From Leptolyngbyaceae cyanobacterium M33_DOE_097 (GTDB taxonomy: Bacteria; Cyanobacteriota; Cyanobacteriia; Leptolyngbyales; Leptolyngbyaceae), in the NCBI GenBank assembly GCA_015296075.1, contig DVDV01000108.1:1-42272 (forward strand): 42,272 bases of DNA, in the 5' to 3' direction. Position numbers and translations under genes: made by a program. The notes beneath the pieces are model-generated. The model had not been told where the DNA came from. It did no database searches and saw only the letters and a list, made by a program, of their open reading frames with translations. Of this stretch, positions 1-42,272 are shown piece after piece (the stretch's first letter is position 1; each line of letters begins with the position of its first letter).

Positions 1-140
1 GAAACATTTGTACTGTAGCCAGAGTGTCTAAAGACTTGTGCACTCAATGTTATAAACGGCAGAATGCGGGTTTCAGCCATTCATAAACGTTAAAACCGGA
101 CGTTTTTATGAGAATCATTCTCATATCGAGAATTGCTGGG
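1..140. repeat. Left arm of terminal imperfect inverted repeat
   Basis: This segment aligns without gaps to the reverse complement of 42131-42270. I count about 112 of 140 positions identical by hand. The arm contains a Fur-box-like palindrome at 109-123. At its outer edge, reading leftward, is an ATG-TTT-C (ATG at 7-5 on the minus strand). The similarity ends shortly after position 140, and the inward genes at the two ends are unrelated. This suggests that the duplicated unit is the promoter and 5' region of genes lying outside the window and transcribed away from it. Confidence 0.9.
109..123. promoter_or_regulatory. Fur-box-like palindrome (left)
   Basis: TGAGAATCATTCTCA is a perfect 7-1-7 inverted repeat. 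It differs from the classical Fur 7-1-7 consensus TGATAATnATTATCA by one symmetric base per half. It lies about 105 bp upstream of the DUF3318-type gene and may also serve a gene leaving the window to the left. The same element, with a different central base, sits in the other terminal repeat. Fur control is inferred from sequence only. Confidence 0.7.
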
Positions 141-228
141 TTCGGGTAGCAAGACTCGCGAGACGGTTTGAATGTCGCTATGATTAAATTAATCGTGTGT
201 TATTGGAAATTGTGTCCAGGATTGAGTA

Positions 229-882
229 ATGACATCTTACGCATCTTCTAGTGCTAGAGCTGAAATGAGTGAGTTGCGGCGGTTGCGCAGCTTACTTCCA
301 CCTGAACTGCAAAGTTGGGTCACGGTTGAAAGTACCACACTGGTCAATCCCCCTCTTATTTCTTGCGAAGAGATTGGCAAGGATGAAGTTGAGATTCAGA
401 TTGACATGCCAAAGTGGGAGCAAATGGCGACTGACCAACGCAACCTTTTGTTTTGGCACGAAGTGGCTCGCATTCAAAATGACACGATCCCAAAAGATGG
501 TTGGGAGATGGCTGCCCTGGCGATTGGCTTAGGTGGCGCGGTTGGTGAGCTTTGGGTGCAAGATGGTTTACTTCTGGTATTGGCGCTAACCCTGTGTGGT
601 GTTTCAGGTTGGCGGCTGTGGCAAAAAAATAACAGCGATAAGTTGTTAAATGACTTGATTGAAGCTGATGAACGGGCGATCGCGTTAGCTCAGCGCTTTG
701 GTTATTCTTTGCCCAACGCTTATAAGAGCCTGGGCAGTGCCCTTAAAATTCTGATTGAGCAATCGCCTAAGAAGAAGTTGAGATCGCGGTATGAGTCTCG
801 CCTCAGTGCCTTGAAAAAGAGTGCCGCTAAAGCCAAAGCAAAGATGCAGCAACAAGCGCCGACAACTGGCGAAGCTTACTAG
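229..882 (+). CDS. DUF3318-type cyanobacterial protein
   Basis: This 217-residue protein has the look of the DUF3318 family, which is widespread in cyanobacteria and has no known function. The N-terminal half is soluble and acidic with a conserved-looking HEVARIQ segment near residues 77-83. A hydrophobic stretch around residues 95-130 probably crosses or lies in the membrane. The C-terminal 80 residues are helical, ending in a Lys/Ala-rich tail. The ATG follows a weak GAGTA-like sequence. A 10-bp stem terminator follows at 935-971, so the gene appears to be transcribed alone. Its promoter region carries the left Fur-like box, so iron control is possible. The family call is from memory of the sequence pattern. 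Confidence 0.7.
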   Translation: MTSYASSSARAEMSELRRLRSLLPPELQSWVTVESTTLVNPPLISCEEIGKDEVEIQIDMPKWEQMATDQRNLLFWHEVARIQNDTIPKDGWEMAALAIGLGGAVGELWVQDGLLLVLALTLCGVSGWRLWQKNNSDKLLNDLIEADERAIALAQRFGYSLPNAYKSLGSALKILIEQSPKKKLRSRYESRLSALKKSAAKAKAKMQQQAPTTGEAY

Positions 883-934
883 GTAAGTGGTAGAGGTAGC
901 AATTACCAAAGGCTGACACAAAACGATTGATTTA

Positions 935-971
935 ATACCCTGCTGACCTGATTGAGTTAGCAGGGTATTTT
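935..971 (+). terminator. Rho-independent terminator after DUF3318 gene
   Basis: ATACCCTGCT and AGCAGGGTAT form a perfect 10-bp stem around a 14-nt loop, followed by a short T run. It lies about 50 bp after the stop codon of the 229-882 gene and separates it from the convergent kinase gene. Confidence 0.8.
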
Positions 972-1027
972 GCCAATAAAGCTCTCTCTAAATGCCCCCA
1001 GTCACGGATCTTTAACCAAGAGTCAGT

Positions 1028-2572
1028 TTAGGGAGAGCGGCTGAGCAGTCGATAAATCAATTGAAACAAGGCTGTAATGGCGATCGCGCTAATCCCAGCT
1101 AAAACAGCTAACGCCACCAGCGCCAGTAAAGGATTACTACTCGCAATTAAAATCTGTCGGAGTGGCGAGAAAACGAGCATCAGAACTAGCGTTATGCCCC
1201 CTAAGATGACTAAATCAATCCGCTCGATAATGCGGCGACGCTGTAACCAGACTAAGGAAGCGGCAATGAGTAGCCACAGGCTAGCCCTTACGATACCTGG
1301 CAACGGCAAACTGAACAGGGCGATCGCCAGTAAACAGCTCTCAAAGCCCCAAAAAGCAGCATTGGCTAATAACTCCAACAAGGAGAAGGAAGGCTTTGCA
1401 ACTGTCGCCGCAGCAGCGGTCTGAGCTTGTTGTTGACTCAATGGCTGCGGCGCAACCGGTTGGATCGGCGCGGGGGTCGCTGGCTGTAGAGCAGTGCCAG
1501 GTGAGGAACTCATCGCTGGTGCTGACTGCCCTACCCCCAGGGGAGGCGCGGTTGGAGGCGTGACAGGAATTGAAACAGTAGCAGTTGGCGCTGCCGCAGA
1601 AGTTGGAACTTTGCGCTTCCGAAACTTGGATGGCGGCGTTTGCAGGGCAGTCAACACGTCTTTAGCAGACTGATAGCGACCACTGGGTTGTGATACTAAG
1701 AGTCGATCAAGAGTTGATGCAAGTGGCTCTGTTACTTGAGGCGCGTGCGATCGCCAGCGCCAGGCATTGTTGTAAGAGTCATACAAGTCGGCGGGTTGTT
1801 TGCCTGTTAACAACATGACACAGGTAACAGCCAGCGCATACAAGTCGGTAGAAGCATACACTTCACCCCCCGCGACCTGCTCAGGCGGCGCAAACCCTTC
1901 CGAATAAATCCCGGTTGAACGTTTGCCACCCTTGGTTGCCTGGCGCACGGCACCAAAATCAAGCAGGTAGTAGCGGCCATCGCGGTGCTGCATGATGTTC
2001 GAAGGCTTAATGTCACGGTGAATCGTGCCATTCTCATGCACAAACGAGAGAACTGGCAAAATTGCTGTGAGCATTTCCAGCACGTCTGAGTCAGAGAAAA
2101 TACCTTTTTGTTGCAGCAGTTCCTCTAAATCCTGACCGTCAATAAACTCTTGCACTAGATAGAAAAATTGGTCACTCTGGCCGGGTTGAGCACCTGGTAC
2201 AGCCAGCTCAAAAAAAGCAAATAAGTCAGGAATGAGTGGATGAGCGTTGCCCAAATTCTCTAACACTTCGGCTTCCCGCTCAAACATTTCACGGGCGATC
2301 GCCCACTGAGCCGAAGTCAACTTAACCGAAGGCTGAAACTGCTTAACTACACACCGACGCATCCCTGGTGTGTGGCGATCGCGGGCTAAAAACGCGGCTC
2401 CAAAACCTCCCTGCCCCAAGAGTCGCACGGGAAAGTAGCGCCCCGCTAAGATGAGCGGCATCCCGCAGGCGGTGCAATATTTTTGCGGGACAGATTTTAA
2501 GAACTCAGGGTTGTCGAGATCTGGAAACGCATTTAATTTTTGACAACCTGGGCGGGTGCAACAGAGATCCAT
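1028..2572 (-). CDS. 4-Cys-type Ser/Thr protein kinase with C-terminal membrane region
   Basis: This eukaryotic-type (Hanks) kinase is numbered here from the ATG at 2572 (514 aa). A TTG at 2587 would add five residues. The N-terminus has the cysteine cluster C4, C5, C10 and C33-x2-C36 of cyanobacterial 4-Cys kinases, probably a metal-binding knuckle. The kinase domain has the glycine loop GQGGFG (53-58), Lys77, HRDIKPSN with catalytic Asp187, DFG at 205-207 and an APPE motif. A Pro/Ala/Thr-rich linker (about 310-400) leads to three or four hydrophobic helices that should anchor it in the membrane. It starts 16 nt after the stop of rbcR on the same strand, so the two are probably cotranscribed. 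It resembles SpkG-like kinases, but orthology cannot be shown here. Confidence 0.9.
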   Translation of the reverse strand: MDLCCTRPGCQKLNAFPDLDNPEFLKSVPQKYCTACGMPLILAGRYFPVRLLGQGGFGAAFLARDRHTPGMRRCVVKQFQPSVKLTSAQWAIAREMFEREAEVLENLGNAHPLIPDLFAFFELAVPGAQPGQSDQFFYLVQEFIDGQDLEELLQQKGIFSDSDVLEMLTAILPVLSFVHENGTIHRDIKPSNIMQHRDGRYYLLDFGAVRQATKGGKRSTGIYSEGFAPPEQVAGGEVYASTDLYALAVTCVMLLTGKQPADLYDSYNNAWRWRSHAPQVTEPLASTLDRLLVSQPSGRYQSAKDVLTALQTPPSKFRKRKVPTSAAAPTATVSIPVTPPTAPPLGVGQSAPAMSSSPGTALQPATPAPIQPVAPQPLSQQQAQTAAAATVAKPSFSLLELLANAAFWGFESCLLAIALFSLPLPGIVRASLWLLIAASLVWLQRRRIIERIDLVILGGITLVLMLVFSPLRQILIASSNPLLALVALAVLAGISAIAITALFQLIYRLLSRSP

Positions 2573-2588
2573 ACGGGACGATGCCAAT

Positions 2589-3671
2589 TTAGGATTCTAT
2601 TTCGGGCGATACTAAGCGGTTGTGATGATTGACTGATGCACTGTTAACGACGTGGCCTGAGTTAAGGTTTGTGGCATTCAGGGGGCCTGCGCTGTTCGCT
2701 TTTGACTGGTCAGCTCGTTCAAGTCGATATTGCTCCATCCTAGCGGCATGGAGCGACGAAAACTGTGGCAAAATATCCTGACAAAACGCTTCAGCCGCTT
2801 TAGAACGGTAACGGTTTGGGTTGGTAATCACAGCCAACATCCGTTTGACGACCACATCTTCAATTTTGACGCGATGCACCATCCCCATCTGCAATTCTTT
2901 CTCAATCGCTGTAGTCGAGACAAAGGCACACCCCAAGCCAGACTGCACAGCCGTTTTAATTGCCTCAATGGAGTTTAGCTCCATTTCAATCTTAAGTCGG
3001 CGGGTTTCGATACCAGAGCGGGTTAGCACCTGATCAATCACTTTGCGAATTGTTGATTGAGAATCGAGTGCGATAAACCCAAGTCGATATAGATCTTCTT
3101 TTTGAATCGTATCTTGTTTTGCAAACGGGTGGTGAACTGGCAAGATCAATGCGAGTTCGTCTTCAGCGTAGGGAATAATTTCTAGAGAATCATGCAATTC
3201 CGGTGAAATTTCACCCCCTATAATTGCCAAGTCAATCTGCCCGTTTGCCACACTCCAAGACGTTCGTCGAGTTGAATGCACATGAAGCTGCACCGCCACA
3301 TCGGGGTATCTTTGTCGAAACAAACCAATCATCCGGGGCAGCAAATAAGTTCCAGTCGTTTGGCTAGCGCCAATAATCAGGGTGCCACCCTGCAAATTTT
3401 GCAAATCTTCGATCGCGCGGCAGGTTTCTTGGCACAGCGTCAAAATCTTTTCGCCATAGCTCAACAGCAAATGCCCAGCTTCAGTCAGTTGCGCCCTTCG
3501 CCCACCCCGATCAAACAGGGGCACATCCAGTTGTCGTTCCAAGTTTTGCACTTGCAAACTAACAGCTGGTTGCGATACATACAGGCTATCAGCCGCTCGT
3601 TTAAAGCTACCTTCAGCGGCGATCGCTTTAAGTATGCGAAGTTGATCTAGGGTAAAAGGAAGGTCAGACAT
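2589..3671 (-). CDS. rbcR: LysR-family transcriptional regulator RbcR
   Basis: This 360-residue LysR-type regulator opens with a winged helix-turn-helix (about 6-65: [28 protein letters not shown]). The effector-binding domain covers about 93-300 and includes the [15 protein letters not shown] segment. From memory the first 300 residues closely match cyanobacterial RbcR (Synechocystis sll0998), which controls Rubisco and other carbon-fixation genes. About 50 residues at the C-terminus are Asn/Ser-rich and unlike the core. The gene is divergent from the 3855 gene across a 183-bp AT-rich spacer, where autoregulation would be expected. The kinase gene follows directly downstream. Confidence 0.9.
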
Positions 3672-3854
3672 GTTGTTAAACCTGTGAGATTAAGGAGCTA
3701 CCGTTGACGATTTAGTCGTACTGCCCAAGATTTTTGTTAATGTTGCCAAGCAAATTATTTATCCCCTTAAGTCAAAAAACGTAACATAAGTAACGATATG
3801 AGTCTCCAGCAATCTGTCGGTTATAGCGCATCTTGCAATGTAAATTAATCATCT

Positions 3855-4763
3855 ATGAATCAGGAGGTCATTCAATCATTTTTAAATCTACAGGGCATCG
3901 CGGGCATTGCTCTGATAGATGGGCGATCTCGTCCTTATTTTTGTGGCATTGATCAAGCACTTAATTTTCAACAAAAAGAAGCGCTGGCACAAGGGATTCT
4001 ACAGGTGATTGAGACGATCCCTGAGGGGTTTGATTCATTTGAGTTTCAATTCACAGGGCATGATGTTTACATTTACAAGTTGAAACATGGCATCGTCTTG
4101 CTGGTACTAACTAATCATTCCCTCGTCTATGCAGAGTACCTAAAGATAATTAAAGACCTAAAAGCAACGCTTCAGGAAGATATTGCCAATGCAATTGCGA
4201 CTTTTCGCTTAATTGCGGGCAACATGACTTTATCGGGAATTGATTACTCGAAGATGGGGCAGCGTGATCCGAATACGGCAGCAACCAGTTCGCCGTCCGT
4301 TGTGAGATCGTCTCAAGCTACGACTAATCCACCTGTTACACCCTCCCCATCTCAAGAATCAGCGGTTAGCTCGCCTGCCGTCTCTTCATCACCTGTTGCT
4401 TCAGCAAAGCCAACATCTTCGGCTCCAAGCCTTAAAGAAGTGGTTGCTGCGTTTAACCAGCTCAGCCAATTTACGGCCGATTACTTAGGTCCACACGTGA
4501 TCAGTAACTATTGGAAATCAACCCGCCCAGACGATGATTGGTTGGCTCAGTTCCAAGTTGATCGCACAGCTCGGTTTAACCTTGACCCAGCGATCGCGAG
4601 CAATGCTCAGCAGCCCGTTATCCCCTCTGAGTCTGAGTTGATTCAAACCTGGGTAGCGGCCTTTATTAAACGCTGCACAGTTGTAATCCGCGACTTTCCT
4701 GCACTGGTTGAGCAAAAAGCATTAACCGATGCTCAAAAGGTAATTCTCCTCAAGCGCCCCTAG
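3855..4763 (+). CDS. Roadblock/longin-like N-terminal domain protein, cyanobacterial
   Basis: This 302-residue protein has no catalytic motif I recognise. Residues 1-125 look like a roadblock/LC7-type alpha-beta fold (helix, LQGIAGIALIDG strand, long helix, VYIYKLKHGIVLLVLTN strands, amphipathic helix). Residues about 135-190 are a Ser/Pro/Thr-rich linker. The C-terminal 110 residues form a separate helical domain containing a WLAQFQVD segment. It is followed after 48 bp by the ferredoxin gene on the same strand, so a two-gene operon is likely. From memory, a comparable gene sits near the ferredoxin gene in the slr0144-slr0152 operon of Synechocystis. The roadblock call is from predicted pattern only. 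Confidence 0.6.
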   Translation: MNQEVIQSFLNLQGIAGIALIDGRSRPYFCGIDQALNFQQKEALAQGILQVIETIPEGFDSFEFQFTGHDVYIYKLKHGIVLLVLTNHSLVYAEYLKIIKDLKATLQEDIANAIATFRLIAGNMTLSGIDYSKMGQRDPNTAATSSPSVVRSSQATTNPPVTPSPSQESAVSSPAVSSSPVASAKPTSSAPSLKEVVAAFNQLSQFTADYLGPHVISNYWKSTRPDDDWLAQFQVDRTARFNLDPAIASNAQQPVIPSESELIQTWVAAFIKRCTVVIRDFPALVEQKALTDAQKVILLKRP

Positions 4764-4811
4764 TGGGTGATCGGTGCTAGTTCTCTGTTTCATCTTTCAA
4801 AGGAGCTGCGA

Positions 4812-5297
4812 ATGGTAAAGATTGTGCGCCTCGAACCGATTGCCCAAGAAACGGCGATCGCCACTAACAGCAATATCTTGTCTGTATTGATCAATAAAGA
4901 TCTGGATGTCTTAAAAGAATGTGGCGGCCGGGGAATGTGTGCCACCTGCCATGTTTATGTCAAAGAAGGGATGGAGGCGCTCAGCCCGATTAACCGACGT
5001 GAGCAGCGCACGTTAGAGGTGATTACAACCTGTAAGCCAAACTCACGACTGGCTTGTCAAGCGCAGGTGATTGGCAACGGGTTAGTCGTTGAACTGCCCC
5101 CCGGTATGTACATCAACTCCATCAAGGATATTGAGGCGTTAATTGGGCGACGAGCCGAAGAAAACCTATTGCACCCCATCACTGGTCAAGTCCTGGTCGA
5201 AGCCGGAAAACTCATCACGCGCTCAACGTTGAAACAGATTGAAGACACCACTAACTTCAACTTTGGCTCTTACTTTGTCCAATCGTCTGAGGCGTAA
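4812..5297 (+). CDS. [2Fe-2S] ferredoxin with C-terminal extension
   Basis: This 161-residue protein begins at the ATG at 4812, which has AGGAG seven nucleotides upstream. A GTG at 4767 in the same frame has no such site. The iron-sulfur ligands are visible as C37-x5-C43-x2-C46 in ECGGRGMCATC, with C82 in RLACQ as the fourth. C74 is additional. The ferredoxin fold covers about 1-100. The last 60 residues are an extra helical tail (EALIGRRAEENLLHPITGQVLVEAGKLI). It is not the photosynthetic PetF type. The sequence resembles what I remember of Synechocystis Slr0148, a Pap-operon ferredoxin linked to photosystem II assembly. The roadblock-like gene lies upstream. Confidence 0.85.
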   Translation: MVKIVRLEPIAQETAIATNSNILSVLINKDLDVLKECGGRGMCATCHVYVKEGMEALSPINRREQRTLEVITTCKPNSRLACQAQVIGNGLVVELPPGMYINSIKDIEALIGRRAEENLLHPITGQVLVEAGKLITRSTLKQIEDTTNFNFGSYFVQSSEA

Positions 5298-5832
5298 CCC
5301 CGCAAACAACCTTGCGACAGAGCCACAGTCCCCTTTTTCTATGCGTCATTGGTCTGGAGCGATGGTTTTTGGGGGCTGGAAAAACTCCAATACCGTCATA
5401 GCCATCACTTCTCAGAAGGCGTTTGAACGCCCCCTGATCATCACTTTTTGACGGTGAGGGGGATTTTCGTAGGCTAGCCGCTTGGCTTTGCCAATTTGCG
5501 CATAGCGGCTAGTAGTTCACCAAAAAAACTTTACAGGGTCGATAATGACTGAGTCATTGGTCATTATCGACCCTGTAAAGTTGGCTTAGCAGACCACTAG
5601 TAGCCCCCGCAGGATGGGTATGATGCAGTTTTAGGGCACTTTGCGAGAAGAAGAGGAATTCTGCGCTTAACCAAAGGTCTACCGATAGTTCCAGTCAGTT
5701 TCTTCATCTCTGGTATACCCTATAGAAACTTCTGCAATCGCACAGGTATGAAAATCTCTGCTCATACGTAAATCGTTACTGTGCCTTGGGTAATCTATAC
5801 AAAAGTTTACTTTCCCTTTTACTGCTGCATCT
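5298..5832. other. Intergenic region with stacked hairpins
   Basis: I see no gene in this stretch. It holds three nested or adjacent inverted repeats. An imperfect CCCCCT/AGGGGG hairpin at about 5430-5463 is followed by ATTTT and may terminate the ferredoxin operon. CTAGCCGCT/AGCGGCTAG (5474-5482 with 5504-5512) encloses a small TTGGC/GCCAA hairpin. The third is the long perfect hairpin at 5527-5582, listed separately. Confidence 0.6.
5527..5582. repeat. 23-bp perfect inverted repeat (long hairpin)
   Basis: The arms 5527-5549 and 5560-5582 are perfectly complementary over 23 bp around a 10-nt loop. On the minus strand the stem is followed by a run of seven T, so it could end leftward transcription. 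However, the gene just to its right is on the plus strand. A miniature mobile repeat or RNA-level structure is equally possible. Confidence 0.85.
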
Positions 5833-6309
5833 ATGCTGAGCAAATTGCAAAAATTGAGCTGGGATACGGATGGCCGTTACGCAAGCGACGAAGAGCTGCG
5901 GTTTATTGCTGATTACTTGCAAAGTTACGGGGTGCGATTGCAAACTTATCAGCGGCTTCAGCAGCTTGAGATGACGATTGTACAAGAGGTTTACCAGAAA
6001 GTATGGGCGATCGACCCTAACTTGTTTATGAGTGGCACTGAAGACGTGAGTGCCAAGTGGAAGCGAGACACAATCCGCGTGTTGCGTTACTCTGCTGTAG
6101 CAATGTTGCTCAACGACACCGATACCCTCTGCGAAAAGCTGTTGTATTGGATGCAAACCATTATGAAAGCGTTTGGTGCCCAGCAGAGTTGCAAAGTGAC
6201 TTATGAGCAAATGCAAAAGGTTGTCAAAAATCATCTCAGCGCCGACCAGGCCAGTGTTTTCTGTTCGGTGCTTGAAGTGAACGAGCGCCTATTGGGGATT
6301 GCTGGCTAA
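5833..6309 (+). CDS. Phycobilisome-fold (phycobiliprotein-like) protein without bilin cysteine
   Basis: This 158-residue protein follows the globin-like helical pattern of phycobiliproteins. SAKWKRDTIRVLRYSAVAML (73-92) aligns with the bilin-site helix ACLRDMEIILRYVTYAVF of phycocyanin beta, and KAFG matches the YLALG turn. The chromophore cysteine position is Trp76, while R78 and D79 of the CxRD motif are kept. It therefore probably does not carry a covalent bilin at that site. Other cysteines (100, 120, 144) are at different positions. It is a short cyanobacterial phycobilisome-domain homologue and not a core antenna subunit. It converges on the antiporter gene. It lies 535 bp after the ferredoxin gene, so cotranscription is uncertain. 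Confidence 0.75.
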   Translation: MLSKLQKLSWDTDGRYASDEELRFIADYLQSYGVRLQTYQRLQQLEMTIVQEVYQKVWAIDPNLFMSGTEDVSAKWKRDTIRVLRYSAVAMLLNDTDTLCEKLLYWMQTIMKAFGAQQSCKVTYEQMQKVVKNHLSADQASVFCSVLEVNERLLGIAG

Positions 6310-6362
6310 ACAATCCCCCTTTCACAATCAACCCCTGTGTTTATCCTAAGAGCGTGGAAGCT

Positions 6363-8552
6363 TTAGGTAGTCGCCTCTAAATCAGTGCGAGGAGGCACGG
6401 GAAATGATCGGGTGCCGACAATTCCGGGGGCAAGGGCGGATTGCGGTTCGCCCAACATAATCACAGAGCAAGCGACTTCTTGAGCAATTTGGGTAGTTGT
6501 GTCACTCACGATTAAGCCGCCACTGCTCGTGCGACGAGGCAGCGATCGCAAAATCACCAGGTCGTAATCTTGAGACAGATCAGCAACAGCTCTCACAACA
6601 TTTTCGTGAGGTTGAATGCAAATCTCTAGCGGAGTAGTAACAACCTTTTCGGCTAAGAGAGTGAGTTGAGATTCCATCCACGCGATGCGACCCGGTGTGG
6701 AAGCGCGATCGCAGACATGCAGTAGCGTTACCTTGCCATCATTAGCCAGCGCAAGTGTATGGGCAAAGCGAATCACCCACTCACCCCGTTGAGCCAGGTT
6801 TTCAATGGGTATGAGAATGCGCTGAAATCGCGTTGGCGAATCAAGCAACCGGGAAATTGCAACGGGACAATGAGACGCCCACAAGACACTATCAATCACA
6901 TTGCCAAATAGACGAGCTTGTAAGCCAGTGCGTTTCCCCCATCCCATCACAATCAAGTTTGCATTTTGCTCTCGACCGGCGCGGTTAATGCCTTGAGCAA
7001 TGCTGTCGTCAATGCGAATCAGCGGTTGTGCTTCAACGCCCAATTCACGGCTAACAGCGACCGCATTATCGAGTAACGTCTCGCTATGAGCAAGTGCTTT
7101 TGCAAGCTGTGGATCATTCATGTGAACATGCCCTACCGCGATCGATAGGGGCACAATGCGGCTCTCGCTATGGTTACGCGTTAGCAAGGCTGCTAGCTCT
7201 AGCAGATTGCGTTCAGTTTGGGGATTGTTAACAGGCACGATCGCCACCATTGGCTGAGTTGGCGAATCTTCCCACCCGATCGCGTCAGCATCAATATCTT
7301 CGATCAGGCGGGCAGCTCCCAATTTCGGCGCAAAGCGGGCTGTGAGTATTGGCCCCAAGGTTGAGGTCACCAACATCATCACAATCACAGTGTTGACCAC
7401 TTCTTCGCGCAGCAAGCCCTCCCGAAAGCCAACCAGTGTAGCAGCCAAAGTTGCAGCGACTTGAGGTAATGATAGTGACCACATCACCATCAGTTCGTTG
7501 AAACCGTAGCGAAATGAGAGCTTAGCCAACAGAGCTGCAATAAATTTGCTACCGATTAAGCCAGAAGTAATTGCAACTGTCAAACCGAGCGCATACGGGG
7601 TCGTTAAGCTTTCAATAAATTTGGGGAGATTGATCAGCAGCCCCATATCCACAAAGAAAATTGGGATAAATAGAACGCTGCCAATAAACATGACTTTTTC
7701 TTTAACTGGGCTATCACCGATGACCCCGTTAACCGCTAACCCCGCTAAAAACGCTCCAACAATTTTCTCAATCCCAATCAGTTGTGCGCCAACCGCTGCT
7801 AAAAAAACCGCTAACAGAATAAAGAGAAACTGATTTCCTTCCTCATCACCTGACTTTCGAAAGAAGAACTTACCTAAGCGATTTAACCCAATCAACACAA
7901 CCAGGGTGTAAATTGCCAGTGACCCCAGCAAAATACCTAACTGGAGTGGTGTAAAGTTGCCTGATTTAATGCCAACACAAATGGCAAGCACTAACAACGC
8001 GCCAATGTCAGTAAAAATGGTGGCACCAATTGTTACTGTGACCGCTTCGTTTTGCACCACCCCCAACCGACTCACAATTGGGTAAGCCAGCAACGTATGT
8101 GAAGCCAAGAGGGAACCAATCAGAATAGCTGGGTTCCAATCGTAGCCAAATAAACGCCCTAAAGCAGTGCCAGCAATGAGCGGCACAATGAACGTGAAGA
8201 AACCAAACCCGAGCGAACGATTTTTCGTCTTTTGAAACTGCTCTAGCTCAATTTCTAAACCAGCAACAAACATCAGGTAGACTAACCCAATGTCTGAGAG
8301 CAGATTCATTGTGTCGGTTTCTGAGTTGAGTAGCTTCAACCCAAAAGGGCCTAAAATTACACCCGCCGCAAGTAACCCAACCAACCCTGGCAAGCGAATA
8401 CGTTCAAAAACTGGTGGAATCAGGAGAATCACTGCCAATAAAACGACAAAAGCGACTATTGGTTCCCCTTTGACTGATTGGGCGGCCGCAGCCAATATCC
8501 CCATAGGTGCCCCGTGTATTGAGATAAGTGCTAAGTGAAGTGGCTGCGCCAT
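6363..8552 (-). CDS. CPA2-family cation/proton antiporter with two C-terminal Usp domains
   Basis: This 729-residue membrane protein has about 12 hydrophobic helices in residues 30-415. The pattern is that of CPA2 sodium/proton antiporters (KefB/NapA type), with FERIRLPGLVGLLAAGVILGP near the N-terminus and the ion-site TD in IFTDIGALLVLA. The cytoplasmic part has two universal-stress-protein-like domains. The first starts at MVAIVPVNN and includes LIVMGWGKRTG and HCPVAI. The second starts at RILIPIENLA and includes DLVILRSLP and ACSVIMLG. Usp domains in such transporters are thought to sense nucleotides. Substrate (Na+, K+) cannot be read from the sequence. It starts 107 bp after the HAS-barrel gene on the same strand. 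Confidence 0.88.
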   Translation of the reverse strand: MAQPLHLALISIHGAPMGILAAAAQSVKGEPIVAFVVLLAVILLIPPVFERIRLPGLVGLLAAGVILGPFGLKLLNSETDTMNLLSDIGLVYLMFVAGLEIELEQFQKTKNRSLGFGFFTFIVPLIAGTALGRLFGYDWNPAILIGSLLASHTLLAYPIVSRLGVVQNEAVTVTIGATIFTDIGALLVLAICVGIKSGNFTPLQLGILLGSLAIYTLVVLIGLNRLGKFFFRKSGDEEGNQFLFILLAVFLAAVGAQLIGIEKIVGAFLAGLAVNGVIGDSPVKEKVMFIGSVLFIPIFFVDMGLLINLPKFIESLTTPYALGLTVAITSGLIGSKFIAALLAKLSFRYGFNELMVMWSLSLPQVAATLAATLVGFREGLLREEVVNTVIVMMLVTSTLGPILTARFAPKLGAARLIEDIDADAIGWEDSPTQPMVAIVPVNNPQTERNLLELAALLTRNHSESRIVPLSIAVGHVHMNDPQLAKALAHSETLLDNAVAVSRELGVEAQPLIRIDDSIAQGINRAGREQNANLIVMGWGKRTGLQARLFGNVIDSVLWASHCPVAISRLLDSPTRFQRILIPIENLAQRGEWVIRFAHTLALANDGKVTLLHVCDRASTPGRIAWMESQLTLLAEKVVTTPLEICIQPHENVVRAVADLSQDYDLVILRSLPRRTSSGGLIVSDTTTQIAQEVACSVIMLGEPQSALAPGIVGTRSFPVPPRTDLEATT

Positions 8553-8659
8553 TGCTTTTTGAAACAGCCAAAATCTTTACGAATATAGCGGTTCACTGAA
8601 TGAATCGCTAGTCCATCCTGGCGTAAGTTTAGATTGGCAACCAAAAAATCGTGATGTAA

Positions 8660-9310
8660 CTAAAGGTGAATTTGACTCAGAATCAATTGCAGGCGATCGT
8701 AATCATCCTTAAGTAGCAAACTTAGCATTCGCCCCGCTTGCACGAGCCACGCGCGATCGCCCCGACGCAATTGATACACTTCCCGTAAAGTAGCGGCAAT
8801 CAGCGCCTCAGTCGGCGCATTTGTGAGTTGCATCAAGGTTCTCAAAAACTCAAGCTCGTTGGTGAAATCGATAATCTCATCCGTTGAGCAGCACAAAACA
8901 GCCTGGTGAATTTGAGGTGGACGCGGAGGTAAGTATTGTCTGACAACGGCGGTTGTTGCGTCTCCCCCCGTCTGAAACCCCGCGATCGCCGCCTTAAACT
9001 CAGTTTTGAGCATAGCAAAAATTTGCGGCTGTTGCTCGCGTAGCTCTTGCAGCGACAGCCCTAACGCGCGGGCCCGATGCACCGAATCAATCGGATTGGT
9101 TGTGACGTGATAAACCACTGCAAAGATTGTGTTGCCCGATTCTTCATCAAAGGATTTTACCCAACTGCCAAACGGCGGCATGACAGGAAACACCAAATCT
9201 TCAGGCTCTAGACATTGAGCTAAAAACTCAGTTGTCGAAGTTTCCGTCACTTCAGCGAAATGCTGAGGCGAGCGGTTTTGACTCACGCGTTGAGAGATAG
9301 GAAGGCGCAT
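8660..9310 (-). CDS. HAS-barrel domain protein
   Basis: This 216-residue soluble protein has a region at about 30-75 (EDLVFPVMPPFGSWVKSF, then NTIFAVVYHVTTNPIDSVHRARAL) typical of the HAS-barrel. That beta-barrel is found at the N-terminus of HerA-type and ATP-synthase-like ATPases. No Walker motif is present, so this is the barrel plus a helical C-terminal domain (about 80-216) without an ATPase. Stand-alone proteins of this type are common in cyanobacteria and uncharacterised. The ATG at 9310 is the first start. It precedes the antiporter gene on the same strand. Confidence 0.65.
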   Translation of the reverse strand: MRLPISQRVSQNRSPQHFAEVTETSTTEFLAQCLEPEDLVFPVMPPFGSWVKSFDEESGNTIFAVVYHVTTNPIDSVHRARALGLSLQELREQQPQIFAMLKTEFKAAIAGFQTGGDATTAVVRQYLPPRPPQIHQAVLCCSTDEIIDFTNELEFLRTLMQLTNAPTEALIAATLREVYQLRRGDRAWLVQAGRMLSLLLKDDYDRLQLILSQIHL

Positions 9311-9658
9311 AGGAGACGGAGCAAGACCGAATGGGAGCAGAATTCAGGATTTGACTGTGAAGTTAAGATTGGGAGTTTGTTGCCCTCAAAGCGCAAAGCA
9401 AATCACATAAATAACTTCATTGCTGTATCGGTTTGGCGTTGCCAAATCCTTTCACAAAGACCGCAATCCTAAAAAGAACCTCAATCCTTCATTCATTGTG
9501 CTGCAATTTTAATGGGAAGCAGCTCTTGCGATCGCAATCAGTTCATCTACTCAAACAATTTGTTGAGAACCTGTCATATAACCTATTCTTTATACAAAAA
9601 GAAATTTGATGAACTGACTCGCCACTTTCTGTTTAAGTCAGCACTTACAAGATAGTCC
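9311..9658. other. Intergenic region, no gene seen
   Basis: This spacer lies between ndhS and the HAS-barrel gene, both leftward. It is AT-rich with one small hairpin around 9430-9452 (TTTGGC/GCCAAA). No convincing open frame, RNA gene or repeat is visible. It probably contains the HAS-barrel promoter. Confidence 0.5.
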
Positions 9659-9853
9659 TTATTTCTTCTTTTTAGCCGCTGCTAAATCAACTTCTTCTAG
9701 CTCCGACAATCGAAAAGTGACTAATTTATCCCAATTTCCACCTTCAAAAAGAACCGCAGCTTTACCATCACTGACCCGCTGCACTAACCCTTGAAAGTGG
9801 TAGTAAGTATCGTTTGGGTTAATTACTTTAACTGTAGAACCGGGGAGAATCAT
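9659..9853 (-). CDS. ndhS: NDH-1 subunit NdhS
   Basis: This 64-residue protein has an SH3-like beta-barrel pattern ([54 protein letters not shown]) and a basic KKKK tail. It closely matches cyanobacterial NdhS (formerly DUF3252). NdhS is a peripheral subunit of the photosynthetic NDH-1 complex that helps dock reduced ferredoxin for cyclic electron flow. The length is usual for the cyanobacterial form, and there is no membrane segment. It lies 105 bp upstream of the rodA stop end, on the same strand, with no other NDH genes nearby. Confidence 0.92.
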
Positions 9854-9958
9854 GGCTTATAGGCGTTGAAACTGTCTTCTTTAGCTTACGGCATGACTTC
9901 AAGTTTCATGCCATTTTGATGGAGAAATGAGGATTGAAATTTTCGATTTTCTCGATTA

Positions 9959-11236
9959 CTAATAACGAACTCTCTGGCGGAAGTTCGCAACCGACTCAAC
10001 TAGACCGATCGCAACAAAGTTGGTTAGCAAGGCTGAGCGTCCATAGCTAATAAACGGCAGAGGGATACCTGTAACAGGAGCCAACCCAATCGTCATGCCG
10101 ATATTGACGACTAACTGAAACAGCAACATAGAAAGTACGCCAACCGCCAACAAAGAGCCAAAATTGTCTTTTGCATTTTGAGCAATGATAACCAGGCGCA
10201 AACAAATCAACCAAAATACTGCCAGCAGAGCCATGCAGCCAACAAAGCCAAGTTCTTCACCGATCGCCGAGAAGATAAAGTCAGTGTGCTGCTCAGGAAT
10301 AAAATTTAACTGCGTCTGGGTGCCCTGGTTTAGCCCATGCCCCCAAAGCTGCCCGGAACCGATCGCAATTCGCGATTGAATCAGGTGATAACCACCACCC
10401 AGTGGATCTTTGTCAGGGTCAAGAAACAACACCAGACGGTCTTTTTGGTAGTCTTTGAGGACGTTATCCCAAAGAAAGTGACCTAAACCGCCACTCAGCA
10501 GGTTCACAACCAGGGTAGCGAGAGTGCCTAAGCGGTGCCAGGGCAACGTGCGCCAGGCAATTGCGCCGGTCAACACCACCCAAACCGCCGACACACCAAT
10601 AAACCAGGGCGACACGAAGGCCAGGTTGAAAAAGATGGTCGAAATAATCGGGGAGATCATCAGCACCAACCAACCAGGGTTGGCATTTCCCCAATAGAGC
10701 ATGCCAAGACTGATCGCCCCAAATACCAGGGAAGTTCCCAAATCGGGTTGAATGAAGACTAACCCCCAGGGAACCGCTGTCACCGCTAAGGCTCGCAACA
10801 TTGCAGGAATAGTGGAGGCGGTTCGCTCATGCAACATCGCTGCCAGGGTAATGATCACCCCGACTTTGGCAAACTCAGACGGTTGAATGTAAAAACCACC
10901 AATCGAGATCCAGCGTTGCGCCCCCAGAGCCGAGGTACCCACAAACATCACTGCCAAAAGCGACAGATTTGTAACTGCGTAAATCACCCACTTAAACTGC
11001 AACAAATACTCATACCGAGTTCTGGCGAGCAACAGGGCAAGAATTAAGCCAATGCCACCAATAATCCAGTGTTGCATCCAGTCCGTCCAACCCTGGTTTA
11101 GCTCGGCACTACGAATTAAGATGCCACCAAAGCCTGTGACGCCAACGATTAAAACAAGCAATGTCCAGTCAATATTCTGCCAGGGTTGAATTAAGGACTT
11201 CCATTGGATACGTTGCCAGATCGGACGTTGCAGCAT
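9959..11236 (-). CDS. rodA: Rod-shape determining protein RodA (SEDS glycosyltransferase)
   Basis: This 425-residue SEDS-family protein is counted from the ATG at 11236. A TTG 33 bp upstream would add 11 residues and is less likely. About ten membrane helices are visible. Family signatures include GAQRWISIGGFYIQPSEFAK, the FIQPDLGTSLVF loop with its conserved Asp, and PVTGIPLPFISYGRSALL near the C-terminus. RodA polymerises peptidoglycan glycan strands during lateral wall growth together with a class B PBP. It lies 78 bp downstream of the Mrp-type ATPase gene on the same strand, so cotranscription is likely. No mreBCD or PBP2 genes are adjacent. Confidence 0.93.
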   Translation of the reverse strand: MLQRPIWQRIQWKSLIQPWQNIDWTLLVLIVGVTGFGGILIRSAELNQGWTDWMQHWIIGGIGLILALLLARTRYEYLLQFKWVIYAVTNLSLLAVMFVGTSALGAQRWISIGGFYIQPSEFAKVGVIITLAAMLHERTASTIPAMLRALAVTAVPWGLVFIQPDLGTSLVFGAISLGMLYWGNANPGWLVLMISPIISTIFFNLAFVSPWFIGVSAVWVVLTGAIAWRTLPWHRLGTLATLVVNLLSGGLGHFLWDNVLKDYQKDRLVLFLDPDKDPLGGGYHLIQSRIAIGSGQLWGHGLNQGTQTQLNFIPEQHTDFIFSAIGEELGFVGCMALLAVFWLICLRLVIIAQNAKDNFGSLLAVGVLSMLLFQLVVNIGMTIGLAPVTGIPLPFISYGRSALLTNFVAIGLVESVANFRQRVRY

Positions 11237-11314
11237 GGGCGTAGGGATGGGTGAAGTTAGAAATAACAAAAAGAAAACGATCGCGATCGTTCCTTGATAG
11301 CAATCATCTTCGCT

Positions 11315-12385
11315 CTATGCTAAGGCAGCAACGGACACTTTTGCGGCAATTTGTTGAGCGATCGCGGTTAAGGCTTTAGCTGAGGCGCTTTCGGGTTCGG
11401 CAACCACAATCGGAATGCCGCGATCGCCCCCATCTCGCAGCGCAATCTCTAGCGGCACACAGCCTAAAAGTGGCACACCCAGCTCGGTTGCCGCCTTTTC
11501 GCCACCTTGAGAACCGAAAATATCATATTGGCGATCGGGCATGTCTGGCGGAATGAAATAACTCATGTTTTCAACAATACCCAGGACATTCACCCCAAGC
11601 TGCTGAAACATCTTTAACCCCCGGCGCGAATCGGATAACGCGACATTTTGAGGCGTTGTGACAATCACTGCCCCCGCCATCGGCACCGCCTGCGCCAGCG
11701 TGAGTTGAGCATCCCCCGTTCCCGGTGGCATATCGACAATCAAATAATCGAGGGCGCCCCACTGCACTTGATAAAGAAACTGACGAATGATGCCATTTAG
11801 CATGGGGCCACGCCAAATCACAGGTTGGTCTTTATCAATCAAAAAACCCATCGAGACGAGTTTGACCCCGTGGTTAAAGGCAGGCTCCAGCTCTTCGCCG
11901 TTTTCGCCCTGGCGCACGACCACACCGCCCCCTTCTAAGCCCAGCATGATCGGCGTGTTAGGGCCATAAATATCCGCATCGATCAAGCCGACTTTTGCCC
12001 CCGATTGGGCCAAGGCCACAGCCACATTCACGGCGACTGTGCTTTTACCAACGCCACCCTTACCACTGGAGATGGCAATAATATTTTTTACTCCGTCAAT
12101 CCCGGCGCGATCGGGTAAGCCTTTTTGCTGAGGTGTCTCAGCGGTCACTTCGACATCAACCTGAGCCACCCCCGGCAGGGTTTTTACCGCTCTTTCGCAA
12201 TCTTCTACGATGAATTGGCGTAACGGGCAGGCGGGCGTTGTCAAAACCAGCGTGAAGCTGACAGCACCCCCCTCAACCTTGACGTTACGAATCATGTTCA
12301 AATCGACCAGGCTTTTACGCAGCTCAGGGTCTTGAACGGGTTTAAGAACCTGCAAAACGGATTCAGGCGTTAGGGTATCGAGCAT
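11315..12385 (-). CDS. mrp: Mrp/ApbC-type iron-sulfur carrier P-loop ATPase
   Basis: This is counted from the ATG at 12385 (356 aa), giving MLDTLTPESVLQ as usual for the family. GTG and TTG codons farther upstream are less likely. Residues 1-80 form a MIP18/DUF59-type domain. The P-loop GKGGVGKSTVAVNVA and switch motifs DADIYGPNTP and DMPPGTGD follow. The protein is thought to bind and transfer Fe-S clusters. The usual CPxC near the C-terminus is absent. In its place is VENMSYFIPPDMPDRQYDIFG, which I remember as normal in cyanobacterial homologues. It lies upstream of rodA in the same direction and downstream of the nrdJ terminator. Confidence 0.9.
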   Translation of the reverse strand: MLDTLTPESVLQVLKPVQDPELRKSLVDLNMIRNVKVEGGAVSFTLVLTTPACPLRQFIVEDCERAVKTLPGVAQVDVEVTAETPQQKGLPDRAGIDGVKNIIAISSGKGGVGKSTVAVNVAVALAQSGAKVGLIDADIYGPNTPIMLGLEGGGVVVRQGENGEELEPAFNHGVKLVSMGFLIDKDQPVIWRGPMLNGIIRQFLYQVQWGALDYLIVDMPPGTGDAQLTLAQAVPMAGAVIVTTPQNVALSDSRRGLKMFQQLGVNVLGIVENMSYFIPPDMPDRQYDIFGSQGGEKAATELGVPLLGCVPLEIALRDGGDRGIPIVVAEPESASAKALTAIAQQIAAKVSVAALA

Positions 12386-12490
12386 TTTGGGTGAGCGATC
12401 GCCAATTAATAAAGTTTCCTGAATGATCTTATCGCTATCGTTCACCAAGTGACGGCAACAACTTAGAGGAATTGTTTGGGATGTACATCA

Positions 12491-12524
12491 ATAAAATAGG
12501 GGCATTGTAGAAAATGCCCCTATT
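12491..12524 (-). terminator. Rho-independent terminator of nrdJ
   Basis: AATAGGGGCATT and AATGCCCCTATT form a perfect 12-bp stem with a 6-nt loop. On the minus strand the stem is followed by TTTTATTG, as expected for a terminator just after the nrdJ stop codon. It isolates nrdJ from the mrp-rodA unit. Confidence 0.85.
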
Positions 12525-12546
12525 CAAACGCTTTATTTAGTCAAGC

Positions 12547-14874
12547 CTACTTCTGCTCAGGCAACATACACTTGTCGCTATCGCAGCCTGCTGGCCCTTC
12601 AGTTAAGCTAAAGCCCTGGTCATAGCGACTCAGCGCCGCATAAAAATCGGTTGTGCGCTGGCGCGTTTTCACTTCCTGCTGCAACCGGAGATAGGTTTCG
12701 CGATCGATCTTCTCAAACGGCAACCGGGGGAACGGCGCATCAAATCGAGCCAGCAAGGCTGCACTGATGTAACCTTCATCATTTGCGATCGCCTGGGCAA
12801 TGCGACGACCCAATGGCTCGATCTCAGCTTCGGTCAACTCCAGGGTGGCGCTGGTATTGTGGGCTGTGTAGTGGGTCTGCACCTGCATGTAAAAGTCAAA
12901 CTGAGCCAACGCCGAAAATTGCTCAATTGGAATCTCATCGGCTCCCGGCAAGTTTGCCCATGACACCTCAACCGGAATCTCGACGAGCCACTCGGTACAA
13001 CGTGGATCAAAGGGATCATTCAGCAGATTACCTTGCTCATCCTTATCAGACTGAGATGGCACAATGCTGTAGCCGTAGTCGAGGCAAGCCAACGCAACCG
13101 GGTCGTTTTTGCGGAAAGTGATGCGACGAATAAACCGTTGCGCTTTGGGTGGGTGCCAACCCGGAGAAGCCCCCGTCAGCAGAGATTTTGTCCCCGCAGG
13201 CTGCACAGTCGTGCAACGGTTCGGACGCTTCAGGTTGTGGCGATCGCAATACTCCCACACTGTCTGATGCACTGCCGACTTCCAGAGATGGAGATATTCA
13301 CGTTCGCGCTCTTTGAACTCTAAACCCGTCACTGTGTCGGGGCGTCCGGCTTGCCACCAGCGCAGCCACTCAACCCCAAAAGCATGCACAAAGAAGTCAA
13401 ACAAGCCCGTGAAGGAGACCCCAACAATCGGATCTAACTCACGAGACTTTTGATAACGCGGCTCATTAAAGCGATGGTTGAGCAACGCTGCAACTGATAA
13501 AGCACCTGCTTTAAATGCTTCAATCTGTTCATCAAAATTCTGAGGATCTAGCCGATTGAGGTGAACTTCGGCCAGGTTGCAGTGAAAGTCGGCCCCTAAG
13601 ATCTCCCCACAAGGATTTAGACCATAGCGTTGCAAGCGATGCGCCAACTCATCAGCAGGCATCTGAGGATAGTGACTTTGCAGCCATTCAGCCGCTTTGC
13701 CCTGGTTGTAGGCTTGCAGAAACGCTAGGCGCAGTTCTGGTGTGGTGAGCAGGTCACAGTTCGAGCGAGCGATCGCCTCTGGTGCGTACTGAATTGCCCC
13801 TTCCCCTGAATAAAACTGCTTGCGTACCGCATCAATGCACTCGTCTTCAGTCGGCTTGTGGTGAAAGACACGCGTGTGGTTTGCCATCCGCAACGCATCA
13901 CGCTCAGGGTCAATCCGCCAGTTACCCGACTCATCTTGCTGCCAGAGATTTTCTTTCGCACCGGCAAACGCATCATCGCTACTAATGCCCTGACGCATGC
14001 CCGCCGATCGCCGAATGTTACCTGCCACTACTGTCGCTGCCGCTTCATCAATTAACAAGCAGCACTCAATTGAGGTGAGTTGGCGACCATTTGCCCGATT
14101 CAAAATAGCGGCACAACGCTCATAGAGTCCCGGTAAGCGAATTGGGTTTGCGACCCCCCCGAACCCTTTCAAAATCTCACCTTCAGCCCGCACATCACTC
14201 AGATCGACAACGACCTGCACCGGACCGTTAAACCGCTCGTCTGAAGCAAGTTCTAATAAGGCCTGATACGACTGCACCCATCCCTGACGGCTATCACCCA
14301 CAAAAATCTGCACGCGATCGCCAGCAACCACCACTTCGGTTATTTCGCGCCGTTGCTCAGGAGATGTCACACCAATATTGCCAGCCAAGGCAACCTGCAA
14401 CTGATTTCGAATCACGGGCAACTGATTAATGTAGCGCGGCTCTAAAATTGCCCCCGTTCCACAGCCCATCATGGCGAGATCCATCATCAAGCCAAAAGCA
14501 CGCCAATCAATCACATTCGTGCTAGTGCAGTTGTAAGCCCCCGAAAAATTCTCTGGTTTGCGAATCCAATCTGTGCCGCCAACCCACAGCCACCGTCCCG
14601 AAGGTAAACTCTTTAACTCTTGCTGCATGCGGCGGAGCAAGTCAGCCTCTTCTGCGCTCAGGTTGCCTAACTCGACCAACCCCTGCGTTGTTCGCTGAAT
14701 CACATCCTCTAATGGTTCGCGAGCGCCATCTTGACGACGGCTATAGGTGCGGTAGAACACAGGGTTTGCCGTTGGAGCCGTCTCCGGAAACTGGATAGCA
14801 GTCTCACCTGTTATCAGAGAACTCGGATCGTTCGACAACTGAGATGAGCGAATGTGATTAAGTTCTTGAACCAT
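12547..14874 (-). CDS. nrdJ: Adenosylcobalamin-dependent (class II) ribonucleotide reductase
   Basis: This 775-residue enzyme reduces ribonucleotides to deoxyribonucleotides using a B12-generated radical. Visible features are the N-terminal redox cysteine segment (GAYNCTSTNV) and the active-site loop NPCGEILGADFHCNLAEV with radical Cys and Glu. The loop PAGTKSLLTGASPG lies near the substrate phosphates. The C-terminal pair CDSDKC just before the end should pass electrons from thioredoxin. The length fits monomeric cyanobacterial NrdJ. No intein interrupts it, although cyanobacterial RNRs often carry one. No partner subunit lies nearby, as expected for class II. The gene is monocistronic and ends at the terminator at 12491-12524. 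Confidence 0.93.
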   Translation of the reverse strand: MVQELNHIRSSQLSNDPSSLITGETAIQFPETAPTANPVFYRTYSRRQDGAREPLEDVIQRTTQGLVELGNLSAEEADLLRRMQQELKSLPSGRWLWVGGTDWIRKPENFSGAYNCTSTNVIDWRAFGLMMDLAMMGCGTGAILEPRYINQLPVIRNQLQVALAGNIGVTSPEQRREITEVVVAGDRVQIFVGDSRQGWVQSYQALLELASDERFNGPVQVVVDLSDVRAEGEILKGFGGVANPIRLPGLYERCAAILNRANGRQLTSIECCLLIDEAAATVVAGNIRRSAGMRQGISSDDAFAGAKENLWQQDESGNWRIDPERDALRMANHTRVFHHKPTEDECIDAVRKQFYSGEGAIQYAPEAIARSNCDLLTTPELRLAFLQAYNQGKAAEWLQSHYPQMPADELAHRLQRYGLNPCGEILGADFHCNLAEVHLNRLDPQNFDEQIEAFKAGALSVAALLNHRFNEPRYQKSRELDPIVGVSFTGLFDFFVHAFGVEWLRWWQAGRPDTVTGLEFKEREREYLHLWKSAVHQTVWEYCDRHNLKRPNRCTTVQPAGTKSLLTGASPGWHPPKAQRFIRRITFRKNDPVALACLDYGYSIVPSQSDKDEQGNLLNDPFDPRCTEWLVEIPVEVSWANLPGADEIPIEQFSALAQFDFYMQVQTHYTAHNTSATLELTEAEIEPLGRRIAQAIANDEGYISAALLARFDAPFPRLPFEKIDRETYLRLQQEVKTRQRTTDFYAALSRYDQGFSLTEGPAGCDSDKCMLPEQK

Positions 14875-15262
14875 AGGAACGTTTGCCTTGCGACTAGATC
14901 TGGGTGCTGAGGATGCCTATCTACACTATCAGTAGGGGCTATCCGTAGAGTTGTAGCACAAAAACCCAATTTTGCGATCGCCAAAGAGATCTCATCGCTT
15001 CGCTTCTTTCTCCTGATCTGCGCCTGATCTCTTCTCTATTCTGACTCGTCTTCTCTCTTCCCTCTGCTCCCTCCTATTTGTCTCTCCCGCCCTTCTTGCC
15101 CATTCGATTCTCTCCTAAAATCTCCTCCCCTCGTTTTCCAGACACCTATCTCAGGTCGAATCCCAAGTTGGAGTCTTTCTTGCAAAATAAGATGAGATTA
15201 AATCTGAACCCAGGAAATATCCTGTGGTAGAGTCGAAGCAATTTCCCTGCTGCGGTGTGATT
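14875..15262. other. nrdJ-malQ divergent spacer with polypyrimidine tract
   Basis: This spacer holds the divergent promoters of nrdJ and malQ. Positions 15001-15110 are about 83% pyrimidine on the plus strand by my count (91 of 110), with many TCTC/CTTCC units. No open frame is supported there. I looked for the conserved core of a cobalamin riboswitch upstream of nrdJ and did not find one. Confidence 0.6.
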
Positions 15263-16795
15263 ATGGCCCAACCGATCAAGTTTTCTCTGGCGCAATGTCG
15301 TGTAAGCGGTATTTTGTTGCACCCGTCTTCGTTGCCCAGCCGATTTGGAATAGGCAGTATTGGGGCAAGAGCGCGCCGCTTTGTTGACTTTTTAGCCGAT
15401 ACCGGACAACAGATTTGGCAAGTCTTACCCCTGGGGCCAACTGGATTTGGCAACTCACCTTATATGTGCTATTCAGCGATGGCTGGCAACCCGCTGCTGA
15501 TTAGCTTGGAAAGCATTCGTGACTACGGCTTTTTGTCAGATGACGACTTCCATGGCGTGCCTGATTTTTCAAGCGATCGCGTAGACTTCGACGCTGTGAT
15601 CCAATACAAAATGCCGCTGCTGCGCAAAGCCTGTAACAACTTCATGCAGTATGCCTCGCATGACTATCGGGAGGCGTTCAACGCATTCTGTTATCAAAAA
15701 GGTTACTGGCTCGACGACTACGCTTTATTTATGGCGCTTAAGCTCGACCAAAACAACTTGCCCTGGAACCAGTGGGAACCTGAATTGGCTCACCGCAAGC
15801 CTGAAATGCTGGAAAAAGCGCGGTTTCGGTTAGCTGATGAAATTACTTTTCAGAAATATATCCAGTTTGAGTTTTCACGTCAGTGGACGGAGTTAAAGCA
15901 GTACGCCAATTCGCGCGGCGTATTTATTGTGGGAGACATCCCAATCTATGTGGCACACGATAGTGCAGATGTCTGGTCGCGTCCAGAGAACTTCTCGCTC
16001 GATGCCCGGACGGGCGAACCCGCCATGATGGCCGGAGTACCACCTGACTACTTCAGCGCAACAGGTCAGCTCTGGGGCAACCCGATTTATAACTGGGCCA
16101 GGTTGCAAAAGACAGGCTTCAAATGGTGGATTGAGCGATTCAGAGCGCTGCTCGATTACGTTGACTATATTCGCATCGATCATTTTCGGGGGTTTGAGTC
16201 GTTTTGGGCGGTGCCAAAGGGCGCACCCAATGCCATGAAGGGACGCTGGATACAAGCCAGAGGTCGCGCCTTTTTTGAAGCCCTGCGGCAAGAATTGGGC
16301 GATCTGCCAGTGATGGCAGAAGACTTAGGGGTAATTACGCCAGAGGTTGATGCGCTGCGCGATCGCTTCGATTTTCCTGGCATGAAAGTGCTGCAATTTG
16401 CATTTGGCTCTGACCCCGCCAATCCTTTTTTGCCATTTAACTATGTGCGCAACTGCGTGGTGTATACCGGCACGCACGATAACGACACGACAGTAGGTTG
16501 GTTTGAAAAAGCGAATGACTACGAGCGCTCAAACCTCTTAAGCTACATCGGTGGAGTTGCCGAAGATGGGGTTCACTGGGATCTGATTCGACTGGCCCTC
16601 AGCTCGATCGCCAATGTTGCGATCCTCCCCTTGCAAGATGTCCTCGGCCTCGGCTCTGAAGCCCGAATGAACTTCCCCAGCGTGGCAGAAGGCAACTGGG
16701 GTTGGCGTTTCCACATGGAAGACCTGACCCATGAAAGCCAAGACCGCTTGCGCCATTTAACCCGGTTATTGGGTCGAGCACCTCTGCATTGGTAA
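15263..16795 (+). CDS. malQ: 4-alpha-glucanotransferase (amylomaltase, disproportionating enzyme)
   Basis: This GH77 enzyme moves malto-oligosaccharide units between glucans in glycogen metabolism. The ATG at 15263 gives 510 residues starting MAQPIKFS. A GTG 39 bp upstream would add 13 poorly conserved residues. Signatures are RVSGILLHPSSLPSRFGIG near the start, DIPIYVAHDSADVW, the nucleophile Asp in YIRIDHFRGFESFW, the acid/base Glu in VMAEDLG, and the stabilising Asp in YTGTHDNDTTVGW. The length matches bacterial amylomaltases. It stands alone, with nadA following after 371 bp of repeat-bearing spacer. Confidence 0.95.
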   Translation: MAQPIKFSLAQCRVSGILLHPSSLPSRFGIGSIGARARRFVDFLADTGQQIWQVLPLGPTGFGNSPYMCYSAMAGNPLLISLESIRDYGFLSDDDFHGVPDFSSDRVDFDAVIQYKMPLLRKACNNFMQYASHDYREAFNAFCYQKGYWLDDYALFMALKLDQNNLPWNQWEPELAHRKPEMLEKARFRLADEITFQKYIQFEFSRQWTELKQYANSRGVFIVGDIPIYVAHDSADVWSRPENFSLDARTGEPAMMAGVPPDYFSATGQLWGNPIYNWARLQKTGFKWWIERFRALLDYVDYIRIDHFRGFESFWAVPKGAPNAMKGRWIQARGRAFFEALRQELGDLPVMAEDLGVITPEVDALRDRFDFPGMKVLQFAFGSDPANPFLPFNYVRNCVVYTGTHDNDTTVGWFEKANDYERSNLLSYIGGVAEDGVHWDLIRLALSSIANVAILPLQDVLGLGSEARMNFPSVAEGNWGWRFHMEDLTHESQDRLRHLTRLLGRAPLHW

Positions 16796-16830
16796 GGCGC
16801 TGTTCAGCAGTGATGTTGCTTTTTCAACGT

Positions 16831-16978
16831 GGCTGTAGCAGCCGGCGTTGCTGAATGTATATATGATTTTTGGATCAGCATCCCTATGCTAGGGGCGTTT
16901 CGCGTTCGCGTAGCGTTCCACCGGAGACAACGCCCTTACAGAATTCATACGCCCAATCAGCAACGCCTAGCAGCCCTC
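16831..16978. repeat. MITE-like element with 11-bp terminal inverted repeats
   Basis: GGCGTTGCTGA at 16844-16854 is repeated inverted as TCAGCAACGCC at 16957-16967. The interior has a second pair (GGGGCGTT near 16893 against AACGCCCT near 16929) and the segment TTTCGCGTTCGCGTAGCGTT. There is no coding capacity, which suits a small non-autonomous repeat. GGCGTTGCTGA ends are common in cyanobacterial repeats and IS ends, from memory. The rest of the 16796-17166 spacer shows only a TATAAT at 17126-17131 that may serve nadA. Confidence 0.6.
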
Positions 16979-17166
16979 AATGATTTGTGAAATGAGAGAG
17001 GTGGAGTGAGAAGGTTTGCTTCGAGAACTTTCTCGCAATCCAGATAGGATCGCCATAGTCGGCATCGGTTTTGGCCGTGTCGGCGCGATGCGATCGGTAT
17101 AGCCCCTAATTTTGGTAAAAACAACTATAATTCAAAGTACGTTACTCGCTCAAAAGGGGCTGCTTT

Positions 17167-18132
17167 GTGTTTACGACGACGTTCTCCAAACCTGCTACTG
17201 ACCGGATTCCCCACGATTTATTTACAGCCATCAGCGACCTTAAGCAAGAACTCAATGCGGTTATTTTGGCGCACTACTACCAAGATGCCGACATTCAAGA
17301 TATTGCCGACTACATTGGCGATTCTTTGGGGCTTTCACGCAAAGCAGCTAACACCGACGCAGAAGTGATTGTTTTTGCCGGAGTTCACTTTATGGCAGAA
17401 ACCGCAAAAATTTTGAACCCCGACAAACTTGTATTGTTGCCTGATCTTAATGCCGGTTGTTCGCTGGCTGATAGCTGCCCGCCGGACAAATTTGCTGAAT
17501 TTAAAGCAGCGCATCCCGATCACCTCGTGATCTCCTATATCAACTGCACCGCCGAGATTAAAGCACTCAGCGATATCATTTGCACCAGTTCCAATGCGGT
17601 GCAAATCGTGCGCCAAATTCCAGCCGATCAGCCAATCATTTTTGCGCCCGATCGCAACCTCGGCAAATATGTGATCGAGCAAACAGGGCGTGACATGGTG
17701 CTTTGGGACGGCAGTTGCATGGTGCATGAAACGTTTTCTGAGAAGAAAATGGTGCAACTCAAGATGGAGCATCCCGAAGCAGAGGCGATCGCGCATCCTG
17801 AGTGCGAACCGTCTGTTTTGCGACATGCTAGTTATATCGGCTCGACCACAGCACTGCTCAACTATGTGCAACAGAGCCAGAGCCAATCATTTATCGTGGC
17901 AACTGAACCAGGTATTTTGCACCAGATGCAAAAGTCAGCCCCCGATAAAATCTATATTCCAGCCCCCCCGTTGAATAACTGCGCCTGCAACGAGTGCCCT
18001 CACATGCGGCTTAACACCCTGGAAAAGCTGTATTTGTGTATGAAAAATCGCACCCCCGAAATTACTTTGCCCGAAGCAACACGAATCGCAGCTCTTAAAC
18101 CGATTCAACGCATGTTAGAGATGAGTGCTTAA
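17167..18132 (+). CDS. nadA: Quinolinate synthase NadA
   Basis: This 321-residue enzyme condenses iminoaspartate with dihydroxyacetone phosphate to give quinolinate for NAD synthesis. The GTG start at 17167 has AGGGG seven nucleotides upstream. Motifs are [47 protein letters not shown] (Cys98, Cys103), HPEC (Cys213) and [11 protein letters not shown] (Cys272-277). These supply the ligands of the oxygen-sensitive [4Fe-4S] cluster. The length and lack of an extra domain are normal. A strong palindromic terminator follows 14 bp after the stop. No nadB or nadC is adjacent. Confidence 0.95.
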
Positions 18133-18146
18133 TCATTACCAAAAGT

Positions 18147-18170
18147 AAAAGCCCGGTTAACCGGGCTTTT
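18147..18170. terminator. Bidirectional-looking terminator after nadA
   Basis: AAAAGCCCGG-TTAA-CCGGGCTTTT is a perfect palindrome with a GC-rich 6-bp core and A/T tracts on both flanks. It can therefore stop transcription of nadA from the left and leftward transcription from the 18466-19569 region. Confidence 0.88.
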
Positions 18171-18258
18171 CATCCGACTGAGGAAAGGTTAAATCCTGTG
18201 GCAACCTGCAAAAGATTGAGGAAAAGACTGATTGCTCAACTGCAGCAGATTGTTAACT

Positions 18259-18465
18259 TTAGAGTGCCCAGAACGTTGGCGTAATTCGCACTTTTTCAGT
18301 CTCATAGCGCTACGCATTAAGGTTGAAGCGGATGTGGGCGTTGCGCTCCCAGCCAGAAGTTTCACCCTTAGCCCCTTTGCTTTTTTTGACACTGCTATAC
18401 ATCGGAGTTGTTAAGTCCTGACGCAGGTATTCGTAGGTTACAAAACCGACGTGGGTAAACTGGCC
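18259..18465 (-). pseudogene. Decayed reading frame continuing in phase after the diguanylate cyclase gene
   Basis: Directly after the TAA of the 18466-19569 gene, the same minus-strand frame stays open for 51 codons. It passes one TAG (18312-18310), then runs 16 more codons to a TAA (18261-18259). The peptide reads like protein: VGFVTYEYLRQDL, GWERNAHIRFNLNA, stop, RYETEKVRITPTFWAL. Codons resemble neighbouring genes. The only standard start inside is an ATG 22 codons in. I do not recognise the family. It could be the remains of an unrelated gene whose upstream part is lost, or chance. Confidence 0.4.
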
Positions 18466-19569
18466 TTACTCAGGCTCCTCTATTTCAGAAATTGAATAGG
18501 TTTGGGTTGAGTCTCTCAGGCAGAAATGGGATTTGAAGGGCCGTAGCCCTGCTTCAAAAAAAAGTTCTTCTGGCACAATCTGGTTGCGCCCCCGTGACTT
18601 CGCCTCATAAAGGGCACGGTCAGCCGCTGCAACTAGCTGTTTGGGGAATAGCAGTTGAGTTGGAACAATCGTAGCGACACCCAGGCTGACCGTGATATGG
18701 GAAGAAATGCCAGAACCGCAATGGGGAATCGTAAGCAACGCCACTTTTTGCAGGATCTCTTGGGCAACTTGCACAGCTCCATCCAGTGGTGTGTTTGGCA
18801 AAATGACGGCAAACTCCTCGCCCCCATAGCGAGCGACCAGGTCAGCGGGACGCTTAACCGTTTCTCGTAAGACTTTCGCAATTCGACAAAGGCACTGATC
18901 ACCGGCCTGGTGACCATAGGTATCGTTGTAACTTTTAAAGAAATCAACATCACACAAGATCAGGGAAAGGGGCGAACTTTCGCGCGACAGCCTGCGCCAC
19001 TCTAAGAACAGATGCTCGTCAAACCGCCGCCGATTAGCGAGCTGGGTCAAGCCATCCAGATTGGCAAGCTGTTCTAACTCATGAATCGCCGCCTGGAGCG
19101 CCATCTCAACCGTGTGGCGATCGCGAATCTCTTGCTGTAACCGCTCATTTTGTTGTTGCAATTCTTTTTGCAGGCGGCGAATTGTCACATGAGTCGCAAC
19201 CCGCGCAATCACTTCAGCAACGCGGAAGGGCTTGGTGATGTAATCGACACCACCCACATCAAACGCTCGAATTTTGTCGCTCACCTCATTGAGGGCGCTG
19301 ATAAAAATTACGGGAATTTCGCGCGTCTTGGGGTTCGCTTTTAAGTGCTGGCAAACCTCATACCCATCCATATCAGGCATACTGATGTCTAGCAAAACCA
19401 GATCAGGGGGCGCTAGCTCAACCAAAGCCAGTGCCTTCTTCCCGCTGTTCACAGCCTGTACGGTATAACCTTTGCGGGTCAACATTCGCGTTAACAGGTC
19501 AAGATTGGCGGGTGTATCATCTACGAGCAGGATGTTGCCCTGATTTATATCAGTACCGAGATTGTTCAT
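18466..19569 (-). CDS. Response regulator diguanylate cyclase (REC-GGDEF, PleD-like)
   Basis: This 367-residue protein has a receiver domain (about 10-130) with acidic pocket D17/D18, phosphoacceptor Asp61 in LLDISMPDMDGY and the conserved Lys in YITKPF. A coiled-coil linker (about 130-170) joins a GGDEF domain with an intact GGEEF at 249-253. It should make cyclic di-GMP when phosphorylated. An RxxD inhibitory site (R240-P-A-D243) lies five residues upstream, so product inhibition is expected. No histidine kinase lies nearby, so the partner is unknown. The last 30 residues are a non-conserved tail. The reading frame behind its stop codon appears to be a gene remnant. Confidence 0.93.
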   Translation of the reverse strand: MNNLGTDINQGNILLVDDTPANLDLLTRMLTRKGYTVQAVNSGKKALALVELAPPDLVLLDISMPDMDGYEVCQHLKANPKTREIPVIFISALNEVSDKIRAFDVGGVDYITKPFRVAEVIARVATHVTIRRLQKELQQQNERLQQEIRDRHTVEMALQAAIHELEQLANLDGLTQLANRRRFDEHLFLEWRRLSRESSPLSLILCDVDFFKSYNDTYGHQAGDQCLCRIAKVLRETVKRPADLVARYGGEEFAVILPNTPLDGAVQVAQEILQKVALLTIPHCGSGISSHITVSLGVATIVPTQLLFPKQLVAAADRALYEAKSRGRNQIVPEELFFEAGLRPFKSHFCLRDSTQTYSISEIEEPE

Positions 19570-19834
19570 CCTGAGTTCCGTTGCACTACCTCCAGAGTTC
19601 CCAAAAATTGTCTGTTTGGTAGGTATGCCTCTGTTTGGAGTGATAATTTAATGCAAAGTTCAAGCAGCATTCACTGGAACAGGTTTACAAAGAGGCCAGT
19701 CTCCACAATAGAAGGGAGTTTCATGAGAGACAATGGGAAATCCCGCAGATGTCAAATTGAGGCAAGTGAAATGTCGGGCTAAGTATGTAAACGGAGACTT
19801 TACATTTGATTCTGTTTGACTGAGAGGTATATCG

Positions 19835-20857
19835 ATGATTGAAGTTGAACACCTGAGTAAGTCCTATGGCTCTACCACAGCGATTGAGGATGTGACCTTT
19901 GCAGTTGAGCCAGGCGAGATTCTAGGTTTTTTGGGTCCGAACGGAGCCGGAAAGACAACTACCATGCGGATTTTGACTGGATATTTGCCTGCCTCAGCAG
20001 GAACAGCCAAAGTCGCCGGGTTTGAAGTTCATGAAAACTCAATGGCGGTTCGGCAACGGATCGGGTATTTACCAGAAAGCCCTCCCCTCTACCCAGAGAT
20101 GACAATTGAGGGTTTTCTCCATTTCGTCGCGCGAATTAAAGGGGTTAGTGCTGGCGATCGCGCCGAACGGGTGCAAATCGCGCTAGAGCGGTGTGGCCTC
20201 AGCGATCGCCCCAAAACCATGATTCGCAAGCTGTCAAAAGGTTATCGGCAACGGGTTGGCATTGCCCAGGCGATCGTTCACGATCCACCTGTGATTGTGT
20301 TAGACGAACCGACGGTCGGTTTGGATCCACGTCAAATCATTGAAGTGCGTAACCTGATCAAAAATCTGGCGGGCGATCATACGGTCATTCTCTCGACCCA
20401 CATCTTGCCCGAGGTGAGCATGACCTGTAGTCGGGTTGCCATCATCAACAAAGGAAAAATTGTCGCGACCAACTCTCCAGATGCCTTGATGACAGACTTA
20501 ATGGGGGGCGATGGGTACAACATAGAGCTAGAAGGCGATGTGACCGATCTGCTCCCCTTGCTCAGCAAGCTACCGGGTGTAAAAAGCCTTGAGGCAGCGA
20601 CCGCAGCGGTGCCAGAAGGGCGATCGCAGTGGCACGTTTTCACTCAACCGGGGGTTGATATTGGGCGAACTTTAGCGGCTACGATTGTTGGCGCAGGCGT
20701 TGGACTTTATGAAATGCGTCGCGTTCGCGCTAGCCTGGAAGATGTCTTTTTGCAGCTTACAACAGCAGAAAGCACCGAGGCAGAAAGCACAGACAGTGTT
20801 CCCCTGGATGCTGAACCAGAGGCATCTGATGCAGAACCAACAGCAGGAGAGACGTAA
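19835..20857 (+). CDS. ABC transporter ATP-binding protein (GldA-like)
   Basis: This 340-residue ATPase has Walker A GPNGAGKTT (34-42), signature LSKGYRQRVGIAQAI, Walker B VIVLDEP and the switch His in STHILPE. A C-terminal region of about 110 residues extends the domain and ends in an acidic Glu/Ser/Thr-rich tail. It is the first gene of a cluster with a permease 3 bp downstream, a GldG-like protein and a DUF4340 protein. This matches the ABC-2 exporter family related to GldA/F/G and NosDFY. In Bacteroidetes these affect gliding, but the cyanobacterial substrate is unknown. Confidence 0.9.
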   Translation: MIEVEHLSKSYGSTTAIEDVTFAVEPGEILGFLGPNGAGKTTTMRILTGYLPASAGTAKVAGFEVHENSMAVRQRIGYLPESPPLYPEMTIEGFLHFVARIKGVSAGDRAERVQIALERCGLSDRPKTMIRKLSKGYRQRVGIAQAIVHDPPVIVLDEPTVGLDPRQIIEVRNLIKNLAGDHTVILSTHILPEVSMTCSRVAIINKGKIVATNSPDALMTDLMGGDGYNIELEGDVTDLLPLLSKLPGVKSLEAATAAVPEGRSQWHVFTQPGVDIGRTLAATIVGAGVGLYEMRRVRASLEDVFLQLTTAESTEAESTDSVPLDAEPEASDAEPTAGET

Positions 20858-20860
20858 GCA

Positions 20861-21649
20861 ATGCGGATTATTTTCAGCAATATTTTGGCCATCTACCGAC
20901 GAGAATTGCAGGGTTATTTTGCTTCTCCGTTGGCGTATACGATCGCGGGGGTCTTTTGGCTCCTGGCTGGGTTCTTCTTCATTAACCTGCTCAATGCTTA
21001 CAATTTGGGATCACTCCAAGCTGATACGACGGGCAACACAACTCCGCTCGATGTGCCGTACCTCTTTTTGCAAGCCTTTTTGGGCGTGTTGAGTTCGGTG
21101 GCGCTGTTTTTGCTGCCCATTCTGTCGATGGGGCTTTACGCTGAGGAGCGCAAGCGGGGCACGTTAGAGTTGCTGGCCACCTCACCCGTGACAAACTGGG
21201 CCGTTGCGCTGGCAAAATTATTGGCGGTTGTCACCTTCTTTGCCACGATGGTGTTGCCCTTGCTGGTCTACGAGGCGATCGTGTTTGGTGCGACAACCCC
21301 ACCCATGAATTGGAATGTCATTCTCTTGGGGCATTTGGGTTTACTGCTGTTGGCTGCTGCCGTTCTCTCGCTGGGGATGTTTATCTCATCCTTGACCGAC
21401 AGCACGATTTTGGCCGCGGTTTTCACCTTTGGGCTGGTGCTATTTTTATGGATTGTCGAGCTAGTCGGTCAACGGTTGGGTGGCCCAATTGGCAATGCGT
21501 TAAGCCACTTATCGTTGCTGAAGCATTTCAACAACTTGACCCAAGGAATTGTCGATAGCAGCAGCTTAGTGCTGTTTGCCAGCTATATCGTGCTGGGACT
21601 ATTTTTAACGGCTCAATCAGTTGATGCATTTCGGTTTCAACGCAGCTAA
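20861..21649 (+). CDS. ABC-2 type permease (GldF-like)
   Basis: This 262-residue integral membrane protein has six hydrophobic helices. The short N-terminal cytosolic segment NILAIYRRELQGYFASPLAY is typical of ABC-2 permeases that pair with GldA-like ATPases. EERKRGTLELLATSPVTNW is the conserved coupling region of GldF/NosY-type permeases. The gene starts 3 bp after the ATPase stop codon, which points to translational coupling. It forms the channel part of the exporter. Confidence 0.9.
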   Translation: MRIIFSNILAIYRRELQGYFASPLAYTIAGVFWLLAGFFFINLLNAYNLGSLQADTTGNTTPLDVPYLFLQAFLGVLSSVALFLLPILSMGLYAEERKRGTLELLATSPVTNWAVALAKLLAVVTFFATMVLPLLVYEAIVFGATTPPMNWNVILLGHLGLLLLAAAVLSLGMFISSLTDSTILAAVFTFGLVLFLWIVELVGQRLGGPIGNALSHLSLLKHFNNLTQGIVDSSSLVLFASYIVLGLFLTAQSVDAFRFQRS

Positions 21650-22000
21650 AAATTAAATTTCAACTGAGCCAGTCCCCGATTTTAGAACGCAAGCCCCATT
21701 CATGATCTATCCCACACCCAATTAAGTTATGAATGCGACACATCAGATTCCCTTGCCTGCGGCATCCCCAAAGCCCCTTCGGGGACGCGCTTGCGCGTAG
21801 CATCAGGGAGAGTAAAAGGGATCGGCTCAGAACAGTGGTCTATCATTCAGACCCATTTAATTTGATATTACTTTTGTTTCGTTTTCTCGCTTGGGTCGTG
21901 GTGATAGCAGGTTAAACATGCCGCTAAAAGGGATAAAGAGCGACCTTTCTCAGCCTCCAAACCACGCCTCTGTACTCTGCGATTGACCTTCCTCACGATT
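21650..22000. other. Repeat-bearing spacer inside the Gld-type cluster
   Basis: No gene is visible in this 351-bp gap between two genes of one apparent functional cluster. It contains a small GC-rich repeat at about 21752-21810 with a CCCC-TTC-GGGG hairpin and a GCGCTTGCGCGTAGCAT segment. A similar GCGTTCGCGTAGCGTT segment occurs in the 16.9-kb repeat. The gap weakens the case for one transcript across the cluster unless the insertion is recent. Confidence 0.55.
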
Positions 22001-23686
22001 ATGAAAAAAATCACGCCTCTACTTCCCTACTTAAAATATTTGTTTTGGCTGGGACCCGTTTTGTTGATTGCGGGTTTGACCGCTGGTTTAGTCTCCGGTG
22101 TGTGGAATGCCATTCCGGTTGTCTTAATCCTTCTAGGGTTGGGGTTGATTGTTGCATGGTTCACACTTGCCCTACGTAATGCTGACTCAGCCCAGGCCGA
22201 GTTTTTGCAACGGCGATCAACCCAGGTAGGGGCGAATGCGGTTGTTGCTACCCTCTCGGCGCTGGCGATTTTTGGTCTGGTCAACTTTTTGGCCGCACGC
22301 TATGTGGGACGCGTCGATCTGACTGAGAATCAGGTTTTTACGTTGGCTCCTGAAACCCAGCAGGTTGTGAAGAATTTGCAGCAACCCGTCAAAGCCTGGG
22401 TGTTTACGCCGAACTCACTGGCAAACCAACAAGACCGGGAGTTGTTAGAGAGTTACCGACGGTTGGGCGATCGCTTTAGCTATGAGTTTGTTGACCCAAA
22501 CAGCCAGCCCACTTTGGTGCAAAAGTTAGAGGTCAAGAGTCCGGGGGATGTGATTGTGCAGGTGCAACCGGACGGACGCAAGCAATACCTTCAAACGGTT
22601 TCGCCAAACGATGCCGCTCAGCTAGCCAGTCAGGGGCAACGCTTAACCGAAGCCAAATTAACAACCGCGATCGCCCAAGTCACCAGTCCTCGCCAGTCGC
22701 AAGTCTACTTCTTGCAAGGGCATGGTGAGCGTGCGTTAGAACCGGGAGCAGAGGATGCAATCTCGGAGGCGATCGGCAGCTTAAAAGAACGGGACATTGT
22801 GATCAATCCCCTATTGCTGGCAGAAAGCTTAAAGATTCCGGCAGACGCAGATGTAGTAGTGCTGGCAGGCCCGCAAAAGCCATTATTAGCCCAAGAAGTG
22901 AAGGCACTGGATGCGTATCTGGAGCAAGGCGGCAATTTACTCGTGATGGCAGATCCACAAACCAATCCTGGGCTTGACTCACTCCTGAATGAGTGGGGCA
23001 TTCGGCTGGATGACCGGGTTGTGATTGATGTCTCGCAGCAAATTGCGAATTTGGGGCCAATTTATGCGCTTGTGACGCAGTATGGCGACCATCCGATTAC
23101 GAAAGAGTTTGGCAACCGCTATTCGTTCTACCCGTTGGCGCGCCCGGTCGATGTTGACCCAAAATCAGGCATCGTTTCGACGCCGCTGCTATACACCAGT
23201 GCCGAAAGTTGGGGCGAAACGGATCTCAAAAATCAGCCGTTGAAGTTTGATCAAGGCCGCGATCGCCAGGGGCCTTTATTGTTGGGTGTGGCGCTCAGCC
23301 GACCTGTCACCGCCAAACCACAACCAACTCCATCACCCAGTCCCTCACCGGGAGCAGCCTCTCCTAGCCCGACACCCAGCCCTAGCCCTGAGGCCAAGGC
23401 AGACCCCAAAAAGGAATCGCGTCTCGTGGTGATTGGTAACTCTCGGTTTGCGTCGGATGGTTTATATAGTCAACCGCAATTTGTGAATGGCGACTTGTTT
23501 CTCAACTCCGTCCGCTGGCTCAGTCAGTCAGATCAACAGGTGCTATCCATCAGTCCTAAAACGCCTCAAAATCGCCGCTTTAACTTGAGCGGTCAGCAAG
23601 CCAGCCTCGCTGGTTGGACGGCGATCGCCCTGCTTCCTTTACTTGGCTTTACCACCGCGATCGCCGTTTGGTGGAAGCGTCGTTAA
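22001..23686 (+). CDS. GldG-like auxiliary protein of ABC transporter
   Basis: This 561-residue protein is counted from the ATG at 22001. It has two N-terminal membrane helices (about 15-55), a third at about 85-100, a large extracytoplasmic domain and a final helix (about 535-555) before a basic KRR end. The pattern RVDLTENQVFTLAPETQQVVKNL and VYFLQGHGERAL is typical of the GldG/ABC_transp_aux family, which partners GldA/GldF. A Pro/Ser repeat insert (PTPSPSPSPG and related units, about 445-480) separates two parts of the soluble domain. The upstream neighbour permease ends 351 bp earlier, and the DUF4340 gene follows after 19 bp. Confidence 0.88.
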   Translation: MKKITPLLPYLKYLFWLGPVLLIAGLTAGLVSGVWNAIPVVLILLGLGLIVAWFTLALRNADSAQAEFLQRRSTQVGANAVVATLSALAIFGLVNFLAARYVGRVDLTENQVFTLAPETQQVVKNLQQPVKAWVFTPNSLANQQDRELLESYRRLGDRFSYEFVDPNSQPTLVQKLEVKSPGDVIVQVQPDGRKQYLQTVSPNDAAQLASQGQRLTEAKLTTAIAQVTSPRQSQVYFLQGHGERALEPGAEDAISEAIGSLKERDIVINPLLLAESLKIPADADVVVLAGPQKPLLAQEVKALDAYLEQGGNLLVMADPQTNPGLDSLLNEWGIRLDDRVVIDVSQQIANLGPIYALVTQYGDHPITKEFGNRYSFYPLARPVDVDPKSGIVSTPLLYTSAESWGETDLKNQPLKFDQGRDRQGPLLLGVALSRPVTAKPQPTPSPSPSPGAASPSPTPSPSPEAKADPKKESRLVVIGNSRFASDGLYSQPQFVNGDLFLNSVRWLSQSDQQVLSISPKTPQNRRFNLSGQQASLAGWTAIALLPLLGFTTAIAVWWKRR

Positions 23687-23705
23687 TTGCTCTGAATTGA
23701 AACCG

Positions 23706-24410
23706 ATGAAACTGCAACGAACTCCCTTGATTTTGCTGATTTCGGCTCTGCTGCTAGGTGGTGTCGTCTTCGCCCTCGAACGGCAAAAACCTGCACCAAC
23801 GCCAACAGCGACCGCGAAAAGTGAACCCCTCTTCTCCTTTAAAGAGGCCGATATTAAACAAGTGCGACTGACAACACCAACGCAGAAACTGGCGTTTGAG
23901 AAGGTGCCTGCGGCAAAAGCGGCGAAACCAGCAGCTGCACCGAAACCTGCCACTAGCCCAACCCCACAAGCGACCAACACGCCCGCGGTTTTACCCAGTC
24001 CCAGTCCGGTTGAAAAAGCTGAGGTCTGGCAAATGACCGAGCCGAAAAAAGTGTTAGCAGAGGATGCCGCGATCGCCTTTTTGCTGAATCAGTTGGCAAC
24101 GGGTACAAGCCAGCAAAAACTGACGATTCAGCCCAATCAGTTGGCTGAGTTTGGGTTTGACAAACCGACAGCAACGGTTGAGGTGACGTTAGCCGATCAG
24201 AAAAAACATCGGATTGTGCTGGGTAAGCCGAACTTTAACCGCAGTGGAATTTACGCTCAAATCGATCCACCGACACCTGCGAACCAAACTATTACTGTAT
24301 ATTTGGCACCAATTGACTTAGAAAGTGCGGTCACGCGATCGCTAACTGATTGGCAAGCACCGCCCCCTGGGGCTGCATCACCCGCTCCTACGCTCCCACC
24401 CGCTCCTTAA
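23706..24410 (+). CDS. DUF4340-type membrane-anchored protein
   Basis: This 234-residue protein starts at the ATG at 23706 (MKLQRTPLILL). The longer frame upstream overlaps gldG and is not needed. One N-terminal membrane helix is followed by a soluble domain with beta-strand repeats (FSFKEADIKQVRLTT, KHRIVLGKPNFNRSGIYAQID). Pro/Ala-rich segments lie at about 75-105 and at the C-terminus. DUF4340 proteins usually follow GldG-like genes and are presumed periplasmic partners of the exporter. The tails share the Pro/Ser style of the upstream protein. Confidence 0.8.
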   Translation: MKLQRTPLILLISALLLGGVVFALERQKPAPTPTATAKSEPLFSFKEADIKQVRLTTPTQKLAFEKVPAAKAAKPAAAPKPATSPTPQATNTPAVLPSPSPVEKAEVWQMTEPKKVLAEDAAIAFLLNQLATGTSQQKLTIQPNQLAEFGFDKPTATVEVTLADQKKHRIVLGKPNFNRSGIYAQIDPPTPANQTITVYLAPIDLESAVTRSLTDWQAPPPGAASPAPTLPPAP

Positions 24411-24426
24411 TTTTCAACGATTCTTT

Positions 24427-25281
24427 ATGTCTCACCCTACTGCCACGCTGCTGATTTCGTGTCCCGATCAACGAGGGTTGGTCGCAAAGATCGCCAATTT
24501 TATTTACGCCAATGGTGGCAATATTGTGCATGCCGATCAACATACAGACGCGGTAGCAGGGCTGTTTTTAACGCGGATTGAATGGGAGTTAGAAGGGTTT
24601 AATTTACCCAGAGAGTTGATTGCGCCTGCGTTTAATGCGATCGCCCAACCGCTGCAGGCCAACTGGCAACTGCACTTTTCAGATGATGCGCCGCGAATTG
24701 CGATTTGGGTCAGTCGGCAGGATCACTGTTTGTTTGACTTAATCTGGCGGCAGCGATCCGGTGAGTTTCAGGCAACAATTCCGCTAATTATCAGCAACCA
24801 CCCTGATTTAGAGGACATTGCGAAACAGTTTGCGATCGATTTTCATTGCATTCCAATTACGAAAGAGACAAAAGCTGAGCAAGAAGCGAAAGAACTTTCG
24901 CTTCTCAAGCAATATCAGATTGATTTAGTCATTTTGGCAAAGTATATGCAGGTGTTAAGCCCTGACTTTGTTACTCAATTTCCCAATGTGATTAATATTC
25001 ATCACTCTTTTTTGCCAGCCTTTCCGGGAGCGAACCCTTACCAGCGGGCACATGCGCGAGGGGTGAAGATTATTGGCGCAACGGCGCATTATGTCACGGC
25101 TGATTTAGATGAAGGCCCAATTATTGAGCAAGATGTGGTGCGAGTCAGCCACCGCGATGATGTGAATGATTTGATCCGCAAGGGGAAGGATCTGGAGCGG
25201 ATTGTGTTGGCGCGGGCGGTACGCTTGCATTTGCAAAATCGCGTTTTGGTTTATGGCAACCGTACAGTTGTGTTTGCTTGA
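24427..25281 (+). CDS. purU: Formyltetrahydrofolate deformylase PurU
   Basis: This 284-residue enzyme hydrolyses 10-formyl-THF to formate and THF, balancing one-carbon pools. An N-terminal ACT domain (about 5-85, LISCPDQRGLVAKIANFIY) precedes the formyltransferase-fold catalytic domain. Its NIHHSFLPAFPG and TADLDEGPIIEQDV motifs hold the active-site His and Asp. The deformylase rather than the GART identity follows from the ACT domain and the HHSFLP sequence. It starts 16 bp after the DUF4340 stop, so it may be read from the same transcript despite the unrelated function. Repeats follow. Confidence 0.94.
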   Translation: MSHPTATLLISCPDQRGLVAKIANFIYANGGNIVHADQHTDAVAGLFLTRIEWELEGFNLPRELIAPAFNAIAQPLQANWQLHFSDDAPRIAIWVSRQDHCLFDLIWRQRSGEFQATIPLIISNHPDLEDIAKQFAIDFHCIPITKETKAEQEAKELSLLKQYQIDLVILAKYMQVLSPDFVTQFPNVINIHHSFLPAFPGANPYQRAHARGVKIIGATAHYVTADLDEGPIIEQDVVRVSHRDDVNDLIRKGKDLERIVLARAVRLHLQNRVLVYGNRTVVFA

Positions 25282-25409
25282 GTTGTTAACTAATGCCTCT
25301 TGTACTTTGTTCTGCGTTGTCTTGTTAGGTGTTCAATCGCTCAAAAGAGCCATTCACAATCCCAAGTTCCTTCGAACACCCCGCGAGGGCGATCGTCTTT
25401 GTAACCGTC

Positions 25410-25740
25410 GCCTTACTCCACCCGTCCCTTCGATACACGCTCGAAGTGCCAATTCAGTCACCCTTAACGCCTAGCGAGCTAACCATTCAACACAAACACG
25501 TATAACCTTGTCTGGGCGTTTCGCGAAACGCCCTTACAGGGAGTGAGGCCCCTACAATGCGAGGGCGTGGGGAATGTTACGCGACACGCAGTTAGATCAC
25601 GGGAAAGTCCCCCGATCTGGCGGCTCCGCCACCCCCAAATCTTCGCTAAAACTCCATCAGAAAAGGCTTTTGCTAAAAGCATGACAAAGAGTTTAAGGTG
25701 AGGTGGGAAACCTGCTGCGCAGGCTTAAACGACATCCTTA
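25410..25740. repeat. Intergenic mosaic repeat, copy A
   Basis: The core 25482-25552 (71 nt) matches the reverse complement of 34953-35023 with a single mismatch. It contains the 20-bp palindrome GGGCGTTTCGCGAAACGCCC at 25514-25533. Weaker similarity continues on both sides: CACCCGTCCC near 25420, and GATCTGGCGGCTCCGCC near 25614 after a copy-specific insert of about 50 bp. A second module at 25691-25737, with CCTGC-TGC-GCAGG, also occurs in copy B. No gene is supported between purU and phoU. Confidence 0.85.
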
Positions 25741-25787
25741 AGCTCTTCACAAGACTCTTCTACTGCACCAACCCAGCCTGAGTCACC

Positions 25788-26459
25788 TTACCTTTCACCC
25801 GTCACAACATAAGCTACCCGCTTACCAATATTCGTCGCATGGTCGGCCATCCGCTCAAGGTGACGAATGATAAGAATCATCAACACCACTGGCTCAATCA
25901 CCCCTGGCACGTCCTTCTGCAAAGCAAGGCGATCGTAAAGCGTCGCATAGTCAAGATCTACCGCATCATCGCGAATTTTAACAGCTCGCCCAGACGTTGC
26001 ATCCATGTCAGACAGAGCCTCCAGGCTCATCGCTAACATCGCTCGACAGCGATCGCACATCCGCTGCATCTGCCACATACAATCACTCGGCGGATACGGA
26101 AACAGGCGAACAGCGATTTCTCCCAAATCTTCGGCATAGTCGCCAATTCGCTCAAGATCACGCACAAGCTGCATAATTGCACTTAACAACCGCAGATCTT
26201 CAGTCGCTAAAGCCTGAGTGGCCATCAGGCTGACACAGTCTTGCTCAATTTGCTTATAAAATTGGTCGATTTGATCATCTTGAATCGAGATTTTGGGTGG
26301 GGCTTCTAAATCGCGCTCAAACAATGCCTGTCTTGCAAGCCAAAACGAATTTTCGACCAGTGCGCCCATCCGCAAAACATCTTGCTGTAACCGCTTAACC
26401 TGACGCTCAAATTGAGCGCGAGACGGTTGTTCTGACACGCCAAAAGATGTGTTTACCAT
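25788..26459 (-). CDS. phoU: Phosphate signalling regulator PhoU
   Basis: This cytoplasmic all-helical protein represses the Pho regulon through the PstSCAB transporter and its sensor kinase. The ATG at 26459 gives 223 residues (MVNTSFGVSEQ) and is preceded by GGGGTTGAGC. In-frame GTG at 26516 and ATG at 26504 are possible longer starts. Each half carries the metal-binding E/DxxxD-type motif: LERIGDYAEDLGEIA in the first repeat and LERMADHATNIGKRV in the second. The length is standard. No pst or phoR genes are in view. Confidence 0.93.
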   Translation of the reverse strand: MVNTSFGVSEQPSRAQFERQVKRLQQDVLRMGALVENSFWLARQALFERDLEAPPKISIQDDQIDQFYKQIEQDCVSLMATQALATEDLRLLSAIMQLVRDLERIGDYAEDLGEIAVRLFPYPPSDCMWQMQRMCDRCRAMLAMSLEALSDMDATSGRAVKIRDDAVDLDYATLYDRLALQKDVPGVIEPVVLMILIIRHLERMADHATNIGKRVAYVVTGER

Positions 26460-26898
26460 GCTCAACCCCAATGGATAGAGTCGATCTGCTTCAGCCAAGC
26501 GCATAAAGCATCCCACAATTATAGCTAGAGAGATTCAAACCCTTGGGTTTACAGAATACAGAGTGCAAAAGTTGTATTCCGGTGTAGCTTGGAGGGTGAA
26601 AGCTCCAGGGAGCGATCGCCCAACCGTCTAGCTATATTTGTTTGAAAATCTTTTGCTCTTAAAAAAGCAAACTCGATTCTATCCTTTTAATGACACTTTA
26701 CAAGTGGGCACTCACCCCAAAAATCTCTCAAACAGATGGTTTTTTTAAAAAAAGCATCGGATCTGCCCAACCCAAACCAGAAATATTTTCAATTGATTGG
26801 CTGTCTTTGCTTTAAAAATAGAATTCGAGATTGACCTGAATCCTTCTGTTCCCCGTTTCATCTGGGGTGCTGCACCCAGTACACTTTAGCTTTTTACT
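26460..26898. other. phoU upstream spacer with T7A7 palindrome
   Basis: This spacer holds the divergent promoter regions of phoU and the 26899 gene. The clearest structure is GATG-G-TTTTTTTAAAAAAA-G-CATC at 26735-26758, a 24-nt near-palindrome that should bend DNA or act as a weak terminator. I see no RNA gene and no convincing Pho box. Confidence 0.5.
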
Positions 26899-27693
26899 AT
26901 GTCGGATTTGACGAACTCTTCTGCCTTATTTGTTCAACTACAACAACGCTACCCCGGTGCTGGCCTCATCACTGAACTTGTGCAAGTCCATCAAGAACAG
27001 TTCATCGTGCGGGCACTGGTGCAGTTGGCGGGTGCGCCATTTGTATCGGGGATGGCGGCGGCTAAAACAATCGAGCAAGCAGAAGATGCTGCGCGGCAGC
27101 GAGTCATTCAACTCTTAGGCATCACGACTGGCAGCGAGTTAGCATCTGTGAAACCCTCGCTACAAAGCCATTTGCTCACAAGTCCGCTTGATAATGGTGG
27201 CTTGTTTTCGATGCCAACGCCACCACCTGTGTCGGAGCCTGACGAGCCTGCCCACGCGGCAGCGATCCCGCCGTTGCCGACTGCGACGTTTGCGCCCCTC
27301 TCAACTCCCGCGATCGCCGATCTAGCCCCACCCCCCGAAGAGATCAGCCCCATTCCACCCGAAATCAAACCCTTTGAGCCTGCTCCTAAAGAGACTCCAG
27401 CGCGAAAGAAATCAACGCGGGCAACAAAACCTGCGCCCGAACCCGAACCCGAACCGGATTTTCCGCCTGACTTCCCACCAGAAGAGCTGGAAGACCATAC
27501 ACCCGTCGATCTCTCGGAATTAATCGTGATGACCGATATTGAGATGCAACGGGTGGGGTGGAAGCGGAAAACAGGGCAAGAGCATTTGCTCGACACCTAT
27601 GGGGTCAAAACCCGCGCCGAACTCAACGAAGATCAGCTCCTGGAATTTCTCCATTTTTTGCGAGCACTTCCGTCTCAATACGACACAATGTGA
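26899..27693 (+). CDS. Proline-rich linker protein with dsRBD-like N-terminus
   Basis: I do not recognise this 264-residue protein with certainty. Residues about 8-75 (LFVQLQQRYPGAGLITELVQ, then AAAKTIEQAEDAARQRVIQLL) resemble a double-stranded-RNA-binding-type alpha-beta-beta-beta-alpha fold. Residues about 95-205 are Pro/Glu-rich and probably disordered, with repeated PEPEPEP and FPPDFPPEE units. The last 55 residues (SELIVMTDIEMQRVGWKRKTGQEHLLDTYGVKTRAELNEDQLLEFLHFL) form a compact helical module. I associate that module with tails of some cyanobacterial and phage DNA-binding proteins. A role in nucleic-acid binding is inference. It stands alone, with a small hairpin after the stop. Confidence 0.5.
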   Translation: MSDLTNSSALFVQLQQRYPGAGLITELVQVHQEQFIVRALVQLAGAPFVSGMAAAKTIEQAEDAARQRVIQLLGITTGSELASVKPSLQSHLLTSPLDNGGLFSMPTPPPVSEPDEPAHAAAIPPLPTATFAPLSTPAIADLAPPPEEISPIPPEIKPFEPAPKETPARKKSTRATKPAPEPEPEPDFPPDFPPEELEDHTPVDLSELIVMTDIEMQRVGWKRKTGQEHLLDTYGVKTRAELNEDQLLEFLHFLRALPSQYDTM

Positions 27694-28128
27694 GGCAGGC
27701 TCTGCTGATTTAAAGCAGAGTGATTTTGCTAACCGCTCGATCGCTGACTGAGGCTCTCAGAGTCTTTGCTTGGCTCAGTTTCGCTAATCACCGCTGTTGC
27801 TAATCAGTTGCCCTTTTAGGACCAGCGTTCTGACAGCAAACTAATTTGGCATGTTATGGATGCCTCAATCAAATTTCAGTTGGGCACTCTAAAACAATCA
27901 CAGGGTAGAGGAGTGAAGGGTTATTGACGCATCTATGACCCAACGAAACAGGAATCATAAATGGGTGGCACAACTCTTGACGGTTTGCTAACCTTTTCTC
28001 ACTCTAAGAAGATATCGAAGGCGTGTCACTTCTTAAGTCGGTGTAAAACGTATCAAAGATTGTCAAAAACAGACGAGCCTTCTTGCTACTATTCGTGAAT
28101 CAGTGCATCGCACGTGGAGATCACCCCT
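27694..28128. other. Intergenic region with one hairpin
   Basis: CTCTGCT (27700-27706) and AGCAGAG (27714-27720) form a 7-bp stem followed by TGATTTT, a weak terminator for the upstream gene. The remaining roughly 400 bp has no supported frame, repeat or RNA and probably holds the promoter of the HD-domain gene. Confidence 0.5.
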
Positions 28129-29517
28129 ATGGATCTGGAAGAGGATCAAAAACGGTGTTGTGAACGGTTAAATTGGGCGATCGCTCAACTGGGTGGTGAC
28201 CCAAACCCCAGCTTGATTGCTCGCATCGCTGGGCTTGTCATTCAGACGATGACGGGGCCGTGGCGCTTTTTTCATACGCCTGAGCATATTTTTGAGGTAG
28301 GCGAGTCCGGTGATGCGGTTGAAGTGTTGGCAGCCCTCTTTCATGATTTAGTCTATGTGCAGGTAGACCAGGGGGTTAGCGTGAATATCAGTGCGTTCAT
28401 CTCACCGTTTGTCAAAGAGGTGAATGGGCAACTGGTGATTCGCGATCGCGATGACTTGCCCGACGATCTGATGTTTGAGTTGATGCTGGGGGTGTTTGGC
28501 TTTCAGCCAGGGCAGGGTTTGATACCGACGGCTGGGCAAAATGAGTTTTTGAGCGCAGTGATTGGCGCAAAGTGCTTGCAACACGCCCTTTCTCTGGGCA
28601 GTATTGCTGAAATTGCGAGCTGTATTGAAGCGACGATTCCTTTTCGGGGCCGAGCCGAAGATGGCTCAACTCCTGGTGAGCGGTTGCATCACCGTTTAGA
28701 AGCGGTTAACCAAACCTATTCGCTGGGCTGGAGTACGGCGGCTATCGATGCGATCGTCAAGCGAGCCGTTCGACTGGCGAATCGCGATGTCGAAAACTTT
28801 GCTTACCCGGCTTCGGCTGACTTTCTCGACAACACCTGGAACTTGTTGCCTGAAACAAACCATGATTTAGCAAATGCCAACTCCTACACCGTTTACGGGT
28901 ATCGGATGTCACTGCAAAAGATGGAAGGGTTTATGTACTTCCTAAAGCCCGAACTGGTGTTTCAGCGCTTTCAAAACGAGCCCGAAGAAGCCGTCTATCA
29001 ACAACTGGTCGAGCGAACCGGGCGCAATTTAGACGTTGCCCGTCTCTATTTGGGCAGTAAACTTCTGTCGATCGCCGTTGTAGAAGCCCTTTCGCGACGA
29101 ATTGGGCGCGATATTCCCCTGGCCACGATGATGGGTGAGCTACCCTCGTTTGGGGTAACAACCGCTCAACTCGAAAACTTTCTGCCAATAGTCGATGTGA
29201 TGCCCTACCCCCCCGAAACGGATCTAGAGTGGGAAGTTTTGAGCCTGCTTGAAAAGGGCCGGAGTCAGTCGTCTTCCTATGACATTAAAAACTCACCCGT
29301 TGCAACCTACTTGATTAAGTCGCTTGGTTTCAAAGCTTCACGAGAACTTTTGAAAGAGGCAAAAGCCTTCTTTAAGGGCGATTTAACAGCTGAAGAGTTT
29401 TTGCAATGCTGCGATCGCTCGGTGCTGGAACCGATTGTTTCAGGGGTGGCAAAAGTTTTTGCAAGTCGTCAAGAAGCAGTACAGCGCGAGCGAATTAGTA
29501 GCCAAGTGCATTCCTAA
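28129..29517 (+). CDS. HD-superfamily metal-dependent phosphohydrolase-like protein
   Basis: This 462-residue protein starts at the ATG at 28129, which has GGAGA eleven nucleotides upstream. A GTG 15 bp earlier is an alternative. The first third has the HD-domain layout: FFHTPEHIFEV (His49, His53), ALFHDLVY (His72-Asp73) and a later Asp in LANRDVENFAY. Histidines and aspartates of this type bind a metal pair in HD enzymes. The C-terminal 200 residues are helical with no domain I recognise. The substrate is unknown. The CHASE2 kinase gene begins 80 bp downstream on the same strand, so a signalling link is possible. Confidence 0.7.
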   Translation: MDLEEDQKRCCERLNWAIAQLGGDPNPSLIARIAGLVIQTMTGPWRFFHTPEHIFEVGESGDAVEVLAALFHDLVYVQVDQGVSVNISAFISPFVKEVNGQLVIRDRDDLPDDLMFELMLGVFGFQPGQGLIPTAGQNEFLSAVIGAKCLQHALSLGSIAEIASCIEATIPFRGRAEDGSTPGERLHHRLEAVNQTYSLGWSTAAIDAIVKRAVRLANRDVENFAYPASADFLDNTWNLLPETNHDLANANSYTVYGYRMSLQKMEGFMYFLKPELVFQRFQNEPEEAVYQQLVERTGRNLDVARLYLGSKLLSIAVVEALSRRIGRDIPLATMMGELPSFGVTTAQLENFLPIVDVMPYPPETDLEWEVLSLLEKGRSQSSSYDIKNSPVATYLIKSLGFKASRELLKEAKAFFKGDLTAEEFLQCCDRSVLEPIVSGVAKVFASRQEAVQRERISSQVHS

Positions 29518-29597
29518 AAGCGAGATTCGTTTTGTAAGATGGGGCAGAAGCATCAGGGGCATTTGCGGATTCGATCTGCCGTCGTGTTACTTAAACA

Positions 29598-32072
29598 ATG
29601 CCTGAAAAACCGTCACATCAACAAACCGAAACTCTCTCTGTTAATCTACCTACGACTGTTCACCAGCAGTCGGTTACTCGGACTGTCACCTCAGTTCAAG
29701 CGCGTCGCACAGCTAAGCTAGGCCACTGGTTGATGGGCCTCTGGGCGCTCGCGGGGGCGATGTTAGCAGGCAGTCAATCCAATTTGAGCCAGATGCTTGA
29801 GCGGCAAGCCCAGATCTGGTTTTTTGAGTTGCGCGGTCCTGTAGCAGCTCCACCCGAAATTGTGATTCTAGGGCTGGATGAAGACTCAACCATGCAGGGT
29901 ACCCAGATCTACCCGACCGATCCCCAAAAGTTTGCTGATCTGGAACCGCTCCAAAATGCCCCACCTAAGCGCAGTGCCTACGCGATCGCGATTGATCGGT
30001 TAATGCAAGCAGGTGCAAAGGCGATCGCGGTCGATGTTGTGATGGATGCTGTGGGGTCTGATCCCAAAGCGGATCAACACCTGAGTCAGGTATTGGCAAA
30101 ATATCCCAATCGCGTTACTTTAGCCGCTCAGTTTGACACGGTTTTGACGGATAGCGGGCAACGCACCCAGGTCATCACCCCCAACCCCATTTTTGAGTCT
30201 GCGTCCTTATCCATTGGGCATATCAATTTTTCGCCAGCCGCCAATGGCAAGATTCATTCCTTGGGCAACCAGTACCCTAAACTGGTCGCGCAAACCTACC
30301 CCCCCGAAATCGCAGCTGACTTTTTAGAGAACAGTGGGCAACTCCCCTCCTTTGCCGAAGCCGTGTTAAAAGCGGCCAACTTGCCCTTCGACCCCAATCA
30401 CGGCACCGACATTTTTTATTACGGTCCCAAAGACACCTTTCGACACATACCCATCTGGCATGTACTCGATCGCGAAAATTGGCAAAAGTATCTCAAAGAG
30501 GGGGCATTTAAGGACAAGATTGTCTTAATTGGCCCCACCGCCGCAAACTACCGCGATTTCCATAGTGCGCCGTTTTCGGGTACATTTCGCTACCCCAACC
30601 AAATGACAGGGATTGAGATCAACGCCAACGCGATCGCTACTCTGCTTTACAATCGCGCCATTTCAACGGCGATTCCTCATCCCTGGGGGCAAGCCGCCTA
30701 CGTCTTAGTGCTTGTCTTAGGTGCGGGTTGGCTGCAAAGTCGGGCACAGCGATCGCCCGTCCAACTGGCTCTGTCTAGCGCGATGGTTTTAGGAGTTGCG
30801 CTTGTCAGTTATGGGGTGTTTACCTACGGCTATCGGATTTTGCCAGCTGCCGTGCCAATGGGGGCGATCGCGGCGAGTGGCGTCACCTACTTTTTGACCC
30901 AGACGGTGAGCGATTACCTGCGCCGCTTACAGCTACGCCAAACCCTGGCACAGTACGCCAATTCACCAATTGTGCAAGAAATTATTAGCCAGCAGGAGGA
31001 TTTGCAAGACATCCTGAGCCAACGTGAAAAAGCCGTTTTTGGCAAGTTACTGGCTAACCGCTATCGCATTGTCAAAGTGTTGGGTTCAGGCGGATTTAGC
31101 GAAACCTACATCTCAGAAGACATCCATCGTCCTGGGAACCCAATATGTGTGGTCAAGCACCTGCGCCTCATCAGCGACAACCCCAAACTGCTAAAACTGG
31201 CGCGGCTTTTGTTTCAACGCGAAGCCAACACGCTAGAACGGTTGGGTAAACACGATCGCATCCCACAGCTACTCGCCTATTTTGAAGAAGCGGGCGAATT
31301 CTACCTCGTCCAAGAATTTATTGCCGGACACCCCCTCAGTACCGAGTTGCGAATTGGCATTCCGCTGCCGGAAGTGCGGGTGGTTGCCATTATGAAAGAG
31401 CTGCTAGAGATCTTGGAATTTGTGCACGGGCAAAATGTCATTCACCGAGACATCAAGCCGAGCAACGTGATTCGCCGGAAGTCTGATCACAAGTTGGTGT
31501 TGATTGATTTTGGAGCCGTCAAGGAAATTTCTGCCTTAGTTGACGAACCCGAACAAAGTAGCGTCACCGTCGGCATCGGCACTAAGGGCTTTATGCCCAA
31601 TGAGCAGTATGCCGGAAATCCTCGATTTAACAGCGACATCTATGCAATTGGCATGACTGGCATTCAAGCATTGACCGGGCTGCCACCCAGCAACCTCAAG
31701 ACTGATCCCCAAACGGGGGAAGTACTCTGGCGCGATCGCACTCAGGTGAGCCGTGTTCTGGCTGATGTCATCAGCAAAATGGTACTCTACGACTTCACCA
31801 AGCGCTATCAGTCTGTGCAAGAAGTTTTGCAAGACCTGGAAAAAGTTGAATCTGCTTCAGTCGCAACTAATTGGGCGTTTGAGGCGATTCCTGCAGGAGA
31901 ACGACCAGCCCCAGCCAATGAACCCGTTACGCTCTCTGAAGAAGACCCATTCTTCTATGCCCCCACTCGCCAGTGGCTCTCAACCTCGCCGACTTCTGAT
32001 GTTGTAGAAGCTATGCAGGAAGTGGATGAGTATCAAGCGGAGAGAGAAATAAATGAGGAGAAAGAGAAATAG
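29598..32072 (+). CDS. CHASE2-domain Ser/Thr protein kinase
   Basis: This 824-residue receptor-like kinase has one N-terminal membrane helix (about 43-58). An extracytoplasmic CHASE2 sensor (about 65-350) includes WFFELRGPVAAPPEIVILGLDEDS and DKIVLIGPTAANYRDFHSAPF. Three membrane helices follow (about 365-435). The cytoplasmic Hanks-type kinase (about 490-765) has GSGGFSETY, Lys520, HRDIKPSN (616-623) and DFG (637-639), so it should be active. It ends in a charged Glu/Lys tail. The ligand is unknown. It is the second kinase in the window but has a different architecture from the 4-Cys one. Confidence 0.92.
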   Translation: MPEKPSHQQTETLSVNLPTTVHQQSVTRTVTSVQARRTAKLGHWLMGLWALAGAMLAGSQSNLSQMLERQAQIWFFELRGPVAAPPEIVILGLDEDSTMQGTQIYPTDPQKFADLEPLQNAPPKRSAYAIAIDRLMQAGAKAIAVDVVMDAVGSDPKADQHLSQVLAKYPNRVTLAAQFDTVLTDSGQRTQVITPNPIFESASLSIGHINFSPAANGKIHSLGNQYPKLVAQTYPPEIAADFLENSGQLPSFAEAVLKAANLPFDPNHGTDIFYYGPKDTFRHIPIWHVLDRENWQKYLKEGAFKDKIVLIGPTAANYRDFHSAPFSGTFRYPNQMTGIEINANAIATLLYNRAISTAIPHPWGQAAYVLVLVLGAGWLQSRAQRSPVQLALSSAMVLGVALVSYGVFTYGYRILPAAVPMGAIAASGVTYFLTQTVSDYLRRLQLRQTLAQYANSPIVQEIISQQEDLQDILSQREKAVFGKLLANRYRIVKVLGSGGFSETYISEDIHRPGNPICVVKHLRLISDNPKLLKLARLLFQREANTLERLGKHDRIPQLLAYFEEAGEFYLVQEFIAGHPLSTELRIGIPLPEVRVVAIMKELLEILEFVHGQNVIHRDIKPSNVIRRKSDHKLVLIDFGAVKEISALVDEPEQSSVTVGIGTKGFMPNEQYAGNPRFNSDIYAIGMTGIQALTGLPPSNLKTDPQTGEVLWRDRTQVSRVLADVISKMVLYDFTKRYQSVQEVLQDLEKVESASVATNWAFEAIPAGERPAPANEPVTLSEEDPFFYAPTRQWLSTSPTSDVVEAMQEVDEYQAEREINEEKEK

Positions 32073-32100
32073 CAAACGGGCGATCAGAGCAGGAACTGCC

Positions 32101-32478
32101 TTATTGATTTTGCTGCAAGCGCACTTTGGCAGCCTGCTCAAACCATTTCACAACGTGTGAAACCGTCAAATCTTCGATCGCAACGTCTGCGTTAGCCGCA
32201 GCTTGTTGGAGTGGCTTGCGCGATGAAACCACCATTTGAGCAAAAAAGCTGCGAAAGTCTCGGTCGATGTCACCTTCCAGACTTTGGTCTTGATAGACCC
32301 AATCTTCGATTTGCTCTGGGTTCAAATCGTGAATTGCCATCTGCTGTTGCTCTGCTATGAGCTTGAGCGATCGCAGGGCATAGATTGCCACACGTGCCGC
32401 AAACTTATCTTGAGAAGTCATCAACGCCTGATCAACCTCAGCGCATTCGGCAACAGTTAAAAAGTCAGCAGACTGCAT
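32101..32478 (-). CDS. Small conserved cyanobacterial protein of unknown function
   Basis: This 125-residue, all-helical soluble protein (MQSADFLTVAECAEVDQALM) has no motif I recognise. It has Gln/Ala/Asp-rich helices and a WVYQDQSLEGDIDRDFRSFF segment. It converges on the kinase gene with only 28 bp between stops, and starts 265 bp from gap1, which is divergent. Composition and codon use match the neighbours, so it is probably a real gene. Confidence 0.65.
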   Translation of the reverse strand: MQSADFLTVAECAEVDQALMTSQDKFAARVAIYALRSLKLIAEQQQMAIHDLNPEQIEDWVYQDQSLEGDIDRDFRSFFAQMVVSSRKPLQQAAANADVAIEDLTVSHVVKWFEQAAKVRLQQNQ

Positions 32479-32731
32479 ACGATAAACCTTGAGCGATGTC
32501 TTAGCCCATTGTATTCAGCCAGGGGCGATCAAGGGGTCGTCTTGCCCTCATACCTTTGGAATTAAAACATCTTGAAGCTAGAAACCTGGGTTTAGCCATA
32601 TCGGACGCTCTTTGACAATTCTTAAAATGCCCGTAAGCACTGTTTTATAGGGACTTCCAGCAGGTGCGATCGGATGTTCTAGACTAACGCTCCCCCGCCG
32701 CCCTACGATTTACACTCAGAGAAAGTTTTGA

Positions 32732-33772
<1,041 letters not shown>

Positions 33773-33799
33773 AGTCTGCTGCAAGATGACTCTGCAAGA

Positions 33800-33834
33800 C
33801 CCTGGATTCTAGAAGAATCTGGGGCTTTAAATTT
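33800..33834. terminator. Probable terminator between gap1 and hydrolase gene
   Basis: GATTCT-AGA-AGAATC, flanked by CC/GG pairs, forms an imperfect stem followed by CTTTAAATTT. It sits between convergent stops. Confidence 0.45.
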
Positions 33835-34732
33835 CTGGGGCAAGTTGGTTTAGATAACGGCGAATCAGGGCGATCGTCACAGCAGGTAACTCTAGTTGAG
33901 GCGTTAGTCCAACTTCCTCTAACACATCAAACTTTTGAATCGCCTGGGGATTGAGATCCGCTAAGCGCCGCCCAATCTGCGGCCCGGTAAACTGAGACTT
34001 GCGCCCCCAAAGAATCGCCGTTGGTACTGTGAGTTGAGACACATAGTTGGCCAGGTCAAAACACAAGTCACCCCGCACAAATGAAAGGGCGGTGTAGTCG
34101 GCGTTGGGTTGGCGAGCTGAGGCCAGGTAAGCATCAATAATCTCAGGATAAACGCGCTCAGGCCGTGCAAATTGGCGTTGTTCTAAAAAACTACGAATCC
34201 CTTGAGGCGTGGCGACACCAAAGTTATAAAGGACGCGATCCAGCACAGGAGTGCTGACCAGTTGGGCAAAGAAGCTGCGGCTGTAGTCTTCACCAAAGTC
34301 TGACAAACCTGCTGGGGTCGTCAAAATTAAGCAGCGAAATAATTCAGGATGCGCGATCGCCACTCGGATCGTCATCGCCGCTGTCAGTGAAGAGGCAATC
34401 ACAGGCACAGGTGTTGGGCAGGTGGCCTGTAGAAATTCGGCGATCGTAGTGAGGAAATCTTCGACATGATAGGGACGCTCTAAGTGATCAGAACGGCCCC
34501 ACCCGATTAAATCAGGGGCGATGATACGGTATTGCGTCGCAAACGCCGGAAAAACTTTTGACCATTCGTAGGCAGAGGAACCACCACCAAACCCATGCAG
34601 AAAGACAAGGTGGGGGCGATCGTCGATTGGCTCGCCCGCAACTAGCCAGGGCGCTGATTCTTGGGTGTAGTAGACTATCTTACCCAGGGAGGTAAGAATG
34701 GAGCGTTGACCAAAGCCTGGGGGGATTAGCAT
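33827..34732 (-). CDS. Alpha/beta hydrolase-fold protein with degenerate catalytic triad
   Basis: This 301-residue protein has a clear alpha/beta hydrolase fold: LVFLHGFGGGSSAYEW oxyanion region, RIIAPDLIGWGRSD, and VIASSLTAAMTIRVAIAHPE where the nucleophile elbow should be. Ser115 is kept, but the flanking glycines of GxSxG are Ala113 and Thr117. The acid position in AILWGRKSQFTG is Ser246 instead of Asp. The catalytic His position in EEVGLTPQLELP is Leu276. It therefore probably lacks normal hydrolase activity and may act as a binding protein or use other residues. The protein is full length with no frameshift, so it looks selected. It converges on gap1. Confidence 0.8.
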   Translation of the reverse strand: MLIPPGFGQRSILTSLGKIVYYTQESAPWLVAGEPIDDRPHLVFLHGFGGGSSAYEWSKVFPAFATQYRIIAPDLIGWGRSDHLERPYHVEDFLTTIAEFLQATCPTPVPVIASSLTAAMTIRVAIAHPELFRCLILTTPAGLSDFGEDYSRSFFAQLVSTPVLDRVLYNFGVATPQGIRSFLEQRQFARPERVYPEIIDAYLASARQPNADYTALSFVRGDLCFDLANYVSQLTVPTAILWGRKSQFTGPQIGRRLADLNPQAIQKFDVLEEVGLTPQLELPAVTIALIRRYLNQLAPEI

Positions 34733-34889
34733 ATTGGCAAAGGAGCGATGTGATGATGGGGGAACTTTCCTATTGTGTCATGCTGCTCTTTGGATGGTTT
34801 TTTTAGAAAGGAAGGTTGTACACCTCTGAGGTCACACCGAGACTTTGGAAAAGAGATTAGCGATCGCGTTGGGGATCTGCGAATAATTG

Positions 34890-35260
34890 GCTAGGGTTTG
34901 AAGCGGAGATTTGGGTGCGGCGGAGCCGCCTGATCGGGGGACTTCCCCCCTCGGGGCCTCACTCCCTGTAAGGGCGTTTCGCGAAACGCCCCGACAAGGT
35001 TATACGTGTTTGTGTTGAATGGTCAGCTAGCCAAGCGTTGCGGGTCGCAAGCTTAGGCACTTCGATCGTTTACAGAGGGGACGGGTGACGTGAGGCGGAG
35101 GGGGCAGGCGCGATCGCCCTTGTAATTTGCCTCAAGCGCTTTGCTTTGGGAGCGCCTCGCGAAAGCGGTCTGACTTTAGAAATTGCTTTTTGTCAGGAAG
35201 GCAAGATGTAGTTTAAGCCTGCTTCGCAGGCTTCCCACCCCACCCTTAACCCCCTTTGCT
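34890..35260. repeat. Intergenic mosaic repeat, copy B (inverted to copy A)
   Basis: 34953-35023 is the inverted copy of 25482-25552 with one mismatch, including the palindrome GGGCGTTTCGCGAAACGCCC. The flank GGCGGAGCCGCC near 34918-34930 also matches. The second module of copy A recurs at 35203-35250 (AGCCTGC-TTC-GCAGGCT) in the same relative orientation, but on the other side of the core. The elements are therefore mosaics of shuffled modules. Confidence 0.85.
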
Positions 35261-35508
35261 CAAACCCTGGAATCAGCAACACCTTCCGCAGGGGAGGCGA
35301 GGGGAGGCGGTTCGGCTCCTCGCGGGGGGTTTGGGGGCGTCGCCCCCAAGGTTTGTCGGCTCGAAAAAACTGCTTTAAGAAAAAGCCCTTTCTGCTGAAA
35401 TTCGCGAAATTTTAGAGGCGAGCGAGCTACCAGACTGAGGAACTTTATATAAGCAGCAACGGCTCAAACAGGCATAACAAGCAAGCCCAAAACTAAGCAA
35501 GCTCACTC
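35261..35508. other. GC-rich repeat-like spacer, no gene
   Basis: This continues the repeat region with GGGGAGGCGAGGGGAGGCGG and a GGGGGCG-TCG-CCCCC hairpin near 35333-35347. A 71-codon frame across it is repeat-derived in composition and I do not support it as a gene. It separates copy B from the TPR gene. Confidence 0.5.
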
Positions 35509-36558
35509 TTACCGTCTTTCAGTTTTCATGTTCATCAGTTGCAACTTCAGCCGAGCTTCCTTACTCCCATCCTGCAACGTTTGGGCAAGAGCGATCGCCG
35601 CCTCGTAATTTTTTTCAGCTTCTGGGTAATTTTTGGCGAGCCAATATGTCTCAGCAAGCTGTTGCAAAGTCTCTAACTCAAGCTGACTATTTTCACGAAA
35701 CTGCGCGACTTCCAGTTGCTCATTCAACAGATCAATCGCTTGCAGATAATTGTTCTGCAACACAAAAATGGGCACGGAACCCTCAATAGCCTTCAACTGA
35801 TTCGTGCGATCGCGATTCAACCGCGCAATCCGCAACGCCAAACCGTAGTAATTAATTGCCTCACGATACTGATCCTGAGCCTCGTAGAGATCCCCTAGCA
35901 AGTTCAGCGTCGTTGCCTCCATCACCGGATCAGCTGCCCGGCGACCTGCTTTGAGAGCCAGTTCATACTGCACCTGCGCCTGTCCATAATCTCTCAACGT
36001 AAACGCCAGCAATCCCAAACTATCACGCGATTGCGCCTCACCGTGGTAGTTCTTAATTACCTCCGCTATTTGTAGAGCTTCAGTAAACAAAGGTTTAGCC
36101 GACTGATACGCCTGACGTTGTAGCAAAACCCGCCCTACCCCATTAAGGGCGTAGATTTGAGCCTGCAAATCACCCCGATCGCGCGCAATCGCCAGCCGTC
36201 TGCGATACGCGTCTTCTGACTCTCGCAAATAGCCCAAATCAAAATAGGCAGAACCTAAATAGGTGTAGACAATGCCTTGTGATGACACCTCACCTAACAC
36301 CTGGTAGTTATCCAAAGCCTTTCGCCAAACCGCGATCGCCGCTAACAGTTGACCTTGCGCCTCTAGCTGGCGGCCTTCTTGCAACAAGCGATCTGCCTCA
36401 TCGCGCCGCTGTATCGCAGTCACCCCAAGCGGATTGCGGAGTTGCCGATCAATCGAAGCTCCCTGCGCCTGAGTCACCGGAGCAAGCCCTAGCACACCAA
36501 AAGCTGCGATCGCGGCGATCAATCCGAGACTACTTACCCCACCGCTTTGAGCCATCAT
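35509..36558 (-). CDS. Secreted TPR protein
   Basis: This 349-residue protein opens with a signal-peptide-like segment (MMAQSGGVSSLGLIAAIAAFGVLGLAPVTQAQG, cleavage near residue 32). About six tetratricopeptide repeats fill residues 50-345, for example GIVYTYLGSAYFDLGYLRES, ATTLNLLGDLYEAQDQYREA and QLAETYWLAKNYPEAEKNYE. It is probably a periplasmic scaffold, and the partner is unknown. The start lies 36 bp after the stop of the sigma-like gene on the same strand, so the two are likely cotranscribed. Confidence 0.85.
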   Translation of the reverse strand: MMAQSGGVSSLGLIAAIAAFGVLGLAPVTQAQGASIDRQLRNPLGVTAIQRRDEADRLLQEGRQLEAQGQLLAAIAVWRKALDNYQVLGEVSSQGIVYTYLGSAYFDLGYLRESEDAYRRRLAIARDRGDLQAQIYALNGVGRVLLQRQAYQSAKPLFTEALQIAEVIKNYHGEAQSRDSLGLLAFTLRDYGQAQVQYELALKAGRRAADPVMEATTLNLLGDLYEAQDQYREAINYYGLALRIARLNRDRTNQLKAIEGSVPIFVLQNNYLQAIDLLNEQLEVAQFRENSQLELETLQQLAETYWLAKNYPEAEKNYEAAIALAQTLQDGSKEARLKLQLMNMKTERR

Positions 36559-36594
36559 CCTTCCTCGCTCAAATCTGCAACCTTAGCATTCCCC

Positions 36595-37254
36595 TCATGA
36601 AACCCGAACTTCAGCATTCGCCTCAACTCGAAGTGGATTTTGCTCCATATAGATCTCTTGAATATCTGATGGAACAGCCGCTTGCAGTAATTGATACCCT
36701 TCTTGAAGACGCGCTTTCACTTCTGCCGGAGCAATCATTTCACCTTCTGCCTGCAAATACGCCGAGATGCGAGTCTCACTCCAGCCAAACGTCTGCGCCA
36801 TCAACACCATAATTCGCAAGTCAGGCGGCAACTGACCCAATGCCCGTTCGACATAACACCACAATGGCGGTGGCGCTTCGCTCAATGTATAGTGAATCGA
36901 CTCAACCGGAGGCAGACTCGACTGATTAATGCAAATCGCTGTCACGTTAATCAACCAACTTTGCAGGGTTACAGCCACCCCACTCTGAGTTGACAAAGAC
37001 CGCAAATCTAACCCACCCAGCTCATGAAACACGTGTCGCCAGGTACTCGCAAAGAGATAGTCAGCTTGTACGGGCGATCGCGCCGAATGCCGAATCAGCG
37101 TGTAAACCATTGAGCAATAACGGCAAAACAATGCCACAAAATACTGCCCCTGATCGGGATGCCGCTGAAACAAAGTCAAGAGGTCTTGATCACTGTAGTG
37201 GTTCAGCGCTTTAACAATGGAATGATTGCTTTCAGGAAAGGTGGGAATTTGCAC
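36595..37254 (-). CDS. Divergent ECF-like sigma factor
   Basis: This 219-residue protein starts with GTG at 37254, as no ATG is available in the N-terminal part. Residues about 20-75 (SDQDLLTLFQRHPDQGQYFVALFCRYCSMVYTLI) resemble sigma region 2. Residues about 140-195 (ALGQLPPDLRIMVLMAQTFGWSETRISAYLQ, then KARLQEGYQLLQAAVP) resemble a region 4 helix-turn-helix. It is more divergent than typical ECF factors. It forms a probable operon with the secreted TPR protein. An anti-sigma factor is not evident. A role in transcription is inferred from this pattern only. Confidence 0.65.
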   Translation of the reverse strand: MQIPTFPESNHSIVKALNHYSDQDLLTLFQRHPDQGQYFVALFCRYCSMVYTLIRHSARSPVQADYLFASTWRHVFHELGGLDLRSLSTQSGVAVTLQSWLINVTAICINQSSLPPVESIHYTLSEAPPPLWCYVERALGQLPPDLRIMVLMAQTFGWSETRISAYLQAEGEMIAPAEVKARLQEGYQLLQAAVPSDIQEIYMEQNPLRVEANAEVRVS

Positions 37255-37515
37255 AGTACGGTACCCAGGTGGCTCTTACCAGATAGATGGATTCGACCTT
37301 AAGTGAATATAGACGCTTTTTGCAAAATGGCAGCATTTTTTCAAAAATGGTTATCAAAATGGGCAAAATCCGCATCAGTCCTCAGCTTTATCCTTCCTTC
37401 AAATAGAAAATAAAATCCCGGTTTCGGTGCAACAATAAAATGCAAGATAAACTGAAGAAAGAGTGAGACTTGTCTCTCGTGTAAGTTGTTGTAATTTGCT
37501 TCTGGTTTCTGCCGC

Positions 37516-38088
37516 ATGACATTCATTGCTGTCACGTCTTCTCTCATTGCTGCCTTTCCAGGGCTAGACAGCCTGTTTTCGACCCAAGGCGTCATGGTCT
37601 TGTTGCTCGCAGCCTACGCTGTCGCCATGTGGATGTTTTTGACCAGTGCCCCCAAGGTTTACACCATGATGGTGTCTGACCTGGAGCTAGCCAAACAGCT
37701 CTATGAAGGCATGCTCAACTTGCCAGCCGCCGAAGTCCCACTGCACTATTACTACAACTACGAGCAAAGCCTGGGAACCGCTGGCATCGATCCACTCTAC
37801 TTAAGCCCTTCGATGGGGCGATCGACCGCCGTGCAGCAGCGCAACAATCAAGATGGTCTTTGGTATCAACTCAAGAAAAATACTCAACTGCACGTGATCT
37901 CAGGCGCAAGCCTAGGTGATAAGAATCGTCAACGGCACGTTTGCTTCGATCGCGACTGTTTAGAGCAAGTATTGCTGCGCGTTCAAACCCGCAATTTGAA
38001 GTACAAGATCCGGCAAGAAAGACCGCTCAACTTCTTAGTCAAAGATTACGACGGCAACATCATTGAGATGGCCGAAGTATCGAGCTAA
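37516..38088 (+). CDS. Membrane-anchored VOC/glyoxalase-like cyanobacterial protein
   Basis: This 190-residue protein has a hydrophobic N-terminus (about 5-45, including GVMVLLLAAYAVAMWMFL). A soluble domain follows with a glyoxalase/bleomycin-resistance-like pattern: YTMMVSDLELAKQLYEGMLNLP at the front and FLVKDYDGNIIEMAEV at the end. The VOC fold usually binds metals. Here the end Glu is present, but the other ligands are not obvious. The function is unknown. A strong terminator follows at 38127-38153. It is divergent from the sigma-like gene. Confidence 0.65.
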   Translation: MTFIAVTSSLIAAFPGLDSLFSTQGVMVLLLAAYAVAMWMFLTSAPKVYTMMVSDLELAKQLYEGMLNLPAAEVPLHYYYNYEQSLGTAGIDPLYLSPSMGRSTAVQQRNNQDGLWYQLKKNTQLHVISGASLGDKNRQRHVCFDRDCLEQVLLRVQTRNLKYKIRQERPLNFLVKDYDGNIIEMAEVSS

Positions 38089-38126
38089 CTCATCCCATAC
38101 CTGTCGCAAAATGAAGCAGATGCTAT

Positions 38127-38153
38127 GAAAAGGGTCCCAATGGGACCCTTTTC
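38127..38153. terminator. Bidirectional terminator between convergent genes
   Basis: GAAAAGGGTCCCA and TGGGACCCTTTTC form a perfect 13-bp stem with A and T tracts on the two sides, between the stops of the VOC-like gene and hflX. Confidence 0.88.
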
Positions 38154-38178
38154 ACGATCCAAACAAGATTACTGGATG

Positions 38179-39795
38179 TCAATTCTGCTCCCCAAAGCTG
38201 GAATCACTGGAGGTTACTGAATCCGTCACCGAATCGCCCCGCGTGTATTGCACCAGTTGACCCAGCTTAATCCGCAGCGTTTCTAGCCCCAGACGTTCAC
38301 TCGCAGAGATAAAAATTGCACTGGGATGTTCCTCTTTGGCTTGCATCAAGCGATCGCCATCGACCTGATCAACCTTGTTAAACGCAAGCAGTGCAGGCCC
38401 TGGCGTAATCGGCATCTGCGACAAAATATTCATCACCGCGCGAATTTGGTTTTGCCAGGCCGGATGCGACAGGTCAACCACATGTAGCAGCGCATCAGCT
38501 TCTGTGACTTCCTCTAAGGTGGCACGAAACGCATCCATCAGCGAGGGCGGCAACTCATGGATAAACCCTACCGTATCCGTCAGCAAAATTGAGCGCGGCG
38601 CATTTGTCACCGCATCGGGCACCACCAAACGGCGCGTCGTTGGGTCTAACGTCGCAAACAACTGGTCAGCCGTGTAGACCTCAGCATTGGTTAACACGTT
38701 GAGCAGCGTCGATTTGCCTGCATTGGTATAGCCCACAACGGCGATCGACGGCACATCGCGATGTTGGCGTTTTTGGCGGAGTCGGGCACGATGGGCTTGC
38801 AATTGGTTAACTTCCTGCTGCAACCGCGAGATCCGTCGTTGAATCGATCGCCGCTCAGTTTCTAATTTCGTTTCCCCCGGACCTCTCGTACCAATCCCGC
38901 CCCCCAGTCGCGACATCGCCTGTCCCCGTCCAGCGAGGCGAGGCAGCATATACTCCAACTGAGCCAACTCAACTTGCAACTTCCCAGCTCCAGAACGGGC
39001 GCGTTGAGCAAAGATATCAAGGATCACTTCGGTGCGATCGACGACTCGAAGACCAATCTGGGCTTCCAAGTTTCGCACTTGTGCGGGGGACAAGTCGCGG
39101 TTAAACACAACTAAATTGGCACCACTCGTCTGAGCTGCTAAGGCGATTTCTTGCACCTTGCCCTCGCCTACCACCGTTTGGGGATGAGGCCGCGATCGCT
39201 TTTGGCTGACTGTCTGCAACACATCTCCACCCGCCGTTTCAACCAGGCGAGCGAGTTCGGCTAAGCCATCCTTAAAGCGTTGGGGCGTATCTTGCTCGGT
39301 CTGCAAACCCACAATCAGCACGAGATCATGGTCGCGATCGACCTGCCGCGCCACAAACTCCCGCCGAAATTCTTCTTCTAGACCTTCAACTAAAGACAGA
39401 AAATCCTGATTCCCCAGTACCTCAAGACTGAGCGGTGGCGTCACTGTCCACGTCGTTTCAGGATGCGGCACCAGATGCGCCAGATAAGCGTCACGCACAT
39501 ACCCCGTTGCGCCCCCGCCACGCCGCTCAAAGCCGCTGCCTGTGAGAGTTAACGTCACTAATGCATCCAGCCGTTGCATCGCCATTGCCGTCAGTGCCCC
39601 TTTCCCCGGTGGCTCTAAACTTAACTGCGTTGCTAGACAGCGAATGCCACTTAAACGCTCAGCCCCATAGCGCGGCAACTCCAACGGCGGAATCCGCGTC
39701 TGCTGCGGTGTGCCAACCCCCACCCGGATCACCTGACCCCGGCGGTTGAGATAAACACAGATTGGCTCATCAATCTCGGTGCTAATGGCAGCCAT
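38179..39795 (-). CDS. hflX: Ribosome-associated GTPase HflX
   Basis: This is counted from the first ATG (39795, 538 aa). HflX is a GTPase that splits or rescues stalled ribosomes. Motifs are the glycine-rich GGGIGTRGPGE (298-308), P-loop GYTNAGKST (355-363), DTVGFI switch II and NKVD. A cyanobacterial N-terminal extension (ISTEIDEPICVYLNRRGQVIRVGVG) precedes the HflX domain. The open frame continues 40 more conserved-looking codons upstream to an ATC at 39915, so the true protein is probably longer. The C-terminus is a short Ser-rich tail. The gene converges on the VOC-like gene across a terminator. Confidence 0.95.
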   Translation of the reverse strand: MAAISTEIDEPICVYLNRRGQVIRVGVGTPQQTRIPPLELPRYGAERLSGIRCLATQLSLEPPGKGALTAMAMQRLDALVTLTLTGSGFERRGGGATGYVRDAYLAHLVPHPETTWTVTPPLSLEVLGNQDFLSLVEGLEEEFRREFVARQVDRDHDLVLIVGLQTEQDTPQRFKDGLAELARLVETAGGDVLQTVSQKRSRPHPQTVVGEGKVQEIALAAQTSGANLVVFNRDLSPAQVRNLEAQIGLRVVDRTEVILDIFAQRARSGAGKLQVELAQLEYMLPRLAGRGQAMSRLGGGIGTRGPGETKLETERRSIQRRISRLQQEVNQLQAHRARLRQKRQHRDVPSIAVVGYTNAGKSTLLNVLTNAEVYTADQLFATLDPTTRRLVVPDAVTNAPRSILLTDTVGFIHELPPSLMDAFRATLEEVTEADALLHVVDLSHPAWQNQIRAVMNILSQMPITPGPALLAFNKVDQVDGDRLMQAKEEHPSAIFISASERLGLETLRIKLGQLVQYTRGDSVTDSVTSSDSSFGEQN

Positions 39796-39915
39796 TCGTT
39801 GAGCAAACTCAGGCGTAGTGAAGCGATCGCCCGGTATTCGCTGGTGATAGAGCCGCTGTAGCTGCTTGAGCTGACTCGTCTTTAAGCCCTGAATATTGCC
39901 GTAAACCGTCTCGAT
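39796..39915 (-). other. Probable N-terminal part of HflX without a standard start codon
   Basis: The minus-strand frame upstream of the HflX ATG encodes 40 residues, IETVYGNIQGLKTSQLKQLQ and onward to FTTPEFAQR. I recall this as the usual start of cyanobacterial HflX, with Met where this Ile is. No ATG, GTG or TTG occurs between the upstream TAG (39951-39949) and the ATG at 39795. GGAG lies eight nucleotides before the ATC. Translation from AUC, a lost start or a sequence error are all possible. Confidence 0.6.
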
Positions 39916-39951
39916 AGACTCAACTCCAAACCCAACATATTGCCTATTCTA

Positions 39952-40239
39952 CAAATTTGTGAATTGAGTGAGACAGAAGAACGAAGATTGTCGATAAAAA
40001 TACAAATGATTCTGAAGCTTCTTGCTACAGCAAAATCAATGCCAACGCGGAGCGCCCGCCCCTGACTTGGAGGAAAATCGATTCAGTTGGCGATCTCGCT
40101 TCGGTTCACCGCGCAACAAGCTTAACTTTTGCTGTGAGATCACTGTTTTTCTTCTGAAACGGCTTAAAAAGCTTGTAGAATCTGGCATGGCTGTAACGCT
40201 ATGCATCCCTTGTTGCGTTCGTTGGCAATGACAAAAATT
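39952..40239. other. Spacer between hflX and secreted protein gene
   Basis: This holds the divergent promoters. I see no repeat or RNA gene. A 72-codon minus-strand frame here has no protein-like features. Confidence 0.45.
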
Positions 40240-40872
40240 ATGAATCAATATCAACGTATTTCAGCGTCTCTGTTTTTAAGCGGTCTTAGTGTAGCTCTCG
40301 CTCCGAGTATGGGGCTATCTCAGACAGATTTCAACTCCTTTTTTCAAGAAGGGCGAACTCGCGCTGAGAACACGCTCATCCTGACACCTCGGCCGGATCC
40401 ATCCATTCCGGTCAATCCCAACTCCGAATTTTGGCAGTTTCTCGTGTTTCGTCCGGCTGGGGTTTCGTTATGGGTGCCCCCCGGAACACTCAACGAAGAG
40501 AGCATTGTACTCAACACCCCGCTTGGCAAAATCAACTTTCGGGCGATCGCAACTGAAACAAAAGACAGCCGTTTCCTTGCAGCTTACGCACCGACCTTGA
40601 CGCCTCAACAAATCGCCAATCCAGATCGAGTCCTGAAAGCCGTTATTGATCGCGTTTCGTTGGGCGGCAAGTTCAAAGTGACACAAAACTCACCCATCAC
40701 GTTTCAGGGTCGCTCTGGGCGTGAGGTCAGGCTACAAGACAGCGATGAAACCATTGTGTTTCGGGCGTTTTTATACAACAACAAAATCTATGCTCTGGGG
40801 GTGCGGTATCCCGGTTTGAGCGCCCCTTCGCGGCAAGTCGTCGGCTATCTCAACTCTTTCTCTTTCTTATAA
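40240..40872 (+). CDS. Secreted cyanobacterial protein of unknown function
   Basis: This is counted from the ATG at 40240 (MNQYQRISASLFLSGLSVAL, 210 aa). In-frame ATGs at 40201 and 40228 would add 13 or 4 residues. A signal peptide (about 1-28, ending near GLSQ) precedes a soluble domain rich in strands: FWQFLVFRPAGVSLWVPPGTL, GKINFRAIATE, FQGRSGREVRL, and the ending YPGLSAPSRQVVGYLNSFSFL. The last pattern is common in small cyanobacterial lumenal or periplasmic proteins with a PsbP-like fold. That fold is a guess. The gene is monocistronic. Confidence 0.65.
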   Translation: MNQYQRISASLFLSGLSVALAPSMGLSQTDFNSFFQEGRTRAENTLILTPRPDPSIPVNPNSEFWQFLVFRPAGVSLWVPPGTLNEESIVLNTPLGKINFRAIATETKDSRFLAAYAPTLTPQQIANPDRVLKAVIDRVSLGGKFKVTQNSPITFQGRSGREVRLQDSDETIVFRAFLYNNKIYALGVRYPGLSAPSRQVVGYLNSFSFL

Positions 40873-40968
40873 AGCAATCTGAGATATGTGCTGAGACTGC
40901 GATAGGTTGCCCCTTAAGGGAGCCACAAACAAGTAAGACCAGTGCCAGAGCCTTCTGTGGTAGGGGGT

Positions 40969-40996
40969 TGTCATGCCCCCCCACAATGGCATGACA
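40969..40996. repeat. Hairpin between convergent genes
   Basis: TGTCATGCC and GGCATGACA form a 9-bp stem with a 10-nt C-rich loop. It lies between the secreted-protein gene and the AraC-type gene. There is no T tract on either side, so it may be a repeat and not a classical terminator. Confidence 0.55.
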
Positions 40997-41050
40997 GTTA
41001 CCTGCAAATCCCTGACTATTTTTTAGGGGCGCGTCCGTTAATCCAAAAAT

Positions 41051-42046
41051 TTACTTGATCCGTTTCAAGGTTTCTGAGGGAAGCTCGCCAAATACTTGCT
41101 TGTAATCACGGGCAAAGTAGCCAAAGTGGTAAAAGCCGCACTGAGCAGCCACTTCTGTTACGGTTGTGTCGCCTGGCTCAGCCATCTTTAATGCCCGATA
41201 AGCACTTTGTAACCGCAAAATTTTGAGGTAAGCCATCGGACTCGTGCCAAACACCTCGTGAAATCCATAACAGAGGGCACGGCTACTGCTACCCAACGCT
41301 TCGCAAAGATCGGTGAGCGTCAGAGCTTGATGCATCTGGCTCTGCAAGTAGTCAGCCGCCTGTTTGACCAGACGAGATCGCCGCAAAGCTCTGGTCGGAG
41401 GTTTTACCCGTTCCGCTTGGATGGGTAATGCGGTAATCAGCAGTGGTAAAAAGTCTTGCAAGATGAGTTGTTGAAAGGTGGGCTTTTGCAGGAGGGGCGA
41501 TCGCTGTTGCAACAACTGATGCAATTGATTCAAATAGTCGCGTAAGTAGGGCGCTGTTTCAGGAAGATAGGCAAAGTTTGGTTCCAAAAACTTCTGATTC
41601 AAATCGAGTCGATCCATCACCTGCGTACAGGCTTCAAACACCTCTTGCCGAATATGAACGGCACAGTGAGTTGAATTTCCTGGAAACACCATGTCAGCTT
41701 CCCGATCAGGGTCAAAACCCCACACGTAATCCTCAGTGATGGGCAAGTTACAAGAAATAACAGGTTGCCCCTGACCATGCATGAGAAAGGTAAACGTTAA
41801 AAAGCCTGAGTGCTTGTCTCCTTTAGCGTGCAACCTGCAATTGACATGATTGAAATTGAACTGAATGGTTTCACACAATAAAGCCATTGAGCCGCAAGAA
41901 AAAGGCTGGTGCTCTAACTGAGTCAGCGTAATGGCTTCGGGAAGAAATGCTGCTAACTCGTCAATATCCACAAAGCGGCGATACGCCACGATGCCAGAGG
42001 AAGAATTTTTGAGCACAGGCAAACTCTTCTTTAAAGGAAAATTCAA
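41051..42046 (-). CDS. AraC-family transcriptional regulator
   Basis: This 331-residue regulator has two helix-turn-helix units in its C-terminal 100 residues: KQAADYLQSQMHQALTLTDLCEALGSSSRALCYGFHEVFG, then VTEVAAQCGFYHFGYFARDYKQVFGELPSETL. The N-terminal 210 residues form a cupin-like or unclassified sensing domain (CGSMALLCETIQFNFN, WGFDPDREADMVFPGNSTHC). Cyanobacterial AraC regulators of this kind often lie beside siderophore receptor genes. A Fur-like box sits 100 bp upstream in the terminal repeat, so iron-dependent expression is plausible. Any target gene beyond the right edge is not visible. Confidence 0.85.
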   Translation of the reverse strand: MNFPLKKSLPVLKNSSSGIVAYRRFVDIDELAAFLPEAITLTQLEHQPFSCGSMALLCETIQFNFNHVNCRLHAKGDKHSGFLTFTFLMHGQGQPVISCNLPITEDYVWGFDPDREADMVFPGNSTHCAVHIRQEVFEACTQVMDRLDLNQKFLEPNFAYLPETAPYLRDYLNQLHQLLQQRSPLLQKPTFQQLILQDFLPLLITALPIQAERVKPPTRALRRSRLVKQAADYLQSQMHQALTLTDLCEALGSSSRALCYGFHEVFGTSPMAYLKILRLQSAYRALKMAEPGDTTVTEVAAQCGFYHFGYFARDYKQVFGELPSETLKRIK

Positions 42047-42130
42047 GTTTGCAAATCGTATCAGCTTTTCTCAACCACCGATCCTCTAATACTGATTCAT
42101 TTAATTTTGTGAATACACTTGATTGTTTAC

Positions 42131-42270
42131 TTCAGCAATTCTCAGTATGAGAATAATTCTCACAAAAATATTCATTTTGAACAGCTATCAATGGCTGGAA
42201 TACCCATTCTGCCGTTCATAAAATTGAGCGCACAAGCCTTTAGAGGCTCTGACTTCAGTACAAATGTTTC
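42131..42270. repeat. Right arm of terminal imperfect inverted repeat
   Basis: This is the reverse-complement match of 1-140, gapless, with about 80% identity by hand count. Near its outer edge is ATG-TTT-CAA on the plus strand (42264-42272), which could be the first codons of an outward gene. The AraC-type gene reads inward from it. Confidence 0.9.
42148..42162. promoter_or_regulatory. Fur-box-like palindrome (right)
   Basis: TGAGAATAATTCTCA is a perfect 7-1-7 inverted repeat, identical to the left one except for the central base. It lies about 100 bp upstream of the AraC-type start and about 100 bp before the outward ATG at 42264, fitting a divergent iron-regulated promoter. Confidence 0.72.
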
Positions 42271-42272
42271 AA

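Follow-up and report, generated by a model that had tools for sequence, protein, structure and literature searches.

The window analysed here is a stretch of 42,272 nucleotides from Leptolyngbyaceae cyanobacterium M33_DOE_097, whose genome is represented by 6.96 Mb in 437 contigs. Its minus strand carries hflX (Table 1), the product of which scores 472.1 bits against TIGR03156 (GTP_HflX, cut-off 216.75) and exceeds the cut-offs of PF13167, PF16360 and PF01926, as expected of a member of the HflX GTPase family. This is the sole close copy in the host genome, the second match being a distant GTPase (30%). Read on the minus strand from the in-frame stop TAG, the codons are AAT AGG CAA TAT GTT GGG TTT GGA GTT GAG TCT, then ATC, then GAG ACG GTT TAC. 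No ATG, GTG or TTG (collectively NTG) lies between the TAG and this ATC or in the 39 codons after the ATC, and the first canonical start in the hflX frame is the ATG at codon 41. A sequence-only reading of the locus had placed the expected methionine on the ATC, with GGAG eight nucleotides upstream, no canonical start back to the preceding stop and forty conserved-looking codons ahead of the first ATG. Reading the frame back to the TAG bore out each of these points, and codons 2–40 indeed evolve as coding sequence.

Table 1. Features of the hflX start region and coding sequence in the window
Feature	Position	Strand	Remarks
hflX CDS from AUC start	38179..39915	minus	578 codons + stop; TIGR03156, PF13167, PF16360, PF01926 above cut-off
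AUC start codon (putative)	39913..39915	minus	ATC/ATA in 170/190 distinct loci; T-ATC-GA 26/26 in the window's family
U at -1, proposed partner of initiator tRNA A37	39916..39916	minus	T-conservation; anticodon loop CTCATAA
GGAG, Shine-Dalgarno-like	39924..39927	minus	8 nt before AUC
TAGAAT, possible -10 promoter element	39946..39951	minus	inferred only, from TARAAT-like columns -36..-31 in the window's family
TAG within TAGAAT, in-frame stop	39951-39949	minus	
Codons 2-40, conserved N-terminal strand + helix	39796..39912	minus	AlphaFold2 model
First in-frame ATG (codon 41), rejected as start	39793..39795	minus	ATG at ungapped codon 41 in 5/190 loci

Compared with the congener G001, codons 2–40 of the window comprise 23 identical, 15 synonymous and 1 non-synonymous codon, and this excess of synonymous change indicates that the segment evolves as protein. 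In an AlphaFold2 model of the N-terminal 190 residues (30 sequences; mean pLDDT 85.4), residues 1–40 have block means of 90–96 and contain a strand (residues 4–6) and a helix (residues 13–23), so that they are a confidently predicted piece of the fold. Translation from the codon-41 ATG, with the 40 preceding codons left untranslated, would make use of the first canonical codon in the frame, but is highly improbable given the substitution pattern, the predicted folding of residues 1–40 within the domain and the fact that ungapped codon 41 is ATG in just 5 of 190 hflX loci, elsewhere being mostly a Leu codon.

Start regions were collected from 221 loci (L001–L221), of which 220 gave an N-terminal alignment; after removal of 3 paralogs and 27 duplicates, 190 distinct loci remained, a sample biased toward good matches to the query. 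Among the relatives, 57 of 58 genomes matched at E <= 0.001 (G035 weakly) and 29 loci were read besides that of the window. Across the phylum, the N-terminal query found matches in 144 of 386 genomes, and 30 loci plus 80 further stretches were read. The family f2, with small genomes and weak matches, is represented by one locus (L141, TTG at -2) and accounts for 14 of the 20 phylum misses listed; there are 222 further misses, and for those genomes the search does not show that hflX is absent. Of the 486 loci in named genomes, the 80 best were taken; the nearest, L142, comes from the genome of an uncultured member of the Leptolyngbyaceae (87% across the N-terminal 200 residues).

At the Met position, the 190 loci carry ATC in 121 cases, ATA in 49, ATT in 3, ATG in 1 and another triplet in 16. 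Close relatives, whose starts the sequence-only reading had asked to see compared, have ATC in 28 of 29 loci and ATA in the remaining one. When the count is restricted to the 121 loci without NTG between the in-frame stop and the codon, the numbers are 76 ATC (one of these loci having no stop in view), 41 ATA, 1 ATT and 3 others. ATA is found in many Nostocales and in some other lineages. The sole ATG, in L140, sits on a deep branch and has GTG at codon -2. Among the 16 loci with other triplets, ATT occurs one codon upstream in L054, L056, L057 and L118 (the aligned codon being AAT in three and AGT in one) and CTG one codon upstream in L121, while the majority of the remaining loci carry NTG upstream. 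The recurrence of ATC or ATA in all 29 relatives (28+1) and in 170 of 190 loci led us to reject a sequencing error at 39915-39913.

The third base of the codon appears to be constrained. All 26 loci of the window's family share T-ATC-GA without exception, third base included; over 300 pairs from the same family, mean identity is 50% at the third positions of codons 2–40 and 44% in the 36-nt leader. A tree of 111 full-length rows, built by a quick method under LG+G4 and leaving 38 of its 108 inner branches open, implies at least 7 interchanges of ATC and ATA. Ninety rows were selected as having ATC or ATA without NTG at -2; 69 of them have C and 21 have A as the third base, with 7 changes, compared with 17–30 changes at the third position of each of the ten codons that follow. 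ATT makes up 3 of 173 ATC, ATA and ATT codons at the Met position versus 284 of 672 Ile codons over the next 49 codons, a contrast whose statistical significance is not to be taken literally because the loci are related. Since switching from GUG to AUG (0.0398 per ancestral codon) is reported to exceed switching from AUG to GUG (0.0059) (PMC5622118), the near-absence of AUG from the hflX start is notable. As to ATT, the base that follows ATC or ATA is G in 169 of 170 loci, so that a T in third place would generate UUG out of frame (A-UUG). Start-like ATT codons are followed by C in L138 and L139 (L138 also has NTG upstream) and by A in L054, L056, L057 and L118; the only one followed by G, in L112, has ATG at codon -2. 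These few cases suggest to us that AUU may be avoided for the risk of out-of-frame initiation at UUG. Judging from these sequence comparisons, the AUC is very probably the codon at which hflX translation starts, and we put the probability of the fuller reading, an AUC start together with selection that keeps it weak, at roughly 0.8.

Codon -2 is a hot spot for canonical starts. Among 169 ATC/ATA loci it is NTG in 28 and ACG in 53, compared with 0–11 canonical starts for each of the remaining eleven codons upstream, and on the 111-row tree NTG at -2 has been gained or lost at least 11 times. In the 28 loci with NTG at -2 the start is probably canonical and the weak start dispensable. These counts could also be read to mean that the Ile codon is internal and that translation really begins two codons upstream, at ACG, GCG, AAG or NTG, giving a product that begins M-P-I-E or M-S-I-E. 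We regard this as improbable. Stops occupy codon -2 in 9 loci, which excludes a start upstream of it in those loci and led us to reject the -2 start as a general rule; in the window itself codon -2 is GAG. ACG, moreover, lacks the central U said to be universal in start codons (PMC4611024), and an internal Ile codon should use ATT at the rate of the gene, contrary to the near-absence described above. Shine–Dalgarno spacing is a weak test between the ATC and codon -2, since a match of at least 4 nt to the anti-SD complement is present in just 50 of 169 loci, at spacings of 4 to 16, and the Shine–Dalgarno sequence is thus not a general feature of hflX leaders.

The window also contains an out-of-frame ATG (39938-39936) opening 18 codons that overlap the start, and a shift or re-initiation into hflX from this ATG or from a short upstream ORF might be imagined. 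We hold such coupling to be most unlikely: an upstream ATG frame is open across the start in 20 of 190 and 11 of 190 loci in the two frames, upstream ATG ORFs that terminate close to the start (17 of 190) are rarer than in shuffled sequences (mean 36.3), and the nearest large upstream ORF in the window (40201-40872) sits on the opposite strand. No conserved upstream start or ORF feeding the hflX frame was found in the 190 loci.

The hflX leader of the window is not unusual in structure (z 0.14 and -0.17), and the interval 37000-42272 of the window gave no Rfam match at the gathering score. Nostocales-type hflX leaders, for example L176:1380-1395, carry a GGCCAG-N4-CTGGTC hairpin that ends about 10 nt before the ATA or ATC. 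A leader hairpin was detected in 62 of 144 other ATC/ATA loci, some named loci among them being close to the window's family, versus a mean of 6.35 and a maximum of 10 in shuffled sequences. The hairpin shows a few compensatory changes and modest covariation: across 36 loci, mostly selected for the hairpin, 7 cells are altered on both sides, and RNAalifold on these 36 loci gave -2.93 kcal/mol with 4 pairs. In the window's own family the hairpin occurs in 1 of 25 loci (shuffles 1.3), and it was rejected as an explanation for the window. Separately, many loci of the window's family (L004–L026) have a TARAAT-like element and, downstream of it, a motif resembling GTTGCGTTTGGC at about 23-12 nt ahead of the start; in the window (39951-39925, minus strand) this arrangement is degenerate.

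The base immediately before the codon is strongly conserved. T occupies -1 in 111 of the 117 ATC/ATA loci without in-frame upstream NTG and in 133 of the 141 without NTG at -2, versus 23.7% T over positions -30 to -2; where NTG is present at codon -2, T is found at -1 in 21 of 28. On the tree, column -1 has 4 changes, compared with 14–36 for columns -2 to -21. Three CAT tRNAs were found in the host genome, one of which (L272), which we take to be the initiator from its GGG/CCC anticodon stem, has the anticodon loop CTCATAA. With this loop, U(-1)-A-U of the message can pair with A35-U36-A37 of the tRNA. The letters CTCATAA are not special to the initiator, since the loop of a second CAT tRNA (L274) is identical. 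U at -1 is favoured in chloroplast mRNAs through extended codon–anticodon pairing, as reported in PMC4587860; hflX resembles these messages in its preference for U at -1, but whereas the chloroplast context is known from plastid mRNAs, hflX offers a conserved natural combination of U(-1) with AUC or AUA in bacteria. For cyanobacteria in general, a pair of pyrimidines at -2/-1 has been proposed (PMC5622118), and the U(-1) of hflX may be no more than an instance of it. The tRNA complement of the host genome further includes an array of nine closely spaced genes (L295, G000:C282:1055-2404) for Glu, Lys, Thr, Thr, Gly, Gly, Val, Arg and Ala, the anticodons ggt, tgt, tcc, gcc, tac and tct of which are found elsewhere in the genome too.

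The start type of hflX recurs in a second gene. The main infC of the host genome (L222) reads from ATG, and the classical infC loop is accordingly not evident for it. A second IF3 gene, here called infC2 (L223/L224; G000:C201:422-907, minus strand; TIGR00168, 136.5 bits, cut-off 60), has no NTG ahead of its conserved N-terminal region in the host. Over 36 infC2 loci (13 + 23 including the host's; L225–L236 and L326–L348, with L235 and L346 read by eye), 35 have ATC as the conserved codon and 1 (L326) has ATA, T precedes the codon in 34 (the exceptions being L233 and L326), and GAGG often lies about 8 nt upstream of it; some of these loci carry an NTG farther upstream, or TTG as codon 6, and might use another start. 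At E <= 1e-50, infC2 was found in 25 of 386 phylum genomes. The dsg gene of Myxococcus xanthus, an IF3 homologue, likewise has an AUC start; it parallels infC2 as an AUC on an IF3-like gene, and differs from hflX in both phylum and gene.

Paralogs and distant relatives of HflX vary in their starts. A second hflX (hflX2; 51-66% identity) is present in G003:C73 (L133), G242:C24 (L125) and G149:C1 (L127) as well as in G007, G022, G033 and G053, and of the three copies read, L133 has its ATG at the start position itself, L125 one codon further downstream and L127 one codon upstream. The long HflX is encoded in 5 of 18 genomes from another class of the phylum: two of these genes show ATC (L297) or ATT (L296) after AGGAGG, a third has ATG one codon upstream (L299), a fourth GTG at -2 and then ATG (L298), and the fifth ATT with canonical codons upstream (L300). 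The long-form hflX of Fusobacterium animalis (35.9% identity over 94% of the query) encodes the long N-terminal domain found in the window's HflX, but its annotated start, unlike the window's ATC, is an ordinary ATG after GGAGG.

IF3 is reported to discriminate against triplets without a 3' G (PMC4611024) and to accept solely Watson–Crick pairs at the first and second codon positions (PMC10158994), and in Staphylococcus aureus growing in poor medium AUA and AUU starts gave about 10% of the output of an AUG reporter (PMC13009471). On this basis, hflX translation would begin with fMet at the AUC (39915-39913), which the initiator tRNA would read through U(-1)-A37, A-U36 and U-A35, three contiguous Watson–Crick pairs shifted by one, the U(-1)-A37 pair replacing the lost third-position pair. 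Lacking a 3' G, the AUC would be expected to be rejected often by IF3; HflX, a ribosome-splitting GTPase, would then be made at a low rate that rises as initiation fidelity, that is IF3 per 30S, falls. Initiation at the AUC, pairing with A37 and low yield are what we infer from the sequences. The repeated gain and loss of NTG at -2 would be surprising under a strict need for low HflX levels. Control of hflX by initiation fidelity would fit the published behaviour of IF3 (PMC4611024) and the ATC start of infC2, and dependence of hflX on IF3, or its regulation by it, is a plausible consequence to which we give somewhat less than even odds.

Alternatively, the same AUC start might act as a constant throttle, holding HflX at a low level to avoid harm from excess ribosome splitting and involving no IF3-conditional regulation. 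The near-absence of AUG requires just a demand for low output, and the gains and losses of NTG at -2 look as if output were being tuned. A weak leader or promoter could serve a constant throttle as well, without such wide retention of ATC and ATA, and the same start type on infC2, an IF3 paralog, likewise speaks against it. We consider the throttle a real possibility, falling short of an even chance. On one reading or the other, the cell probably holds HflX at low abundance or couples its synthesis to the stringency of start-site selection. Returning to control by initiation fidelity, a wider proposal, which we put forward tentatively and on balance doubt, is a cyanobacterial start-codon regulon in which U-AUC/AUA on hflX (widely) and on infC2 (where present) would respond to the condition of the initiation machinery, and low IF3 activity would call forth both ribosome splitting and an alternative IF3. 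The U(-1) shift would pair through A35-U36-A37, and AUU would be avoided since A[UUG] forms an out-of-frame start.

The closest known counterpart is infC, whose start, AUA in S. aureus (PMC13009471) and AUU with autocontrol in Escherichia coli in published accounts, is like that of hflX a conserved triplet without a 3' G on the gene of a ribosome-acting factor. In the window hflX has such a triplet and no in-frame canonical start, and the weak triplet is kept across relatives (170 of 190), though with NTG at -2 in 28 of 169 loci. The two genes differ in that the infC product discriminates against its own start, whereas HflX is not IF3, the discriminating factor, which makes simple autoregulation impossible; in addition, hflX uses AUC or AUA and almost no AUU. 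Start-site profiling in Staphylococcus has identified further conserved non-canonical starts, those of ccpN (AUA) and cvfC1 (AUU) (PMC13009471). As described there, these carry extended Shine–Dalgarno motifs and are conserved among Staphylococci or between S. aureus and Bacillus subtilis, whereas in hflX the conserved feature is U(-1), and the start spans many families of a phylum. In Bacillales, the uORFC-6-1 motif likewise ties hflX to the translation state of the cell (PMC8632094), in that case through a structured upstream ORF, a proposed sensor of stalled ribosomes, rather than through a weak start codon as in cyanobacterial hflX.

A literature search, covering titles and abstract openings among the matches listed and mostly without subscription papers, did not find a non-AUG start of cyanobacterial hflX. 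A list of genes preferring non-AUG starts by Gvozdjak and Samanta (2020, arXiv) may include hflX. In the parts of its text covered here, a study of Synechocystis N-termini (PMC13339759) does not name HflX. The best reading of these sequences is that hflX is a newly recognised, deeply conserved weak-start gene of the infC type, a new gene rather than a new kind. Known conserved starts rejected by IF3 comprise infC and a handful of other genes, and gene finders limited to ATG, GTG and TTG would mis-start HflX. The hflX loci provide natural material for testing extended codon–anticodon pairing at -1. If the reading is true, a weak start on a ribosome-splitting GTPase in many families of a phylum would link ribosome rescue to initiation fidelity.
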